From: Lachnospiraceae bacterium
GTDB lineage: Bacteria; Bacillota; Clostridia; Lachnospirales; Lachnospiraceae
Length of the DNA: 64,000 bases
Direction of reading: 5' to 3'
NCBI GenBank assembly: GCA_017503735.1
Contig: JAFVSN010000026.1
Coordinates: 21,416-85,415, forward strand
Both the position numbers and the translations under genes were made by a program. Positions 1 through 64,000 of this stretch are shown in pieces (within the stretch, counting starts at the first letter, position 1; each line of letters begins with the position of its first letter). The notes below the pieces were generated by a model. The model was not told where the DNA came from. It ran no database searches and saw only the letters and a program-made list of their open reading frames with translations.

Positions 1-408
1 ATAGTGAAGCGGTTGCGGGCTTCTCCGAATCGGCATAAACTCATAAGGCTCTGTAATCACCGCATCCATCAAACGTCGAATCTGCTCCTCCTTTAAAGCA
101 AGCTGTGCCTCATAAGGAAGGCTTTGGTATGCACAACCTCCGCAGGTTCCAAATAAACCGCAAGGTGCCTCAATTTCCTGCGGTGCCGGCGTAATCACCT
201 CCAAAAGGCGACCTTCTCCCTTCTGACTGCTTACATGTAACTTTGTCAGCCGGAACTTCACCTTCTGTCCTTCAATGACACCCTTTATGGTCACGCGAAT
301 ATCCGCATCCGCCATATTCTCCTCACAATCCGGAATCACACGTACAAAGCCCTTATTCGGAAAATCCACACGCTCTACCACACCGATATAATCCAAACCT
401 TTTTTCAT
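1..408 (-). CDS. RlmD/RumA-family 23S rRNA (uracil-5-)-methyltransferase, N-terminal part
   Basis: The gene runs off the left edge, so only the first 136 residues are seen. It starts at ATG (406-408). Residues 1-60 look like a TRAM RNA-binding domain. They are followed by a cysteine cluster, CGLFGTCGGCAYQ, around residues 83-95; in the RumA/RlmD family this pattern ligates a 4Fe-4S cluster. The last residues visible (SPQPLHY) match the start of the segment preceding the methyltransferase fold. Members use S-adenosylmethionine to make 5-methyluridine in 23S rRNA or tRNA. The exact target (U747, U1939 or tRNA U54) cannot be decided without the C-terminal catalytic domain. A likely promoter lies at 460-487. 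Confidence 0.85.
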   Translation of the reverse strand, partial: MKKGLDYIGVVERVDFPNKGFVRVIPDCEENMADADIRVTIKGVIEGQKVKFRLTKLHVSSQKGEGRLLEVITPAPQEIEAPCGLFGTCGGCAYQSLPYEAQLALKEEQIRRLMDAVITEPYEFMPIRRSPQPLHY

Positions 409-459
409 TCTTATATCCTCACTGTTTCGTATCTATCTATTAAAAATAACTCTTTTCTA

Positions 460-487
460 ATTCTATCATATAGACAAAAATAGTCAA
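460..487 (-). promoter_or_regulatory. Probable promoter of the rRNA methyltransferase gene
   Basis: On the minus strand TTGACT (487-482) is followed after 16 bp by TAGAAT (465-460), about 50 bp before the start codon. The -35 box lies inside the left arm of the hairpin at 478-521, so terminator and promoter overlap. Confidence 0.55.
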
Positions 488-521
488 GTTTGTAGCGTGT
501 ATGATACAAACCTGACTATTT
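473..521 (-). terminator. Rho-independent terminator of the GNAT gene
   Basis: Arms at 478-494 and 505-521 pair at 16 of 17 positions around a 10-nt loop. Read on the minus strand the hairpin is followed by a TTTTT run. It lies about 60 bp after the stop of the acetyltransferase gene. Confidence 0.65.
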
Positions 522-579
522 GCTTCAAATTTCTGCCTAAGCCTTGTCCTGATATTCCACTCCCTTGCCTCACTATATC

Positions 580-1104
580 CTATTCAAACTCTCTCCGGAA
601 TGTTTTGGATTGAAACTTTGCACTTTTGTCAAACTTTTCAAAGGAGGACTCTCTGTCATATACCATTCCCAACTTTTCCATCACCCGCTGACTCTTATGG
701 TTTTCCACCGCAAACTGTGCTTCGATGGCCCGGATGTTTCGTGTCTTTCGTATTTCATCCATAATAGCCTGCATTGCTTCTACCACATACCCGTTTCCCC
801 ACATATCCTTTCGGATATTGTAGCCCATATTCCAGGTGTCCTCCTCAGGATGATATACAAGCCCTCCGCTTCCGATAAGTTCTCCGGTTTCCTTCAATAC
901 AATTCCAAGGTCATAATCATCCGGGTCCTCTGCGTTCTCTTCTCTCTCACGAAGCCATTCGATTCCGTCCGCTTCCGACCGGTATAACGGATAAATCATA
1001 TACCGGGCTACATCCGGATCTCCTGCCCATGCATACACTGCCTTTTCATCTCCCGGTCGGAGATTTCTTAGAATCAATCGCTCTGTCTCTATTGTCACCC
1101 GCAT
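580..1104 (-). CDS. GNAT-family N-acetyltransferase, RimJ/RimL-like
   Basis: A 174-residue protein of typical single-domain GNAT length. It opens with TERLILRNL, the usual beta-1 pattern of RimJ/RimL-type enzymes, and ends with NHKSQRVMEKLGM, the conserved late helix. The acetyl-CoA loop appears as RKDMWGNGYVVEAM (about residues 98-111). Enzymes of this type acetylate protein N-termini or small-molecule amines; the substrate here is unknown. Start is supported by AGGAGG 7 nt upstream. It stands alone: downstream is a terminator, and upstream is the palindromic repeat array that separates it from the ABC genes on the same strand. Confidence 0.85.
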   Translation of the reverse strand: MRVTIETERLILRNLRPGDEKAVYAWAGDPDVARYMIYPLYRSEADGIEWLREREENAEDPDDYDLGIVLKETGELIGSGGLVYHPEEDTWNMGYNIRKDMWGNGYVVEAMQAIMDEIRKTRNIRAIEAQFAVENHKSQRVMEKLGMVYDRESSFEKFDKSAKFQSKTFRREFE

Positions 1105-1135
1105 AATGGCACCTCCTAAGTATCAAACAGCTAAT

Positions 1136-1430
1136 TTACCATGATAATAACAGATATGTCCTTCTTCATGGTATCTTTTCAGAGTCTTTTAAACACTTTA
1201 CCATGAAAAGTTCTTGTTTTAAAAACTCTCATGGTAAAGTTCAAACGCTATTTCTTTTTTCTTACCATGATATTGGTCCTCAAGTCATGTCCTCATGGTA
1301 CACTTACAAAACGCTTCCTTTTTTCTTACCATGATATTGGCCCTCAAACCATGTCCTCATGGTACACTTACAAAACGCTTCCTTTTTTCTTACCATGATA
1401 TCAGCCCGCAAACAACTCTCTCATGGTAAA
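1136..1430. repeat. Tandem array of five palindromic units, 62-64 bp period
   Basis: Five copies of TTACCATGA...TCATGGTA begin at 1136, 1198, 1262, 1326 and 1390, so the spacing is 62 bp once and then exactly 64 bp three times. Each unit can fold as a hairpin with 8-11 bp arms. Units 3 and 4 are nearly identical over their whole length, including the spacer (TACACTTACAAAACGCTTCC). The array fills most of the 351-bp gap between the ABC pair and the GNAT gene. Regularity suggests recent duplication. No protein-coding gene is visible inside it. Confidence 0.9.
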
Positions 1431-1455
1431 CCAAGCCGTTTTCACCCGCACAACA

Positions 1456-3246
1456 TTACGCCGTGTATTTTCCTGCCTGGGCGTACCACATCTCAGCATA
1501 CTGCCCGTTCTTTGCAAGCAGCTCTTCGTGGGTACCTTCCTCGATAATCCGTCCCTTCTCTAACATCAGGATACGGTCTGCTTCTCTGGTGGTGGAAAGA
1601 CGATGGGAAATATAAAATACGGTTTTCCCTTCCGCCGCTTCATGCATGGCCTTATTTAAATTGTACTCCGCAATCGGGTCCAGTGCCGAAGACGGTTCAT
1701 CCATAATCAGGATATCTGCCTGACGATAAAAGGCTCTGGCAATGGCCACCTTCTGGCTTTCACCACCGGAGAGGTTCACGCCCTTTTCATCAAACTCCGT
1801 GGTAAGTCCCGTAGACAAACCGTTTGGCAAAGTTTCAATCCGGTCTCCGAACCCGCTCTTACAAAGTGCATCGGTTACCGCAGCTTCTTCGGCTTTACCG
1901 TCACCTACATCCTCCAGCACCACATTTTCCAGCAGCGTTGCACCGTACATCTTAAAATCCTGGAATACAACACCTACCCGGTTCCGGTAATCGGACAACT
2001 CATACTCCTTGATGTCTTTTCCGTGATAGGACACCGTACCGATACTTGGGTCGTACAAACGCATCAGAAGCTTAATTAACGTGGTCTTTCCCGCACCGTT
2101 ATAGCCGACAATTGCCACACGCTCGCCCGGCTCTACCTTAAGGCTGATGTCGTGTAAAATTTCCTCGGACTCCTCGGTATAGCGGAAGGACACGTTCTTA
2201 AGTTCCAGTCTTCCCGTTCCTTCCGGAACCTCTTCCCCTATGCCCGGCTTCATTTCCGGTTCATAAGCAAGGAAGTTTCTGATTTTTTCTATGTACAAAC
2301 TGTTTTCGTTGGCTGCCGGTGCGATTTCCGCAATCCCGCGCATGCCGCGACGAAGACGTCCGGTCTGGTTAAACAATACCACCGCATTGCTATAGTCGAT
2401 GGTATGAAATACCGCTGCCTGGAAAATCAAATATGCCACATACAAGCCATCTGTAATAAAGTCGCCCGCACAATAGTACCGTGCAAAGGACAACCCAATC
2501 CTCTTTTTTGCCACTGCCTTCTGCTCCGCCACAATGGCATCGTTGGCCTCTACAAAATCTTCCTTTAAAATCTTTGCCACATCCTTATTGAGACGCAACT
2601 CCTTCGCATAGTCGTTCAAATAGAAGACACGGCCGGCATAGTTGCGCTTACGTTCCCAAGGATTTACCTTCATACGTACATCGTAATTCAGCTTATTTAA
2701 CTTCTTCGCAAGGAAGAAGGACGCCACAAAGGATACCGATACAAACAAAATTCCGATGGAATCCGTCAAGATAAAAAACACACCGGTACTGATTAAGATG
2801 GTTATACTTTGTACCGTATTGTTTAAGAACGTCAGGAAACGGTCAATGGAAGCCTCCGACTCCGACACAGCCAGCACAAACTCATTGTAATACTTCGGAT
2901 TGTCATAGCAGGACAAATCCAGTTCCGCTGCCTTTTCGTACATCTGCTCCTTGAGTGCCTTATAAAGCTTCGGCTTTGCCCGATACACCATGGCATGCTG
3001 ATAATATCCATCCGGAATCGTCACCAGCATCATGAGCAGTAAAAATCCTCCCACAACTAAAAGTGCCTTCCAAAACGGTTCTCCGTACTCTGCACACTTT
3101 AATACATACTGGATACAAAGGGTATGCTCGATAAAAATCATAATCTGCAGCCGGAACCCGTCATACAAATGATACAACATAAAGCCCGGTGCCGTTTTAA
3201 AACACAATTTCCACATAAACCAGAGATTACTGCATACTTTTTTCAT
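1456..3246 (-). CDS. ABC exporter half-transporter (permease-ATPase), second gene of pair 1
   Basis: A 596-residue half-transporter: an N-terminal membrane region with several hydrophobic helices, then a C-terminal nucleotide-binding domain. Walker A is GYNGAGKTT (about residue 382), the signature is LSGGESQK (about 494), Walker B is ILIMDEPSSALDP with its catalytic Glu, and the switch His is in YISHRLS. Its start codon overlaps the stop of the preceding gene by one base (TAATG), so the two are translated together and probably form a heterodimer. Substrate is unknown. Location next to a two-component system suggests export of, or resistance to, an antimicrobial peptide, but that is inference. 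Closest relative in the window is the gene at 11159-12991. Confidence 0.9.
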   Translation of the reverse strand: MKKVCSNLWFMWKLCFKTAPGFMLYHLYDGFRLQIMIFIEHTLCIQYVLKCAEYGEPFWKALLVVGGFLLLMMLVTIPDGYYQHAMVYRAKPKLYKALKEQMYEKAAELDLSCYDNPKYYNEFVLAVSESEASIDRFLTFLNNTVQSITILISTGVFFILTDSIGILFVSVSFVASFFLAKKLNKLNYDVRMKVNPWERKRNYAGRVFYLNDYAKELRLNKDVAKILKEDFVEANDAIVAEQKAVAKKRIGLSFARYYCAGDFITDGLYVAYLIFQAAVFHTIDYSNAVVLFNQTGRLRRGMRGIAEIAPAANENSLYIEKIRNFLAYEPEMKPGIGEEVPEGTGRLELKNVSFRYTEESEEILHDISLKVEPGERVAIVGYNGAGKTTLIKLLMRLYDPSIGTVSYHGKDIKEYELSDYRNRVGVVFQDFKMYGATLLENVVLEDVGDGKAEEAAVTDALCKSGFGDRIETLPNGLSTGLTTEFDEKGVNLSGGESQKVAIARAFYRQADILIMDEPSSALDPIAEYNLNKAMHEAAEGKTVFYISHRLSTTREADRILMLEKGRIIEEGTHEELLAKNGQYAEMWYAQAGKYTA

Positions 3247-5102
3247 TATTCAGCCACCTCCTTATCTGCGGCAAAGAAGCTTCCTTCTAAGGAAGTCCGA
3301 TCCGTTGCCAGATAATTTACTGCCTGCTTTTCGTACATATCCGCATAGGCTCCGTGATTTGCCATCAGCTTCTTATGAGAGCCCTGCTCGATAATGGTGC
3401 CGTTCTCTAACATAAACACCCAGTCCGCATTCTGTACGGAGGACAAACGATGGGAAATAAACAACATCGTTTTATCCTGTCCATCTTTTAAAATGCTTTC
3501 GAATAGCTGATACTCCGCAATCGGGTCCAATGCCGATGACGGTTCATCAAAAATCTTTACCGGACGCTTCTGTACAAAAGCTCTCGCCACCACGATTTTC
3601 TGGTATTCACCGCCGGAGAGTACCGCACCATCCTCTGCAAACTCTTTCGTCAAAATGGTTTGAATCCCGTTAGGCAGACTCTCTACCTTCTCATAAACTC
3701 CCGCAAGCTTAAGTGCCCGAACTGCTTCCTCTTCGTCTCCTTCGGTTGCTTTTCGCATCAGTACATTTTCCAGTACCGACAAGGAGAAAATCTGATAATC
3801 CTGGAAAGCTCCCGCAAACAACGCACGATATTTCTGAAGCTCATACTCCTTGATATTTCTTCCGTTTAAGAAAATCTCACCGGAAGTCGGGTCATAGAAT
3901 CGCATCAACAGCTTAATAATGGTGGACTTTCCGGCACCGTTATGACCTACCAATGCATATGTTTTACCGCCTCGCAGTTCAAAGGATAAATCTTTGATGA
4001 CTTCTTCATCCTTATAAGAAAAGCAAACATTCTTAAACTCGATACTTTCAATGGTATCTCCCGGGTCATCTCCCGGATAATCCTCCGGAATCTTCTCTTC
4101 GTACTCCAAAAAGTTCCGCAAATTATCCACAAATAAACCGTTCTTAAAGCCCGCTGCCAAATAATCCGTAAAACCGATTAAAATCCATGTACAGGAAACC
4201 ATCATACTGGTAAGCACCGCCAGCTTTGCAAGGCTCATGCTGTCATTGACCAAAGTACGGTACGCACCGTAAATCAGCACCCCTTCAAAAATAAAGGAAA
4301 AGGTAAACTGGACATAAAACCAATGCAGTATCACTGCCTTTAAGGAATACTTCTTCGTTACATCCGCAACCCCTTTGATTGCCTCTCTGTAATCTCTCCG
4401 CATCAAGGAAAATACATTGGTAAGACGTACTTCTTTTGCGTACTCTGCCAGATACATCACTCGATTTACATAGGCCGTTCTGCGGTTATGCGGTGCCATA
4501 TCCTTATTCCGGTTAAAATCAATCTGACCCACCTTTCGGTTAAATACAAAATTTCCGATAATCGGGAAAACCACAAACAGCACCGATAATTTATCGATAT
4601 CATACATCAAATAGAATGCCAGAACAGCCGCAATACTTCCGAACAGCACGCCCCAGATATTCGATATGGTATCAATCAGCTTCTCTGCTGCTCCTTCCGT
4701 TGCCAGAGTATACTTATTATAAAACTCACTGTCCTCGAAACAGGACAACTCTACATTAGTGGACTTTTCAAACAAGCGCAGGTTCAACTTCTTATGGACC
4801 TTCGCACTGGCAATCGGCCATACCTTTCCTTCCAGATATTGGTTATATAGTGTCATGGACGCAAATACCGTCACCGTCACACCAAGGAAAATAAATATCG
4901 ACGTTACTTCCTGCTCGGTCTCCAGGGCATTGATTACATACCGCATAAAAAACGCACTGTAAAACAACCACTCAAAATAGCCCAGCACTCTTGCCACCGC
5001 CATATGTATTACCAGTTCCGGTGCAATCTTCCAGCCAAGTTTTAGTGCATACAGATTATTTTTCAGTACCCTGGTACGCTTCCTTTCCTTTTTCTTTTTC
5101 AT
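3246..5102 (-). CDS. ABC exporter half-transporter (permease-ATPase), first gene of pair 1
   Basis: A 618-residue protein with a basic N-terminus (MKKKKERKR), a hydrophobic membrane domain and a C-terminal ATPase. Motifs are GHNGAGKST (about residue 387), LSGGEYQK (about 494), KIFDEPSSALDP and FISHRLS, all catalytic positions intact. The start chosen is the ATG at 5100-5102, preceded by AGGAGA; an in-frame extension upstream has no ribosome site. The bases just before the start, ATGAGAGGAGAAGAGGA, are identical to those before the gene at 14813, which supports duplication of the whole pair. It is the first gene after the minus-strand promoter at 5237-5265. Confidence 0.9.
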   Translation of the reverse strand: MKKKKERKRTRVLKNNLYALKLGWKIAPELVIHMAVARVLGYFEWLFYSAFFMRYVINALETEQEVTSIFIFLGVTVTVFASMTLYNQYLEGKVWPIASAKVHKKLNLRLFEKSTNVELSCFEDSEFYNKYTLATEGAAEKLIDTISNIWGVLFGSIAAVLAFYLMYDIDKLSVLFVVFPIIGNFVFNRKVGQIDFNRNKDMAPHNRRTAYVNRVMYLAEYAKEVRLTNVFSLMRRDYREAIKGVADVTKKYSLKAVILHWFYVQFTFSFIFEGVLIYGAYRTLVNDSMSLAKLAVLTSMMVSCTWILIGFTDYLAAGFKNGLFVDNLRNFLEYEEKIPEDYPGDDPGDTIESIEFKNVCFSYKDEEVIKDLSFELRGGKTYALVGHNGAGKSTIIKLLMRFYDPTSGEIFLNGRNIKEYELQKYRALFAGAFQDYQIFSLSVLENVLMRKATEGDEEEAVRALKLAGVYEKVESLPNGIQTILTKEFAEDGAVLSGGEYQKIVVARAFVQKRPVKIFDEPSSALDPIAEYQLFESILKDGQDKTMLFISHRLSSVQNADWVFMLENGTIIEQGSHKKLMANHGAYADMYEKQAVNYLATDRTSLEGSFFAADKEVAE

Positions 5103-5236
5103 TCCTCTTCTCCTCTCATAACAAAACAACAAGTTTCTTTTGCAACAAATGTACACGTTTCCTTTCAAAAATCATACTACTTTCCCCGAACATAAGCTTG
5201 ACTTTTTGAATACATCACCAAAAGATATATTTGTCT

Positions 5237-5265
5237 ACTATAGCACTACGCTTTCCACATGTCAA
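5237..5265 (-). promoter_or_regulatory. Promoter of ABC exporter pair 1
   Basis: Minus strand TTGACA (5265-5260), a 17-bp spacer ending in TGC, then TATAGT (5242-5237): a near-consensus sigma-A site with an extended -10. The leader to the ATG is about 130 nt. This is in the 343-bp gap divergent from the response regulator. Confidence 0.75.
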
Positions 5266-5348
5266 CTATATAAAACGAGAATTTTTTCCTATAAACAAGA
5301 AAATTTTCAATTTCACTTTGTCTGTATAAAACAAAACCTGTCGAATCC

Positions 5349-5368
5349 TAAGAAATCTTTAAGAAATC
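5349..5368 (+). promoter_or_regulatory. Candidate response-regulator binding site (direct repeat)
   Basis: Two copies of TAAGAAATC start 11 bp apart (5349 and 5360), the helical-turn spacing typical of OmpR-family dimer sites. They end 5 bp before the weak -35 of the regulator gene. Function is inferred from placement. Confidence 0.45.
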
Positions 5369-5373
5369 ATGTA

Positions 5374-5402
5374 CTGATTTTTTCATTTATCTGTGGTAAT
5401 AT
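5374..5402 (+). promoter_or_regulatory. Possible promoter of the two-component operon
   Basis: TAATAT (5397-5402) carries an extended TGG before it, while the -35 (CTGATT, 17 bp upstream) is poor. A weak -35 fits an activator-dependent promoter. Confidence 0.45.
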
Positions 5403-5445
5403 ATTCGTAGTATCGAAAGAGAAGTTCGGCAAAACGGAGGTTTTT

Positions 5446-6147
5446 ATGTACCAGATTTTAGTTTGTGATGATGACAAAGAGATTGTAGAAGCAATTCGTA
5501 TTTATTTATCCGGGGAAGGATATCAGGTTATTTCTGCCTACAACGGTAGAGAAGCATTGGATGCGGTTCATAAGGAAACTCCTCATCTTGCCATTCTTGA
5601 TATTATGATGCCGGAGATGGACGGCATGCGTCTTACCGGAAAGCTTCGGGAGGAAGGGTATGCTTTTCCGATTCTTTTCTTAAGCGCCAAGACCGAGGAT
5701 ACCGACAAAATTCTCGGCCTTAACATCGGTGCGGATGACTACATTACCAAACCGTTCCGTCCGTTAGAATTGGTTGCCCGGGTAAAATCCGCCCTGCGCC
5801 GTTATACCACCTTCGGAAGCCTTACCGAAGAACAGACTGCACAATGCTATACCATCGGCGGTCTTAGCATAAACGATGAGACAAAAGAAGTAACCGTAGA
5901 CGGAGACCCGGTACGTCTTACCCCTACGGAATATGCCATGCTCCTTCTTCTGGTACAAAACAAAGGCAAGGTATTTTCCACCGAGCAAATATTCTCCGCT
6001 GTCTGGAATGAACCGTCCTTCGGAGCGGACAATATTGTTGCGGTACATATTCGTCATATTCGTGAAAAAATCGAAATCAACCCACGGGAACCGCGCTATT
6101 TAAAGGTAGTCTGGGGACTGGGCTACAAAATCGACTGGCAAGACTGA
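5446..6147 (+). CDS. OmpR-family response regulator
   Basis: A 233-residue two-domain regulator. The receiver domain has the acidic pair near residue 9 (VCDDD), the phosphoacceptor Asp52 in ILDIMMPEMDG, and Lys102 in YITKPF. The C-terminal half is a winged-helix DNA-binding domain ending in RYLKVVWGLGYKID, the usual OmpR/PhoB tail. The start is the ATG at 5446 with GGAGG 6 nt upstream; an in-frame extension to 5140 lacks a ribosome site and crosses the promoter region. It is followed 15 bp later by its kinase. The divergent ABC pair is the probable target, as is common for peptide-sensing systems. Confidence 0.92.
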   Translation: MYQILVCDDDKEIVEAIRIYLSGEGYQVISAYNGREALDAVHKETPHLAILDIMMPEMDGMRLTGKLREEGYAFPILFLSAKTEDTDKILGLNIGADDYITKPFRPLELVARVKSALRRYTTFGSLTEEQTAQCYTIGGLSINDETKEVTVDGDPVRLTPTEYAMLLLLVQNKGKVFSTEQIFSAVWNEPSFGADNIVAVHIRHIREKIEINPREPRYLKVVWGLGYKIDWQD

Positions 6148-6162
6148 TAGAAAGGGGCACTT

Positions 6163-8457
6163 ATGAAACGCATCATATATTCGGGGATTACCAAAACCAT
6201 AATGGCTTTTCTTCTCATCTTCTGTTGTTGCCTGGCGGTTCACTACGGCTTTTTAACATTACGCGGTCCGGTTCTTTACGGAAATGCGGAAACCGTTTAC
6301 GAAACGAAACAATGTTCCGAGCTGTTTTCAAAATATGTGGAACGGACTGCCGTTTATGTCCGTTACAGAGAAGACGGCTATAAGTTAAGTTCCGCAGACA
6401 TCACTTCGGAACTTGCTCTTCTTCTGAACGGCGAAGTGACCGATACCGATTTGGAAAGTGCATTGTTCAACGTATATGCACCAAGTGAAACCGCATTTTA
6501 CTATTATCATTCCAAACTGAACGAAGAGCCGACCAACTATCAGTATTATGTGGAAAATACCAAAACAGGAGAAAGCTATGCTTCTGCTGATTTTGAACGC
6601 TATGCCGTACAAAAAAGCGGTAGCTTGGAAGCCTTTCTTTCTTCCGGCATCATCAAAGAAAACCTTTATCTCATATTAAATACCGGTAACAACCGAACCA
6701 TGACCGGCGGAGGAAACAGCGATGTCTTAAATCGTTCCAATTTTCTCTGGTCCATGGATTTTTTACGTCGTCCGCTTTCGGAAATGGCAGAGGATGTACA
6801 TTATGATTACAATTATCACATTTCCGACGATTCCGCCCACACAAGCGATATGACTCATTTGGAAGCCGTATCCGGTTTGGAACTTTCCCCAAGTGTCCCG
6901 GATACTTCGGAGGAAACTTATCTGTTATATGCGTTTCTGGAAGAGGGGCTTGTGGAAGACGACTTTTCCTCTCTGGCAAAAACCTTTTCTACCGCAAAAA
7001 AGGATTTCAAAAACGGTCTCCACTATACCGTTCTTTTTACATTGCTCTCTATCTTTTTGTTTACGATTTGCAATGTATTATCCGGCAGAAAAGGTTCTGT
7101 GGAAGGAATTCATTTGCATTTTTATGACCGCATCTTTACGGAACTTATTTTAGCCGCATTACTCGGCTTATTTTTAATCCCGGTATTCCTTTGGGATTTT
7201 GTTTCCAACCAATACTGGGAAACCACCCTGACCGAGTTTCTTTCCGACTACCCGAAATACGGTCAATGGCTCTCCTTCTTCCACGGTTGCTTAATTCTGT
7301 TCCTTTTTGTTGCAGGCATCCTTTATTTCAGTCTCATTCGAAGGATCAAAGCAAAAATTTTTATAAGCAGTTCCCTTTTTGGACGTTTTGTACTTATCCC
7401 CCTCGGAAAACTGTTCCGGTATATCGGAACGCTTATAAAGGAGTTTTACCACCATCTGCCTTCCTTAGGAAAAACGTTTTTATACCTTGGCGGCGGCTTG
7501 GTTTGGTTTTGTATATCAATCCTTCTTTTCCTTACGGAACAAACGGCACCTGCCCTGGTGATTATACTTCTCGGTGCCCTGCTTTGTGCCCTTATTTGCC
7601 TTAGAAACATGCTGGATCGTGCGCGCATCTCCCAAAGTGCCGCACTCATGTCGGAAGGCAATCTTTCTACACGGATTCAGACCACATCCATGCTTCCGTC
7701 AAACAGAAACCTGTCCGAAAACATCAACCGGATTTGTGACGGTCTGAACTCTGCCGTACAAGAACAAACAAAAAGCGAGCGTATGAAAACAGAACTCATT
7801 ACCAATGTATCCCATGATATCAAAACACCGCTCACTTCCATTATAAACTATATCGAATTAATTAAAAACGAGTTACCGCAGGAGGGTGAAGTTGCGGAAT
7901 ATGCGGAAATTCTTTCCCAGAAATCCTGGCGTTTAAAGGCCCTGATTGATGATTTGGTAGAAGCTTCCAAAGCAGCCTCCGGCACCATGAAGCTGGAACC
8001 GATCCGTTTCAATGCGGTGGAATTATTACGACAGGCTGTCGGTGATTTCGAGGAACGGCTGACGGAACAAAATCTGACCCTCTATATGGACCTTCCGGAC
8101 ACTCCGGTAAATGTTTTGGCAGACGGTGCCTGCACTCACCGTATCATCGAAAATATGCTGTCTAATGTATGCAAATATGCCCTTTCCGGCACCCGGGTAT
8201 TTATTTCTCTTGATAAGCCGGAAGGCACGGGGCTTTTGCTTTTGACCATAAAAAATACTTCCGCATCCGTTCTTACCAAAACGCCGGAGGAACTGTTAAC
8301 CCGGTTCTCCCGCGGAAACGATGACCGTTCCGGCGAAGGCAGCGGTCTGGGTCTTTCCATTGCGGAAAGTCTTGCGGCACTGCAGGGCGGCAGCTTCTAT
8401 GTAGAAACCGACGGGGATTTGTTCAAAGCCAAACTTACCATACCGCTGGCGGAGTAG
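6163..8457 (+). CDS. Membrane sensor histidine kinase
   Basis: A 764-residue kinase. One membrane helix near residues 9-28 is followed by a roughly 250-residue external domain, then about five more helices between residues 285 and 486. The dimerisation domain contains NVSHDIKTPLTSI, with His551 as the phosphorylated residue. The ATP-binding domain shows an N-box (ENMLSNVCKYAL) and a G-box (GEGSGLGLS). The large external domain is not a family I recognise and probably senses the signal. It is the partner of the regulator 15 bp upstream. The pair ends at the strong inverted repeat at 8470-8522. Confidence 0.92.
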   Translation: MKRIIYSGITKTIMAFLLIFCCCLAVHYGFLTLRGPVLYGNAETVYETKQCSELFSKYVERTAVYVRYREDGYKLSSADITSELALLLNGEVTDTDLESALFNVYAPSETAFYYYHSKLNEEPTNYQYYVENTKTGESYASADFERYAVQKSGSLEAFLSSGIIKENLYLILNTGNNRTMTGGGNSDVLNRSNFLWSMDFLRRPLSEMAEDVHYDYNYHISDDSAHTSDMTHLEAVSGLELSPSVPDTSEETYLLYAFLEEGLVEDDFSSLAKTFSTAKKDFKNGLHYTVLFTLLSIFLFTICNVLSGRKGSVEGIHLHFYDRIFTELILAALLGLFLIPVFLWDFVSNQYWETTLTEFLSDYPKYGQWLSFFHGCLILFLFVAGILYFSLIRRIKAKIFISSSLFGRFVLIPLGKLFRYIGTLIKEFYHHLPSLGKTFLYLGGGLVWFCISILLFLTEQTAPALVIILLGALLCALICLRNMLDRARISQSAALMSEGNLSTRIQTTSMLPSNRNLSENINRICDGLNSAVQEQTKSERMKTELITNVSHDIKTPLTSIINYIELIKNELPQEGEVAEYAEILSQKSWRLKALIDDLVEASKAASGTMKLEPIRFNAVELLRQAVGDFEERLTEQNLTLYMDLPDTPVNVLADGACTHRIIENMLSNVCKYALSGTRVFISLDKPEGTGLLLLTIKNTSASVLTKTPEELLTRFSRGNDDRSGEGSGLGLSIAESLAALQGGSFYVETDGDLFKAKLTIPLAE

Positions 8458-8469
8458 GCTTGGCCTTCC

Positions 8470-8522
8470 ACTCTTTCCGGCGATTTTATCTATTTTATTG
8501 TTTACTTATCGCCGGAAAGAGT
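8470..8522. terminator. Inverted repeat, probable bidirectional terminator
   Basis: Perfect 14-bp arms (8470-8483 and 8509-8522, ACTCTTTCCGGCGA and its complement) surround a 25-nt AT-rich loop. It lies between the convergent histidine kinase and kinase-acetyltransferase genes. There is no long T run, so termination strength is uncertain. Confidence 0.5.
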
Positions 8523-8571
8523 TCCGTTTAGCACATCTATATCGAGAATATACAATTAGTCAATATTTATA

Positions 8572-10107
8572 CTACATCTCATATTGATATTCTCTACTGA
8601 ACTCCTCCGATGCTCTGTTCTTTCTGCCATCCCGTACGCAGACACGTTTCATCCCCAGCTTTTCCATGACGCGATATGAACCGATGTTTTCGGTATCGCA
8701 GACTGCGATGAATTTGTATATTCCTATTTCCTTTTTACAGAATTCCAATAAGAGTTTTGTTGCTTCGAAGGCATATCCTTTCTTCCAGTACTTTTTGTTT
8801 ATAATCCAACCGATTTCCGCTTCTGTCCTTTCCTCGTTCAGATAAGCACAGACTGCACCGATATGTACATCTCCCAACAGCACCGCAAATTCATAGCTTT
8901 CCGGTACTTCTTTTTGCCATTCTGCTTCTTTCTGCTCCAAAAAGGCTTTTGTTTCCTCTATGGTTTCATTCGGCAGATGTACCATGTATCTGGTGTTTTC
9001 TAAGTCAGATGCATATTCGTGTACTGTTTCCAGATGTTTCAGCCCTAAAGGTTCCAGTGTAATTTTATCTTTTATCAATTTTACACAATCAAGTATACTT
9101 TTTTTTGCCTCATGATAATAGATTACATGGGCAATCGTTTCTTTTACTTGTCCTATCCCAAGCTCAATTTCTTCATCCGAGCACTCGATTCCCAGGGCAC
9201 GCTTTATATTATACTCCAACCACTCTAATCTTCCGTTGTTGCTGTAGTATATCGTCTCCCAATCTGTAGGAAGGATACCGCCTGCTTTTTCGTAAGCGCG
9301 GATAAAGCTTTGGAACAGATTGAAGTCAATGTTGCACACTTCATAGCCGGACCAGCACAGGGCAATTTCGTACAGTTCCATTACCGGGCTGCTGTAAGAA
9401 AGACACTCTAAATCAATAATACGGCAATCCTCCCCGCTCCAAAGTACATTTTTGCTGTCCATGTCGTTATGACAAATTGCCACCGTAGCGGGAAGTTTTT
9501 TGATTGCTTCGTTTCCTTTGTCCTGACTCTCATAAAGTAACGCACGGTTTTCCTGTAATAACTTAGAAAGCTCCGGATTCTTTTCCGCCAGTTTCTCTAT
9601 ATAGCCGTCCCAATCAATGTGAAGTTCTTCACGCTCGTACTTTTCCTCCCGAAGTTTCTCCACGGCTTCCAATCCTGCTTCCTGCTCTGCAACGATTGGT
9701 TGCGAGAGCTGCAATCCATGAATTTTTGCCAATATCCCGCCAATTTTCTCACAATGATACGGTGTAATCTCTTCACTCATTAACGCCTTACCATCATACC
9801 ACTCATACAAATAAAAATACTGCCCGTCCATACACTGCATTTTCTTTCCGTCAAGAGTTATAGCCGGAAGAATCGGAAGGTTCGCCTGTTCCAAAACCTT
9901 TTCGAACATCTCAGCTGTACGGTAGTTGCTCATGGCACTCTGCCGCTTCATAATAAACGGATTTAATAACTTCACCGCATACTTTCCCTGTGTGGTAAAT
10001 AGAGAGTACATCTTGTGTGTAAACCCACCGGCAAGACGGGTCGGGGACTGTATCAATTCCCCCAGGTTATATTCTTTACATAGTTTCTCTAACAATTTAT
10101 GGTCCAT
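8572..10107 (-). CDS. APH-type phosphotransferase fused to a GNAT acetyltransferase
   Basis: A 511-residue two-domain protein. Residues 1-340 are a choline/aminoglycoside-kinase fold: a glycine-rich start (LAGGFTHKMY), a lysine in YAVKLLN, the catalytic loop ICHNDMDSKN (His213, Asp215, Asn220) and the metal-binding IIDLE (Asp232). Residues from about 355 form a GNAT domain with GWIINKKYWKKGYAFEA and NIGSYRVMEKLGM. Known bifunctional aminoglycoside enzymes have the acetyltransferase first; here the order is reversed. The substrate is unknown, and a role in spectinomycin-like or sugar modification is equally possible. Start ATG at 10105-10107 has AGGAGA 7 nt upstream; an 18-residue extension has no such site. 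Confidence 0.8.
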   Translation of the reverse strand: MDHKLLEKLCKEYNLGELIQSPTRLAGGFTHKMYSLFTTQGKYAVKLLNPFIMKRQSAMSNYRTAEMFEKVLEQANLPILPAITLDGKKMQCMDGQYFYLYEWYDGKALMSEEITPYHCEKIGGILAKIHGLQLSQPIVAEQEAGLEAVEKLREEKYEREELHIDWDGYIEKLAEKNPELSKLLQENRALLYESQDKGNEAIKKLPATVAICHNDMDSKNVLWSGEDCRIIDLECLSYSSPVMELYEIALCWSGYEVCNIDFNLFQSFIRAYEKAGGILPTDWETIYYSNNGRLEWLEYNIKRALGIECSDEEIELGIGQVKETIAHVIYYHEAKKSILDCVKLIKDKITLEPLGLKHLETVHEYASDLENTRYMVHLPNETIEETKAFLEQKEAEWQKEVPESYEFAVLLGDVHIGAVCAYLNEERTEAEIGWIINKKYWKKGYAFEATKLLLEFCKKEIGIYKFIAVCDTENIGSYRVMEKLGMKRVCVRDGRKNRASEEFSREYQYEM

Positions 10108-10181
10108 AATACTTCTCCTGTTTCTCTGATTATGATTAGCCATATAATTACAAAATAACATATAAAACCTGCAGTTTTCAC

Positions 10182-10210
10182 TTGAACATTTGTTCTGATT
10201 GTGTTATAAT
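10182..10210 (+). promoter_or_regulatory. Promoter of the type I toxin
   Basis: TTGAAC (10182-10187), 17 bp, then a perfect TATAAT (10205-10210) with TGT before it. This predicts a leader of roughly 60 nt before the toxin start. Confidence 0.7.
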
Positions 10211-10277
10211 AAACCCATGGAACGATCGTGTTACAGGGTGTGTTGACCTTCATTCTTACAGAATGGAGGTGGAGCTT

Positions 10278-10373
10278 ATGAAGAATCAAAACAAATTCGA
10301 CTTCAAAGATTTGTTGTCTTTCGGACTCTTTCTATTAGCTTTGCTTACATTCGTTTTTACGTTTTGTAAGTAA
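10278..10373 (+). CDS. Small hydrophobic type I toxin, putative holin-like toxin family
   Basis: Only 31 residues: a charged start MKNQNKFDFKD, then one membrane helix LLSFGLFLLALLTFVFTF and a CK end. This matches the layout of the holin-like type I toxins (TxpA/BsrG type) of Firmicutes, which insert in the membrane when their antisense RNA is absent. Start ATG at 10278 follows GGAGG and GGTGGAG. An in-frame extension back to 10182 would begin in the promoter, so the short form is preferred. A convergent promoter and shared GC-rich hairpin downstream supply the expected antisense RNA. Confidence 0.75.
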   Translation: MKNQNKFDFKDLLSFGLFLLALLTFVFTFCK

Positions 10374-10382
10374 TTAAACATA

Positions 10383-10478
10383 GAAAAACCGCCCTCATAA
10401 CTTTGGCTGAAGTGATTGGGCGGTTTTCTACTCTCAATATTCAGGCCAACCCACCTTGTGGGCGGTTGTTCCTTTTCT
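10383..10478 (-). ncRNA. Predicted antisense antitoxin RNA of the type I system
   Basis: From the minus-strand promoter at 10485-10513 a transcript would start near 10478 and stop at the hairpin 10385-10427, giving about 95 nt. It would overlap the 3' end of the toxin mRNA by about 45 nt, including the hairpin. A 5' hairpin around CCAACCCAC/GTGGGCGGTTG is also visible. Both ends are estimates. Confidence 0.55.
10385..10427. terminator. Shared terminator hairpin of toxin and antitoxin RNAs
   Basis: AAAACCGCCC (10385-10394) pairs with GGGCGGTTTT (10418-10427). The A/T flanks give a U run in either direction. Confidence 0.75.
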
Positions 10479-10484
10479 GATTTC

Positions 10485-10513
10485 AGTCTAGCACATTTCC
10501 TCTACTTTTGCAA
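10485..10513 (-). promoter_or_regulatory. Promoter of the antitoxin RNA
   Basis: Minus strand TTGCAA (10513-10508), 17 bp, TAGACT (10490-10485), with TGC directly before the -10. Confidence 0.6.
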
Positions 10514-10525
10514 TCCTTTTTCTTT

Positions 10526-11128
10526 CTACATCCACTTCTTCAACGCCTCCGCAGTACATCTTCCCACAATCACTTCCACGTCCTTGAAACACTCCGGCAC
10601 CAGAGCATAGGCTGTCATACGCTGATGTCCTTCCACAATAACAAAGTTCTCATAATCCGAAGTTAGAAAGAATAACCGCGGGAAACCGCCTCCGCTTTTA
10701 ATATACTCCGCCGCACGCAAAAATCCCTCGTTACTTACTCCGAAGATCTCGGTTCCCTGTCTTATGGTTTCTGCCGCAGATAACGGCTTTCCGGTTCCTT
10801 TCGATAATTCATTCCAATAACTGTAATCAATGTATCGGATGTGCTCCAAATCTTTTCCGGAAAATTTGCACAGATTCCATTCCGAAACCTCCGGGAAGCG
10901 TTCAAACAATTCTCTGTTCTCTCCGTAGCCCCGGAAATGCCCCAGCAGTTTTTTGCGCTTTTCATTTTCCTCTTCATTCTTTAAGTTTGCTTCGTCAATC
11001 AACGCTTGCGTAACACCCAAGCATTCCATAGATTCCGCAAGCTGTTCACAAAAACGGACCGATGTCGATTCCGCTTTCAAAAATTCCAGGATCATTTCAT
11101 TTTCTGAACTTTTGCGTACAATTACCAT
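10526..11128 (-). CDS. Uncharacterised protein with a ParB/sulfiredoxin-like motif, end of ABC pair 2 operon
   Basis: A 200-residue soluble protein. The C-terminal part contains FVIVEGHQRMTAYAL, which resembles the nucleotide-binding (E/D)GHxR box of ParB/sulfiredoxin-fold proteins. The N-terminal part is rich in Glu and Lys. Start ATG (11126-11128) has AGGAGG 6 nt upstream. It begins 30 bp after the stop of the second ABC gene on the same strand, so it is probably co-transcribed; pair 1 has no such third gene. I do not know its function. A modification or immunity role linked to the exported compound is only a guess. Confidence 0.6.
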   Translation of the reverse strand: MVIVRKSSENEMILEFLKAESTSVRFCEQLAESMECLGVTQALIDEANLKNEEENEKRKKLLGHFRGYGENRELFERFPEVSEWNLCKFSGKDLEHIRYIDYSYWNELSKGTGKPLSAAETIRQGTEIFGVSNEGFLRAAEYIKSGGGFPRLFFLTSDYENFVIVEGHQRMTAYALVPECFKDVEVIVGRCTAEALKKWM

Positions 11129-11158
11129 TAACAACCTCCTCGAAAACAATACTTTCTC

Positions 11159-12991
11159 CTACGCATATCTGCTTGCCTGTGCTTCCCACATGGTTGCATA
11201 CACACCTCCGCGCTCCAACAGTTCTCCGTGACTTCCCTGCTCTATCACATGACCTTGTTCCATCACATAGATCATGTCTGCATCTCTTGTGGTAGATAAA
11301 CGATGTGAAATGGATAATACTGTCTTTTCTTTTGCCACTTCCTTCATTGCGCGGTTTAACTGATATTCCGCAATAGGGTCCAATGCAGCCGACGGCTCAT
11401 CCAAAAATACCAATCCGGCATTTTTATAAAATGCTCTTGCCACAGCCAGTTTCTGTGCTTCACCGCCCGATAAATCCGTCCCTTTATCCGAAAATTCTCT
11501 GGTGAGCTCCTGTTGTAATCCCATAGGGAAAGACGCAAGTTTTTCCGAAAATCCGCTCTTTGTCACTGCTTCCAAAACATCGTTTTCCGTTGCATTATCA
11601 CGCACCTTCTTTTGAATCTCATCCACATCTACTCTGTCCATAACCACATTCTCTGCCACTGTGGCCGCAAACAGCTTAAAATCCTGAAAAACCACGCCGA
11701 TATAGCGACGATATTCTTCTATATCGTAGTTACGGATATTCATACCGTTAAGTAAAATCTCTCCCTCTGTCGGATCATAAAGACGTAGTAATAACTTAAT
11801 TAACGTTGTCTTTCCCGCACCGTTATACCCTACCAATGCCACTTTTTCCTTTGCCCGGATGATTAGATTTACATCCCGCAAAATCAAGCAGTCCGGATTG
11901 TAACCAAAAGAGACATTACGGCACTCCAACACACCTGCCCCCTCCGGTATCTCACATGTTTTTTCATTCAAAATAGCACTTTCTCTATCCAGAAAAGCAC
12001 GAATCTTTTCCACATACAATCCGGTTTCCACCATATGAGGGCCCAAATCCACTACGGTTGATAATCCGCGGCGCAAATTAGATGCGGAATTGTACAAAAC
12101 AACCACTCCGCTTAAGGATACAGTCTTTGTCAAAACCGCCCGTACAATCAGATATAATACATACACAATATCCAACATAAAACCCGACATCAGATATCTT
12201 GCCGTAAATTCCAGCAAAAAGCTTTTCTTGCCCATGGTTTTATGTAACCGATACAACTCTTCATTCACCCGGTCAAACTCCTCCTGCATGCTTTTTGATG
12301 CTTCTTTATTTAACCGAAGTTCTTTCGCATACTGTTGTAAATAGAAAATACGCTTTACATACTCTCTTTTGCGTAACAACGGATTTTCTGTCTGCCGTAT
12401 GGTATAACGCCACTTATTCAGCATATTGGAAAAAATCGTCCGCAAAGCAAAAGCAACCAAAATAAACAGAATGGAAAATACATCCTGTGTCGCAAAAAAG
12501 GTACCGTAACAAAGAAGTACCGTAAGACATCCGAATATCATACGAAGCAACTGTTCCGCCCGGCTGATGGCATTGTCTGCCTCGGATACCGACAACATAA
12601 AATCATTATAATACTCTGTATCATCATAACAGGCCAAATCCACAGTCCCCGCTTTTTGATACAGCATTTCCTTCAACTTTTTCTGGGCAATCGGCAAATA
12701 TTTCAGTTTGATTTTCTGCTCGTACAGATTGCTGACCGCTGCCGCAAAGAAATCCAGAAGCAAAAACAATCCTACAACCCACAATACCTTCGTATAAGGT
12801 TTCTTTGTTTCGATTACATCCAAAATCAGGTAAACACAGATGGTCTGCTCCAGGAAATTTACGAGATTGTGACGTATCGCTTCCACCACGATACTGAAGG
12901 CATAAAAAGGAGTACCCTGAAACATCAATCGCAATAAAAAGAAGTTATTGGATAACATCCGTTTTGTACTCAACCCCTTCTTAGTTTTCAT
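11159..12991 (-). CDS. ABC exporter half-transporter, second gene of pair 2
   Basis: A protein of 610 residues if started at MKTKKG (12991), or 612 from the ATG two codons earlier. The GGGGAGG ribosome site spaces better to the later ATG. Membrane domain first, then an ATPase with GYNGAGKTT, LSGGEAQK, LVFLDEPSAALDP and SISHRLS. The gene overlaps the end of the preceding ABC gene by 11-17 bp, so the two are coupled. It aligns along its length with the gene at 1456-3246, for example the shared VVFQDFK and RFYK/RAFYK segments around the Q-loop and signature. Confidence 0.88.
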   Translation of the reverse strand: MKTKKGLSTKRMLSNNFFLLRLMFQGTPFYAFSIVVEAIRHNLVNFLEQTICVYLILDVIETKKPYTKVLWVVGLFLLLDFFAAAVSNLYEQKIKLKYLPIAQKKLKEMLYQKAGTVDLACYDDTEYYNDFMLSVSEADNAISRAEQLLRMIFGCLTVLLCYGTFFATQDVFSILFILVAFALRTIFSNMLNKWRYTIRQTENPLLRKREYVKRIFYLQQYAKELRLNKEASKSMQEEFDRVNEELYRLHKTMGKKSFLLEFTARYLMSGFMLDIVYVLYLIVRAVLTKTVSLSGVVVLYNSASNLRRGLSTVVDLGPHMVETGLYVEKIRAFLDRESAILNEKTCEIPEGAGVLECRNVSFGYNPDCLILRDVNLIIRAKEKVALVGYNGAGKTTLIKLLLRLYDPTEGEILLNGMNIRNYDIEEYRRYIGVVFQDFKLFAATVAENVVMDRVDVDEIQKKVRDNATENDVLEAVTKSGFSEKLASFPMGLQQELTREFSDKGTDLSGGEAQKLAVARAFYKNAGLVFLDEPSAALDPIAEYQLNRAMKEVAKEKTVLSISHRLSTTRDADMIYVMEQGHVIEQGSHGELLERGGVYATMWEAQASRYA

Positions 12992-14813
12992 CTGCATTCA
13001 CCTCCCCGTCTTCTACCGCACAATAATTTCGTTCCTGTACCCGGTATAACTTTGCGTAAGTTCCGTTCTTTTCCATTAATGTTTCGTGGGTTCCTTCCTC
13101 CGCCACCTTTCCATTTTCCAGTAAAAGCACCTGATCCGCATATTTTACGCAAGATAACCGATGGGAAATCAATACCCTTGTTTTTCCGTCGGTTTCCTGC
13201 AAAATTCCGGATAAAAGTTCATGCTCCGCAATCGGGTCCAATGCAGAGGACGGTTCATCAAATACCGCTACCGGTGCCGGTTTAGCAAAGGCTCTTGCCA
13301 CTAAAAGTTTCTGGCACTCTCCTCCTGAAAGTATGGTTCCGTTTTCATCAAACTCTTTCGTTAGCGGAGTATCAATCCCCAAAGGAAGACTCTCTATTTT
13401 ATCGTACACACCAGCCTTATGTAACGCTTCCGCCACTTCGGCATCGGTTCCCTCTCTTCCCATCAAAACGTTATATCGTACAGTCCCCGGAAGAATGGTT
13501 CCGTCCTGAAATGCACAGGCAAACAGTTTCCGATAAGATGCCAATCGGTATTCTTTGATATCTTTTCCGTTTACAAAAATCGTACCCTCCGTCGGGTCAT
13601 ACAAACGAAGTAAAAGTTTGATCACAGTACTCTTTCCCGCTCCGTTGTGGCCTACCAATGCCAGACTTTTTCCCTCCGTAATCTCAAAGGACACATCACT
13701 CAGCACCTTTTCTCCTCCCGGATAAGAGAAACTTACATGCGAAAACACAACGGAATGAATCTCTTCCTCCGGTTCCGCGCCATCTGCATCTTCCGGGATT
13801 TTCTCCTCATAAGCAAGAAAGTTACGCAAATTTTCCACTAACATACTGTTGTCCGTACTACGATTAATTGCATTAATTACCTGCACCCATACCCAAGATG
13901 CCGTTACCATGACACTGGTAAGTACCGCCATCTGGGAAAAGGTAATGGAAGGGGCCGCAGGCACCAGAGCCTGATAGGCTCCGTACAAAAGAATGCCTTC
14001 AAAGATAACCATATATGAAAAGAAATATTGCAACATTCCGATTGGAAACGCTTTCTTAAAATATTTCTTCCAAACACCGGACTTTCCTTCCGTTGCTTCC
14101 CCGTACTGGTCCTCCACCACATGAAACACATTGGAAAGGCGGAACTCCTTTGCATACTCCTTTAAATACATGACACGATTTACATAAGCAAGCTTCCGGT
14201 CATAAGGCACCCCGTCCTGATATCGTTCATAGTTAATTTTATTCATCTTCGGTGCAAACAGGAAATTTCCCAAAAGCGGTGCCGCTAAAAACACAATCGT
14301 CCACGGATCGATTTCTATCATGGTATAACAGGCAAGTATCCCTCCGATAGAACCACAAATTACAGTACACATATTGTCCACGCACTGACAAAGTTTTGTT
14401 CCCATATCATCCACCGCCGTGGAAAATTTGTTGTAGAACGTCCTGTCTTCGTAACATGCAATTTCCACATTTTCCGCCTTTTTATATATTTTCCTATAGA
14501 GGGAATGAAATATGGTAACATTCCATGCCGGAAACCACACATCCTGACAATAAAACAGAAACATCTCCAAAAGCAGACTCCCGCCTCCGATCAATAAAAT
14601 AGCTATCAACACTTCTTTCAGCGGTTTCTCCTGTTCCAACGCATCCAAAATATAACGCACAAAGAACGCACTGTAAAACACCCACAACAAATAATCTACC
14701 AATCTGCTGATAAAGGCCACCCATACACGTTTCGGTGCGATACTCATTGCTTCTTTCATTGCGTAAAAGTTATTTCGAATAATTCTCCCCGTAAAACTTT
14801 TCTCCCGTTTCAT
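12981..14813 (-). CDS. ABC exporter half-transporter, first gene of pair 2
   Basis: A 610-residue half-transporter. After a basic start (MKREKSFTGR) come hydrophobic helices and an ATPase with GHNGAGKST (about residue 388), LSGGECQK, VAVFDEPSSALDP and LISHRLS. It is a paralogue of 3246-5102: both contain YALVGHNGAGKS-like and AFQD segments and both are followed by a partner half-transporter. The ribosome-site block ATGAGAGGAGAAGAGGA is identical in the two. The operon is this gene, its partner, then the 200-residue protein. Confidence 0.9.
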   Translation of the reverse strand: MKREKSFTGRIIRNNFYAMKEAMSIAPKRVWVAFISRLVDYLLWVFYSAFFVRYILDALEQEKPLKEVLIAILLIGGGSLLLEMFLFYCQDVWFPAWNVTIFHSLYRKIYKKAENVEIACYEDRTFYNKFSTAVDDMGTKLCQCVDNMCTVICGSIGGILACYTMIEIDPWTIVFLAAPLLGNFLFAPKMNKINYERYQDGVPYDRKLAYVNRVMYLKEYAKEFRLSNVFHVVEDQYGEATEGKSGVWKKYFKKAFPIGMLQYFFSYMVIFEGILLYGAYQALVPAAPSITFSQMAVLTSVMVTASWVWVQVINAINRSTDNSMLVENLRNFLAYEEKIPEDADGAEPEEEIHSVVFSHVSFSYPGGEKVLSDVSFEITEGKSLALVGHNGAGKSTVIKLLLRLYDPTEGTIFVNGKDIKEYRLASYRKLFACAFQDGTILPGTVRYNVLMGREGTDAEVAEALHKAGVYDKIESLPLGIDTPLTKEFDENGTILSGGECQKLLVARAFAKPAPVAVFDEPSSALDPIAEHELLSGILQETDGKTRVLISHRLSCVKYADQVLLLENGKVAEEGTHETLMEKNGTYAKLYRVQERNYCAVEDGEVNADEN

Positions 14814-14859
14814 CCTCTTCTCCTCTCATCGTTTTTTCTCCGTACCCCAATTGAAAACT

Positions 14860-14891
14860 AAGGCTACACGGCAAGTATGCCATGCAGCCTT
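14860..14891 (-). terminator. Terminator of the polyamine operon
   Basis: AAGGCT...AGCCTT outer stem and GGCA/TGCC inner stem, followed on the minus strand by AGTTTTC. It lies just past the potD stop. Confidence 0.6.
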
Positions 14892-14902
14892 TTAAAATCC
14901 GT

Positions 14903-15958
14903 TTAGTTCTGTGTTGTCTTCATTTCGTTCCACTTTTCAAGGTAAACTTCTTCGGTCTCACCAAGGTACTGGAATGCCTCACAACGATTCAACGTTTCCT
15001 CATCCGGGAATGCGATGGTACTGTTCTTAATATCCGCATCCTCGATTAACTCACGAGCTGCCGCATTCGGAGTGGAATAGGTGATTTCCTCAAAGTTCAT
15101 CAGTGCAATATCCTCGCGGCACATAAAGTTAATCCACTTTTCCGCATTTTCCTTGTTCTTTGCATTCTTCGGAATTACCCAACCGTCAATCCATACATTG
15201 GAACCTTCTTCCGGTACTACGTACTCGAGATCGGAATTTTCTCTCTGGGTGTAGATTGCTTCACCGGAGTAAATTACGCCAAGTGCAGCTTCCTCACCGA
15301 TCATCTTATTTCTTACTTCGTCTACAAAGTATCCCTGTACAAACGGACGCTGGCTGATTAACAGTTCCTTTGCTTCCTCAAGCTGTGCTTCATCCGTAGT
15401 ATTCATAGAATAACCGAGATACTTTAACGCAATCCCCATACCGTCACGTACGCTGTCAATCATAAGAATCTCGTCCTTATACTTCTCATCGAAAATCGCG
15501 GACCAACTGGTAATCGGTTCGTCTACCATAGTCTTATTATAAAGAATACCGACGGTACCCCAACAATACGGAACCGCATATTTATTGCCCGGGTCAAAGG
15601 ATTCCGCACTCTTTAAATACTTCGGGTCAATGTTTTTGATATTCGGGATGTTGTCATAGTTTAGCTCCGCAAGCAATCCTTCCTTAATCATACGGTTTAC
15701 CATATAATCGGACGGACATACCACGTCATAATTTACTTCACCGATACTTACAATCGGGTACATATCCTCGTTCTCGGTAAATTCGTCGTAGACAACCTCA
15801 ATGTCATACTCTTCCTCAAACATTTCGATTACATCTTCGTTGATATACTCTCCCCAGTTATATACAACGACTTCGCCGTTTTTATACTCCTTGCCGCAAC
15901 CTCCCAATACCATTGCCGCACCCAGTACCAGTGCACCTACCAATAAACTCTTTTTCAT
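14903..15958 (-). CDS. potD: Spermidine/putrescine ABC transporter substrate-binding lipoprotein
   Basis: A 351-residue exported lipoprotein; the signal ends in MVLGGC with Cys21 as the lipidated residue. The mature protein opens with VVVYNWGEYI, a hallmark of PotD/PotF binding proteins, and has the family's usual length. Start is supported by AGGAGG 8 nt upstream. It is last in regulator-potA-potB-potC-potD, all on the minus strand. It captures polyamine outside the membrane and delivers it to PotBC. Which polyamine is preferred cannot be read from the sequence. Confidence 0.92.
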   Translation of the reverse strand: MKKSLLVGALVLGAAMVLGGCGKEYKNGEVVVYNWGEYINEDVIEMFEEEYDIEVVYDEFTENEDMYPIVSIGEVNYDVVCPSDYMVNRMIKEGLLAELNYDNIPNIKNIDPKYLKSAESFDPGNKYAVPYCWGTVGILYNKTMVDEPITSWSAIFDEKYKDEILMIDSVRDGMGIALKYLGYSMNTTDEAQLEEAKELLISQRPFVQGYFVDEVRNKMIGEEAALGVIYSGEAIYTQRENSDLEYVVPEEGSNVWIDGWVIPKNAKNKENAEKWINFMCREDIALMNFEEITYSTPNAAARELIEDADIKNSTIAFPDEETLNRCEAFQYLGETEEVYLEKWNEMKTTQN

Positions 15959-15973
15959 TTTCTTTTCCTCCTC

Positions 15974-16768
15974 TTATTTCTGCTGCTCTGCCAACTTCTT
16001 TGCCGCTCCTGCTTTCATACGGTTTACCACAATCAACAATACCAGCACCGCAGTAAACATAATCGTAGACAGAGCATAAATTTCCGGTTCGATACCACGA
16101 CGTGTTTCCGCATAAATCACCGTAGACAAGGTACTTACCTTTGCATCCTTTGTAAAGTGGGTGATTACAAAATCATCCAGTGCCAAAGTAAAGGCTAACA
16201 TAAATCCGGACAATACTCCCGGAAAAATATCCGGTAATACAATCTTAAAAAATGCGGAAATCGGGGATGCCCCCAAATCCAATGCCGCCTCATACGTACT
16301 TCTGCTGGTCTGCCTTAGCTTCGGCAATACATTTAAAATCACATACGGCATATGAGCCGCCGTCAATGCCAGAAGTACACTTGTAAAACCAAGAGAAAAA
16401 CTTATCGCAAAGTACAAAAGCATCATGGAAATACCGATTACGATTTCCGAGTTTAAAATCGGGATGTTGGTAATACTCATCATAATCGCTTTCGGAAGCT
16501 TCTTCATGCGATTCATGGCAACCGCTGCCAATGTACCTAATACCGTTGCCAGCAATGCGGAAAACAGTGCCAGCAAGAGAGTGGTCCAAAGGGCATTCAG
16601 AATCTTTTCGTTTTCCAATAATTCGCGATACCATTTAAAGGTAAAGCCGCCCCACTTGGAACGATACTTGGAACCGTTAAAGGATAATACCATCAGTACC
16701 AGAATCGGGGCATATAAAAATACAATGACAAGGCCGATGTAACCTTTTTGAATCAAACGTTTTACCAT
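15974..16768 (-). CDS. potC: Spermidine/putrescine ABC transporter permease
   Basis: A 264-residue permease with about six helices starting at [12 protein letters not shown]. The cytoplasmic loop EAALDLGASPISAFFKIVLPDIFPG is the EAA motif that contacts the ATPase. The chosen start at 16768 overlaps the end of potB by 7 bp (GTATGGTAA); a 30-residue in-frame extension upstream lies wholly inside potB and is unlikely. Pairs with PotB as the membrane channel. Confidence 0.92.
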   Translation of the reverse strand: MVKRLIQKGYIGLVIVFLYAPILVLMVLSFNGSKYRSKWGGFTFKWYRELLENEKILNALWTTLLLALFSALLATVLGTLAAVAMNRMKKLPKAIMMSITNIPILNSEIVIGISMMLLYFAISFSLGFTSVLLALTAAHMPYVILNVLPKLRQTSRSTYEAALDLGASPISAFFKIVLPDIFPGVLSGFMLAFTLALDDFVITHFTKDAKVSTLSTVIYAETRRGIEPEIYALSTIMFTAVLVLLIVVNRMKAGAAKKLAEQQK

Positions 16769-17619
16769 ACGCTCGTGCCCTCCGAATCCTTGTCGTATTT
16801 CTGCACGATTGCCATACAGATAAAGATAAATACCATAAGTACCAACGAAAGACCGCATCCTGCGTTCCAGTCGTTTGCCATCTTAAACTTCTGCTCGATT
16901 ACTTTACCGATTAAGAGAATATTTCCGCCACCTAAAATATCAGAAATAACAAAGGTGGTCAAAGACGGTACAAATACCATAGTCAGACCGCTGACGATAC
17001 CCGGCTTTGAAAGAGGTAAAATAACACGCCACAAAATCTGAAAATAATTGGCTCCCAAATCGGCAGCTGCCTGAATCACGTCATCTCCGATTTTGGAAAG
17101 CACGTTATAAATCGGGATAATCATAAACGGCAAAAAGTCATACACCATACCGAGCACAATGGCGGTCGGTGTATTAATAATATTTAATTTTGGAAGACCC
17201 ACGGCAGAAAGTAGCATATTAATTACGCCGTTTTTCTCCAGTATGTTCTGCCAGGCAATGGTACGAAGCAAAAAATTCATCCACATCGGCAACATAAATA
17301 ATAAAATCACAAAACCGTTGCTCTTTAAACGAAGAGCACGAAGGGCAAGTGCCAACGGATATGCAATTAACAAACAAATAATCGTACTGATTACCGAAAG
17401 CTTAATGGACAACCATAATGTGGCCCGATGGGTCGGCTCCCAAATCAATTTGAGATTTTCTAAAGTAAATCCCCCGCCGTCCCGACTTGTCAGTCCGTAA
17501 TACACAATCATCAGAAGCGGCAGAACAATAAAACCGATACTCCACAACACATACGGTGTGGACAACAAATGTTGCCGCAATCTGTTTTGCTTTGCAAGAC
17601 GTCCTTCCCGCTTATTCAT
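16762..17619 (-). CDS. potB: Spermidine/putrescine ABC transporter permease
   Basis: A 285-residue membrane protein with about six helices. The loop [25 protein letters not shown] is the EAA motif. Its ATG overlaps the potA stop by 8 bp, so translation is coupled. Order potA-potB-potC-potD is the classical one. With PotC it forms the channel driven by PotA. Confidence 0.93.
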
Positions 17620-18691
17620 TGATTCCTACTGCCTCCTCATCCTCCGATTCCGGCTTATTCATAATCTGAATATCAAACGGGTCTACCTTGATTCCGACCT
17701 GTTTTCCTACCGGTGAGAGGTCCGTGCTGTGTACAAGCCATGTGAAGCCGTTTGCTTCTACTTCCATTTCATAATGAACTCCCTTGAAAATAAGAGAGGT
17801 AACGACACCCTGAATGGTACCCTGCTCCGGCTCCACAAGATCTACATCCTCCGGACGAATCACAACGTCCACCGGCTGATTGTTTCCGAAACCTTCATCT
17901 ACACAGGCAAACTTTGCGCCGAGAATTTCAACCAGGCGATCCTGTATCATGGTGGCACCGATAATGTTACTTTCTCCGATAAAGTCTGCAACAAAAGCGT
18001 TCTTCGGTTCATTGTAAATCATTTCCGGCGTACCGATCTGCTGGATATATCCCTGATTCATAACCATAATGGTATCAGACATGGTAAGTGCCTCTTCCTG
18101 GTCATGGGTTACATATACAAAGGTAATACCAAGCTCATTCTTTAAACGAATCAACTCGTACTGCATGTCCTGACGCAGCTTTAAATCAAGGGCTCCAAGC
18201 GGTTCATCAAGAAGCAACACCTTCGGTTCGTTTACGATTGCTCTCGCAATGGCAATACGTTGTTGCTGACCGCCGGATAAAGAGTCCGGCATACGCTTTC
18301 CGTAACCGTCCAGATTCACCAGCTTCAATGCATAATCAATTTTATCTTGTATGTACTGTTTACTCTTTTTCTTAATCTTGAGACCGAATGCAATATTTTC
18401 CGCAATGGTCATATGGGTAAACAATGCGTATTTCTGAAATACCGTATTTAACTGACGTTTGTTCGGCGGCAAGTTTGTGATATCCTGTCCATCAAAAATC
18501 ACACGTCCCACATCCGGAGTCTCAAAACCGCCGATAATTCGAAGGGTTGTTGTTTTACCGCAACCGGACGGTCCCAAGAGGGTTAAAAACTCATTTTCTC
18601 TGATATATAAATTCAAATCGTCCAGTACTACCTGTCCGTCATACTTTTTCGTAATATTCTCAAGGGTAATTAACTTATTTTCCTGTGCCAT
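17612..18691 (-). CDS. potA: Spermidine/putrescine ABC transporter ATP-binding protein
   Basis: A 359-residue ATPase: Walker [11 protein letters not shown] (about residues 40-49), signature LSGGQQQR, Walker [13 protein letters not shown] and switch YVTHDQEEA. The last 120 residues form a TOBE-type regulatory domain, as in PotA/MalK. It lies 55 bp after the XRE-cupin regulator gene and heads the transport genes. Confidence 0.94.
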
Positions 18692-18746
18692 ACTACTCCT
18701 TTCTTCTGCTGTGCCTGTCCTACGCAGTCCATGTTACTTTTCTTTT

Positions 18747-19286
18747 TTAAAAACTAGGCGGCGTAGACACCCAGAGAAGTGTTGCTCCCTGCTTGCCGGA
18801 CGCTTTGATGTAATGGGTCTTGTTCGGAATAAAATAAAACGACTCTCCTTTTTTAGCCTTAAACTTTTTACTGCCGATAAAAAGTTCCACGCTTCCGTTT
18901 AAAACATAGCCGAATTCTTCTCCTTCGTGAGGATTGTCCGGGTATGTAGAGCCGTCCGCTTCCAGTGTAAGCAAAATCGGTTCCATCATATTTTTCTGGG
19001 CGTTCGGAATAATCCATTCGATGCGATTGTGAAGCTCCGCATCTTCCTTCTCAAAATAATCGCCCTTCTTAAACACGACCTGTTCCGATGCCGTACCGGT
19101 AAAAAACTCCTCCAAATCCGTTCCGAGACATTGCAGGATATCCACTAAGGTTGCAATGGACGGAGAAGTAAGGTCTCGTTCCAACTGTGAAATAAAGCCT
19201 TTGGAAAGCTCCGCACGGTCCGCCAGCTCCTCCTGGGTCAGACTTTTCTGCACCCGGAGTTCCTTTATTTTTGCACCGATTTTCAA
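18747..19286 (-). CDS. XRE-cupin transcriptional regulator of the polyamine operon
   Basis: A 179-residue regulator. Residues 1-60 are an XRE helix-turn-helix (LTQEELADRAELSKGFISQLERD); residues 105-179 are a cupin (HEGEEFGYVLNGSVELFIG). This layout is that of PuuR-like regulators, which sense polyamines. The start codon is TTG (19286-19284), 7 nt after AGGAGG; no in-frame ATG gives the full helix-turn-helix. As first gene of the pot operon it probably represses its own promoter, and an imperfect palindrome just upstream is the candidate operator. Confidence 0.88.
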   Translation of the reverse strand: MKIGAKIKELRVQKSLTQEELADRAELSKGFISQLERDLTSPSIATLVDILQCLGTDLEEFFTGTASEQVVFKKGDYFEKEDAELHNRIEWIIPNAQKNMMEPILLTLEADGSTYPDNPHEGEEFGYVLNGSVELFIGSKKFKAKKGESFYFIPNKTHYIKASGKQGATLLWVSTPPSF

Positions 19287-19314
19287 ATTTCCTGCCTCCT
19301 CTCTTACGGGTAAG

Positions 19315-19337
19315 CTAAAATTAAACTTAAAATTTAG
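19315..19337 (-). promoter_or_regulatory. Candidate operator of the polyamine operon
   Basis: An imperfect palindrome, CTAAAATTAAA/TTAAAATTTAG around a central C, 9 of 11 positions symmetric. It sits just downstream of the -10 box, where a repressor would block transcription. Very AT-rich, so chance is not excluded. Confidence 0.4.
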
Positions 19338-19354
19338 TATTTCTAAACAGTTCT

Positions 19355-19382
19355 ATTATACACGACACATATCAACTGTCAA
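19355..19382 (-). promoter_or_regulatory. Promoter of the regulator-potABCD operon
   Basis: Minus strand TTGACA (19382-19377), 16 bp, TATAAT (19360-19355): both hexamers are consensus. Confidence 0.8.
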
Positions 19383-19480
19383 TAGGAATTTGACGATTTC
19401 TCCCGATTTTTCGATATTTTTTCGTTTCTTCCGAGTAAGACTTATTCTGTTTGAAAATCATATATTTCACATAGAGAAAA

Positions 19481-19515
19481 AGTGCTGTCTTCGGATTTCT
19501 CCTTAAGACAGCACT
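19481..19515 (-). terminator. Terminator of the Thr/Pro-rich lipoprotein gene
   Basis: Perfect 11-bp arms AGTGCTGTCTT and complement (19481-19491, 19505-19515). On the minus strand the stem is followed by TTTTTCTCT. It lies 30 bp after the stop. Confidence 0.85.
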
Positions 19516-19544
19516 CTCGCTTTCATTATTCAATTGTAGCTTGA

Positions 19545-21461
19545 TTACTCTACGAAATAAATACTCATAAAAGCACTTTCAAGTGCGAACTCTCCGTTAT
19601 ACTCCTCACTACGCATGAAATCCATCGTATAACTGTGTATATTTCCGCCATTTTCGGCATCAAAATCACTGTCATAGAACGTAAGTGATAAATAATCGGC
19701 GGTACTTACAATTGCCTGCACCTGTAAATTCGAAATACCGCTGACTGAAAACAGTTCATAAATCTTATTCTCTGCTTCCTCTAATCCGTCTCCGCCGAAC
19801 CAAGCATCTTCGCTTACACCGGAGATAATCTCTATCAACTCTGTTTCCACCTGATATGCATTCGCAAAGCCGAGACGATCCAATACCTTGCCCAAAGTAT
19901 CTTTTAAACGAATGTTTCTCACTCCAATCGGTGCATTTTGACCCGAAGTGCTATAATCATTCTGAACCGCCCACGCATCGACAATGCCACTTGACACATC
20001 CGCCGTTACCCAATAGGTGTGCATCCACTCATTGTAGCCACCGGTTACATTGCTATACGGTTCTCCGTCAAAGCCGGTCTTTTCTTCTCTTTTTACAATC
20101 AGCCCTTCCGCCTTTAATAGCTTTTCGGCTTTGTCAATATCCATTCCGGCAAAAGATTGTCCTAAAAACTTGATGTCATTAAAAGAAAATACCTGTTCCG
20201 GATTTGCCTGCAACCCGGAACCGTTTTCCGGCTGCACTACCGGTTCTTCTTCCGGTCTGTCTTCCGGCACATCCTCTGTTATCCCCAAGTCTGCCGCCAT
20301 CTCTGCCAAATCTATCCAAATTGCCGGACGAACTCCCACATCATCGGTGTCACACGGAAAACCTTCCAAGTCTACAAAACCGCTGAAATTATAAAACATC
20401 GCATTTGTATTATCTTTTCCCGGGGAGCGTAACCACCAATTTCCGCATTTGTAAATGTCGCTGTCTTCCCATGGCCACACGAATACTCCGTTTTGAATGG
20501 CATACTCTGTGGCCTGCGCATTATCCAGCCACTCATAATACTTGTCTCCGAACCAATACCATTCAAAATCGTCTATCGCCGTTTCCGGTGTATACTTTTC
20601 TAATTCATCAATGGATAACACAAAAATCTGATCCGTTGTCTTTTCCCCGCCCGGTACGTTCAGATACGGGTTTCCGTTATTCTCAAGTTCAGGATACTCA
20701 AAATAACCCCATTCGTCCAAAGTAAAGGCATACGCAGGAAAATACATGAACAACCACTCGCGCAAACCGGAATCTTCCCAGGACACAGCAGCATTGCTGT
20801 AATTATATTGTACACAATCCAAGATGTATTTACTTAATAAAAGTGCCTTATCCCCTTCTCGTCCGACTACATACCATTCAATGTCTTCCGGTCCGTTTGA
20901 TAAATCACCGTCCTGTTCGTATCTTCCCAAAAACACAACATCGCCTTGCTTCACATTCAAAACATTCCCGTTTTTCATCAATGTCTGAGCAGCTTCCGGC
21001 TCCATGGTCGGAGCCGGTCTCCCTGTCGGTTTCGGCGTCGATGTCGCCTTCGGGGTTGCCGTTGGCTTCGGAGTCGCTGTCGCCTTCGGGGTTGTCGTTG
21101 GCTTCGGGGTTGCGGTCGGTTTCGGTGTCGCAGTCGCTTTCGGCGTTGTTGTCGAACCCGACGTTTCCGTTGCCTCCGGCACTTCGGTCGGAGCCGGGGT
21201 CTCCGTCACTTCCGTTTCCTTGGTCGGGACCGGTGTTTCCGTCGCTTCCGCTTCCTTGGTCGGGGTCGGCGTTTCCGTTGCTTCCGCTTCCTCGTTTTTT
21301 CCCTGCTCATCCGGCAAATCCGTTTTCTCCGTCATCTCCTCAACTTCCTTGGTTACCTCCGGTGTATTTGTTACCGGCGTTTTTGGTTCTTCCGCCCCCT
21401 GACAGCCGGCAAAACAAAACATTGCTGTAAACAGCAGTACTTTCCATACATTTTTTCTCAT
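19545..21461 (-). CDS. Cell-surface lipoprotein with Thr/Pro repeat linker, DUF6273-like and PASTA-like domains
   Basis: A 638-residue lipoprotein; the signal ends FAGC with Cys20. Residues about 25-150 are low complexity, first Glu/Thr-rich and then repeats of TPKPTA/TPKATA, likely a wall-spanning stalk. Residues about 165-395 contain WWLRSPGK and VGVRPAIWIDL, the signature of DUF6273 domains. From about 425 a segment (FLGQSFAGMDIDKAEKLLKA) resembles a PASTA repeat. The final 200 residues are unrecognised. No enzyme function is claimed. It stands alone, with its own terminator, divergent from tRNA-Gly. Confidence 0.75.
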   Translation of the reverse strand: MRKNVWKVLLFTAMFCFAGCQGAEEPKTPVTNTPEVTKEVEEMTEKTDLPDEQGKNEEAEATETPTPTKEAEATETPVPTKETEVTETPAPTEVPEATETSGSTTTPKATATPKPTATPKPTTTPKATATPKPTATPKATSTPKPTGRPAPTMEPEAAQTLMKNGNVLNVKQGDVVFLGRYEQDGDLSNGPEDIEWYVVGREGDKALLLSKYILDCVQYNYSNAAVSWEDSGLREWLFMYFPAYAFTLDEWGYFEYPELENNGNPYLNVPGGEKTTDQIFVLSIDELEKYTPETAIDDFEWYWFGDKYYEWLDNAQATEYAIQNGVFVWPWEDSDIYKCGNWWLRSPGKDNTNAMFYNFSGFVDLEGFPCDTDDVGVRPAIWIDLAEMAADLGITEDVPEDRPEEEPVVQPENGSGLQANPEQVFSFNDIKFLGQSFAGMDIDKAEKLLKAEGLIVKREEKTGFDGEPYSNVTGGYNEWMHTYWVTADVSSGIVDAWAVQNDYSTSGQNAPIGVRNIRLKDTLGKVLDRLGFANAYQVETELIEIISGVSEDAWFGGDGLEEAENKIYELFSVSGISNLQVQAIVSTADYLSLTFYDSDFDAENGGNIHSYTMDFMRSEEYNGEFALESAFMSIYFVE

Positions 21462-21581
21462 TGTAATCTGCTCCTCTTTTTTCGTACAACTTTCTTCCGA
21501 AAATTGTCGTAATTTTATTTATATCCTCATTATACGAAATTCGCAGTCGAAAAATTTACACTCCCAGTACAATTTTTTATA

Positions 21582-21610
21582 TTGACATCAAATCTTTAAA
21601 ATGGTAACAT
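21582..21610 (+). promoter_or_regulatory. Promoter of tRNA-Gly
   Basis: TTGACA (21582-21587), 17 bp, TAACAT (21605-21610) with TGG before it; the tRNA begins 12 bp after the -10. Confidence 0.65.
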
Positions 21611-21621
21611 AATCGTAACAG

Positions 21622-21692
21622 GCAGATATGGTTCAGCGGTAGAATATCAGCTTCCCAAGCTGAGGATGCGGGTTCGACTCCCGTTATCTGCT
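21622..21692 (+). tRNA. tRNA-Gly (anticodon CCC)
   Basis: A 71-nt cloverleaf. Acceptor arms GCAGATA (21622-21628) and TATCTGC (21685-21691) pair fully, with T as discriminator. The anticodon arm TCAGC-TTCCCAA-GCTGA gives anticodon CCC. The T arm is CGGGTTCGACTCCCG. CCA is not encoded. A T-rich stretch follows. Confidence 0.92.
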
Positions 21693-21721
21693 TTCTTTTT
21701 TTACTCTTTTTTACTCTTTTC

Positions 21722-21748
21722 TTGACTTTTCCCCACGGAAACTATAAT
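21722..21748 (+). promoter_or_regulatory. Possible promoter of trpS
   Basis: TTGACT (21722-21727) and TATAAT (21743-21748) separated by 15 bp, slightly short of the optimum. The leader would be about 100 nt and holds two hairpins. Confidence 0.5.
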
Positions 21749-21762
21749 ATAGTAACTATGTA

Positions 21763-21802
21763 AAGAGCCACCGGAGAACTTCGGTAAACCGCTCTTATTT
21801 TT
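21763..21802 (+). terminator. Leader hairpin with U run upstream of trpS (attenuator-like)
   Basis: AAGAGC (21763-21768) pairs with GCTCTT (21791-21796) and inner ACCG (21770-21773) with CGGT (21782-21785); ATTTTTA follows. It could terminate the tRNA read-through transcript or act as an attenuator. The conserved T-box sequence was not found. Confidence 0.5.
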
Positions 21803-21813
21803 ATCACGAAATA

Positions 21814-21846
21814 TCCGCCCGGAGAAAGAAGTCTTTTTCCTGCGGA
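21814..21846 (+). promoter_or_regulatory. Second leader hairpin abutting the trpS ribosome site
   Basis: TCCGC (21814-21818) pairs with GCGGA (21842-21846) and GGAGAAAGA with TCTTTTTCC inside. The stem ends directly before AAAGGAG, so it could affect ribosome access. Confidence 0.45.
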
Positions 21847-21858
21847 AAAGGAGTAATT

Positions 21859-22863
21859 ATGGCAGACGAAAAGAAAGTATTATTCAGCGGAATGCAGGCA
21901 ACCGGCAACTTAACCCTCGGCAACTATCTCGGTGCATTAAAAAACTGGGTATCCATGAATGAGGACTACGAGTGCTACTACTGTGTGGTAGACGAACACT
22001 CCATTACCGTGCGTCAGAATCCGGCAGAGCTTCGCCAGCGTGCCCGCGCCCTTTTGACCCTTTATATTGCGGCAGGTCTTGATCCGGAAAAAAACTGCAT
22101 CTACTATCAGTCCCATGTTTCCGGTCATGCGGAACTGGCATGGATTTTAAATTGTTATACTTACATGGGTGAATTACAGCGTATGACCCAGTTTAAGGAT
22201 AAGTCTGCAAAGCATGCGGACAACATTAACGCCGGTCTCTTCACTTATCCGGTACTGATGGCTGCGGATATCTTACTGTTCCAGGCAGACGTAGTTCCGG
22301 TTGGTATCGACCAGATGCAGCACTTAGAGCTGACCCGTGATATTGCACAGCGCTTCAACGGCATCTACGGCGACGTATTTAAGATTCCGGAAGCTTATCT
22401 CGGTAAGGTAGGCGCAAAAATTATGAGCCTCCAGGACCCGACCAAGAAGATGTCCAAATCCGACGAGAACTTAAACGCAAGTATTTACCTGATGGACGAC
22501 CCGGACACCATTATCCGTAAGTTCAAACGTGCCGTGACCGATTCCGATAACGAAATCCGTTATGCAGCAGAAAAGCCGGGCATCAGTAACTTAATTGACA
22601 TCTACCGTGCAACCACCGGCAAGTCCGTAGAAGAAGTAGAAAAGGAATTCGCCGGAAAGGGCCACGGAGATTTCAAGCTGGCTGTAGGCGAATCCGTTGT
22701 AGATGTGTTAAAACCGCTTCAGGACCGCGTCGCAGAGCTTTCCAATGATAAGGCATACATCGACAGCATTATCAAAAATAACGGGGAACGCGCCAACTAT
22801 GTGGCAACAAAGACCCTTCGTAAGGTACAGAAAAAGATTGGTTTTCCGGAAAGAACCCGGTAA
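21859..22863 (+). CDS. trpS: Tryptophanyl-tRNA synthetase
   Basis: A 334-residue class I synthetase of normal bacterial TrpRS length. The HIGH-like motif is in TGNLTLGNYLGAL (residues 12-24) and KMSKS is at 197-201 (KKMSKSDEN). The segment PVGIDQMQHLELTRDIAQRFN is typical of TrpRS. It charges tRNA-Trp with tryptophan. Start ATG follows AAGGAG by 5 nt. Its leader carries two hairpins, and a large foldback element follows the stop. Confidence 0.96.
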   Translation: MADEKKVLFSGMQATGNLTLGNYLGALKNWVSMNEDYECYYCVVDEHSITVRQNPAELRQRARALLTLYIAAGLDPEKNCIYYQSHVSGHAELAWILNCYTYMGELQRMTQFKDKSAKHADNINAGLFTYPVLMAADILLFQADVVPVGIDQMQHLELTRDIAQRFNGIYGDVFKIPEAYLGKVGAKIMSLQDPTKKMSKSDENLNASIYLMDDPDTIIRKFKRAVTDSDNEIRYAAEKPGISNLIDIYRATTGKSVEEVEKEFAGKGHGDFKLAVGESVVDVLKPLQDRVAELSNDKAYIDSIIKNNGERANYVATKTLRKVQKKIGFPERTR

Positions 22864-22869
22864 AATGTC

Positions 22870-22898
22870 GGGACTGACGCATGTAAATGCGCAGTCCC
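22870..22898 (+). terminator. Hairpin just after trpS
   Basis: GGGACTG (22870-22876) pairs with CAGTCCC (22892-22898), and CGCAT with ATGCG, around a GTAA loop. No U run follows, so it may be part of the foldback element rather than a true terminator. Confidence 0.45.
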
Positions 22899-23157
22899 AC
22901 TCTTGTAGTTGAGGTTCTAAAAAAAGTTGATATTGACAGATTCATTTTTTAAAGCGCAACACTCCGTCAAACTTCCTCTAAGAACGACTAGGACGCTCGG
23001 GAGCGACCTCGCGCCCAGTCTTTTCTAAGAGGCGATTTCGACTTCGTTAAAAGCGCGCCCCTTCGGGAAATCAAAAATAAATCTGCCAATATCAACTTTT
23101 TTACTATACTTTATGAATCACAAGAGTGGGACTTCGACATTCAAATTTGCGTCAGTC
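22872..23157. repeat. 286-bp foldback element, MITE-like or structured RNA
   Basis: The two halves are inverted copies. Ends GACTGACGCA (22872-22881) and TGCGTCAGTC (23148-23157) are perfect complements. AGTCCCACTCTTGT (22893-22906) matches 23120-23133 exactly. The 30-bp arms 22920-22949 and 23073-23102 differ at two positions. The middle (about 22950-23072) is GC-richer with smaller hairpins, such as CCTCTAAGAA/TTCTAAGAGG. There is no ORF inside. It fills the 315-bp gap between convergent trpS and the restriction island. Confidence 0.85.
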
Positions 23158-23178
23158 TCTATTAATTACACTCCGGTA

Positions 23179-23415
23179 CTACTCCTCAAATTCGACTGTT
23201 ACATAGAAGCCTTTGCTGTTTTCTTCTACGTCTTTTACTACTCCGGATAGTTTTGTCAGCCGTTCGCGGAACGGGATGTTTCCTGACATGGCCACTGCCG
23301 GTTCTATGACATAATAGAATATCGCATTCGGAAGGGTAGATTCACGGATTTCTACCTCTTGTCCCACTTCCACAAGACCGGGACGTTCCATTTTAAATTG
23401 CATGGTTCTTGACAT
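23179..23415 (-). CDS. Small conserved-looking protein, last gene of the restriction island
   Basis: A 78-residue protein without membrane segments or signal, beginning [18 protein letters not shown] and ending in an acidic tail. I do not recognise it. The start is well supported: AGGAGG 7 nt before the ATG, overlapping the hsdR stop, and the gene lies 11 bp after hsdR. That spacing indicates co-translation with the restriction subunit, but a separate chromosomal role is possible since it borders the island edge. Confidence 0.65.
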
Positions 23416-23426
23416 GATATTTCCTC

Positions 23427-26400
23427 CTATGCTACTGCATTTGTATTTATCTGTTCAATTACCTTTCGGATACCCGCCCAAAGATTCAGGTCTGTGAATA
23501 TCTCTACAACACTACCCTTGTCCGTAAACGGAGATTCCTGTAATACCGACAAGTCTTTCATAATACCGTTATGCACAATGTACTCCACTATCTGATTGAC
23601 AAAGTAGATTTGCCGACTGTCCATATTCGTTTCATTAAGAAACTCCGAAAAAGCTTCCTTTGCAGCATTCATATCTAACCCGACAATCTCACGAACAAAT
23701 TCACCCAACGGCTTAGAACCATACTCTGCCTCGTAGTCTGCTTTTGTACCAATCTCTTTCCACAAAATATCTTCCAATACCAAAATATCACTGGCTGTCA
23801 ACGGTTTGTTTGTCTTTAACTTTGCAATAACAATATTGTCTTGATGCTGACGTACATAATACTCTGCCTTTGCCTTATAATTTTTCAGTTCATCATTCTC
23901 TAAATCAGACTCATTCCAATCTACCGATAAAATTTCATCCGTAAAATTAGTAATATACTTCTGATGACCACTTGTCGGTAAATACTTCATCAGGTTACGA
24001 AGATTTTTCCGAATATACTCAAACTCTTCAATTCCTGCGTCCTCCACATAACTGGTATGAAGAATCTTATTAATCAATTCTGCCTGTACTTGAATTTCCG
24101 GAATATTGGCAACACTCGCGATACCACTGACCTTTCTATACAAGTCGCTCTTTGCCTTTCCGTACTTCTTTCCCGCAAGGTATGCCAGTTCAATACCATA
24201 CATAAGTGCATCAAAACGTACTGCACTTGTTTCATCACCATCCGGAAGAATCAACGGAGCCAGTTCATCTCGTACCATCAAAGTATCTTCATAAGTCAGT
24301 GTTTGATAATTATACGCTGTAGAATATGTATCCACATATTTTAAATGTTGACGCACGGCAAAATTATCTCTGTTAAGTTCCTGAACTTTTCCCGTCATAT
24401 CTCCAACTAACTTGTTTCTGTAGTCAATAAGCGGTTCTTCCTGATACTGCAAATCCTGTAGTTTATATGCCATCTGAAATTCCAGATTAAAGATTGCACC
24501 CTGTAATGCCATCATGTTTGCAGTTGGCTTTCCCTGACCCATTCGAAAGAATTCAAAGTTCCCACAAAAATCAAAAATGTAAAACTTCTGCTTATCTTCA
24601 CCATCTATAAGTCCCGGACACAAACGAGTTCCTCGTCCGATCATCTGCCAGAACTTTGCCTTACTCATGACCTTCTTGAAGAACACCAGATTTAATACCT
24701 CCGGCACATCAATCCCCGTATCAAGCATATCTACCGATATCGCAATCTGCGGGAACTTCTTTGAATCCGAAAATTCGTCAATTGCGCTTTGCGCGTAAGT
24801 CATATAGTTATCAATAACCTTTGCAAATGCCTGTCCGTTTTTATCTAAATGGGAGTATTCCTTATTAAATACTTCCAAAATTTTCTCTGCATGGTCATGA
24901 TTCTTTGCAAAGATAATAGACTTGCCAAGCATCTCACCATACTGTATCTTTAATCCGTCCTCCATCAACGTATGTAATACCTGCTTAATGGTATCTTCGT
25001 TAAAAATCCATGTATTCAATGCAGAGGAGCTGATTCTTTCCGGCAACACGCCATCTTCGGTTTCAAAAGTATCTTCATACAGTTCTTTGTCTTCTTCCGA
25101 TAAGTCATCATACACGATACCCTGCTCAATGAATTTAAGTTTTGTCTCTACCGACATAAAATCAACAAGGTATCCGTCTTTTACCGCCTGTGCCAGTTCG
25201 TATCCATAGGTTGGGACCCCATTTTCCAGTTCAAAAATGCTATAAGTATTTTTATCAATCTCATCCTTCGGTGTGGCAGTTAAACCAACCAACGGTGCAT
25301 CAAAATAATTGAAAATATCTCTGTATTTGTTATAGATGGAGCGATGGGCTTCGTCGCAAATAACCAAATCAAAGTGGCCACAGGTAAACAACTTTTTCTC
25401 TTCCTGGTCTTTGACAGAGTCTATGCAATTCATCATCGTCTGATAAGTAGAAAAAATACAATGTGCATTATAATTATCCTTCTCTTCCACCAAATTAGAG
25501 CATGACAAATCGGGCAAAAGATTTACAAAACTTCTTTTTGCCTGTGTGACAAGAGAATTTCTATCTGCCAAGAACAAAATGTTTTTTACCCATCCTGCAT
25601 TTAGAAGTACCTTACATAATGCAATCACCGTTCTTGTCTTTCCCGAACCGGTAGCCATAACGAGCAATGCTTTTCTGCGATTCTTTTTATCAAAACTGTC
25701 ACACACCGCCTTTATGGCACCTTCCTGATAATAACGTCCGGCTATATCTTTATCTACGGAAACATGGGCAAGGCTTGTCCGCATTGCTTGCAAATTAAAT
25801 AACTTTTCTAAGTCTCTTTTAGAATAAATAACCGCGCATTTTCTTTCCGGATACTGATTATCTATAATCCTTGTTTCAAAACCGTTCGTCAGGAAAACCA
25901 CCGGTCTTCGATGATGCTGTTTCTCAAGTAAATCAGCATACAGCTTTGCTTGCTGTCTTCCCTTTGCCACATCCACACAGGTACGCTTTGCTTCAATCAC
26001 CGCCAGCGGTCTGTGGGCATCATCATAGAGTACATAATCCGCCCGCCCCATTTCTGACTTATTCGGCATTCCCTGAATTTCAACTTCATTTATCCAATCC
26101 TTGCCTTCCGTCCATCCGGCATCCAAAAGCATAGAATCAATATAAATCTTTCTAGTCTTATACTCTGACAAATCCAAAGGTTTCGGCACATAGGTCTGAT
26201 GCTGTTCTTCACGTCTTGCAGTCAATTCTTCTTTTAATGCTTTATTTTCAGCAAGTAATGCTTTCAAATCCACATCAGCATCAGACGTTTTCTTTACTTC
26301 CGTCGGCTTCTGTGGCTTTTCCAAAAGAGTATCGTCATACTTCCGCTCTTCATAAGAATCCGCATAACAATACGCGACAAAATCAAAAAAGATAAAAAGA

Positions 26401-26738
26401 TTCTGCAAGCAAAGCTTTGCTTCATCCATGGTCACTTTCTTTCCATTATGTGCCGCTCTGTTCCCAACTTTACGAATTAAATCCAAACGCTTCCATAAAA
26501 CATCATCTACTAAATCATGAAAATCCTCGGTACTCATCAAACTAATCAAGGTATCCTGATACGGCATTTCCAGAGACTTGTCCACGGAATACATCCACTT
26601 GATCGCAAATTCCATGGCACGCCGACAGTTGATCACACTGGATTCCAAATCAATGTTCAATATCTTTTCTGCCGCAATCGCAACATCGGCAAAACTATTA
26701 AATTTTGACTCTTGCTTTAGATAATCAAAGTTGGTCAT
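23427..26738 (-). CDS. hsdR: Type I restriction enzyme, restriction/translocase subunit
   Basis: A 1103-residue R subunit. The N-terminus resembles DUF4145 (residues 10-120). A PD-ExK nuclease site follows near residues 240-255 (RADYVLYD...AVIEAK). The helicase core has Walker [11 protein letters not shown] (about 363), DEAH box VICDEAHRS (about 464), LVGLTATPK and motif [13 protein letters not shown]-terminal EcoEI-type domain closes it. It cuts unmodified DNA far from the recognition site after ATP-driven translocation. Start ATG at 26738 is preferred over an in-frame TTG seven codons upstream, which lacks a ribosome site. Confidence 0.95.
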
Positions 26739-26768
26739 ATAGGATTCACTCCTTGTCAAAATGATTCT

Positions 26769-27788
26769 TTATTTTTGCGTAACCGCTTTCACCATCTTAT
26801 CAAAATCAGATTCTATCGGTTGTGTTTTATTAAAAGTTTCATATTCTGCATAAGCCTTGTCTAATGCCTGTTTATGAGAGACTCTGCCATTATCCTTTAA
26901 TACATCATATCTTCTAAACTCTAAAAAAGCATTAATACTATCGGAGAATTCCTGCATGGTAAATACATTTTCACGCTCTATTAAATCCTCTATATAATCA
27001 AAATATCCAGTCACCGTACGTTCTAACTGCCGAATTTGTTTCTCATCCAAATAATTCTTTGCCACCGGTGTATCAGACTTCAATATACGCCCATCGGGAG
27101 CATTTTTCCATGTAGTCAAGCCCATATGTTCCTTCGTGTGATCCGCAGAATCATAAACAATTTCTGCCGCAGTTTTACCCGTTATCGCATAATGAAATTT
27201 ATTTTGCACTGTGGAAAAGAATTGATATGTAACCTCCGAATCCTTTTCATAATCAATACTGCACTCCGCAAATATATCCGTAATCTGTTGCCAGATTCGC
27301 CTCTCACTTGCACGGATAGAACGCACTCGCTCCAGTAATTCACGAAAATAGTCTTTTCCGAAAGTTGTTTTCGCAAGCCTCAATCGCTCATCATCCATGA
27401 CAAATCCTTTTATCATGTATTCCTTTAATACATTGGTTGCCCAAATACGAAAGTGTGTCGCTTGTATGGAATTTACTCTGTAACCCACGGAAATAATGGC
27501 ATCCAAATTATAGTAATTTGTAACAGACGTTTGTGTCTTACCTTGAATTGCACCATGTGGAGTGGGTATTTCCATTTTGGAAACAACCACTTCTTCAACC
27601 AATTCTCCCTGTTCAAAAATGTTTTTTAGATGCTTACTAATTGCCGGTTTTTGTACTCCAAACAGCTCAGCCATTGCTTTTTGTGTAATCCAAATAGACT
27701 CATCTTTTATCAATGCACTAACAGTTACAGAATCATCCTCTGTACGATACAATACCATTTCCATTTGTTTTGTAATATCTGTACTCAT
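26769..27788 (-). CDS. RhuM-family protein within the restriction island
   Basis: A 339-residue protein of the virulence RhuM family. Residues 25-75 look like a DNA-binding KilA/Bro-type or winged-helix segment (ITQKAMAELFGVQKPAISKHLKNIFEQGEL), and SVTNYYNLDAIISVGYRVNS is the family hallmark. Biochemical activity of RhuM is not established. The gene lies 30 bp before hsdR and 18 bp after the HAD gene, so it is in the operon. RhuM genes are often found in restriction islands, but whether it regulates or is a defence effector is unknown. Confidence 0.82.
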   Translation of the reverse strand: MSTDITKQMEMVLYRTEDDSVTVSALIKDESIWITQKAMAELFGVQKPAISKHLKNIFEQGELVEEVVVSKMEIPTPHGAIQGKTQTSVTNYYNLDAIISVGYRVNSIQATHFRIWATNVLKEYMIKGFVMDDERLRLAKTTFGKDYFRELLERVRSIRASERRIWQQITDIFAECSIDYEKDSEVTYQFFSTVQNKFHYAITGKTAAEIVYDSADHTKEHMGLTTWKNAPDGRILKSDTPVAKNYLDEKQIRQLERTVTGYFDYIEDLIERENVFTMQEFSDSINAFLEFRRYDVLKDNGRVSHKQALDKAYAEYETFNKTQPIESDFDKMVKAVTQK

Positions 27789-27806
27789 ATAACTCCCCTT
27801 TAAAAT

Positions 27807-28982
27807 TTATTCAAAATGATTCTTTACCTGTAATGCCTTTTCTGTTTCCTTGTCTAACATCCCGATAATCTTTTGATAAAATGCTTTTACATCAATATCA
27901 TTAAGTAAATACCGCACGGGATGATTATTCAGCGCTATATCAAGTAACATATCAATTTCACTTTGAGACCAATCCTCAATTAATAATAATTCACGCATAA
28001 TCGTATGTGTAGTAGCAAAGTTCCTACTTCCATCTAAAGAAAAAATCAAATTCATGCGCATCTGCGTATTGTTATCATTTTCTTCACACGCCTTAGCATC
28101 TGCATGCTCTTTCTTACAAGAAAAATATTTTTCTTCAAGCACTTCATTTGCCGCAGTTCTAACAATAATTGCTCTTACCAATTTATCCAACTCAGAATTT
28201 TCGGTATAATCTGCCGGTGCAAAATACTTAATACGATTATCCCCTAACATTTTAAACACCTTGGATTTATCTAACGTATCATTACTATATACCCCTATGG
28301 AATGTCCTCCGTACGCATTAACTAATTTCATACACGGAATGTCAGTAGCACTGTCCCCGATATACACAATATTTCTGAACGGAACACGAATGTCCTCCGG
28401 TGCAAAATAATCATTTACACGAGAATCATTTACATCCAAAACTCCTTTTTCAATCCGGAACAAAAACTGTGTTTTATTAGTATAGTTTATTACTTGTGCA
28501 GGCCAAATCCCTACACCTCTTTCATTAAATAAAAATGAGCTTGCGTAAATTCTTTCAAATGCACCTGCCTTTGCAATTGACGTTCCTTCTATCATTTCTT
28601 TAAGACCTGAAGAAATAATATAATGCTCCACAATTACATTATTTTCTATACCAAACTTCCGAATTTTTTCAAACCATTCTTCTACGCCGGGAAACAGTTT
28701 TACTTTTGAACCGTATTCAGCTAATGTTTCTCTGGTAAATAAAATTCGACCTTGAGCCTCATCTACCATCTTATACATATATGCCAGATTAGTATCCATC
28801 TCATTTGCTTCAGCAAAATCATTAGATTCTTTCCAAAATGTCTGTACATCCCCTTTAAAAACCTTCTGAATATAACCTTGTGCCTGCATATCATCAGGAG
28901 ATAGGGTCTTATCAAAATCATAACAAATTGCCAAGACTGGCCTATCTTCTTTATATTTTCTTTCATACTCTTTATCAGCCAT
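27807..28982 (-). CDS. HAD-superfamily hydrolase within the restriction island
   Basis: A 391-residue protein. HAD motif I is CYDFDKTLS, with Asp22 as the nucleophile and Asp24 as the acid/base. Motif II is YIISSG and motif IV is VYIGDSATDIPCM. The N-terminal 270 residues form a phosphoserine-phosphatase-like HAD domain. The last 120 residues are an unrecognised Glu/Lys-rich helical extension. All catalytic residues seem present, so it is likely an active phosphatase; the substrate is unknown. It sits between the second hsdS and rhuM, 18 bp from each, an uncommon place for a HAD enzyme. Confidence 0.8.
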   Translation of the reverse strand: MADKEYERKYKEDRPVLAICYDFDKTLSPDDMQAQGYIQKVFKGDVQTFWKESNDFAEANEMDTNLAYMYKMVDEAQGRILFTRETLAEYGSKVKLFPGVEEWFEKIRKFGIENNVIVEHYIISSGLKEMIEGTSIAKAGAFERIYASSFLFNERGVGIWPAQVINYTNKTQFLFRIEKGVLDVNDSRVNDYFAPEDIRVPFRNIVYIGDSATDIPCMKLVNAYGGHSIGVYSNDTLDKSKVFKMLGDNRIKYFAPADYTENSELDKLVRAIIVRTAANEVLEEKYFSCKKEHADAKACEENDNNTQMRMNLIFSLDGSRNFATTHTIMRELLLIEDWSQSEIDMLLDIALNNHPVRYLLNDIDVKAFYQKIIGMLDKETEKALQVKNHFE

Positions 28983-29000
28983 ACGGTTTCTCCCTTCATC

Positions 29001-30110
29001 TCAAAATACAAACAAAAGCATCCTCGTCCCTTTTGTTACTCTCTGTGCATCAAATTTCAATTTGTCGACTAGAGTTACAAAGTCAGCAAACTGATTTTGC
29101 GCATCTATAGATGGTACCATTACATCCAGCTTCTTTGCCATAGCTATAGAAAGATATGCCACCGTAGAACCCGCCTGTAATGCATCAATCTGTTTTCTAA
29201 AACCTGGCATTTCAAATAAATACGAAATATATAAAGGTGTCACTCTACTATCATAATGGGATAGCCATGTAATCATTCCGTCTTGAAAATAGAATTCATC
29301 ATCTTCCTTTACTATATAACACCGCCCCAATGTTCCCCTTGCTGTAAGTAAAATATCTCCGCTTTGCGGAACTAATCCTTGTTCTTTCAGTTCCTCATAC
29401 CGTGTCTCTGGAATAAACAAATCACACTCTAACGAACCATTGTCCATTCTATTTACTAAATCAGATATTCTGAGGAACGGTATGCCTGTCAGACTCTGCT
29501 CGCTTTGATATATGCGCTTGCTAGAACCAACATCACAGAGAGCTTCCAGTTTACATATTTCCCATTTTTGTTCATTAATATCTGGATTGCCAAAGAGTTC
29601 TACAAATCGGGATTTGATAAGATTGTCAAGTTCTTCGATTTCTTTTCGCCTTTTATCAATTATATTTTGAACAGAATCCAAGATGCCCACAATAAAAATC
29701 TGTTCGTCCTTTGATGGTACTCCAAAACTATATTTCTTTATATCTGGAACAGTCAACTGCGGAATTGATGTTCCGCTTGATTTTGGCTTGCAACTTTTTA
29801 ATGCATAATGCATATACCTCAAATCAACCAACTCTTGCTTTGGTACAACTGTAATCAATCGAACTACTGGCACAAATGGCTCTGTTCTAATCGCAGTATA
29901 TCCAATAGTTCCTCTTGCAGCCACCGTTACACTTGGCTCATATTCCCTTGCTTCGTCTGTATATCCATATAATCCTTCGTCTCTTTCCGCATTTGCATAA
30001 ATTGGTACTGTAAACTCTTCTGTTTTCACTTCTGAAAATCTATCCTTTGGCACATCTCCTCCAGCATAGATTCTTTTACACAATTTTTCTATACAGATAC
30101 TCTCTTGCAT
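29001..30110 (-). CDS. hsdS: Type I restriction specificity subunit, second copy
   Basis: About 369 residues with two target-recognition domains and the central helical spacer KEIEELDNLIKSRFVELFG (about residues 170-190), which also appears in the other hsdS. Both domains look intact. The C-terminus ends TKGTRMLLFVF and differs from the other copy after the shared DKLK stretch, so the second spacer helix may be shortened or altered. The chosen ATG (30110) is 9 nt after the GGAG inside the shared 26-bp repeat. It is separated from hsdM by another hsdS and a recombinase; it may be a stored or alternative specificity. Confidence 0.85.
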   Translation of the reverse strand: MQESICIEKLCKRIYAGGDVPKDRFSEVKTEEFTVPIYANAERDEGLYGYTDEAREYEPSVTVAARGTIGYTAIRTEPFVPVVRLITVVPKQELVDLRYMHYALKSCKPKSSGTSIPQLTVPDIKKYSFGVPSKDEQIFIVGILDSVQNIIDKRRKEIEELDNLIKSRFVELFGNPDINEQKWEICKLEALCDVGSSKRIYQSEQSLTGIPFLRISDLVNRMDNGSLECDLFIPETRYEELKEQGLVPQSGDILLTARGTLGRCYIVKEDDEFYFQDGMITWLSHYDSRVTPLYISYLFEMPGFRKQIDALQAGSTVAYLSIAMAKKLDVMVPSIDAQNQFADFVTLVDKLKFDAQRVTKGTRMLLFVF

Positions 30111-30114
30111 CCTA

Positions 30115-30140
30115 ATCATCTCCACAAATCTGAATTTGCG
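30115..30140. repeat. 26-bp direct repeat, copy 2 (before second hsdS)
   Basis: Identical over 26 bp to 32356-32381. It begins directly after the recombinase stop codon and contains the GTGGAG ribosome site of the second hsdS. Confidence 0.85.
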
Positions 30141-30141
30141 G

Positions 30142-31113
30142 TTATCCGATGAATTTTCTATGAGAATTCTTTACATTGCTCTGATTCACCATTGCATAAT
30201 GCATCGTAGTATCAATCTGCTGATGCCCTAACAGGCGTTGTACTTGCTCTATCGGCATTCCTTTGTCTATTGCTTTGGTTGCCATAGAACGCCTGAATTT
30301 ATGCGGATGTACTTTTTCAATATCGAGTCTTCGCCCAAGATTTCTCAATCGTATCTCTACTCCACTTATCTGTAATCGTTCACTTGGCTTGTCCAATGTC
30401 ACGAACAATGCTTCGTTTCTATCTGTTCTACTTTTCAAATACTCCTGTAAATGAATTTTAGCCCTTGCATCAAAGTACACGCGCCGTTCCTTATTTCCTT
30501 TACCATACACGACACATTCTCGTTCTTCAAAGTTAATGTCTGCCTTGTTGAGATTCACCAATTCTCCCACTCGTATTCCAGCTGAATACAACAAATCAAT
30601 AATTGCCAAGTCCCTAATGTTTTTACAGTTATCACGCAAAACTTCAATGTTTTCATCTGAAAAAGTTTCCTTCACCCGCGTGCCGGTTCTCACCTTATGA
30701 ATTCGTCGTATCGGACTTTTCAATATATGATCTTCATCTTCTAACCACGAAAAGAAACTTGATAGATTCCGACGAATATTGTCAATTGTTACTCGACCAC
30801 AATTATTCTTTACCTGATACTGCGTTAAATACTCTCGTAAATCCTCTGTTGTAATCTGTCTTACCGGTGCCTTTATATCAAAAAACATATTTTGGATCGT
30901 ACTTCGATAATACTCTATGGTACGTTCAGAGCACCCCTCAATCCTTTTGGCAGCAACAAACATATCAAGGTACTCTTTATTATCAATCTCTCTTGTAATA
31001 TCCAGCTCTGACCTCTGCAAATATTTCAGCAGACATTCCTGTAATCTTCGCATCTGCTGGACATCAAGGCATTCCGACATATCATTCAGTATTTTACAAA
31101 TCGCATTCTCCAT
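30142..31113 (-). CDS. Tyrosine recombinase located between two hsdS genes
   Basis: A 323-residue XerC/D-like recombinase. A core-binding SAM-like domain covers residues 40-130. The catalytic domain has Arg181 (SAGIRVGEL), His271 and Arg274 (HPHKFRR), His297 (LLGHQQ) and nucleophile Tyr306 (MHYAM): the full R-H-R-H-Y set. Enzymes in this position usually shuffle hsdS target domains. Its ribosome site lies between the arms of a 13-bp inverted repeat (31112-31151), whose right arm also covers the first base of the start codon. The 26-bp repeat starts right after its stop. It lies 66 bp after the first hsdS. Confidence 0.92.
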   Translation of the reverse strand: MENAICKILNDMSECLDVQQMRRLQECLLKYLQRSELDITREIDNKEYLDMFVAAKRIEGCSERTIEYYRSTIQNMFFDIKAPVRQITTEDLREYLTQYQVKNNCGRVTIDNIRRNLSSFFSWLEDEDHILKSPIRRIHKVRTGTRVKETFSDENIEVLRDNCKNIRDLAIIDLLYSAGIRVGELVNLNKADINFEERECVVYGKGNKERRVYFDARAKIHLQEYLKSRTDRNEALFVTLDKPSERLQISGVEIRLRNLGRRLDIEKVHPHKFRRSMATKAIDKGMPIEQVQRLLGHQQIDTTMHYAMVNQSNVKNSHRKFIG

Positions 31114-31151
31114 TTTGGTATACTCCTTTTTTTCACCCAGTATACCAAAAT
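31112..31151. promoter_or_regulatory. 13-bp inverted repeat bracketing the recombinase ribosome site
   Basis: Perfect arms ATTTTGGTATACT (31112-31124) and complement (31139-31151) with a 14-nt spacer. Read on the minus strand the AAAGGAG ribosome site falls in the loop and the right arm ends at the start codon. It could be an RNA hairpin limiting translation, an operator, or a recombinase site. Confidence 0.7.
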
Positions 31152-31179
31152 CACTTTTTTCTGCAAGAACACATTCAAC

Positions 31180-32352
31180 TTATCCGAAATGCTTCTGCAT
31201 AAGTGAATCCATAAGCTGCTGTGTTTCATCTAAGGATTTCTGCACTTCAACTTTCAATTTGTCGACTTGTTTAACAAACTCAACAAACTGTTTCTGAATG
31301 TCCATAGGTGGAACAAGAATCTCAAGTTTTCTAATATCACCCAATGAAATAAATTTTTGTGTCCCGCCTCTTACCTTACTCAAAACAGCATCATCGAAGT
31401 AATCCGACTGAAGCAAGGCACGAATATAAATATTCAACACACTTGAATCAGCTCTGAACTTAATTAGAGCCACATTCTTAATAGCAAAATCGGGTTCTAT
31501 ATCAACGATTACAGGCTTTCCAACTGTTCCTATCATAGGCATTATGATATCGCCACTATCGACCTTTGACCTTTCGTTGATTTTATTGAAGTCTGCTTCA
31601 CAAATGAGAGAACAACCTGTCAGGTCGATTTTTCCACCTGTTACGTTTTTTGATGTAACTAGCGGATACCCTGTTTCATAATACTTCGGTGAGTCGTGTG
31701 TTCCATCTCTAACATCGCAAACTGACCCGAGACTATCTTTTTCCCACCCAAAAGGATTCAGAACCGTATCCCCAAACAGCTCGACAAATCGGGATTTGAT
31801 GAGGTTATCCAACTCTTCTAACTGTTGCCTTCTTTTCTTGAGAATTTCTTCTGTACGAGAAAGGATATTTACTACTTTTCTTTGTTCTTGAACTCCAATA
31901 TCTGGTATCTCAAATTTTAAAAATTTTGCTTGATTAAGATGTGCTATTGTACATCCGACCTTAATCTGCTCAATGAAGCGGATAAAACTACCACTTCTTA
32001 ATGCATACACTAAATATGTTGGTAATAAAGCTTCTTCATTGCGTGGTCGTACAACAAATACCCCACTATTAAGCGTTGCTGGCTTATCAAATTTATCTAC
32101 AATTGCAACTTTACCTATCGTCCCATCTTTTGTTACAAGGACATCATTCTCCTGTAATTGAATATGACTATCTTGATCGTATCTATCCTTTGTTACATAA
32201 TGACAATTCTGAAAATCTATCACACCATCAAGAAAATCCACACCTGTAACCAAATAATAATCACCCGAATCAAGATATTCTGCTTTTGTTAACCCTTGCC
32301 ACCCTATTCTCGCATGTAAGGTACAAGCATCTTCTATTTTTTGCATCCTCAT
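31180..32352 (-). CDS. hsdS: Type I restriction specificity subunit, copy next to hsdM
   Basis: About 390 residues from ATG 32352; a 21-residue in-frame extension (to 32415) has only a weak ribosome site. The first target-recognition domain opens TLHARIGWQGLTKAEYLDSGDYYLVTG, very typical of HsdS. The central helix is QLEELDNLIKSRFVELFGD, followed by a second recognition domain and a helical end DETQQLMDSLMQKHFG. It selects the split DNA sequence methylated or cut by HsdM/HsdR. Being 100 bp after hsdM, it is probably the expressed copy. It shares three short direct repeats with the second hsdS. Confidence 0.92.
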   Translation of the reverse strand: MRMQKIEDACTLHARIGWQGLTKAEYLDSGDYYLVTGVDFLDGVIDFQNCHYVTKDRYDQDSHIQLQENDVLVTKDGTIGKVAIVDKFDKPATLNSGVFVVRPRNEEALLPTYLVYALRSGSFIRFIEQIKVGCTIAHLNQAKFLKFEIPDIGVQEQRKVVNILSRTEEILKKRRQQLEELDNLIKSRFVELFGDTVLNPFGWEKDSLGSVCDVRDGTHDSPKYYETGYPLVTSKNVTGGKIDLTGCSLICEADFNKINERSKVDSGDIIMPMIGTVGKPVIVDIEPDFAIKNVALIKFRADSSVLNIYIRALLQSDYFDDAVLSKVRGGTQKFISLGDIRKLEILVPPMDIQKQFVEFVKQVDKLKVEVQKSLDETQQLMDSLMQKHFG

Positions 32353-32355
32353 CTC

Positions 32356-32381
32356 ATCATCTCCACAAATCTGAATTTGCG
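32356..32381. repeat. 26-bp direct repeat, copy 1 (before first hsdS)
   Basis: Identical to 30115-30140 and in the same orientation. It carries GTGGAG, which spaces 8 nt to the hsdS ATG at 32352. Confidence 0.85.
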
Positions 32382-32452
32382 CGAGTAATTTGCTATACCG
32401 TTCGGTTGTCGGCATAACTCAACTCACTATCTCTACTCTATCAACTTCACCA

Positions 32453-33955
32453 CTATAATTCCAACAGAGCCTTCAACTCTGCCATTTCCATTGCAATCTC
32501 TGCCTCTATCTTCTCGATATTCGCAAATATTTCACTTGTCGGCGGATATTCCACTGCCTTGTACTCTACCTGCTTATACTTATTGATGGATAAATCATAT
32601 TCATTACCCACAATCTCATCCTTCGGTACAAAGAAAGACTTATCGGTTCTCTTTCTGCCAGCCTCCCCCTCTAAGTTATGGAATCTGGAAATAATATCAC
32701 TAATATCATTCTCTGCTACCGGAGTTCTCTTATCATCCAGACTGAGTCCGTCAGCGGTCATATCATAGAACCACACCTTGTCTGTTCCGCCATGCCCCGT
32801 CTTGGTAAAAATCAGAATACCGGTAGACACTCCCGCATATGGCTTAAACACACCGGATGGCATAGAAATGACCGCTTCCAGTCTATTTTCCTCTACCAAC
32901 TCTTTACGAATTGCCTTGTGGGCTGTAGAAGAACCGAACAATACGCCGTCCGGAACGATACACGCACATCGTCCTCCCACCTTAAGCATCCGTACAAACG
33001 CCGCCAAAAACAGCAACTCTGTCTTCTTAGTCTTACATACCTTTAATAAATCCGCAGATACAGTATCCGCATCCAAACTGCCCTTAAACGGCGGATTTGC
33101 CAAAATTAAAGAATACTTTTCCCGATCCTGATTCTGGTCCGACAGGCTATCCCGGTATTCAATAAACGGACTTTCCACACCATGCGTCATCATATTCATT
33201 GCACCGATACGAAGCATAGTTCTATCCATATCAAATCCATGGAACATATGATTCATATAGTGGTCTTTTTTTTGCCGTTCAAAAAAGATTTCTTCTTTGT
33301 GATGCTCTTTTAAATATTCCCCTGCCGTCACAAGGAACCCGGACGTGCCGCATGCCGGGTCACAGATGATATCATCCGGTTTTGGTTGCATCAGTTCCAC
33401 CATCATACGAATGATATGACGCGGTGTTCTAAACTGTCCGTTTCGTCCGGACTGTGCTATCTTGGAGAGCAGATACTCGTAAACATCCCCTCGGATATCC
33501 ACATCCTTCACCTCTGCCATCAAACGATAAATATCATCCAATGCGTCTACTACTTTAGAAAGTAATAACGGAGTCGGCAATTTAAAAATAGCATCGTCCA
33601 TATATTTGGAATACGCACTGTTCTTGTCTCCGTGAAGATTCTTGATAAACGGGAATACCCATTCCTGCATCACGGAATACATCCGTGCCGCCGGAAAATC
33701 ATGAAATACAGACCATTTCAACTGGGAACCGTCAATAGTTCTGTCACCAATCTGCACCTCATTCGCAAACATACTCTTATACGGTAATCCGAGCATGGCA
33801 CTCTCTTTTGCCCTCAAATTATCCGTATCATCCAAATCATGGATAAACATCAAATATGTTACCTGCTCTATTACATCCAGTGGATTTACCAATCCACCGG
33901 CTGCAAACACATCCCACATACTATCTATTTTATTTTTCAATTCTCCGGTAATCAT
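32453..33955 (-). CDS. hsdM: Type I restriction enzyme, N6-adenine methyltransferase subunit
   Basis: A 500-residue M subunit. The SAM-binding motif is DPACGTSGFLV (about residue 200) and the catalytic motif is NPPF (about 288, LILANPPFKGS), specific for N6-adenine methylation. The N-terminal helical domain ends in EYLLSKIAQSGRNGQFRTPRHI, typical of HsdM. Its ATG overlaps the fic stop by 4 bp (ATGA), so Fic and HsdM are translationally coupled. It forms the methylase with two HsdM and one HsdS. Confidence 0.96.
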   Translation of the reverse strand: MITGELKNKIDSMWDVFAAGGLVNPLDVIEQVTYLMFIHDLDDTDNLRAKESAMLGLPYKSMFANEVQIGDRTIDGSQLKWSVFHDFPAARMYSVMQEWVFPFIKNLHGDKNSAYSKYMDDAIFKLPTPLLLSKVVDALDDIYRLMAEVKDVDIRGDVYEYLLSKIAQSGRNGQFRTPRHIIRMMVELMQPKPDDIICDPACGTSGFLVTAGEYLKEHHKEEIFFERQKKDHYMNHMFHGFDMDRTMLRIGAMNMMTHGVESPFIEYRDSLSDQNQDREKYSLILANPPFKGSLDADTVSADLLKVCKTKKTELLFLAAFVRMLKVGGRCACIVPDGVLFGSSTAHKAIRKELVEENRLEAVISMPSGVFKPYAGVSTGILIFTKTGHGGTDKVWFYDMTADGLSLDDKRTPVAENDISDIISRFHNLEGEAGRKRTDKSFFVPKDEIVGNEYDLSINKYKQVEYKAVEYPPTSEIFANIEKIEAEIAMEMAELKALLEL

Positions 33956-35016
33956 AACAAATCATTCTCCCTGTTCCATGTGTATTTTGTAAAACGTCCA
34001 CCACTAATCTTTAGTATTTCTCCGGCAGAGAGCAACTCATTTAAAGTCTTCTGTATCGTTGCCTGACTGATATCCGGGCATTTTGCCATAAGTTCCGCCT
34101 TGGTCACTGTTCCTAACGTATTCTTTATCACTTCTCGAACCCGCTCCGGCTTTGACAGGCCACTCGTTGTAATCAGCTTTACACGTGCCGAAAACTCTCG
34201 GTAGGTACTTACAATAATACCAAGCATATATCTCACAAAAGGCTCATAGTCATTCTGTTCCTCATGCCACCCATAGGAACTTTCTTGTAACACTTCGTAA
34301 TACGTGGTCTTTGACTTCTCTATTGCTTTTTCGATACTGATATATTTCCCTACAATATACCCCGCACGATATAAAAGCAATAAAGTTAACAAACGACTCA
34401 TACGACCATTTCCGTCATTGAATGGGTGAATGCATAGAAAGTCAAGTACAAACATAGGAATTATCAACAACGGGTCTACCGTTCCATCTGCCAATACTTC
34501 CTCAAAAGCTTTGCATAATGCATTGATTGCTTCCGATGTTTCCCATGCCGGTACCGGTTGAAAACGTACCTTCTTATTTCCCCGACTATCGATTTCTGCA
34601 ATGACATTATCCGAACTCTTATACAACCCTCCAATATTCACACCTATAAATTTATATAAGTCCCTATGAAGTTGTAAAATAAAGGTCGGTCGCGGAGGTA
34701 TATGGTCGTGAGATTCATGAATCGTATTTAAAACATCTCTATACCCCGCTATTTCCTTCTCATTTCTTGTTTTAGGCATTGTTTTATCTTTTAACAACAT
34801 CTTCAATCTCTCATCTGAAGTATAGATACCCTCAATCTTATTGGATGCCTCAGTACTTTGTATTTTAGCTATTTCCATAAGCTGTTCAAGCGTGTCGGCT
34901 TTCGCCTCAATAAACAGTGTTTGTTCACCTTTATACTCATGAATACACGTAAGAAGTGATACAATATCAGGTGTAAGAAGCTTTTGCCATGTTTTTGTAT
35001 AATCAATCGTTCTCAT
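33952..35016 (-). CDS. Fic-domain protein, class II, first gene of the restriction island
   Basis: A 354-residue Fic protein. The catalytic motif HPFNDGNGRMSR starts at His197 and is canonical for AMP transfer. A built-in inhibitory helix, SNKIEG (residues 58-63, pattern S-x-x-x-E-G), lies N-terminal, placing it in class II: the enzyme holds itself inactive. The C-terminal 80 residues look like a winged helix (TVTKAELMAKCPDISQATIQKTL). It is first in the operon after the promoter at 35065-35094 and overlaps hsdM by 4 bp. The winged helix makes it a candidate for binding the nearby inverted repeat. The target protein of AMPylation is unknown. Confidence 0.93.
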   Translation of the reverse strand: MRTIDYTKTWQKLLTPDIVSLLTCIHEYKGEQTLFIEAKADTLEQLMEIAKIQSTEASNKIEGIYTSDERLKMLLKDKTMPKTRNEKEIAGYRDVLNTIHESHDHIPPRPTFILQLHRDLYKFIGVNIGGLYKSSDNVIAEIDSRGNKKVRFQPVPAWETSEAINALCKAFEEVLADGTVDPLLIIPMFVLDFLCIHPFNDGNGRMSRLLTLLLLYRAGYIVGKYISIEKAIEKSKTTYYEVLQESSYGWHEEQNDYEPFVRYMLGIIVSTYREFSARVKLITTSGLSKPERVREVIKNTLGTVTKAELMAKCPDISQATIQKTLNELLSAGEILKISGGRFTKYTWNRENDLL

Positions 35017-35064
35017 ATTATTTGCTCCGTTTCCTATCTAAAAACACTACACTACTACAATTAA

Positions 35065-35094
35065 ATTATATCTCTTCAATTACATAAAAGTCAA
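35065..35094 (-). promoter_or_regulatory. Promoter of the fic-hsd operon
   Basis: Minus strand TTGACT (35094-35089), 18 bp, TATAAT (35070-35065). The -35 lies inside the left arm of the 22-bp inverted repeat, so occupancy of that repeat would block RNA polymerase. Confidence 0.7.
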
Positions 35095-35155
35095 GTTCAA
35101 TTTACTATTTTTCTTCAAAATTAGTAAATTGAACTTGACTTTTAGTAAATTAAAC
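35086..35155. promoter_or_regulatory. 22-bp inverted repeat plus third half-site: operator and/or recO terminator
   Basis: Arms 35086-35107 and 35122-35143 are perfect complements with a 14-nt spacer. A third copy of the half-site TTAGTAAATT(G/A)AAC occurs at 35142-35155, in the same orientation as that at 35121-35134. It overlaps the -35 of the fic promoter. It also lies about 30 bp after the recO stop and is followed on the minus strand by TTTT, so it may double as the recO terminator. Confidence 0.7.
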
Positions 35156-35171
35156 TCTATTCAAAACAGCC

Positions 35172-35990
35172 CTACAACAACTCCAGCATTTCCAAACTCT
35201 TAAACTTCCGCCCGATATGCAAATCTACAAACTCCTTTAATATCTGTTTCAGCTGCCCCCGCACATCCTCCGATACCGTAAAGGTATACAAACTCTCAAT
35301 AGGCGTCGCTAAGATATATTGCATAGTATAAAGTGTGGAACCGGACACCGGAAGAAACTTCTCCCCAGGCACAAGCCCGGTAGCTGTACCCGCTTCCTGC
35401 CCGCCGAAAGTTCGACCCTCTTCTCCTACAAGCTCCGTCCACAGTTTGTCCGCACATTCCTTACAAATACATCCGCCGCTTTTTGCGGAAAACCAATGCA
35501 GATTTTCTTTTTTTCTGCACTTTACGCATTCATACACCTGAGGAGAGATACCTCCCACGGATAACATTTTCAATTCGAAGATGGAGCGCACTAATTCCGA
35601 ACCGATGGATTTCTTTAACAGTGCCCCCAAAGAGCGATACAAAACCTTTAATTCTTCCTTTGCGGGAAGTCCTTCCCGCGTTACCGTTTCGGCAAATTCA
35701 CAAAAGTATACGCCGTAATACACTGCTTCCAAATCCGTCCGCAACTCCGCGAAAAAGTTTTCCGGTTCCGCGGCCTGTAAGGTATAAGAATCCCTTCCTT
35801 CGTACAAAGTGAATTTCCCGAACACAAAGGGCTGACTGCATCCGGAAAGCATCGCTGTGGGGCGACGCACTCCGTTTGCAAACACAGAAATTTTCCCTCG
35901 TTCTTTTGTCAAAAGCACCAGACGTCTGTCGTACTCTTTATTCGGTTGTGCCGACAGAATCATTCCTGTCACCGTAATGCTCTCTGCCAT
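35172..35990 (-). CDS. recO: DNA repair protein RecO
   Basis: A 272-residue protein of RecO length. The N-terminal OB fold contains TGMILSAQPNKEYDRRLVLLTKERGKIS. A zinc-finger-like set CVKCRKK...CICKEC (about residues 155-180) is the usual RecO C4 site. RecO loads RecA on gaps with RecR and RecF. Its start overlaps the end of the yqzL-like gene by 53 bp, and era lies upstream, the order known from Bacillus. Confidence 0.94.
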   Translation of the reverse strand: MAESITVTGMILSAQPNKEYDRRLVLLTKERGKISVFANGVRRPTAMLSGCSQPFVFGKFTLYEGRDSYTLQAAEPENFFAELRTDLEAVYYGVYFCEFAETVTREGLPAKEELKVLYRSLGALLKKSIGSELVRSIFELKMLSVGGISPQVYECVKCRKKENLHWFSAKSGGCICKECADKLWTELVGEEGRTFGGQEAGTATGLVPGEKFLPVSGSTLYTMQYILATPIESLYTFTVSEDVRGQLKQILKEFVDLHIGRKFKSLEMLELL

Positions 35991-36108
35991 AGGACTCTCC
36001 CTGTACCTTCTGTTCCTCTTTGTTCCTTTGTTCCACCGCCCCGCGATAAGACAAATAGTCTGTCACGCTTCCGGTTGTTCTGAATTTTTCCCAATACTCT
36101 TCTTCCAT
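35938..36108 (-). CDS. yqzL: YqzL-like small protein
   Basis: A 56-residue protein, MEEEYWEKFRTTGSVTDYLSYR followed by a charged tail. B. subtilis YqzL (MLDFTWKVFSQTGNIETYLLF type) is similarly short and also lies between era and recO. A possible start 14 codons upstream exists, but GGGGGTG is placed before this ATG. The last third overlaps recO in another frame. Function is unknown. Confidence 0.65.
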   Translation of the reverse strand: MEEEYWEKFRTTGSVTDYLSYRGAVEQRNKEEQKVQGESYGREHYGDRNDSVGTTE

Positions 36109-36280
36109 TGTCGCACCCCCGTATATAAAAGTTTCGGTCATTTTCTGCACATTACGTTACCCTGAATCCGTTCCGACGTACCGAACAAATTCGGTTACAA
36201 AAATAGCTTCTCCGAAACATACAAAAATACACTGATACGATAATCCTAGGGGTTGGAAAAATTTTGGGGCTTGACACGGT

Positions 36281-37231
36281 TTATTCTTCCTCTGTACGCT
36301 CTACGTAACCGTAGTTTTTCAATAGAAAATCACTGTCGCGCCAATCTTTCTTAACTTTTACCCAAAGCTTTAAGTTCACCTTATACTCGAATAAAAGCTC
36401 GATTTCTTTTCTGGCCTCGGTGCCGATGCGTTTTAACATGGCACCCTGTTTTCCGATAATAATTCCCTTGTGGGAATCTCTCTCACAAATAATCGTGGCA
36501 TCAATGTCTACCAAACGGCCGTCCGGACGCTCCTTCATCCGTTCAATGGCTACGGCAATACCGTGAGGAATTTCATCGTCCAACAAACGGAGTGCTTTTT
36601 CTCGTACAATCTCTGCCGCAATCTGACGTTCCGGTTGATCCGTTACCGTATCTTCATCATAGTACATCGGTCCTTCCGGAAGCAGGGAAAACAATAACGA
36701 CTGTAGCTTATCCACATTCCGGCTCCGCAGGGCACTGGTCATAATAACCCCGGCAAACGGATACACGTCTTTATACGTCTCCTCTGCTTTCAAGAGCATC
36801 TCTTTCTCAACTGTGTCCATCTTATTAAGCACAAGAACCACCGGTGTTTTGGTACGGGCAAGTACTTCCAAAATATGCTGTTCTCCCGCCCCGATATAAT
36901 CCGTCGGCTCTACCAGCCAAAGAATCACGTCCACCTCGGAAAGAGTCCCTTCCGCCACATTGACCATATACTCGCCCAGCTTATTCTTTGCCTTGTGGAT
37001 CCCCGGGGTATCTAAGAAAATGATCTGTCCGCGGTCATCGGTGTACACCGTCTGAATCCGGGTCCGGGTGGTCTGAGGCTTATTGGAAGTAATCGCAATC
37101 TTCTGCTTAATCAGATGATTCATCAGCGTCGATTTTCCCACATTGGGTCTGCCGATTAATGCCACAAATCCGGAACGGAAGCCCCGCTCACCTTTCCCTG
37201 CTTTTTTATTTTTCTCACTGTTTTGTGCCAT
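36281..37231 (-). CDS. era: GTPase Era
   Basis: A 316-residue GTPase: G1 GRPNVGKST (about residues 27-35), G3 DTPG, G4 NKMD, then a C-terminal KH domain with GIIIGKQGAMLKRIG. Era helps 16S rRNA maturation and 30S assembly. The first 20 residues (MAQNSEKNKKAGKGERGFRS) are a basic extension. A 172-bp gap with no clear signal separates it from the yqzL-like gene. Confidence 0.96.
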   Translation of the reverse strand: MAQNSEKNKKAGKGERGFRSGFVALIGRPNVGKSTLMNHLIKQKIAITSNKPQTTRTRIQTVYTDDRGQIIFLDTPGIHKAKNKLGEYMVNVAEGTLSEVDVILWLVEPTDYIGAGEQHILEVLARTKTPVVLVLNKMDTVEKEMLLKAEETYKDVYPFAGVIMTSALRSRNVDKLQSLLFSLLPEGPMYYDEDTVTDQPERQIAAEIVREKALRLLDDEIPHGIAVAIERMKERPDGRLVDIDATIICERDSHKGIIIGKQGAMLKRIGTEARKEIELLFEYKVNLKLWVKVKKDWRDSDFLLKNYGYVERTEEE

Positions 37232-37271
37232 AGTTTTCTCCTTGTATCCGTTTCTTACCGGCTACTCTTTC

Positions 37272-40214
37272 TTACTTTAACAAATCACGAACCGTCATAA
37301 AGTGTGACGCATCCTCCCGCACCTTCTTTTCGGAGCCCACCGTACAACAGCAATTTTGGGAAAGCATCGCCTGAACACCTTTCGCTAAGGCACGCATATC
37401 CTCCACCGTGATATTCAATATTTCGTCTCTGTGTTTCTGTACGGATTCAAAGGTGCGTCCGGTCAAATATGCCGTCAGTCCTCTTTCTCCTTCCATCCGC
37501 GGATTTCGCGGCATATCCACGTTACTCATGGTACCGATGACATACTTTGTCATTTCTGCTTCATCCGCTTCAAAGTTTGCAATATAGTCCACCGCATCTT
37601 CATACACTTTCATGGTTCTGTTAAGATGCGGATCTCTCCAGGAATAGAAGGCCATCCGTCCGTTTTCCAGTGCCATCAATGCCGCACCGTAGGCACCGCC
37701 CAACACTCTGACCTGATTCCATAAATAACCGTAACTCATAGCGGTACGAAGTACTTCGTAGGAACCGGTATACTTAAGCCCCGCATCCCTGAAATTACCT
37801 GCACAACATACATACTGCACCTGGCCCGGGGTAATAAAGCCCTCGTTTTTCTTCTCCGGTACAAGTGTCATACCGCTTCCCTTTGCTTCCGGCACAAATG
37901 CTTCAAGGAACGGAATGCACTGTTCCTTTACCGCTTCATAGCCTTCCGCATCTGCGGTTACGCTGAGCATCATAACATCCTTTGCAAAAATACACTCGTA
38001 AGTTTCCGTAAGCTTCTGTATTAATTCTTCCTTACGTTCTTCGTAATTCGCAAGCAAATCGGAAATGAATTCATAATAAGCAATGCCGTCCAAAAGTTCC
38101 ATGGCAACCCCCACCTCGGAAAAATAGGAGGAGGCTCTCTTTACCGCCGCACCCTGGGCCATGTCGGTGTACCGGCTTTCCAATCCGCTTTTCCGCTCCA
38201 ACAAAATTTCCCGGATTCGTTCCGGATTTTGATAAAGAGTTTCCGTAAGCAATTCCTTCATATAAGAGAACAGCTCCGGAATCTTCCCGTACAACGTCTT
38301 TCCTTCCGCAACAAGGAAGATACGATACTCCTTTAAATCATCGTACTTGGAAGAAATCATAGTGCTTACGGAAATACCGCCGGTGTTAATACTGATTTCA
38401 TTGTTCAAATCCAAATAGCTTTGCTTTACGGTATTCATACGACCGAATAAATCCGTAAGAATTCCGGCATAACTAAGCAATCCCGCCGGAACTTTTTTCA
38501 TATCAAATAAAACTTTCACATAAGCGATTCCCGCAGTAAACAACTCCTGGTGAAGGGTGGTAACGCCCGCAATTTCTTTTACTTCGTTTACAAACGGATC
38601 TGCTTCTTTTTTAATGTCGTCTCTGGTAAGCTGCGGAATTTTGGCCAGATCCTCCGGTTTTGAAGGTTCGCTCTGATATTGCTTTAATGCCGCTGTCTGT
38701 GCAACCAGTGCCTCTACCTCTTCCCCAGATAACGACGCTTTATAGGTTGCCAGCTTTTTGCTCATTTCCGCTTCTTTTTCCGCAAGCAATCCTACCTTCG
38801 GCAGCAACTTTACAAATACTGCATGGTTGTTATGAAGCAGCTCTTCCCGGATTAACGTTTCGAAATAATCCGTCTCAATCAAAGCACGAAGCTTATCAAA
38901 CACCGGTGTCCAGTACAGGTTATCAAATACTCTGGTATCGTCATACAGCCAGGTTCCGAACATCATCTGGCAATAGCGCAATCCCTTCGGATAGTTTCCG
39001 GAATCCCCTTCCCTTAAGGAAAACTCCATGCTGTTTAACGCTGCATACAGAGATTTTTTCGACACACCTTCCTTTACGCAGGTTTCTAAGGTTTCCGTTA
39101 CCACACGTAAAAAGTCGTCTGCTTTGTCCGCTGTCGCATTTTTTGCGATAATGGCTAAAAACGGCTGTGCCACCACATCCGTAAAATCAGCGGAACAATC
39201 TTCCCCGATTCCGGCTTCCGTCAGAGCCAATTTAAGCGGAGTTCCCGGTTTATTAATCAAGGCAGAACAAAGAAGGGAAACCGCGGTTTCTTTTACTACA
39301 TCCTTTTCTCCCCCGAAGGTAACACCGTAGGCAAAATAAGCGGCATCCTTTGCTTCTTCTTCGTTATTCACGGAATAGAACGCTTCGATCTTCTTCTTTT
39401 CCCCGAAATTCTCCTGGATACCGATGGCAGAATCCAGTTCTATCTTTTCAAACCGGCTCAAATACTCCTTATCCATCCATAAAAGACGTTCTTCCACATC
39501 CATATCACCGTACAGATAAATATAACTGTTCACCGGATGATAATAGCGTTTATGGAACTCTAAAAACTGTTCATAGCTAAGTTCCGGAATAAAATCCGGA
39601 TCACCGCCGGATTCCACGCCATAGGCCGTATCCGGAAACAGATTTTGTTGAATTTTGGCAAACAGCACCTCATCCGGGCTGGAAAAAACACCTTTCATCT
39701 CGCTGTATACCACACCGTTATAGGAAAGATCGGCATCCGCACTTTCCAACTCATAATGCCATCCTTCCTGCAGGAAAATGTTTTTTTCATGATGAATATT
39801 CGGGAAAAAAACAGCATCCATATAGACTTCCATCAGGTTTGCAAAATCTTTATCATTACAACTTGCCACCGGATAAATGGTTTTATCCGGATACGTCATT
39901 GCATTTAAAAACGTATTAAGAGAACCTTTTACCAATTCCACAAACGGGTCCTTTACCGGAAAACGTTCCGAACCGCAAAGAACGGAATGCTCCAAAATAT
40001 GGGCAACACCGGTGGAGTCCTCCGGCGGGGTGCGAAATCCCACGGAAAACACTTTATTGTTATCTTCACAGGAAATCACAGCAACTTTTGCGCCGGATTT
40101 TTTGTGCCGGAGCACAATGCCGTAGCCCGAAATATCCGGAAGATTCTCTTCCGATACAATCTCATAAGCCGACAATTTTTTCAGGGTTTCTGTATTTTTA
40201 ATCACACGACTCAT
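37272..40214 (-). CDS. M16C zinc metallopeptidase (insulinase/presequence-protease family)
   Basis: A 980-residue peptidase. The inverted zinc motif HILEH is at residues 72-76, with the downstream Glu expected near residue 150 (NGVVYSEMKG). The size and the linker region with the M16C-associated domain fit bacterial relatives of PreP that degrade peptides in the cytoplasm. No signal peptide is seen. It lies 40 bp upstream of era on the same strand, so the two may be co-transcribed. Confidence 0.92.
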   Translation of the reverse strand: MSRVIKNTETLKKLSAYEIVSEENLPDISGYGIVLRHKKSGAKVAVISCEDNNKVFSVGFRTPPEDSTGVAHILEHSVLCGSERFPVKDPFVELVKGSLNTFLNAMTYPDKTIYPVASCNDKDFANLMEVYMDAVFFPNIHHEKNIFLQEGWHYELESADADLSYNGVVYSEMKGVFSSPDEVLFAKIQQNLFPDTAYGVESGGDPDFIPELSYEQFLEFHKRYYHPVNSYIYLYGDMDVEERLLWMDKEYLSRFEKIELDSAIGIQENFGEKKKIEAFYSVNNEEEAKDAAYFAYGVTFGGEKDVVKETAVSLLCSALINKPGTPLKLALTEAGIGEDCSADFTDVVAQPFLAIIAKNATADKADDFLRVVTETLETCVKEGVSKKSLYAALNSMEFSLREGDSGNYPKGLRYCQMMFGTWLYDDTRVFDNLYWTPVFDKLRALIETDYFETLIREELLHNNHAVFVKLLPKVGLLAEKEAEMSKKLATYKASLSGEEVEALVAQTAALKQYQSEPSKPEDLAKIPQLTRDDIKKEADPFVNEVKEIAGVTTLHQELFTAGIAYVKVLFDMKKVPAGLLSYAGILTDLFGRMNTVKQSYLDLNNEISINTGGISVSTMISSKYDDLKEYRIFLVAEGKTLYGKIPELFSYMKELLTETLYQNPERIREILLERKSGLESRYTDMAQGAAVKRASSYFSEVGVAMELLDGIAYYEFISDLLANYEERKEELIQKLTETYECIFAKDVMMLSVTADAEGYEAVKEQCIPFLEAFVPEAKGSGMTLVPEKKNEGFITPGQVQYVCCAGNFRDAGLKYTGSYEVLRTAMSYGYLWNQVRVLGGAYGAALMALENGRMAFYSWRDPHLNRTMKVYEDAVDYIANFEADEAEMTKYVIGTMSNVDMPRNPRMEGERGLTAYLTGRTFESVQKHRDEILNITVEDMRALAKGVQAMLSQNCCCTVGSEKKVREDASHFMTVRDLLK

Positions 40215-40292
40215 TCTATCCGAATCTCCTTATTCTTTTTTGATTATCTTACCACATTGCACACAAAAAATCCATAAAAATCCGTGTCATCA

Positions 40293-40321
40293 TTGACAAT
40301 TTTATAAATTTGTGCTATCTT
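40293..40321 (+). promoter_or_regulatory. Promoter of the cold-shock gene
   Basis: TTGACA (40293-40298), 17 bp, TATCTT (40316-40321) with TGC before it. The leader is about 50 nt. Confidence 0.7.
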
Positions 40322-40377
40322 AAATTTAGGCTGTTACATACGGCTCATTTATTATTTTAGTTTCGGAGGAACATAGG

Positions 40378-40575
40378 ATGAACGGCACAGTAAAGTGGTT
40401 CAACGCAAAAAAGGGGTTTGGCTTTATTTCCGATGAGAACGGAACCGATGTATTCGTACATTATTCCGCATTAAACATGGACGGATTTAAAGTCCTTGAC
40501 GAAGGCGACAAGGTAGAGTTTGAAGTAGTGACCGGCGAAAAGGGTCCGCAGGCTGCAAACGTTACGAAGTTATAA
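40378..40575 (+). CDS. Cold-shock protein
   Basis: A 65-residue single cold-shock domain. RNP1 is KGFGFI (residues 13-18) and RNP2 is VFVHYSAL (residues 25-32). Such proteins bind single-stranded RNA and DNA and melt mRNA structure. Start ATG follows GGAGG. It has its own promoter and terminator. The gene-name suffix (A, B, C or D) cannot be decided. Confidence 0.96.
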
Positions 40576-40595
40576 TTCATAATCCTGAAACAACA

Positions 40596-40629
40596 AAGAA
40601 GCAGGTCGATGACCTGCTTCTTTTATTTT
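40596..40629 (+). terminator. Terminator of the cold-shock gene
   Basis: Perfect 12-bp stem AAGAAGCAGGTC/GACCTGCTTCTT around GAT, followed by TTATTTT. It may also serve the convergent PilZ gene. Confidence 0.9.
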
Positions 40630-40637
40630 GTCCTTTT

Positions 40638-40985
40638 CTACTTTAACTCTGCTTCGTAATCGTCGAAAATATACTCCAAAACCGGTGCAAAACCGACAAA
40701 TTCACATCCGTACATGGTCTTTCCGTTTTCGCCCTCGTAGCTGCGAATAATCTTGACTACGGTGTACAATACTGCCTCTTTACTGCCGATTTCCAATCTG
40801 GCATTGAAATAATAACCGACCGGCAAAATACTCTCGCTTTCAAATCCGATACCGCCCTTTGAAATATCCGTTACAATTACCGGAGCATCCGTTACGCCTA
40901 CTTTTACATTGTCCTGCTTAAACACGCTGGATACATTTAATTCCAACGAAATCGGTAAACGTTTACTTTTTCTCTTCTCTTCCAT
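40638..40985 (-). CDS. Single-domain PilZ protein
   Basis: A 115-residue PilZ domain. The c-di-GMP contacts are present: RKSKR (residues 4-8, the RxxxR motif) and DISKGGIGF (the D/NxSxxG motif, about residues 40-48). It therefore probably binds c-di-GMP and passes the signal to a partner. It is transcribed alone from the promoter at 41043-41071. Confidence 0.88.
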   Translation of the reverse strand: MEEKRKSKRLPISLELNVSSVFKQDNVKVGVTDAPVIVTDISKGGIGFESESILPVGYYFNARLEIGSKEAVLYTVVKIIRSYEGENGKTMYGCEFVGFAPVLEYIFDDYEAELK

Positions 40986-41042
40986 GACAGCCTCCTTTTC
41001 TTCCGCACAACAGTTCTAAACCGATATTGCTCTACCAACTAC

Positions 41043-41071
41043 AGTATACCGTTTTTCCCTCCATTTGACAA
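41043..41071 (-). promoter_or_regulatory. Promoter of the single-domain PilZ gene
   Basis: Minus strand TTGTCA (41071-41066), 17 bp, TATACT (41048-41043). Confidence 0.7.
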
Positions 41072-41100
41072 GCAGATTTTAACAAACACGCTTCTGTTTC

Positions 41101-42108
41101 TTACCGACACTGCATCCTTACGGTTCCTTTTCCGTCTTTCACGGAAATCTGAGCCAAGGCTCCGTTTATCATCGTCATACGCGGTGCTTTATGACCGATA
41201 TCCGCTTCATAAACGATCGGAAGACCCAGTTCCCCCAAAACAGCTTCTACCGCTTCCTTATACCCGATTTCATACTCACTGGAAAAGAAGGTGGGACGAC
41301 CGAACACAAATCCTGCGGCATGTTCGAACCACCCTGCTTCTTTCAAGTGCCAAAGCCCGCAGGTCAGCCGCTCCGAACTTAAGGCAAAACTCTCCAAATA
41401 CCACAAAATTCCGTCCGCTTTATATTTCTCACACCATTCCTTTGTCTTATCAAACCGTGTCCCTACCAAATCCAACAATACATCCAGGCAACCGCCCAGC
41501 AACCGTCCGGACAACTTGGCATCGTCATTTTCACATTCCCAATATACCGGCGTATCCTCTTGATAATCCTCATATCCCGTTATCCGTTCCGCAAAGCCGT
41601 TTTTATACAAATCAAAACTGTTTTGTACCACCGGCTTTCCTTCTAACACCGCTATGTTTTCCTCCAGACATCTATGCCAGTTTTCCATCCCGAAATCTCC
41701 GAAGTTCCCGGCGTATACCGTTGCCATATCGCAATTAGTGGTAATGGAAAACAAAAGTCCCGTAGGGTCGGAATATCCCTGATACCACTTGGGATTCCTT
41801 TTAATTGTTTCAAAATCCGTATAGCTTAACATCTCCGCCAGATAATCTCCGCCGGATGCCTGAATTACCCAGGTCACCTCCGGATTTTCCGCCAATGTAT
41901 GCAATTCTTCTGCTCTTACTTTTGCCGGACCGCTTCTTCCCTTTTCTTCCTTTCGTACATCCGGTGTTTCTAACACAGAAAAACCCCGCTGTTTCATTTG
42001 TCTGACCGCGTTATCCATACGCACCGTATCAAGCGGCGCACTTTTCCCTGCCGAACAGGCCGTAACTCCGATTATTTCCCCTTGTTTGATCCATTTCGGA
42101 AAAATCAT
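41101..42108 (-). CDS. S66-family LD-carboxypeptidase / MccF-like peptidase
   Basis: A 335-residue S66 serine peptidase. The nucleophile is in QGYSDPTGLL (about residue 115), and the catalytic His is in DIGHKAPRMTMINGA near the C-terminus. The family covers LD-carboxypeptidase A, which trims peptidoglycan tetrapeptides, and MccF, which cleaves microcin C7. GYSDPT plus the long insert favours the MccF-like branch, but the substrate is not certain. It has no signal peptide, so it acts in the cytoplasm. It is divergent from the PilZ/SprA pair. Confidence 0.87.
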   Translation of the reverse strand: MIFPKWIKQGEIIGVTACSAGKSAPLDTVRMDNAVRQMKQRGFSVLETPDVRKEEKGRSGPAKVRAEELHTLAENPEVTWVIQASGGDYLAEMLSYTDFETIKRNPKWYQGYSDPTGLLFSITTNCDMATVYAGNFGDFGMENWHRCLEENIAVLEGKPVVQNSFDLYKNGFAERITGYEDYQEDTPVYWECENDDAKLSGRLLGGCLDVLLDLVGTRFDKTKEWCEKYKADGILWYLESFALSSERLTCGLWHLKEAGWFEHAAGFVFGRPTFFSSEYEIGYKEAVEAVLGELGLPIVYEADIGHKAPRMTMINGALAQISVKDGKGTVRMQCR

Positions 42109-42135
42109 GACTGTTTCACACTCCTTTTCAAAAAA

Positions 42136-42164
42136 AGTATAGCATATTCCTTTTTTTCATACAA
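42136..42164 (-). promoter_or_regulatory. Promoter of the S66 peptidase gene
   Basis: Minus strand TTGTAT (42164-42159), 17 bp ending TGC, TATACT (42141-42136). The leader is short, about 20 nt. Confidence 0.6.
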
Positions 42165-42192
42165 CAAATTTCGCTTCAAATGCTTTTTCTAC

Positions 42193-42221
42193 TTGCAACA
42201 GCCCAAAGTATGTAGTATAAT
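42193..42221 (+). promoter_or_regulatory. Promoter of the two-domain PilZ gene
   Basis: TTGCAA (42193-42198), 17 bp, TATAAT (42216-42221). Confidence 0.75.
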
Positions 42222-42276
42222 TTAGTGTGACAGATACTAATTATTTTCGTTACTTATTTACAAGGGGCATTTACAT

Positions 42277-42933
42277 ATGACAATTCTGGACTTAGACGAA
42301 CAGCATCCGGTGACTCTAGTAGTTACCGTAGGATTAAAATCGAAGGATCTGGCGACAAATATTGTCGAAGTTCATGCAGACCACGTTTTGTTAAAACCGA
42401 TTTTGGTTGACGGACGTACTGTAGGCTTCGGTGATACTTGTACCATCGATTTCCTGTATTTACAGGATCAGGTGGTTTATGCCTGGCATTCCGTTTCCCT
42501 TCCGCTTGTAAAGATCAAAGGGAGCACCTATTATCGCGTCGCATTAGTCGGAGAAGCAAGACCGTACAATCGTCGTGGCTCTTTCCGTGTGTATATAGGT
42601 GAAACTATGAATATTACCGTGTTCCAGAGCAGCGGTCCTCAGCCGTTTAATGTTTTGGTTCGCGATATCAGTGAAACCGGATTCGGATTTGTCAGCAAAG
42701 AAGAATACGAGATTTCTCGTACCATCCGCTTATCCATTCCGCTTACGGACCGTAAGACCCTTGTACTTTCCGCCACCATTGTGCGACGGGATTTTAACGA
42801 AGAAAAAGGAACCTACAATTACGGCTGTAAATTTGTAGAACCGAATTCCTATTTATCCAGTTATCTGATGACAAAGCAGCGTGAACGCCAGCAAGGCAAA
42901 ATGAATGCCTACTCGGCTACCAGAAGACGATAG
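42277..42933 (+). CDS. Two-domain PilZ protein, YcgR/YpfA-like flagellar brake
   Basis: A 218-residue protein. Residues 1-95 fit the PilZN (YcgR) domain and 96-205 the PilZ domain, with RRGSFR and DISETGFGF as the c-di-GMP motifs. In YcgR-type proteins the loaded form slows the flagellar motor. The C-terminal tail is basic. The SprA-like gene starts 33 bp downstream and is probably co-transcribed. With the FliK-like gene at 58.5 kb this supports a motile organism. Confidence 0.87.
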   Translation: MTILDLDEQHPVTLVVTVGLKSKDLATNIVEVHADHVLLKPILVDGRTVGFGDTCTIDFLYLQDQVVYAWHSVSLPLVKIKGSTYYRVALVGEARPYNRRGSFRVYIGETMNITVFQSSGPQPFNVLVRDISETGFGFVSKEEYEISRTIRLSIPLTDRKTLVLSATIVRRDFNEEKGTYNYGCKFVEPNSYLSSYLMTKQRERQQGKMNAYSATRRR

Positions 42934-42966
42934 TTTTTCTTACTGCATAAGAAAGGAGGGCTTGGT

Positions 42967-43485
42967 ATGTTTCTTTCCTTTACACCGACCGATTCCAAGG
43001 TTTATCCCGGGATGACACTTCCTGCCTCTTCTTATTCTGCCGCTTCAAAACCGGAGTCTGTTTCCGCTTCTTCCGTCTCCCCTCTTTCCGGGGACAATAC
43101 GGAACAAAAACGAACGGAAAAGGCTACCGCAAAAGGAGAATGTCAGACTTGTAAAGAACGAAAATACGTAGACGGTTCCGATGAAGGAAATGTTTCTTTT
43201 AAAGCACCGGGTCACATTGCTCCGGAAGCTTCCGCAGGCGTTGTTATGGCTCATGAAAAAGAACATGTGGCAAATGCCAAACGGGAAGGAAACAAGCCGG
43301 GAAATGAACTTATTTCCGCTACCGTTTCTATCAAAACCGCTATTTGTCCGGAATGCGGACGTTCCTATGTAGCCGGCGGTACTACAAGAACCTTAATCAA
43401 GTACGGAGATTCCGATTACGACAAAAACAAAAAAGCGGCCGATTTGGACGCGGTTCTCGGTGCAAATGTAGATTTGGCTGTATAA
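42967..43485 (+). CDS. SprA-family putative metallopeptidase
   Basis: A 172-residue protein. After a Ser-rich start come CQTCKERKYVDGSDEGNVSF (residues about 59-78), the HExxH-like MAHEKEHVANA (about residues 97-107) and a second cysteine pair in CPECGRSYVAGG. These three blocks are the pattern of the SprA-related family (PF12118). HEKEH suggests a zinc protease; activity is not demonstrated. It follows the two-domain PilZ gene with AGGAGG before the ATG. Confidence 0.8.
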   Translation: MFLSFTPTDSKVYPGMTLPASSYSAASKPESVSASSVSPLSGDNTEQKRTEKATAKGECQTCKERKYVDGSDEGNVSFKAPGHIAPEASAGVVMAHEKEHVANAKREGNKPGNELISATVSIKTAICPECGRSYVAGGTTRTLIKYGDSDYDKNKKAADLDAVLGANVDLAV

Positions 43486-43516
43486 TTTTTTAAACATAAT
43501 TTCTGATTCGCAAATG

Positions 43517-43553
43517 AAAAGGCCGGCATTCTTAACATGCCGACCTTCTTTTT
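43517..43553. terminator. Bidirectional terminator between sprA-like gene and pfkA
   Basis: AAGG-CCGGCAT pairs with ATGCCG-ACCTT with one mismatch; A and T runs flank it on both sides. Confidence 0.8.
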
Positions 43554-43630
43554 ACGCTATAGGAAATTGCGCAAGCGGAACTCTTTGTTCCTTAACGAAA
43601 ACTCGTACAACTTTCCATCACACAAGTTTA

Positions 43631-44656
43631 CTACTTTCTGGATAACTTCTGAGACATAATTACCATGTCCTCATCCAAATCCTTCTTCATTGCAAGTGCC
43701 TCTTCGATATCATAATCCACAAGACCACCGTTCTTATAAGCTACAACACGGTTATTCTTACCCTCACACAAAAGCTCTACTGCCTTAGCACCCATCATGG
43801 ATGCATAAACGCGGTCTCTACAGGTCGGGCTTCCGCCTCTCTGGATGTGGCCTACGATGGTTGCTCTGGTCTCCATCTCGGTAGCACGTTCGATACGCTT
43901 TGCCATTTCATAGGAATCGCCCACGCCTTCCGCATTGATAATAATATGATGCTTCTTACCGAGCATTTTCTTTTCCTTAATATTCTCAATAATCTTCTGC
44001 TCAAAATCTTCTTCGTAACGCTCCGGAAGAAGAATATCCTCCGCACCGTTTGCAATACCGCACCACAACGCGATATAACCCGCATGACGTCCCATTACCT
44101 CGATAATACTACATCTCTCATGGGAAGTAGAGGTATCACGAACCTTATCGATTGCTTCCATCGCCGTATTAATTGCAGTATCAAATCCGATGGTATAATC
44201 GGTACAAGCAATATCAAGATCAATGGTTCCCGGAACACCGATGGTATTGATTCCGCGGGCAGCAAGCTTTCTTGCACCCTGGAAGGAACCGTCACCGCCG
44301 ATGACTACCACCGCATCAATGCCGTGCTTTTTACAAATGGCAGCACCCTTATCTTGTCCCTCCGGCGTGGTAAACTCCGCACAACGTGCCGTATACAAAA
44401 TCGTACCGCCGCGCTGAATAATATCCGCTACGCTCTTTGCATCCATATCGATAATATCTTCGTCCAAAAGACCCGCATATCCTCTGCGGATACCTTTTAC
44501 TTTCTTTCCGTTTGCAAGTGCCGTTCTTACTACGGAACGAATCACCGCGTTCATACCCGGAGCATCTCCGCCGCTGGTTAATACCGCAATCGTCTTAATA
44601 TCATCACCGGTCTTCTTTCCCGCCGTCTTATTTACATCTGCCTTTTTTCCTGCCAT
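43631..44656 (-). CDS. pfkA: ATP-dependent 6-phosphofructokinase
   Basis: A 341-residue PFK. TSGGDAPGMNA is the substrate loop, VVIGGDGSFQGA contains the Gly of ATP-dependent enzymes (pyrophosphate enzymes have Asp there), and MGRHAGYIAL is the conserved fructose-6-phosphate contact. It starts with a 20-residue Lys-rich extension. The gene follows dnaE on the minus strand with a 53-bp gap; a promoter within the dnaE end is visible. Confidence 0.95.
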   Translation of the reverse strand: MAGKKADVNKTAGKKTGDDIKTIAVLTSGGDAPGMNAVIRSVVRTALANGKKVKGIRRGYAGLLDEDIIDMDAKSVADIIQRGGTILYTARCAEFTTPEGQDKGAAICKKHGIDAVVVIGGDGSFQGARKLAARGINTIGVPGTIDLDIACTDYTIGFDTAINTAMEAIDKVRDTSTSHERCSIIEVMGRHAGYIALWCGIANGAEDILLPERYEEDFEQKIIENIKEKKMLGKKHHIIINAEGVGDSYEMAKRIERATEMETRATIVGHIQRGGSPTCRDRVYASMMGAKAVELLCEGKNNRVVAYKNGGLVDYDIEEALAMKKDLDEDMVIMSQKLSRK

Positions 44657-44697
44657 CTTATATTCCTCCGTACGTTATAACATATATACTCCATTGT

Positions 44698-44726
44698 ATT
44701 GTACTGCGTTTATCCCCTTTTTTCAA
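44698..44726 (-). promoter_or_regulatory. Promoter of pfkA inside the dnaE end
   Basis: Minus strand TTGAAA (44726-44721), 17 bp, TACAAT (44703-44698). Confidence 0.55.
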
Positions 44727-47700
44727 GGGTTTTTTCTACAACTTTTACAGAATCTTTGCCAAAAGTCGTTTCCAATCGGGAAATTAACGCCGCACACACC
44801 TGGGTGGTACGACTTTTCGGCAATCGTTTCATCGCCTTTTCCGCCACACAATACACTACGGTTTCATCTTTCCCGTCATAGGAATCCAGCATTCCATACA
44901 ACACATCCTCATTCTTTAAAAAGGCTTCTTTGTCCGGAAAACGTACCCACACTTCCCGCGGCATTGCGGTAAACGGAATAATCTCACTGCAAATCAAGCG
45001 TGCCGCCCGCTCTTCTTCCACCGCAACACGTCCTCTTATTAATACCTTATTATCTTCAAACAATTCCTGCTTATACTTTTCGTAATCCCGCGGGAACACG
45101 ATAACTTCCACCGTCCCCAAAACATCCTCCACGGTTACAAATGCCATCATGGAATTGCTTCGTGTTGTTTTTCTTGTGATTTCCGTAATAATGCCGCCGA
45201 TAATTGCGGTTTCTCCGTCCTCTGCCGCAGACTCCCGTTCTTCCCCTTCTTCCTCCGGCAAAAAGTCTGTAGAAACCTTGGTTACATTTCGTCGTAACAT
45301 TTCCTGATATTCGTCCAACGGATGTCCGCTTAAGTAAATACCCAGCGTTTCCTTTTCAAAGCCCAACAGCTCGCTCTTCTCAAACTCCGGCACATCCGGA
45401 AGACGAACCTCAAACTCTTCCTTCACTCCCGGCATATCATAATCAGACAAACTCATCTGCCCTACCGGATTTTTTTTCTTATCCGTTACCGTACCATCCA
45501 CAATGGTGGCATAGCTCAACATAAACTGCCGTCTGTTTCCGTTAAGACAATCAAATGCACCTGCTTTGATAAAGCTTTCCAATGCTCTTTTATTGACTCC
45601 CGTGCCGGACAACCGATCAATGAAATCCTTTAAGGTGGTAAACGGCCCGTTTGCCTCTCGCTCAGCCACAATCTCACGAATCACAGGTTTTCCGATTCCT
45701 TTAATGGCAGCCAGTGCAAAACGGATTGCATTGCCCTCCGTGGTAAACCGTTCTTCTCCGGTATTTACATCCGGCGGTAAAATTTCGATTCCCATCTGAC
45801 GACAGGTATAAATATACTCGGACACCTTTCCCGTATTATCCATAATGGATGTCATAAGCGCTGCCATAAACTCCACCGGATGATAGTATTTCAAATAAGC
45901 GGTCCGGTAAGAAACCACCGCATAACAAGCCGCATGGGCTTTGTTAAATGCATACTTTGCAAAATCCGTCATCTCGTCGAAAATCTTATTTCCCACTTCC
46001 TCCGAAATGCCGTTTGCAATACAACCCTTTACACCCTCTTCTTCGTTTCCGTAAACAAAGTTCTTCCGTTCCTTTGCCATTACGTCCGCTTTTTTCTTTG
46101 CCATGGCACGACGTACCAAATCGCTTCGTCCGTAGCTGTAGCCTGCCAGCTCACGTACAATCTGCATTACCTGTTCCTGATACACAATACAGCCATGGGT
46201 TGTTTTTAAAATCGGGATTAACTCCGGACAATCGTACACAATGCTGTCCGGATTCTGTTTTCCTTTAATGTACTTCGGGATAAAGTCCATCGGCCCCGGA
46301 CGATACAGGGAGATACCGGCGATTACATCCTCCAGATTCTCCGGCTTTAACTCCTTCATGAAGTTCTTCATGCCCGTACTTTCTAACTGGAATACGCCTT
46401 CCGATTTTCCGTTTCCGATCATTTCATATACATTCGGGTCGTCGTAATCAATGGCGTTCATGTCAAGCCATTCTTCCCGTGGCCGGTTTTTATTTACCAG
46501 CCGCTCCGCATCCTGAATTACCGTCAAGGTTCGAAGACCCAAAAAGTCCATCTTCAATAATCCCAGTTCCTCTAACGTGGTCATGGTAAACTGGGTTGTA
46601 ATGGCTTCATCGGATCCTCTGGATAACGGTACATAATCATCTGCCGGTGCATTGGCGATGACAACACCTGCCGCATGCATGGAAGTATGACGCGGAAGTC
46701 CCTCCAAGCGCTTGGACATTTCAATCAAATACTGAATCTTTTCATCGGTTTCACAAAGGGTACGCAGTTCCGAATTCGTCTGCAACGCCTTCTCTATCGT
46801 AATCCCCAGCTCCATCGGAATCATCTTTGCCACCTGATCACAAAGTGCATACGGATAATCCAGGGCACGTCCTACATCACGGATGACACCTCTGGCTGCC
46901 ATGGTACCGAAGGTAACAATTTGAACTACTTTGTCTTTCCCGTACTTTTCCACCACATAATCAATTACCTCCTGTCTTCGTTCGAAGCAGAAGTCAATAT
47001 CAAAGTCCGGCATGGAAACTCGTTCCGGATTTAAGAAACGTTCGAAAAGCAACTGATAACGAATCGGATCGATATCCGTAATTCCCAAGGCATAAGCCGC
47101 AATACTTGCCGCACCGCTGCCTCGTCCCGGACCAACCATAATATCATGATCCTTGGCATACTTAATAAAATCCCATACAATCAGGTAATAATCATCAAAT
47201 CCCATTCGATGGATGACACCTAACTCATACTCCAGGCGGTCCTGCAACTCCTTCGTTACCACCGGGTAACGCTTTTTCATGCCCTCGGCGCAAAGTGCCT
47301 GTAAATACGTCCATGCATCATACCCTTCCGGAACCTCGTAGTGCGGTAACTTATATTCCCCGAATACAATTTCCACCTCACACCGGTCCGCAATGGCTTT
47401 TGTCCGTTGCAGAGCTTCCTTCGCATACGGGAACAACTCCTCCATCTCTTCCGGAGACTTTAAATAATACTGTCCGCCGTCATAGCGCATACGGTCTTCA
47501 TCCGACACCTTCTTCTGGGTCTGGATGCACAGTAAAATATCGTGGGCCTTCTCATCCTCTGCCAAAGTATAATGAACGTCATTGGTAGCCACCAGAGGAA
47601 TCCTTGTCTCCGCACTCATACGAAGCAACGCCTGATTTACCGTACGCTGCTCCGGAATCCCATGATCCTGCATTTCCAAAAAGAAGTTTCCCTCTCCGAA

Positions 47701-48195
47701 AATGTCCAAAAGACGAAGTGCCGCCGCCTTTCCTTCCTCGTAAAAACCCTTCTTCAGATAAGTGGCCACTTCACCGGCAAGACAGGCAGAAAGCGCGATT
47801 ATTCCTTCATGATACTCCCGTAACACTTCCAAATCCACACGAGGTTTATAGTAATATCCTTCGGTAAACCCTTTGGATACAATCTTCATTAAATTCGCAT
47901 AACCGGTATTATTTTCCGCAAGAAGCACCAGATGATAATATCGTTCGTCGGAGTCGCCTCCTTCTTTTTGAAACCGGGAGCCCGGAGCTACATAAATCTC
48001 ACACCCCAGCACCGGTCGGATTCCTTCGGCTTTACAGGCACGGTAGAAATCGATGACACCATACATCACACCGTGATCGGTAATTGCAAGGCTGTCCATC
48101 CCCAGTTCCTTTGCTCTTGCCACAATCTCTTTGATTTTTGAGGAGCCGTCCAAAAGACTGTACTCCGTATGTACATGAAGATGTGTAAATTCCAT
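44710..48195 (-). CDS. dnaE: DNA polymerase III alpha subunit
   Basis: An 1161-residue DnaE. The PHP domain starts at once with THLHVHTEYSLLDGSS; catalytic aspartates are in MPDFDIDF (about residues 400-407). The C-terminal part carries an OB fold (IIGGIITEITRKTTRSNSMMAFVTVEDVLG). Start ATG 48195 follows AGGAG by 6 nt; a 31-residue upstream extension has no ribosome site and crosses GC-rich hairpins. In Clostridia DnaE works with PolC at the replication fork. Confidence 0.96.
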   Translation of the reverse strand: MEFTHLHVHTEYSLLDGSSKIKEIVARAKELGMDSLAITDHGVMYGVIDFYRACKAEGIRPVLGCEIYVAPGSRFQKEGGDSDERYYHLVLLAENNTGYANLMKIVSKGFTEGYYYKPRVDLEVLREYHEGIIALSACLAGEVATYLKKGFYEEGKAAALRLLDIFGEGNFFLEMQDHGIPEQRTVNQALLRMSAETRIPLVATNDVHYTLAEDEKAHDILLCIQTQKKVSDEDRMRYDGGQYYLKSPEEMEELFPYAKEALQRTKAIADRCEVEIVFGEYKLPHYEVPEGYDAWTYLQALCAEGMKKRYPVVTKELQDRLEYELGVIHRMGFDDYYLIVWDFIKYAKDHDIMVGPGRGSGAASIAAYALGITDIDPIRYQLLFERFLNPERVSMPDFDIDFCFERRQEVIDYVVEKYGKDKVVQIVTFGTMAARGVIRDVGRALDYPYALCDQVAKMIPMELGITIEKALQTNSELRTLCETDEKIQYLIEMSKRLEGLPRHTSMHAAGVVIANAPADDYVPLSRGSDEAITTQFTMTTLEELGLLKMDFLGLRTLTVIQDAERLVNKNRPREEWLDMNAIDYDDPNVYEMIGNGKSEGVFQLESTGMKNFMKELKPENLEDVIAGISLYRPGPMDFIPKYIKGKQNPDSIVYDCPELIPILKTTHGCIVYQEQVMQIVRELAGYSYGRSDLVRRAMAKKKADVMAKERKNFVYGNEEEGVKGCIANGISEEVGNKIFDEMTDFAKYAFNKAHAACYAVVSYRTAYLKYYHPVEFMAALMTSIMDNTGKVSEYIYTCRQMGIEILPPDVNTGEERFTTEGNAIRFALAAIKGIGKPVIREIVAEREANGPFTTLKDFIDRLSGTGVNKRALESFIKAGAFDCLNGNRRQFMLSYATIVDGTVTDKKKNPVGQMSLSDYDMPGVKEEFEVRLPDVPEFEKSELLGFEKETLGIYLSGHPLDEYQEMLRRNVTKVSTDFLPEEEGEERESAAEDGETAIIGGIITEITRKTTRSNSMMAFVTVEDVLGTVEVIVFPRDYEKYKQELFEDNKVLIRGRVAVEEERAARLICSEIIPFTAMPREVWVRFPDKEAFLKNEDVLYGMLDSYDGKDETVVYCVAEKAMKRLPKSRTTQVCAALISRLETTFGKDSVKVVEKTLEKRG

Positions 48196-48222
48196 GCCTG
48201 CTCCTTTCTGATTATAAAGTAA

Positions 48223-48262
48223 GAGTCCCTTTGCGGACTCGCCGCAACCGGCGCGGTCGCTT
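48223..48262 (-). repeat. GC-rich hairpin cluster in the dnaE leader
   Basis: GAGTCC (48223-48228) pairs with GGACTC (48235-48240); GCCGC...GCGGT-type complementarity follows to 48260. It stands out from the AT-rich surroundings. A TATAAT (complement at 48211-48216) follows but has no -35 partner. Confidence 0.5.
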
Positions 48263-48267
48263 AAAAG

Positions 48268-48304
48268 TAAAAAACCGTAAAGATACACTTCTGCATCTTT
48301 ACGG
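48268..48304 (-). terminator. Terminator of the hprK-to-crh operon
   Basis: CCGTAAAGAT pairs with ATCTTTACGG around 10 nt, followed on the minus strand by TTTTTT. Confidence 0.9.
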
Positions 48305-48310
48305 CATTTC

Positions 48311-48568
48311 TTAGTTTTCTGCGTTCAGATATTTTTCGATTTCGGCAATAGCATTTGCTTCGTCTTCACCGTCTGCATTCACAGTCACATTTTCTCCTGC
48401 CGCAAGTCCCAATGTCATCATGCCCATAATACTCTTGGCATTGACTGTCTTGTCACCGCTTTCAATGGTAATCTTACTGTCGAAACGGCTTGCCACCTGT
48501 ACCAGAAGAGCTACCGGTCTTGCTTCCAGACCGGACGGAATACTGATTGTGATATTCTTTGAAATCAT
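48311..48568 (-). CDS. HPr-like protein with Glu15, Crh-like
   Basis: An 85-residue HPr fold. Position 15, the phosphorylated His of HPr (LHARP), is Glu here (GLEARP). Ser46 is kept in AKSIMGM. The same combination (no His15, Ser46 present) defines B. subtilis Crh, which has Gln15 and also sits next to whiA. It therefore should not pass phosphate to sugar transporters, but could be phosphorylated on Ser46 by HprK and act in carbon catabolite repression. It is last in the operon that includes hprK. Confidence 0.88.
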   Translation of the reverse strand: MISKNITISIPSGLEARPVALLVQVASRFDSKITIESGDKTVNAKSIMGMMTLGLAAGENVTVNADGEDEANAIAEIEKYLNAEN

Positions 48569-48585
48569 CCCAAATCCTCCTTTAA

Positions 48586-49521
48586 CTAACCTCGTAAACT
48601 TTCCGCATATTCACTAATCTTTTTCAATCGGTGATTTACGCCCGATTTTCCAAGTTTCGGATTAAGCATTTCCCCCAATTCAATCAAAGACGCTTCCGGA
48701 TATTCCAACCGCAACCGTGCAATCTCTTCCAACGCTTCGGACAATTTTTGAAGCCCCACTTTGTCCCGAATCAATACAATATCCTCGTATTGCTTTCTTG
48801 CCGCATTGACGGTTTTGCTTAAGTTGGCCGTTTCGCAGTTTACCTGCCGGTTCACGGAATTCCGTACATCCTTTACAATACGCACATTCTCAAATTCCAT
48901 CAGTGCAATGTGCGCCTCCATAATATTAAGTAACTCGGATACCTGTGCGCCTTCCTTCACATAAACCACGTGATAGTGTTTCCGCACGATAGATTTCGCA
49001 TCCACTTCAAAGGAACGAATCAGCTCAACTAACTGTTCCGCCCGTCCCTTCTCCGGTTCGCTGATTTCAAAATGATACGACTTTTGCGGATTGCTGACCG
49101 ACCCGGACGCCAAAAAAGTGCCCCGCAAAAAAGCTCGCTTACAGCAGGTATGCAGATACACCATACCGTCTGCCCGAAGCATACCTTCTTTGCCGGATAC
49201 TTTCAGTTTTAACAGCTCGGCCACTTTCTTTACATTCTCATCCCCCTGTATCTCAATCAGATACTGAGCATAAGACTGTTTCCCTTTTGCGGTGCGCACC
49301 GATACCAAAACCGGCAAGCCGCATAACTTCTTTAAAAGGGTGTTGCATTTTCGAGCCACATATCCGCTTTCCGTTTGTAATTTTATATGAAGATGTCCAC
49401 TTTTGTCAACATCTATTTTCCCGCACTCGGCTACAAGGGCAGAAAGTTCGGCGATTTTACAGTGTCTTGCGGCGACATTAACGCCGAACAATTCCCGTTT
49501 TACCTCCATCGAAAATGACAT
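48586..49521 (-). CDS. whiA: WhiA-family DNA-binding protein
   Basis: A 311-residue WhiA: LAGLIDADG-like N-terminal half (CCKRAFLRGTFLASGSVSNP) and C-terminal helix-turn-helix (SLIELGEMLNPKLGKSGVNHRLKKI). Start ATG 49521 has GGAGG 6 nt upstream. WhiA influences cell division and chromosome segregation in Firmicutes. It lies between murB (26 bp) and the HPr-like gene (17 bp). Confidence 0.95.
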   Translation of the reverse strand: MSFSMEVKRELFGVNVAARHCKIAELSALVAECGKIDVDKSGHLHIKLQTESGYVARKCNTLLKKLCGLPVLVSVRTAKGKQSYAQYLIEIQGDENVKKVAELLKLKVSGKEGMLRADGMVYLHTCCKRAFLRGTFLASGSVSNPQKSYHFEISEPEKGRAEQLVELIRSFEVDAKSIVRKHYHVVYVKEGAQVSELLNIMEAHIALMEFENVRIVKDVRNSVNRQVNCETANLSKTVNAARKQYEDIVLIRDKVGLQKLSEALEEIARLRLEYPEASLIELGEMLNPKLGKSGVNHRLKKISEYAESLRG

Positions 49522-49547
49522 AGTTTCCTCCGAAGTTCTAAAAAAAA

Positions 49548-50477
49548 TCAAAACTCTCCCAAAAGCTTTACTTCCGGTTCCAGGCGGATTCCGCTGTTTG
49601 CTTCCACCGTTTCAATCACATACTGCATCAGTGCGTAAATATCCGCCGCAGTTGCATTTTCCTTGTTAATCACAAAGCCGCAATGCTTTTCGGAAACCGC
49701 CGCTCCTCCGATTTGTTTTCCCGCAAGTCCCGCTTCCATAATCAGCTTCCCGGCAAAATTTCCTTCCGGACGCTTAAAGGTAGAACCTGCACTCGGATAC
49801 TCCAGCGGTTGCTTTTCTCTTCTCTGTCGATTTAACAACTCAATGTTGGAGAGAATATAAAGCTTTGAACCGATCGGGAAGGAAAACCACGCCTTTGTTA
49901 CGACTCCTTTTTGCTCCGATAAAATACTGTGACGATAGGACAACTGAAGTTCTTCCGCAGAAAAAATTCTGCATTCTCCGTCCTCGGTCACAACTTCTGC
50001 CTTTGTAATACAGTCCTTGATTTCTCCGCCGTAAGCACCGGCATTCATCATTACCGCACCACCCACACTTCCCGGAATTCCTGCCGCAAACTCAAAGCCG
50101 GAAAACCCTTTTTTGGCAAGTTTCATGGCAAAAGCGGAAAGGAGCATTCCTCCTCCTGCCACAGCATCCGCCGTTCCGTTCTGAATATTCTCTTTTATTT
50201 CGCATTCCGCGAATTCTCCCGAAAGACGCAACACCACGCCTTTTACCCCGGCATCGGAAACAAGCAGATTGCTGCCGTTCCCCAATACAAACCACGGCAT
50301 CTTCGCACGATTACAAAGCTTGATTACCGCCTGCAATGTTTCGGTTTCAGACACCGTAACAAAATATTCTGCCGGACCTCCTACACGAAATGTTGTATGA
50401 TTCTTCATCGGCTCCTCGCGCAGAACACTTTCTTCTTCTGTTATTAATTTACAGAGTTCTTCGTAAAAAGCTTCCAA
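49548..50477 (-). CDS. murB: UDP-N-acetylmuramate dehydrogenase (MurB)
   Basis: A 309-residue type II MurB. The FAD-binding domain has TTFRVGGPAEYFV and GNGSNLLVSD. The active-site Ser is in YPSAGSTFKRP, and the end is typical (GFVINKENATAADI). It reduces UDP-GlcNAc-enolpyruvate with NADPH in peptidoglycan synthesis. It is 13 bp after the glucokinase gene. Confidence 0.96.
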   Translation of the reverse strand: MEAFYEELCKLITEEESVLREEPMKNHTTFRVGGPAEYFVTVSETETLQAVIKLCNRAKMPWFVLGNGSNLLVSDAGVKGVVLRLSGEFAECEIKENIQNGTADAVAGGGMLLSAFAMKLAKKGFSGFEFAAGIPGSVGGAVMMNAGAYGGEIKDCITKAEVVTEDGECRIFSAEELQLSYRHSILSEQKGVVTKAWFSFPIGSKLYILSNIELLNRQRREKQPLEYPSAGSTFKRPEGNFAGKLIMEAGLAGKQIGGAAVSEKHCGFVINKENATAADIYALMQYVIETVEANSGIRLEPEVKLLGEF

Positions 50478-50490
50478 AGCATCTCCCCCT

Positions 50491-51441
50491 TTATTTTTCC
50501 AAACGGTCTACTACCATCTTCGCACAGCCGAAAATACCCGCATCATTTCCTAAGGTCGCAAGGCGGAACTCTTTTCCCTGTAGCGCTTTCATAATTCCCT
50601 TGTTATAATGACGCTCTACGGTCTTCGTGAGAATTTCTCCCGCACGGGACACACCGCCGCCGATGACAAAAGCCTCCGGATCGGTTACCGCTGCCACATG
50701 GGAAAGTGCTCTTCCCAACACTTCACCAAGCTCTTCCACCAATTCCGCCGCAACTGTATCCCCGGCCTTTGCCGCATCAAAAATATCTTTTGCGGTAAGT
50801 ACTTCTATACTTCTTAACGCGGAAGCATCTTCTGTTTCCGCAAGACGCTTCTTTGCCATACGCACAATTCCCGTTGCGGATGCATACTGCTCCAGGTGAC
50901 CGTATCCGCCGCAACCGCACTGTACGGTTTCCTGCGGATTCATTACCATGTGACCGAGCTCACCGCCGGCACCGAAGGCTCCCGCAACAATCTTTCCTTC
51001 TACGATAATACCGCCGCCGACACCGGTTCCCAGGGTCACCAGAACAAGGTTCTTTACACCTTTACCGCCGCCCTGCCACATTTCACCGAGAGCCGCCACA
51101 TTGGCATCGTTTGCCGCCACTGCCGGTACACCAAGCAAACCGGTCATTACTTCGTTTACATTAATATCCCGCCATGCCAGATTCGGGCAGTGGTCCACGT
51201 AACCGTTCTCCTTTACCGGTCCCGGTACACCTAAGCCCACGCCTGCCACCTGCTCTTTTGAAATTCCTAACTCCTCACACTTGGCATTGATTGCATTTGT
51301 AATATCCTGCGGTACATTTTTCCCGTTATCGGTACGGTCCGTCGGGATTTCCCACTTCTCTTTTAAGGTACCTTCTGCAGTAAACAATCCGCACTTCACA
51401 GAGGTTCCTCCGATATCGATTCCGAATACAAACTGTTCCAT
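50491..51441 (-). CDS. glcK: ROK-family glucokinase
   Basis: A 316-residue ROK kinase. The phosphate loop is FGIDIGGTSVKCG, the catalytic Asp is in VAANDANVAALGE, and the zinc site is CGCGGYGHLE. It phosphorylates glucose with ATP. Location directly after hprK couples glucose entry into glycolysis with catabolite control genes. Confidence 0.93.
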   Translation of the reverse strand: MEQFVFGIDIGGTSVKCGLFTAEGTLKEKWEIPTDRTDNGKNVPQDITNAINAKCEELGISKEQVAGVGLGVPGPVKENGYVDHCPNLAWRDINVNEVMTGLLGVPAVAANDANVAALGEMWQGGGKGVKNLVLVTLGTGVGGGIIVEGKIVAGAFGAGGELGHMVMNPQETVQCGCGGYGHLEQYASATGIVRMAKKRLAETEDASALRSIEVLTAKDIFDAAKAGDTVAAELVEELGEVLGRALSHVAAVTDPEAFVIGGGVSRAGEILTKTVERHYNKGIMKALQGKEFRLATLGNDAGIFGCAKMVVDRLEK

Positions 51442-51457
51442 AAATTATCTCCTAACC

Positions 51458-52387
51458 TTAGTCATTCTTTTTCATTAAATTACTGGTGACACGGTTGTAA
51501 AGCTCCTGCGCCGCATTATAGCCCATTTTCTTCTGACGGTAATTTACCGCAGCTGATTCACAAATAACCGCAAGGTTACGACCCGGGCGAATCGGAATGG
51601 AATGACATACTACCTTATTCCCGAGATACTCCGTATATTCCTCTTCCAGACCGAACCGGTCATATTCCTTATCCCGATTCCACTCCTCAAGCTTGATTAC
51701 AAGGTCGATGGACTGAGTATTCTTAACACTTTCTACACCAAACAAAGTCTTTACATCAATAATACCGATACCGCGAAGCTCGATCAAATGTCTCGTAATA
51801 TCCGGTGCCGTACCGATTAAGGTCTCGTCACTTACCTTCTTAATCTCTACCACATCATCGGAAACCAGACGATGTCCGCGTTTAATTAACTCCAACGCCG
51901 CCTCACTTTTACCGATACCGCTTTCACCGGTAATCAGGATACCTTCACCGTATACGTCAACCAATACTCCGTGAATGGAAATTCGCGGCGCCAACTCCAC
52001 CTTTAACCAGCGAATCAATTCTGCACAGAAGGATGAAGTGGATGCAGGGGAACGGAACAACGGAACCCCAGCCTCAATTGCGATTTTACGCATTTCTTCC
52101 GGCACTTCGATATTACGACAGAACACGATACACGGCACCTTAAAGCTTAACAGCTTTTTCATAATGCAGATTCCGTGATCCTTTTCCATTTTTTCCATAT
52201 AAGCATGCTCTACATTTCCGATAATCTGCACACGCTCCGCATCAAAATAATCAAAAAAGCCGGCCAACTGTAAAGCAGGACGGTTTACGTCCGGATGCTT
52301 AATCAGTATATCACTGATATCAATTTCCGGCGTACAATTCTCAAGCTGCATCTTCTCTACCAATTTTTTTAATTCAACCGAATACAT
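51458..52387 (-). CDS. hprK: HPr kinase/phosphorylase
   Basis: A 309-residue enzyme from MYSVELKK. The P-loop is GESGIGKS (about residues 150-157) and the HprK signature is LIELRGIGIIDVKTLFG (about residues 200-216). It phosphorylates or dephosphorylates Ser46 of HPr and Crh. An in-frame GTG six codons upstream is possible. It is first in the operon after the promoter at 52471-52499. Confidence 0.96.
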   Translation of the reverse strand: MYSVELKKLVEKMQLENCTPEIDISDILIKHPDVNRPALQLAGFFDYFDAERVQIIGNVEHAYMEKMEKDHGICIMKKLLSFKVPCIVFCRNIEVPEEMRKIAIEAGVPLFRSPASTSSFCAELIRWLKVELAPRISIHGVLVDVYGEGILITGESGIGKSEAALELIKRGHRLVSDDVVEIKKVSDETLIGTAPDITRHLIELRGIGIIDVKTLFGVESVKNTQSIDLVIKLEEWNRDKEYDRFGLEEEYTEYLGNKVVCHSIPIRPGRNLAVICESAAVNYRQKKMGYNAAQELYNRVTSNLMKKND

Positions 52388-52470
52388 GCTCCCTCTTTTC
52401 CGCACGGTTTCACTTGTAAAACATATTGCTTCCGTAAAACCTTTCGTGCACGTTTATTTTATTCCTCTTT

Positions 52471-52499
52471 ATGATAGCATAAAACTTACAAATAAACAA
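52471..52499 (-). promoter_or_regulatory. Promoter of the hprK operon
   Basis: Minus strand TTGTTT (52499-52494), 17 bp ending TGC, TATCAT (52476-52471). Confidence 0.65.
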
Positions 52500-52501
52500 C
52501 G

Positions 52502-53437
52502 TTAAATCTTTTCCCTTTTCTCCGGCAACTGAGTCAATAAAATCCCCGCAAACATAAGGGCGCATCCGAACAGCTCTCTTTTTGACATCAATTGTCCTAA
52601 AACCAGCCATTCCCCGAATACCGCAAATACCGATTCCAGACTCATAAGCAAAGAAGCAATGGCCGGCTCCGTATCCTTTTGTGCCACAATCTGTAACGTG
52701 TACGCCACACCCCCGGAAAACACACCTGAGAATATAAGGGGAAGCCAGGCTTCCAATACATGGGAAAGTTCCACGGTTTCCGTCAAAAACATTCCGGTCA
52801 TGCCCAATACCCCGCATAGCAAAAACTGAATACAGGACATGGCTACCCCGTCGACTTTCGGTGAAAAATAATCAATCACCAAAATGTGTACGGTAAACAC
52901 AACGGCACATCCCAGTAAATACAAATCACCGGTGGTAATATGAAAGCCCTCCGTAATGCAAAGCAGATACATACCGCACACTGCCAGCACTACCGCAATC
53001 CAAACTTTCGCCCCGATTTTCTTGCGAAAAAAAACACCCGCAAGCGGTACCAGAATCAAATACAATGCCGTAATAAACCCGGCCTTTCCCGGCTCATTGT
53101 TATGTAAAATTCCGATTTGCTGAAGCATGGTTGCCGCAAATAACACAATACCGCAGCTTACTCCCCCGAGAAGCAGCAGGTTCTTCCCGATCCCTTTTGC
53201 TTCCGTAACATCTTCCGTAGCCTGTCGGGACATTTCTCCCTTTCTCCTTTTCCCGGAGGTCACCGCTGCCCGGATTCCTAAAAACACAGCCAGTGAAACT
53301 CCCGCCAGCATGGACCGGATGCCGATAAATGCAAACGGTCCGATATATTTCATTCCTTCGCTTTGCGCCACAAAGGAAAGCCCCCAGATAAACGCTGCCA
53401 GCAATAACAGGGCATTTCCTCTCATCCGCTTTGTCAT
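52502..53437 (-). CDS. EamA-family (DMT superfamily) transporter
   Basis: A 311-residue membrane protein with about ten helices in two EamA repeats. The first begins LLLLAAFIWGLSFVAQ and the second contains GGVAYTLQIVAQKDTEPAIASLLMSLESVF, the usual helix 8-9 signature. Such carriers move amino acids or metabolites; the substrate is not predictable. It begins 1 bp after metH, with GGAGG in the metH end, so a link to methionine metabolism is possible. Confidence 0.88.
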   Translation of the reverse strand: MTKRMRGNALLLLAAFIWGLSFVAQSEGMKYIGPFAFIGIRSMLAGVSLAVFLGIRAAVTSGKRRKGEMSRQATEDVTEAKGIGKNLLLLGGVSCGIVLFAATMLQQIGILHNNEPGKAGFITALYLILVPLAGVFFRKKIGAKVWIAVVLAVCGMYLLCITEGFHITTGDLYLLGCAVVFTVHILVIDYFSPKVDGVAMSCIQFLLCGVLGMTGMFLTETVELSHVLEAWLPLIFSGVFSGGVAYTLQIVAQKDTEPAIASLLMSLESVFAVFGEWLVLGQLMSKRELFGCALMFAGILLTQLPEKREKI

Positions 53438-53438
53438 T

Positions 53439-55970
53439 TTACTGTCCTCCTGCCAGACGTTTTGCCAAAGTCACAGCTCCCTGTGCATCCTTTGCGTACC
53501 CGTCCGCTCCGATTTCTTTTGCATATTCTTCTGTGGTAACCGCACCGCCGATCATAACCTTAGCGCGTACCCCTTCTTTTTTACAAAGACCGATGACATC
53601 CGCCATGGAACGCATGGTGGTGGTCATTAATGCCGAAAGAGCAATCACATCCGCATCAAGGCGTTTTGCCTCGGTTACGATTCTTTCGGCCGAAACATCC
53701 TTGCCTAAATCAACCACCGTGAATCCGTGGTTCTTTAACATCAAGGTAACCAGATTTTTCCCGATGTCGTGGATATCCCCTTCTACCGTCGCAATAATCA
53801 CCGTACCGGCGGAAGTCACATCTCCTTGCTTTTGCAATTGCGGTTCCAACACTTCCACAGCCGCCTTCATGGCCTCTGCCGCTCCGATTAATTGCGGAAG
53901 AAAATATTTCTTTTGTTCAAACCGGTTTCCCGCTTCCGTAATGGCCGGAATCAGTTCCTCTTCCAAAATAACCGACGCTTCTTTCCCTGCCTTTAACGTC
54001 TGTTCCGTCAGAGAAACGATGGCCTTTTTTTCTCCCCGTAATACTGCCTGCATCAAAGGGGTCTCCTTTTTCTGACCGGTTACCGCTTCTAACTTCTGAG
54101 AGGACTCTTGTTTTCCGTTAGACGCACTCGCTATGGATACCGTTCCTGTTGCCACTGTAACAGTCCCGGCAGCTTTCTCTACCTCTTCTTCTCTTCTTTT
54201 TCCAATCCATTCCGCACGTTCAATATACCGCTTTGCGGAATCCTCCTTTGCCCGGAGCACATCTGCCGCATACACCAGATTCATCAATAAATCCTGGTTC
54301 GGGTTCACAATAGCCATGGTCAGACCGTTTGCAATTGCCATCATTAAAAAGGCTGTATTAATATAGCCCCGCTCCGGCAAGCCATAAGAAATATTGGATA
54401 AACCACAGGTGGTGGCAACTTCCAACTCTTCTTTACAATATTTTACGGTATCTAACGCATCCAAAGCTGCCTGTGGCTCCGCTCCCACCGTCATAACAAG
54501 ACCGTCCGCTACAATGGATTCCTTCGGAATGCCGTATTCTGCCGCTTTTTGTACCAGAACACGAAGATTCTCCCTTCGCTCCGTTGCATCCTTCGGTAGA
54601 CCGTTACTACCGAGCGGCAATACAACCACCATGGCACCGTACTTCTTAACCAGCGGGAACAAACGCTCCGCTCTGCCTTCCTCTAAGGATACGGAATTCA
54701 CCAGGGCACGTCCCGGATAGAGCCGAAGTGCCGCTTCCATTACCTCCGCATCGCTGGTATCAATGGAAAGCGGAAGATTCGTAGCCTGACATACCTCTTC
54801 CACAATACGACACATCATTTCCTTCTCATCAATGCCGCCCATACCTACATTAATATCCAGAATCGCCGCGCCGTTTTCTTCCTGTTCTCTCGCAAACGCT
54901 ACCGCCATGGAAGTATCCCCGGCACGCAAAGCTTCCTGAAACTTCTTTTTCCCGGTAGGATTGATTCTTTCGCCCACTGCCAGGAAGGAACCGTTTAAAT
55001 CCACGTAGACCGCTCGACGTTCATTGGTCAGTGCCCGCACCTGTTCCTTGGAAATGTGCGGCGGATATGCCTTTCCTAACAACTCATATAAATACGCGAT
55101 GTGGTCCGGTGTCGTTCCGCAGCAACCGCCCAGAATCCCTGCACCGGCCTCCGCTAACAACTTCATTTCCTTCGCAAATTCCTCCGGGGTCCGGTCATAC
55201 ACCGTTTCTCCGTCCACAAGACTCGGCATTCCCGCATTCGGCTTTGCAATGACCGGCACGTTTGCCACAGATTTCATGCGACGTACGATATCAAGACACT
55301 TTTCCGGACCGGCACCGCAGTTTACTCCGACCGCATCCGCTCCCAGCCCCTGAAGCACAAGCACTGCCGTTTCCGGTTCCGTACCGTAAAGGGTATGTGC
55401 CGTTTCATCAAAGGTCATGGTTACCATCACCGGCAAATCGCATACTTCTCCCGCCGCAATCAATGCCGCACGGGTCTCCTGCAAACTCATCATGGTTTCT
55501 ATCACAAACAAATCCACACCGGCCTCTGCCAAAAAGCGCATCTGTTCTTTATATACGTCTACCGCTTCCTCAAAGGATAACGGTCCCAGCGGCTGTAACA
55601 GCTTTCCGGTCATGGTAACATCCCCGGCAATAAACGGAATGAACTCCGCATTCCGCTTTTCCACCATATACTCACCCACCGCACGCTTACTTAAGCCTAC
55701 CAGTTCCCGGTTTAATTCCTCAATCCGTCCTTCCAAACCGTATTCCGCAAGCTTAATCCGATTTGCGGAAAAGGTCGGTGCATAAATGATATCCGTCCCC
55801 CGATGTAAATAGCTCTTCTGTAAATTAATAAGACACTCCGGATTGTCCATAATCCACTGTTCCGGACAAACACCGGTCGGCATCCCGGCTTTCTGTAAAT
55901 TACTGCCGGTGGCACCGTCCAAAAACACCAGACGTCCCTCTGTCAGTTCTCTGAATTCCTGTTTCGTCAT
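53439..55970 (-). CDS. metH: Cobalamin-dependent methionine synthase, short form
   Basis: About 843 residues in three modules. The homocysteine methyltransferase has zinc cysteines (GVNCGAGP and GGCCGTTPDH), the pterin-binding domain has AVGERINPTGKKKFQ, and the B12-binding domain has GDIHDIGKNLV (the DxHxxG motif). The AdoMet-dependent reactivation domain of E. coli MetH (about 350 residues) is missing. An insert rich in Thr, Val and Ala near residue 605 links two modules. A GTG three codons upstream of the chosen ATG is an alternative. It is coupled to metF. Confidence 0.94.
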   Translation of the reverse strand: MTKQEFRELTEGRLVFLDGATGSNLQKAGMPTGVCPEQWIMDNPECLINLQKSYLHRGTDIIYAPTFSANRIKLAEYGLEGRIEELNRELVGLSKRAVGEYMVEKRNAEFIPFIAGDVTMTGKLLQPLGPLSFEEAVDVYKEQMRFLAEAGVDLFVIETMMSLQETRAALIAAGEVCDLPVMVTMTFDETAHTLYGTEPETAVLVLQGLGADAVGVNCGAGPEKCLDIVRRMKSVANVPVIAKPNAGMPSLVDGETVYDRTPEEFAKEMKLLAEAGAGILGGCCGTTPDHIAYLYELLGKAYPPHISKEQVRALTNERRAVYVDLNGSFLAVGERINPTGKKKFQEALRAGDTSMAVAFAREQEENGAAILDINVGMGGIDEKEMMCRIVEEVCQATNLPLSIDTSDAEVMEAALRLYPGRALVNSVSLEEGRAERLFPLVKKYGAMVVVLPLGSNGLPKDATERRENLRVLVQKAAEYGIPKESIVADGLVMTVGAEPQAALDALDTVKYCKEELEVATTCGLSNISYGLPERGYINTAFLMMAIANGLTMAIVNPNQDLLMNLVYAADVLRAKEDSAKRYIERAEWIGKRREEEVEKAAGTVTVATGTVSIASASNGKQESSQKLEAVTGQKKETPLMQAVLRGEKKAIVSLTEQTLKAGKEASVILEEELIPAITEAGNRFEQKKYFLPQLIGAAEAMKAAVEVLEPQLQKQGDVTSAGTVIIATVEGDIHDIGKNLVTLMLKNHGFTVVDLGKDVSAERIVTEAKRLDADVIALSALMTTTMRSMADVIGLCKKEGVRAKVMIGGAVTTEEYAKEIGADGYAKDAQGAVTLAKRLAGGQ

Positions 55971-55982
55971 CACACTCACCGC

Positions 55983-56846
55983 CTAAATCAAATTCTTAAT
56001 ACTGTCGCAAATACGCTTTGCCACCACCGGATTGTTCATGGTGTAGACATGAATTCCCTCTGCATCATGGGCTACCAGGTCCACAATCTGATTCACCGCA
56101 TAAATCATTCCCGCGTCAAACAAGGCATCCTTATCAAATTCGTACTTTTGCAGAATTCGCTTAAATTTCTCCGGAAGAGACGCACCGCAAAGGGTTACCA
56201 TCCGCTCAATCTGTGCCCGGTTAATCACCGGCATGATTCCCGCGGAAACCGGTGTCTTAATATCCGCAATCCGCATATTTTCTCTGAACTTATAAAACAA
56301 ATCGTTATCAAAAAACAGTTGGGAAATCAAAAATTCGGCTCCCGCTTCCGTCTTTTTCTTTAAGTTATGTAAGTCCGTCACCTTATCCGGGGCTTCCGTA
56401 TGCCCTTCCGGATAACAGGCACCCGCCACACAAAGATTGTTGCGTTTCTCCTTTAAAAAAGATACCAGTTCCGATGCATAAAAGAACTCTTCCTTCGGCG
56501 GAATATCCGGGTTTTTATCGCCCCGAAGTGCCAGAACATTCTCGATGTCCGCTTCCGCCAGTTCATCCGCAAAGGCCAGAATCTCATCCTTCGTATAATT
56601 AATGCAAGTCAAATGTACCACCGGCTCGATTCCGTATTCTTTCTTTATTTTCTTTGCCAGCCCTACCGTAAGACTGTTGGTGGCAGAGCCCCCTGCACCG
56701 AAAGTAACGCTGATATAGTCCGGCTTCAATCCGCAAAGCACCTCCAGCGTTTCATCAATACTCGTTAAGGTCGTATCTCTCTTCGGTGGAAAAATCTCAA
56801 AAGAAAGTACCGTTTTTTTCTGTTGATACACATCACTGAGTCTCAT
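55983..56846 (-). CDS. metF: Methylenetetrahydrofolate reductase
   Basis: A 287-residue MTHFR. It has FEIFPPK at residues 16-22 with the catalytic Glu, LALRGD, and SQLFFDND. It makes 5-methyl-THF, the methyl donor for the adjacent MetH (12 bp downstream). No S-box or B12 riboswitch is visible in the 31-bp gap to bioY. Confidence 0.95.
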   Translation of the reverse strand: MRLSDVYQQKKTVLSFEIFPPKRDTTLTSIDETLEVLCGLKPDYISVTFGAGGSATNSLTVGLAKKIKKEYGIEPVVHLTCINYTKDEILAFADELAEADIENVLALRGDKNPDIPPKEEFFYASELVSFLKEKRNNLCVAGACYPEGHTEAPDKVTDLHNLKKKTEAGAEFLISQLFFDNDLFYKFRENMRIADIKTPVSAGIMPVINRAQIERMVTLCGASLPEKFKRILQKYEFDKDALFDAGMIYAVNQIVDLVAHDAEGIHVYTMNNPVVAKRICDSIKNLI

Positions 56847-56877
56847 ATTATTTTCTCCGTTTCTATTGTTTATTCTT

Positions 56878-57513
56878 TTATTGGTTTGTTACTGTAGTTC
56901 TGTATTTTAAAGGCAAAAAAGGACGATATAACGCCGCTGCCAGAATAAGCTTTGCTCCGTCAAAAGGAAGAAACGGGAGCACACAAGCGGACAATGCTTC
57001 AAAAAAGGAAGCTCCCTTTGTATAAACACCCATAAACCAAACCGTTCCAAACAAATACAATACCAGCGTCCCGGCAAGCATCGCCAAAAGAAATCTTACG
57101 ATTCCTTTTTTTCCTCCCGTTGCATTTTTTATAATGAACCCGATGATTGCCACACACGGCACATATCCCAGCAAAAAACCGCCGGTCGGACCAAACAACA
57201 CCCCGGCTCCGGCCGTGTATCCGGCAAACACCGGCAAGCCGAGAAGCCCCAGACAAAGGTAAAGAAATACACTGATAATCCCAAGTCTCGGTCCTAACAA
57301 CAATCCGGTCAAATACAGAAGAAAACTTCCGAGGGTAATCCCTACCGGACCAAAGGGAAGATACAATGTATGAGGAGAAAGAACACAAAACACGGCTGCA
57401 AACAATGCTGCCTTTGTTAATTCTACAATCGTATCCCCTCGATTTTTCTTGTTTTTTGTTTTTTGGCTTTTTTCACTTTCCTTAATTTCTAATTTATCCC
57501 GTGACTTTTTCAA
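56878..57513 (-). CDS. bioY: Biotin transporter BioY
   Basis: A 211-residue membrane protein with about six helices after a 30-residue Lys-rich leader. It contains LGSFLLYLTGLLLGPRLG and GPTGGFLLGYVPCV, the BioY family markers. It takes up biotin, alone or as the substrate subunit of an ECF transporter. It starts 17 bp after birA, so uptake and use of biotin are linked. Confidence 0.93.
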   Translation of the reverse strand: MKKSRDKLEIKESEKSQKTKNKKNRGDTIVELTKAALFAAVFCVLSPHTLYLPFGPVGITLGSFLLYLTGLLLGPRLGIISVFLYLCLGLLGLPVFAGYTAGAGVLFGPTGGFLLGYVPCVAIIGFIIKNATGGKKGIVRFLLAMLAGTLVLYLFGTVWFMGVYTKGASFFEALSACVLPFLPFDGAKLILAAALYRPFLPLKYRTTVTNQ

Positions 57514-57530
57514 GCCTATTCTCCTTTTTC

Positions 57531-58325
57531 CTACAATCTCACACTGACCTCTCCGCTGGAAAGAGTAATTTCCGTTCCTTCCCGCTCCACAATCAAGTGT
57601 CCTTTTTTATCAATATCTTTTGCAACAGCCCTATAATCTCCCTCTGCTGCCAAAACCGTCACTTCCCGGTTCAGCAGAATGGAGCGCTCTTTATATTCCT
57701 CCATATAGACTGCTGTAGAAAGGGTTTCGTATAATCCCCCGAATTCTTCCCAAACCATAGAAATTAATTCTTCCTTTAATACCGGACCCGTTGTCATGTC
57801 TTCCAGACATCCTACAATGTTTTTTAACTCCTCCGGTACCGATTGCTTTTTCACGTTAATCCCGATTCCCAAAACAACATAATCCGGGTACTCCGACTCT
57901 GCCGACAAACCGGCTTCAGCCAAAATTCCGCAAACCTTCCGTCCCTTTATAAAAATGTCGTTTACCCACTTAATCCCGGCGGTACAACCGCTTACTCGTT
58001 CAATCCCACGGGCTGCCGCCACCGCTGCACACGTTGTCACTAACAATGCATTTTCAGCAGAGATCCGGGGACGCAACACCATACTCATATAAATTCCGCC
58101 CTCCGGCGAAAAAAAACTTCTTCCGAGACGTCCTTTTCCGTCACTTTGACGCTCCGCCACTACCAAAGTTCCTTCCGGTGCACCGGAACGGGCCAGTTCC
58201 TTTGCCACACGATTGGTGGAATCGGTTTCCGTAAGTTCCACCGTATTCCGGACAAAAGCGGAGTTTCGCAGGCAAAGTTGTAAACGATTTTCGCTCTCTT
58301 GCATTTTTTTCTTTTCCGTCGTCAT
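57531..58325 (-). CDS. birA: Biotin--protein ligase (no repressor domain)
   Basis: A 264-residue ligase. The biotinyl-AMP loop is SDGKGRLGRSF (about residues 62-72), and GIKWVNDIFIKGRKVCGIL is the substrate site. The N-terminal helix-turn-helix of repressor-type BirA is absent, so it cannot regulate bioY itself. Start ATG follows GGAGG. Confidence 0.93.
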   Translation of the reverse strand: MTTEKKKMQESENRLQLCLRNSAFVRNTVELTETDSTNRVAKELARSGAPEGTLVVAERQSDGKGRLGRSFFSPEGGIYMSMVLRPRISAENALLVTTCAAVAAARGIERVSGCTAGIKWVNDIFIKGRKVCGILAEAGLSAESEYPDYVVLGIGINVKKQSVPEELKNIVGCLEDMTTGPVLKEELISMVWEEFGGLYETLSTAVYMEEYKERSILLNREVTVLAAEGDYRAVAKDIDKKGHLIVEREGTEITLSSGEVSVRL

Positions 58326-58501
58326 CCTCCTGCCTCCTTTTCGTTCTTCCGGAACTTATGTTATCTACCATCGTACCATGTAAACACCCGGATTGTCAAT
58401 CAAACACGTCATCAGAATTTCCTTGCCTTTCTCATAAAAAAAAGCTATACTTAAAACAAATACCGGATAACTTATCTATGACGGGAAAGGAGGCTTCTGC
58501 C

Positions 58502-60262
58502 ATGGGATTGTTTCATTCTATCTTCGGATTACCGCAAAATACCGGGATACAAAAAAAACCGGTCGACAAACGAATTTCCGGTTTTGCCGGGAAGGACGGA
58601 GTTGTGCTGACCAAAGGACAAGTAATCAAGGGAGAAGTCACCGATTTACGCAGCAATGAAGTTACCATCCGCTTGGACGACGGAAAAACCTTGCACGCAA
58701 AACTCAGTACCGCCATGGAATTATCCATCGGTCAGCAAGCAGAATTTTTCGTGCAGGAAACCGGCGATACTCTGATTATGTTAAAACTTCTTTCCGACGG
58801 CGATTCTTCCTTTACGGAATCTGCCATTGATAAGGCATTGGAAGCATCCGGGTTTCCGAAATCTCCTCACGGTGCCGAAATTGTCCGTTCCCTTTTAACC
58901 GCGGGTCTTCCCGCAAACAAGGAAACGATTCAGAAAATGATGCAGTACTCTGCTTCTAATAAAGACGTGGAGCTTTCTACGTTAACAGCTCTTATGAAAC
59001 ACAATCTGCCGGTGACAAAAGAAAACGCTACCGGACTTCAAGCTTACCGTAACTTTGAGCATCGCCTGTTAGGTCAGGCAACCACTTTAACTTCCGCACT
59101 GACGGAGGCTTTTTCCTATGGGGAAATCCCTGCTTCTTTCACAGAACGCCTGCTGACGCAACTTTTTAGGGAAGACGCAACCGCTTCTGTATCCGGTAAT
59201 GCTACGGCTGACATACAGACAAACGGTACTACGGAATTCGTAACTTCGTCAAACGTACCGGAGACTCTGCTCTCAAAAACCTCCGAAACTTCTTTGAATA
59301 CCGCACCGGTTCCGGAACATGCACCGTTTATAAACACCGGCTCCACGATACAAACCGAAGCCCTTGCTTCCCCGGAAAGCCTCACAAACACAACCGGACC
59401 GGACGCTACTCTTCCCTCCCGTTCCGATGAAGCCGTTCCGTTAAAACAATTGCTTCCGGAATCACAGTATCAGGCTGTAGAGAAAGCACTTTCCACCCTG
59501 TCCGACCAATTGCCGGAGTATTCTGCAATAAAGACCGGACTGACCGACGGTTCCCTTACGACGAACCAATTGTTTTCCGCGCTTTCTTCCGCATCAACGG
59601 AAGGACACGCCGAGAGAATCACCTCATTATTTAAGGAAGAACCGGCTCTTTCGGAATTGTTCGGAAAAACCGTGCTGAACCGTTTTGTCATGACTCCGGA
59701 GGACTTAACAAAGGAAAAGGCGGTAGAGGAGTTCTATGCCCGCCTTCAAAAGGACCTGTCCGCATTCTCCGATACAATATCCGGTGATACGGCTTCTTCT
59801 GCCTTAAAAACCGTAGCGGACACCGCGTCCCATATGCAGGAAAACCTTCAGTTTATGAACACGCTAAATCAGATTTTTCCGTACGTACAGCTCCCGTTAA
59901 AATTGACGGAGCAGCTTACCCACGGAGAGCTTTATGTCTATACAAAGAAAAAAGACCTCTCTGCAAAAAACAAAGAAGTCAGTATCCTGCTTCATTTAGA
60001 CATGGTTTCCCTCGGTCCCACCGACATCCATCTATCTCTTTTACAACAAAACGTTACCGCAAAATTTTATTTAAACGAAACCGATGCGGAAACCTTAGTA
60101 TCGGAACAGCTTCCTTTCCTTACGGAAGCGTTACAGAAGAAAGGCTATTCCTTAAATGCCTCTGTGATGCACCGGGAAAAGGAACCGGACATTGTTACGG
60201 ATTTCATGGCAGACGGTGACGCGGTTCCCATGAAACGGTTCCGCTTCGACATTCGTGCCTAA
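58502..60262 (+). CDS. FliK-like flagellar hook-length control protein (tentative)
   Basis: A 586-residue protein. Residues 25-85 are a beta-rich segment (VIKGEVTDLRSNEVTIRLDDGKTL). Residues about 220-330 are Thr/Ser/Glu-rich low complexity. The C-terminal 130 residues (QLPLKLTEQLTHGELYVYTKKK...) resemble the FliK hook-control domain. Start ATG 58502 has AAGGAGG upstream; extensions to 58358 lack one. It is isolated from other flagellar genes here, so the assignment rests on domain layout alone. Confidence 0.55.
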   Translation: MGLFHSIFGLPQNTGIQKKPVDKRISGFAGKDGVVLTKGQVIKGEVTDLRSNEVTIRLDDGKTLHAKLSTAMELSIGQQAEFFVQETGDTLIMLKLLSDGDSSFTESAIDKALEASGFPKSPHGAEIVRSLLTAGLPANKETIQKMMQYSASNKDVELSTLTALMKHNLPVTKENATGLQAYRNFEHRLLGQATTLTSALTEAFSYGEIPASFTERLLTQLFREDATASVSGNATADIQTNGTTEFVTSSNVPETLLSKTSETSLNTAPVPEHAPFINTGSTIQTEALASPESLTNTTGPDATLPSRSDEAVPLKQLLPESQYQAVEKALSTLSDQLPEYSAIKTGLTDGSLTTNQLFSALSSASTEGHAERITSLFKEEPALSELFGKTVLNRFVMTPEDLTKEKAVEEFYARLQKDLSAFSDTISGDTASSALKTVADTASHMQENLQFMNTLNQIFPYVQLPLKLTEQLTHGELYVYTKKKDLSAKNKEVSILLHLDMVSLGPTDIHLSLLQQNVTAKFYLNETDAETLVSEQLPFLTEALQKKGYSLNASVMHREKEPDIVTDFMADGDAVPMKRFRFDIRA

Positions 60263-60279
60263 TCCATCCGATGACATTT

Positions 60280-60312
60280 GAAAGGCAGCTGAGCTTCCTC
60301 AACTGCCTTTTC
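60280..60312. terminator. Bidirectional terminator after the FliK-like gene
   Basis: AAAGGCAG and TGAG pair with CTCA and CTGCCTTT around CTTC with one C-A mismatch; AAA and TTTT flank the stem. Confidence 0.85.
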
Positions 60313-60317
60313 CTGTT

Positions 60318-61478
60318 CTACTTTTCACATAGCTCTTTCGCTAATTTTTGAATCGTCTCCACTGTTTCTTTTTTTATACCGGACTTTATGGTCACAACGG
60401 TTTCCGCAAAGGAAATTTCTTTGCTGTTTGCAAACTTTTCCTTCATTTGTCTTGCCGCTGTCGGAGCCCAGGTACCGTTTTCAATAAAAGCCACGGTACG
60501 TTTACAAAAACCCCGTTCGGTAAGCTTATCGATAAACTCCCGCATGACCGGATAAATACCACCGTTATAGGTAGGCGCCGCCAAAACAAGCTTCCCGTAA
60601 CGGAACGCATCTTCCACGTTTTCCGCCCAGTCGGACCGGGCCAAATCCGTCAGTACCACCCTCGGGCAATCATTCTGTTTCAGTTCCTCCGCCAGAAGCT
60701 CTGCAGCCCTTTTTGTATTTCCATAAATGGACGCATAGGCAATCACAACGCCTTCCGACTCTACACCGTAAGAGGACCAGGTATCGTAAAGCCCAAGATA
60801 ATATCCCAGGTTTTCCGTAAGCACCGGACCGTGAAGAGGCAAAATCTTCTCAATTTCCAATCCTTTGGCTTTCTTTAACAACGTCTGCACCTGTGCACCG
60901 TACTTTCCTACAATGCCGAAATAATAACGGCGAGCTTCGCAGGCCCAATCCTCTTCCACATCCAATGCGCCGAATTTGCCGAATCCGTCTGCGGAAAACA
61001 ACAGCTTGTCCTTACTGTCATAGGTCACCATAACCTCCGGCCAGTGTACCATCGGAGCAAAAAGAAAGGTAAAGGTATGCTCTCCGGTACAAAGGGTATC
61101 CATATCCGCAACTACGACCTGATTTTTCGTAAAATCCGTATCAAAAAACTGGTGTAGCATCACAAAGGTTTTGGCATTCCCCACCACTTTTACCTCCGGG
61201 TACTTCTGCACAAACTTTTCAATGCTTGCGGAATGGTCCGGTTCCATGTGCTGTACAATCAAATAGTCCGGCTGTCTGTCCCCCAGTACTTCAGACACCT
61301 TCCCAAGCCATTCCTCCGTATAAGCGGCATCCACCGTATCAAATACCGAAACTTCCCTATCCGATACCACATAAGAATTATACGCTACCCCATTCGGCAC
61401 CACATACATGCCTTCAAACATATCTATGGTATGATCATTTACCCCGACATAATATACACTTTCCGTGATCTGCTTCAT
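60318..61478 (-). CDS. A-type flavoprotein (flavodiiron family, FprA-like)
   Basis: A 386-residue protein. The beta-lactamase-like diiron domain has HMEPDH (HxExDH, about residues 78-83). The C-terminal flavodoxin domain starts VVIAYASIYGNTKRAA (about residue 245). Flavodiiron proteins reduce O2 or NO to protect anaerobes. It is monocistronic with a good promoter. Whether O2 or NO is preferred cannot be read. Confidence 0.93.
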   Translation of the reverse strand: MKQITESVYYVGVNDHTIDMFEGMYVVPNGVAYNSYVVSDREVSVFDTVDAAYTEEWLGKVSEVLGDRQPDYLIVQHMEPDHSASIEKFVQKYPEVKVVGNAKTFVMLHQFFDTDFTKNQVVVADMDTLCTGEHTFTFLFAPMVHWPEVMVTYDSKDKLLFSADGFGKFGALDVEEDWACEARRYYFGIVGKYGAQVQTLLKKAKGLEIEKILPLHGPVLTENLGYYLGLYDTWSSYGVESEGVVIAYASIYGNTKRAAELLAEELKQNDCPRVVLTDLARSDWAENVEDAFRYGKLVLAAPTYNGGIYPVMREFIDKLTERGFCKRTVAFIENGTWAPTAARQMKEKFANSKEISFAETVVTIKSGIKKETVETIQKLAKELCEK

Positions 61479-61516
61479 CTCATGTCCTCCTTACTCTGTC
61501 TGCATTTTTCTGTACT

Positions 61517-61545
61517 ATTTTACCACAAGACCACACGAGACACAA
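61517..61545 (-). promoter_or_regulatory. Promoter of the flavodiiron gene
   Basis: Minus strand TTGTGT (61545-61540), 17 bp ending TGG, TAAAAT (61522-61517). Confidence 0.6.
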
Positions 61546-61584
61546 GCATTTCTCTTACATCCTGCCTTCCAATTTCGGGAAGTC

Positions 61585-62727
61585 CTATGATTCTCCGGAA
61601 AGCACTGTTGCGACGGTTTCCGCAAAAGGAATCATAGCTGCCTTTGCTTCCGCCACCGTATTTTTATGGGTTCCCAACTCCACCAAAATATATTTTTCTT
61701 TTAAATGCATGTTATAGCGATAGCTTTTCAAATAAATCCGGTGCATCAAGCCCGGATATAATTCATTCCCGGTAACCTGCAGATGCAGGCTAAATGCCAG
61801 ATTCCCCTGTAGATTCGGATTATTATAATAGGAAATCGGACCGTCCTTTGTCCTGCAAAGTCCGTTAAACAACATCACCTTTGCCGTGCTCACCCCGTCA
61901 ATCACCGAGGTCCTGGCTTCCCCGCTATCCCTATGTAAATCAATCACAACTTCAATGGACGGATACTGTTCCAAAATCCCTTCCACCACCGGAAGTGCAT
62001 TGTTATACGCATTGTTTCTGTCATCGGTACCGTCTGCTTTCCTGTCAAACACCGTTTTTTCGTGTATCACTTGATATCCGTAGGTGTCCTGCAATTCCCT
62101 CGCCAGTATTTCCCCCGCTCCGATGACCGTATCCTCCGTCACTCCCTCTCTGCTGTCTAAATATCCTTCCGAACCGTGGGTATGAAAAATCAGAATCTGA
62201 GGCTCTGCTTTCTTTTCCACTGTCAGATCATACTCTGCCAATACACACGGATCAAATAAATCTTCCGTTGCCTTCGTGGACGGATCTTCAATATAATAAT
62301 TGGAAAAGAAACTTCGAAATGTTACCTCTTCCAGTAACCCAAACCGCTCCTCCAATATGGTCTTTACCGAGACCGGAATCGTTTCCGCTTCTTTTTCCGG
62401 CGGAATATACATCGGAATTTCTCCCTCGGTATGACTGACCGGAAGAAACCGGCCCGGCGCGTTTACATACTGCACCGGCAAAACAGTTTCTTCTCTCACA
62501 GTCCGGTTCTCTGCTTCAACCAAGTTTACGATTGTTTCCACACTGCTTTTCGGAAAGCGTAATAACGGAAGGTTTCCTCCGTATAGAACTCCCAACCCCA
62601 TCACAAGAAAAAGGAAACCATACATTTGCTTCTTTTTCCCGGTTCCGCTTCCATACTTGGTTTTTCCCGCATACTTTGCCGCCCGGTGTTTTGCATACAT
62701 CCGACCCAATAAGCGTCTTCCCCGCAC
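61585..62727 (-). CDS. spoIIP: Stage II sporulation protein P
   Basis: A 380-residue protein if started at GTG 62727, which has GGGAGA 7 nt upstream; a further upstream ATG-type extension would overlap gpr. A single membrane helix (YGFLFLVMGLGVLYGG) lies near residue 35. The amidase domain has ILIFHTHGSEGYLD and VVIDLHRDS as zinc ligands. SpoIIP works with SpoIID to dissolve septal peptidoglycan during engulfment. The gpr gene lies 31 bp upstream. Confidence 0.93.
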   Translation of the reverse strand: MRGRRLLGRMYAKHRAAKYAGKTKYGSGTGKKKQMYGFLFLVMGLGVLYGGNLPLLRFPKSSVETIVNLVEAENRTVREETVLPVQYVNAPGRFLPVSHTEGEIPMYIPPEKEAETIPVSVKTILEERFGLLEEVTFRSFFSNYYIEDPSTKATEDLFDPCVLAEYDLTVEKKAEPQILIFHTHGSEGYLDSREGVTEDTVIGAGEILARELQDTYGYQVIHEKTVFDRKADGTDDRNNAYNNALPVVEGILEQYPSIEVVIDLHRDSGEARTSVIDGVSTAKVMLFNGLCRTKDGPISYYNNPNLQGNLAFSLHLQVTGNELYPGLMHRIYLKSYRYNMHLKEKYILVELGTHKNTVAEAKAAMIPFAETVATVLSGES

Positions 62728-62758
62728 ATTCGTCTCTCCCTTCTCTATCCATTTCCCT

Positions 62759-63679
62759 CTATAATAATTCCTTGCAAAAGCACAAATTAATCGCTTCCGC
62801 CACAGTTTCCCCCGCCCGACGCACCAGCTCATCGATTCCCTTTGGGGTTACAAACAGAACCTGTCCCTCTTCTTCTCCCGCTTCCCGTAACATTTCTTCG
62901 CATTCCGGCCCGGATACTCCTTTTTTTCTGAGATACTTCCCCATACGTTCCCGCAAAATAGTAGCGGCATCCACCACGGTAGGTACGCCCACCGCAATGA
63001 CGGGAACACCCAAGGTTTCTTTATTTAATGCCTGCCTGTTGTTTCCGATTCCGGCTCCCGGATAAATCCCGGTGTCCGTAATTTGTACGGTAGTCCCCAA
63101 ACGTTCCGTACTTCTTGCCGCAAGGGCATCAATGGCAATTACAATATCCGGATGCATTTCCCTCACAACACTTTTAATCACTTCGCCGCTTTCCATTCCG
63201 GTCTGGGCAAGCACTCCCGCCGCCAATGCACAAAAAGAGGTCAGATGATATTTTTTCCGAAACTCCTCCCCCAATTGTAAAATCAGATGCCTTGTCACTA
63301 CCAATTCATCGATAGCCACCGGTCCCAAGGCATCCGGTGTTGCTTCTCTGTTCCCAAGCCCCACCACCAGCACTTCTTTCGCATCTTTTTTTACAGAGTC
63401 CATCAGCTGTAACAACAATTCCGACAAGGTCTCCGCTACAAACTGCCGAAGCCTCTCTTCTCCTTCCGACAGGCCTTTTGCTTCTATTGTAATGTAAGTT
63501 CCCATGGAACGGCCCATGGCCGCAGCACCGGATGCATCTGTAATCTGTACGGTGGAAACGTGTACTTTACGATGTCTGTAATACGCTTCCTTTACGGTTA
63601 CCCCTTTGATCCGGTCATCATCTTCCGAAAAGTCCTCCCGCAATTCCACTGCCAAGTCCGTTCGTCCGCCTGTCTGCAT
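62759..63679 (-). CDS. gpr: Germination protease GPR
   Basis: A 306-residue A25 peptidase. TDLAVELRE is near the processing site at the N-terminus, and the core has VGLGNREATPDALGP and ITDTGIYPGAGIGNNR. It degrades small acid-soluble proteins at spore germination. It is divergent from rpsT, as in many Firmicutes, and followed by spoIIP. Confidence 0.95.
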   Translation of the reverse strand: MQTGGRTDLAVELREDFSEDDDRIKGVTVKEAYYRHRKVHVSTVQITDASGAAAMGRSMGTYITIEAKGLSEGEERLRQFVAETLSELLLQLMDSVKKDAKEVLVVGLGNREATPDALGPVAIDELVVTRHLILQLGEEFRKKYHLTSFCALAAGVLAQTGMESGEVIKSVVREMHPDIVIAIDALAARSTERLGTTVQITDTGIYPGAGIGNNRQALNKETLGVPVIAVGVPTVVDAATILRERMGKYLRKKGVSGPECEEMLREAGEEEGQVLFVTPKGIDELVRRAGETVAEAINLCFCKELL

Positions 63680-63760
63680 TCTGTTGCCTCCTTTTATTGT
63701 ATGTTTTTCCGCTACACTCTATACCCATTGTATTTTCCGTAAAATTTTTAAAATTATGTA

Positions 63761-63789
63761 TTGACAGAATCCACCAAATATACTAATAT
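63761..63789 (+). promoter_or_regulatory. Promoter of rpsT
   Basis: TTGACA (63761-63766), 17 bp, TAATAT (63784-63789). Confidence 0.75.
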
Positions 63790-63795
63790 GTAAGG

Positions 63796-63905
63796 GTATG
63801 CTTCCGTCGAAACGTCCGTGTCCGGCTTCGCGGCAGCAAGATCATGCGAATCGGAGTCCACATGCAGGACGTCCATCGAATCCAAAACATAGGAGGTGTT
63901 TTCAC
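63796..63905 (+). promoter_or_regulatory. Structured rpsT leader
   Basis: About 110 nt, clearly GC-richer than the promoter before it. TCGAAACGTCC near the 5' end is complementary to GGACGT...TCGA near 63868-63882, with smaller stems between. AGGAGG follows before the ATG. A role in autoregulation by S20 is possible but not established. Confidence 0.45.
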
Positions 63906-64000
63906 ATGGCAAACATTAAGTCCGCAAAGAAGAGAATTTTAGTTATCGAGACCAAGACTCTCAGAAACAAGATGATTAAGTCTAAGATTAAGACTTTGGT
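63906..64000 (+). CDS. rpsT: 30S ribosomal protein S20, N-terminal part
   Basis: The first 31 residues, [20 protein letters not shown] and onward, match the basic start of S20. The gene runs off the right edge. Start ATG follows AGGAGGTG by 7 nt. Confidence 0.92.

Follow-up and report, generated by a model that had tools for sequence, protein, structure and literature searches.

The hsdS genes of a type I restriction-modification island in a Lachnospiraceae bacterium are arranged as a candidate specificity shuffler. We consider it likely (probability about 0.73) that hsdS1, a tyrosine recombinase gene and hsdS2 form an excision-reintegration shuffler inside an acquired island, with HAD and RhuM genes as cargo. 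The window, to which all coordinates refer, is the whole 64,000-nucleotide stretch of DNA that was analysed.

Two hsdS genes, a recombinase and three kinds of direct repeat

The two hsdS genes lie one on either side of the recombinase gene and are accompanied by direct repeats. hsdS1 (31180..32415, minus strand; start possibly ATG 32352) is assigned by family matches and encodes a full-length specificity subunit with a conserved C-terminal tail. hsdS2 (29001..30125, minus; start possibly ATG 30110) is a downstream cassette without this tail. The recombinase (30142..31113, minus) is XerA/XerC-like and full-length with a Phage_integrase domain, and is separated from hsdS1 by 66 bp and from hsdS2 by 16 bp. 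Sites of the form AAAT-N4-ATTT, all in the same orientation, are present ahead of hsdS, in its middle and near its end. Start site 1 is a 29-bp repeat (32353..32381, minus) with the core CAAATTCAGATTTG (32366-32379) and a GGAG ahead of the hsdS1 ATG at 32352; start site 2 (30112..30140, minus; core 30125-30138) is 97% identical to it and has GGAG ahead of hsdS2. The mid sites, both CAAATCCCGATTTG, lie between the two target-recognition domains (TRDs) of hsdS1 (31785..31798, minus) and in hsdS2 (29603..29616, minus). End site 1 is CAAATTGAAAGTTG (31248..31261, minus; one mismatch to the motif) and end site 2 is CAAATTGAAATTTG (29051..29064, minus), shortly after which hsdS2 departs from hsdS1. 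The exact direct repeats in the cluster are 26 bp (start), 17 bp (mid) and 16 bp (end) long. The 3.08-Mb genome holds 13 copies of CAAATNNNNATTTG, five of them within the hsdS cluster, and two copies of a reversed-pattern control. Of the core-motif copies elsewhere in the genome, considered as spare integration sites, the one whose ORFs were listed (L089) lies in an unrelated ORF and was rejected.

An earlier note on this DNA left out what is most informative about the locus, the direct repeats around both copies of hsdS. That note described a close same-strand series, which is real, with gaps of 9–66 bp, but it named hsdS as one gene where two copies flank the recombinase.

The recombinase would act on three kinds of same-orientation site: a start site directly ahead of the gene with its ribosome-binding site, a mid site between the TRDs, and an end site ahead of the tail. 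If two equivalent sites recombined, hsdS1 and the recombinase would leave as a circle, which could swap TRDs by reinserting into the cassette left behind, at its mid or its end site. The hsdM-adjacent gene would be full-length and the downstream copy tail-less because the tail and the recombinase travel on the circle; the tail-less copy is therefore predicted to be a silent store. With two TRDs available for the N-terminal half and two for the C-terminal half, up to four specificities would result. The centres of non-equivalent sites differ, which may limit exchanges between them. This anatomy predicts PCR-detectable junctions, activity of the upstream hsdS alone, and up to four motifs. If the three-site model is true, circle excision and reinsertion would retarget the restriction enzyme, and hence the methylome and phage resistance. 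We infer that the locus recombines in the source strain; its own genome (one strain) contains the complete locus once, in a single configuration, and no alternative arrangement.

A 13-bp perfect hairpin (31112..31151, minus; z -3.6) spans the start codon of the recombinase gene together with its ribosome-binding site and probably keeps the recombinase rare. A start-codon hairpin above 95% of control positions was found for 16/35 hsdS-linked recombinases, the other 19 failing this test, versus 2/11 other recombinases. In a tree built from those recombinases in the retrieved loci that reach 300 aa (L133, L142 and L144 excluded), the 12 rows with at least two same-strand hsdS genes share one group that includes no inverted row and has modest support (83/93). 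Another clade holds 18 of the 19 inverted rows, and L181 stands alone. The second recombinase match in the source genome is a shortened ORF.

Relatives carry footprints of the same arrangement. The tail is present in 17/18 hsdS genes upstream of a recombinase and in 0/18 downstream (Fisher p 4e-9), in a comparison of 28 chosen loci for which the tail pattern was defined only after hsdS1 and hsdS2 had been compared, and in which several downstream rows are half genes and 3/18 have no end motif. The start repeat was examined in eight hsdS-recombinase-hsdS loci, the window included (L138 and the later loci L194–L199 left out). A same-orientation repeat ahead of both hsdS genes exceeds every control window in 7/8, the exception being L141, whose score of 11 is below its own control maximum of 12. 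The central four bases are alike within a locus and unlike between loci in 7/8, the start-site centres of L131 being unlike each other. In L197 an exact 577-bp duplicate runs from the mid core to five bases past the end core, and in L142 identity starts at the start core. When TRDs are at least 45% identical, the partner TRD is below 45% in 32/35 pairs, in a comparison where 45/120 hsdS ORFs have the mid motif.

These footprints bear on three other explanations. It seems improbable to us that there is no programmed shuffling, hsdS2 being merely a duplicate in decay and the recombinase gene a passenger. Such decay would fit the missing tail of hsdS2 and the relatives whose recombinase is broken (L133, L142, L144) or absent, but the tail is missing from 18/18 downstream copies and from only 1/18 upstream copies, the cassette copy between cores is exact, the TRDs are modular, the window recombinase is full-length, and repeat centres match within most loci. 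Slightly less probable still is that coding and ribosome-binding sequence alone conserve the repeats and that homologous recombination made the TRD mosaics. The mid and end sites encode the conserved protein motifs KSRFVE and VDKLK, so coding constraint may account for some of their conservation, and GGAG lies inside the start repeat. Against this, judged by the ORF starts used, most relatives have their start repeats upstream of the hsdS coding region, in some cases overlapping the end of hsdM; for most loci the centres of these repeats agree within the locus and differ from those of other loci; and the 577-bp duplicate stops at cores. An ordinary inverting hsdS system of the ivr/SpnIII type, caught in one state, is very unlikely. 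Sister recombinases, 59–64% identical, do accompany inverted hsdS pieces, but the hsdS cluster has no inverted repeat of at least 16 bp, on which ground inversion was rejected, and the recombinase tree sets all 12 multi-hsdS rows apart from the clade of the inverted ones. The longest imperfect inverted repeats there measure 28 nt (75%), 26 nt (77%) and 21 nt (86%).

The island, its host site and fic

The excision-reintegration shuffler would sit within a series of nine ORFs, all on one strand, from 35016 down to 23179, with gaps of 9–66 bp and a 4-bp fic/hsdM overlap. Pfam, PADLOC and NCBIfam support family assignments for all the products except a 78-aa protein, which has no family match in any of the three. 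hsdM (32453..33955, minus; Pfam and PADLOC matches) encodes the type I methyltransferase, and hsdR (23427..26759, minus; family matches) the restriction subunit, with an EcoEI-type C-terminus; hsdR starts at a TTG, or at an ATG seven codons further in. hsdM, hsdS and hsdR have the domains of their families and lie in one operon, and the type I restriction island of the earlier note is supported. The working enzyme would be HsdM, HsdS1 and HsdR.

The island (23429..35169, minus) occupies a site that has recO on one side and a small host gene on the other. Window positions 23428 and 35170 are adjacent in the sister genomes L241 and L242, which represent the unoccupied site. The slot is likewise empty in L246, L247 and L249, and it lacks the island, being empty or having other contents, in 9/9 sister genomes examined. 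The G+C content of the island is 0.35–0.42 in 1-kb bins, that of the bins directly beside it 0.44–0.48, and that of the remaining window bins 0.40–0.51. The small terminal gene, which the earlier note placed in the island, is a host core gene of 78 aa (23179..23415, minus) outside it: it is present in 10/10 genus genomes (own included) and adjoins recO at the empty sites of island-free sister genomes. As part of the joint explanation, the recO/small-gene site is likely a gene-turnover hotspot holding a horizontally acquired island.

The operon is headed by fic (33952..35016, minus), assigned by Pfam, PADLOC and a motif check. Its product contains HPFNDGNGRMSR and, at residue 58, SNKIEG, an inhibitory motif of the class II type; both motifs are present in 9/9 Fic rows checked. 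We take HxFx(D/E)GNGRxxR together with an N-terminal (S/T)xxxE(G/N) inhibitory motif to be the signature of class II Fic adenylyltransferases, to which the window Fic is predicted to belong. The inhibitory motif and the 4-bp overlap agree with the earlier description of a self-inhibited Fic coupled to hsdM. SoFic and PDC are PADLOC model names. The SoFic model matches the window Fic (E 4.1e-39), and the score for the curated NCBIfam ProtAdlyltaseSoFic is 58.2 bits, below the cut-off of 550. The C-terminus resembles winged-helix domains, with matches under the Pfam cut-offs.

Upstream of fic is an operator-like inverted repeat (35085..35144, no strand assigned) with two perfect 23-bp arms (35144-35122 and 35107-35085) and z -8.4, computed as single-stranded DNA. 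It covers the -35 element of a predicted sigma-70 promoter, TTGACT-18-TATAAT (35065..35094, minus), which is a consensus match only (11/12 positions), of a kind no commoner in the fic region than in shuffles. Of 13 Fic genes examined, 11 are preceded by an inverted repeat that is 10 bp or longer. In 5/13 it exceeds every control window; in the other eight no palindrome outdoes all the controls, and two of these have none of 9 bp. The palindrome over the promoter would mediate repression of the operon. The operon is probably repressed in this way, and Fic itself is the most likely repressor, a link suggested by position.

HAD and RhuM in the hsdS-hsdR slot

Between hsdS2 and hsdR lie genes for a HAD phosphatase (27807..28982, minus) and a RhuM-family protein (26769..27788, minus). 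Both match candidate PADLOC models over nearly their full length: PDC-S34 for HAD (E 1.6e-185, residues 4–385) and PDC-S05 for RhuM (E 2.1e-157, residues 7–338). The two are already covered by candidate families, and their defence activity, like that of Fic, is putative. HAD residues D22, D24, T26, S124, K170, D210 and D214, which we take by role to be the HAD motif residues, are invariant across 59 homologues. Sequence searches up to E 0.01 found no solved structure for the family. The earlier note had HAD and RhuM in the same-strand series and the recombinase in the island; Pfam, PADLOC and NCBIfam bear out the families, and a defence-like character of the extra genes is supported.

The same note suggested one undescribed layer to which Fic, HAD, RhuM and the terminal gene might all belong, and proposed a co-occurrence check, which was carried out. 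HsdR matches were found in 40 genomes, own included, and 20 regions were taken, 18 at 69% identity or more and two below 50% (L143, L144); the high-identity partial matches G169, G284 and G294 were left out. Seven of the 18 have no hsdM in view (L126, L127, L128, L132, L137, L138, L139), leaving 11 relatives, among them L142 with a broken hsdR (86% over 713 aa). Fic is present in 8/11 and the recombinase in 7/11, HAD in 1/11 (distant, 87 bits) and RhuM in 0/11. Among the 80 HAD relatives retained of 464, at least two hsd genes were found nearby in 15, Fic in four, RhuM in one and a window-type recombinase in none; flanks of 6 kb in both directions exist for only 40 of the 80, and hsd genes are present in 8/40. 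RhuM is found in 125/397 family genomes (E 1e-30) versus 40 for HsdR (E 1e-100); 22 of 26 RhuM neighbours were scanned, four short ones being left out. Viral contigs hold 18 RhuM loci, used for one alignment, two HAD loci and four recombinase loci. No other locus retrieved has HAD and RhuM together in one hsd operon, and the hsdS-hsdR slot of relatives holds unrelated genes, several of them defence-like (AbiH, SieB, TIR), or nothing.

These counts show independent variation. Tight same-strand spacing, the fic-hsdM overlap, the frequency of Fic among relatives and its position as upstream neighbour of HAD in L046 and L055 would fit an added control or abortive layer tied to the restriction enzyme. 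The scarcity of HAD and RhuM beside HsdR, the few hsd and RhuM genes near HAD relatives, and the changing or empty slot speak against it; we think such a layer improbable, and it survives for Fic only. Co-occurrence and the empty sites led to its rejection for HAD and RhuM as well as for the small gene. Within the joint explanation, HAD and RhuM are likely interchangeable cargo that varies independently. A slot with gene turnover explains the composite look and calls for no new joint mechanism. A single new composite system is not supported by the evidence, and the genes are better described as four parts: the island in its host site, the candidate shuffler, the recurrent Fic and recombinase, and the independently varying HAD and RhuM.

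Comparison with known systems

The window locus resembles tvr (SpnIV) of Streptococcus pneumoniae in having a recombinase between same-strand hsdS genes and at least two direct-repeat types with a shared core and one orientation, a likeness of architecture and repeats. No Phd-Doc pair (Doc is a Fic-fold protein) lies beside the window recombinase in its gaps of 66 and 16 bp, and the locus is therefore treated as tvr-like in its workings but not counted as a tvr locus. In tvr the pair lies between the hsdS genes, whereas Fic heads the window operon, where cargo also precedes hsdR. According to the accessible part of the tvr report (PMC6265443), that locus has the same order (hsdM, hsdS, recombinase, more hsdS pieces, hsdR), direct repeats with a common core and one orientation at mid and tail-end positions, and, in 2+2 loci, an upstream hsdS that alone is active, as predicted here. 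Its recombinase expression is curbed by an attenuator and Phd-Doc homologues, which we count as a likeness. The window locus differs from it in an extra start site per hsdS, by which the hsdM-proximal domain, unmoved in tvr, could move. In the mostly open-access literature covered, excision-reintegration by a recombinase-bearing circle is shown for this one pneumococcal locus only (PMC6265443, in part).

Other systems share single features. The part of the Mycoplasma faucium report available (PMC11062135) describes a similar type I locus with tandem, same-orientation truncated hsdS genes, two of them 5'-truncated pseudogenes downstream, and 28-bp direct repeats; recombination is proposed from sequence and that part mentions no recombinase. 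The inverting systems SpnD39III/ivr (PMC7394358, in part) likewise have duplicated hsdS, a recombinase gene in the locus itself and repeats placed both ahead of the TRDs and between them, whereas the window repeats are direct and its hsdS genes same-strand. The available text of that survey sought inverted repeats and does not mention the term direct repeat; if the present reading is true, inverted-repeat surveys would overlook such systems. The slot between hsdS and hsdR holds defence cargo also in the RRDM island, where, in the portion available (PMC12255303), it is DarTG2; in the window it is HAD and RhuM.

A wider reading, on which we are evenly divided, is that an hsdS-dedicated group of tyrosine recombinases, seen here in a single bacterial class and in four of its families, swaps cassettes through three direct-repeat site types. 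The start site with its ribosome-binding site would make every TRD movable, the hsdM-proximal one included; tail-less cassettes would be silent, the hairpin and a Fic-linked operator would throttle the process, and the operon would also take in defence cargo that changes from one genome to another. Tvr-like shuffling itself has precedent, and what appears to be new by this comparison is a three-site variant with a start site.

Gene content, partners and cargo of the island

The nine ORFs at window positions 35016-23179 lie on one strand, with gaps of 9-66 bp and a single 4-bp overlap. Domain searches confirmed Fic, HsdM, two HsdS proteins, a tyrosine recombinase, a HAD phosphatase, RhuM and HsdR; a 78-aa protein had no family match in these searches. 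An earlier note, which suggested that Fic, HAD, RhuM and the small terminal gene may join the hsd genes in one composite, candidate undescribed system, listed the genes correctly overall but named one hsdS where two exist.

The gene for the 78-aa protein is found in 10/10 genomes of the genus, own included. In sister genomes L241 and L242 an island-free junction is seen, with window 23428 running directly into 35170. The slot between recO and the 78-aa gene, inspected in all nine sister genomes, is empty in five (L241, L242, L246, L247, L249). In L243 (6027-6708) and L245 (6444-7128) it holds a nucleotidyltransferase and HEPN-like pair and in L244 (6655-6831) a remnant of that pair, all named from sequence by eye; in L240 (3188-3832) it holds a 5'-truncated fic, the sole visible trace of such an island there. 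This occupancy and the presence of the small gene in all ten genomes mark the slot as a hotspot of turnover and the small gene as one of the host's own, not the system member it had been taken for. G+C in 1-kb bins is 0.35-0.42 in the island versus 0.44-0.48 immediately beside it, and 0.35-0.51 over the whole window.

An HsdR search of 397 genomes of the family gave 40 matches at E 1e-100, and 20 HsdR regions were fetched. Eleven relatives were counted, those in which HsdR matches at 69% identity or more and hsdM is in view: L125, L129, L130, L131, L133, L134, L135, L136, L140, L141 and L142 (hsdR broken). Fic is present in 8/11, the recombinase in 7/11 (in L133 and L142 as a truncated or broken gene), and a further hsdS past the recombinase in 6/11. 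HAD occurs in 1/11, L133 (87 bits), where it sits between hsdS and the recombinase, and RhuM in 0/11. The proposed co-occurrence with the hsd genes thus held for Fic but failed for HAD and RhuM.

From the HAD side, 80 relatives were kept of 464. Two or more same-strand genes among hsdM, hsdS and hsdR lie within 6 kb in 15 of the 80; Fic accompanies four, RhuM one, and the window-type recombinase none. Flanks of 6 kb on both sides are available for 40 of the 80, with hsd genes in 8 of these 40. RhuM is found at E 1e-30 in 125 of the 397 genomes of the family. Among 18 non-own RhuM regions compared by phmmer, a same-strand hsdS-like gene adjoins RhuM in L161 and lies one ORF off in L156, and an hsdM-like gene adjoins it in L158 and L161. 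Scans of RhuM neighbours (n=22) found type I methyltransferase models in three and type I specificity models in two. By these counts, RhuM occasionally accompanies other type I systems. A second RhuM gene of the own genome lies on contig C41 (L164) and is 46% identical.

The space between hsdS and hsdR holds varied genes in relatives. The cargo scan covered ten of the listed ORFs, from eight relatives, and identified AbiH (L131), SieB (L129), a TIR/SpbK-like protein (L143), a nucleoside-phosphorylase-like protein (L135), HEAT repeats (L130), a YjbR/alkyltransferase-like protein that is not evidently a defence gene (L137) and, between hsdM and hsdS of L129, a STAND-like ATPase below Pfam cut-offs. 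Three scanned ORFs had no family match: those of L128, L134 and, between hsdS1 and the recombinase, L131. The last hsdS is at most 120 bp from hsdR in L125, L140, L141 and L142. AbiH lies alongside HAD in L006. PADLOC already has candidate families that HAD and RhuM match, and defence genes sited between hsdS and hsdR are described in PMC12255303. Co-occurrence and slot contents together show HAD and RhuM to be cargo; Fic and the recombinase are recurrent partners.

At L182 (11317-12450) a HAD relative (490 bits) occupies the slot before hsdR, with hsdS on both strands and hsdM distant. Fic and HAD are directly adjacent at two distant loci, L046 and L055; no hsd genes were detected on the 3.7-kb contig of the latter.

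Repeats and proposed exchange at the hsdS genes

The two hsdS genes share a 29-bp repeat near their starts, in one orientation and at 97% identity. Its core, CAAATNNNNATTTG, has 13 copies genome-wide (reversed-pattern control, 2), five of them in the hsdS cluster: two before the hsdS genes (start), two between the target-recognition domains, TRDs (mid), and one just before the C-terminal tail (end). The second end copy is one base off the core. Exact direct repeats measure 26 bp at start, 17 bp at mid and 16 bp at end, and the hsdS cluster has no inverted repeats of at least 16 bp. Both start repeats contain GGAG followed by ATG, so exchange at start would preserve translation.

Start repeats were tested at eight hsdS-recombinase-hsdS loci, the window among them. 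The same-orientation match ahead of both hsdS genes beats the best control window at 7/8; L141 scores 11 versus a control of 12, and the same near-repeat is nonetheless present there. Crossover by tyrosine recombinases requires matching centres within a site pair. The central 4 bases agree inside the locus in 7/8 (exception L131) and vary among loci (TCAG, TCGG, TGAT, TGAG, TTAG); seven centre matches arise in 12/40320 pairings, a hand count on related loci that serves as a guide only.

The C-termini of HsdS were compared at 28 chosen loci, using a tail pattern written after viewing them. The conserved tail is present in 17/18 rows with hsdS upstream of the recombinase (the exception, L194, is a half gene) versus 0/18 downstream rows, several of which are half genes (Fisher p 4e-9). 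An end-site VDK(S/L)K-type motif is present in 15/18 downstream rows, where the sequence beyond fails the tail pattern, and missing in one row each of L138, L144 and L194; a few tail-like residues may persist past the motif in some rows, e.g. L142 and L198. At loci without a recombinase in view the tail is found in 6/9, and two of the three tail-less genes (L126, L137) are at contig ends. The asymmetry is what would be left by excision of a circle carrying the tail and recombinase, followed by reinsertion at mid or end.

Possible footprints are found in relatives. L197, of the same recombinase group as the window, has two 577-bp copies, identical at every base, which begin exactly at the mid core and stop five bases past the end core; outside them similarity is at chance level. 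The two sides of L142 become identical at the start core and remain so for about 175 bp. Among 35 TRD pairs with identity of 45% or more, 32 have partner TRDs that fall under 45% or were not detected, leaving two L180/L199 rows and a within-gene pair of L018 as the exceptions. Window hsdS2 has an N-terminal TRD with 69.6% identity to that of L141 hsdS1, the gene in the other position.

With TRDs a1-a2 upstream and b1-b2 downstream, excision by start x start and reinsertion at mid would give b1-a2 upstream and a1-b2 downstream, and reinsertion at end b1-b2 upstream and a1-a2 downstream. Reinsertion at start would restore the original arrangement, and a fourth allele would need additional excision-reinsertion rounds.

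Predicted regulation of the recombinase and fic

A 13-bp perfect hairpin covers the recombinase ribosome-binding site and start codon (z -3.6). With start codons picked by script, the start-codon stem is equalled by at most 5% of control positions in 16/35 hsdS-linked recombinases versus 2/11 unlinked ones; many loci have hairpin arms of different sequence. A 23-bp perfect palindrome overlies the -35 of a promoter-like site ahead of fic. An upstream inverted repeat of 10 bp or more is found for 11/13 Fic genes, exceeding all control windows in 5/13, and even one of 9 bp is absent upstream of 2/13. The Fic C-terminus resembles winged-helix domains, below Pfam cut-offs, and this resemblance makes Fic the likeliest candidate repressor at the palindrome.

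L243 has, at 6729-6800 beside the small host gene, 72 bp that match the operator region of fic at 94% identity, with no fic in view. The nearest solved relative of the Fic protein (P0001) by sequence is a Fido protein, PDB 8uqu_A (E 5.8e-80), SoFic entries being much farther.

The recombinase group and known systems

The 46 recombinases in the tree comprise 12 with at least two hsdS genes, all on the same strand, 19 with at least one on the opposite strand (inverted), four with one hsdS and 11 without any hsdS found. All 12 same-strand rows, representing four families, fall in a single 17-row group with three of the one-hsdS rows, two of those without hsdS and zero inverted rows; its support is 83/93 and the fork is not firm. 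Of the inverted rows, 18/19 are in a different clade and L181 is isolated. Related inverting loci share the core type of the repeats, AAAY-N4-ATTT. Counting matches at E 1e-70 with or without hsdS linkage, the recombinase is found in 39/397 genomes of the family and 15/341 of the class, own in both.

Sister recombinases at L169-L179, L181-L183, L185, L200 and L202-L204 are flanked by hsdS pieces on both strands, and the repeated cores there are mostly TAAAC or TAAAT, N4, ATTTA. Near-identical recombinases of the direct-repeat group occur in two genera at L167 and L168, with no hsdS detected nearby (the L167 contig is only 4.2 kb).

A REBASE survey targeted inverted repeats (PMC7394358). A tandem hsdS locus with direct repeats has been proposed in Mycoplasma faucium (PMC11062135), and the Mycoplasma agalactiae hsd cluster has a putative recombinase whose role is given as unknown (PMC9465063). 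The one demonstrated case of hsdS excision-reintegration that we recognised in the literature is the pneumococcal tvr locus (PMC6265443), whose 2+2 arrangement had activity from the upstream hsdS alone (PMC6265443). The window locus differs from tvr in an extra start site beside hsdM, a position found by the tvr authors to lack a repeat (PMC6265443). The excision-reinsertion logic proposed here is otherwise the same as that of tvr, shown there by experiment and here read from sequence. We rate the window locus as a variant on this already known kind of hsdS shuffling, with rearrangement predicted in the strain.
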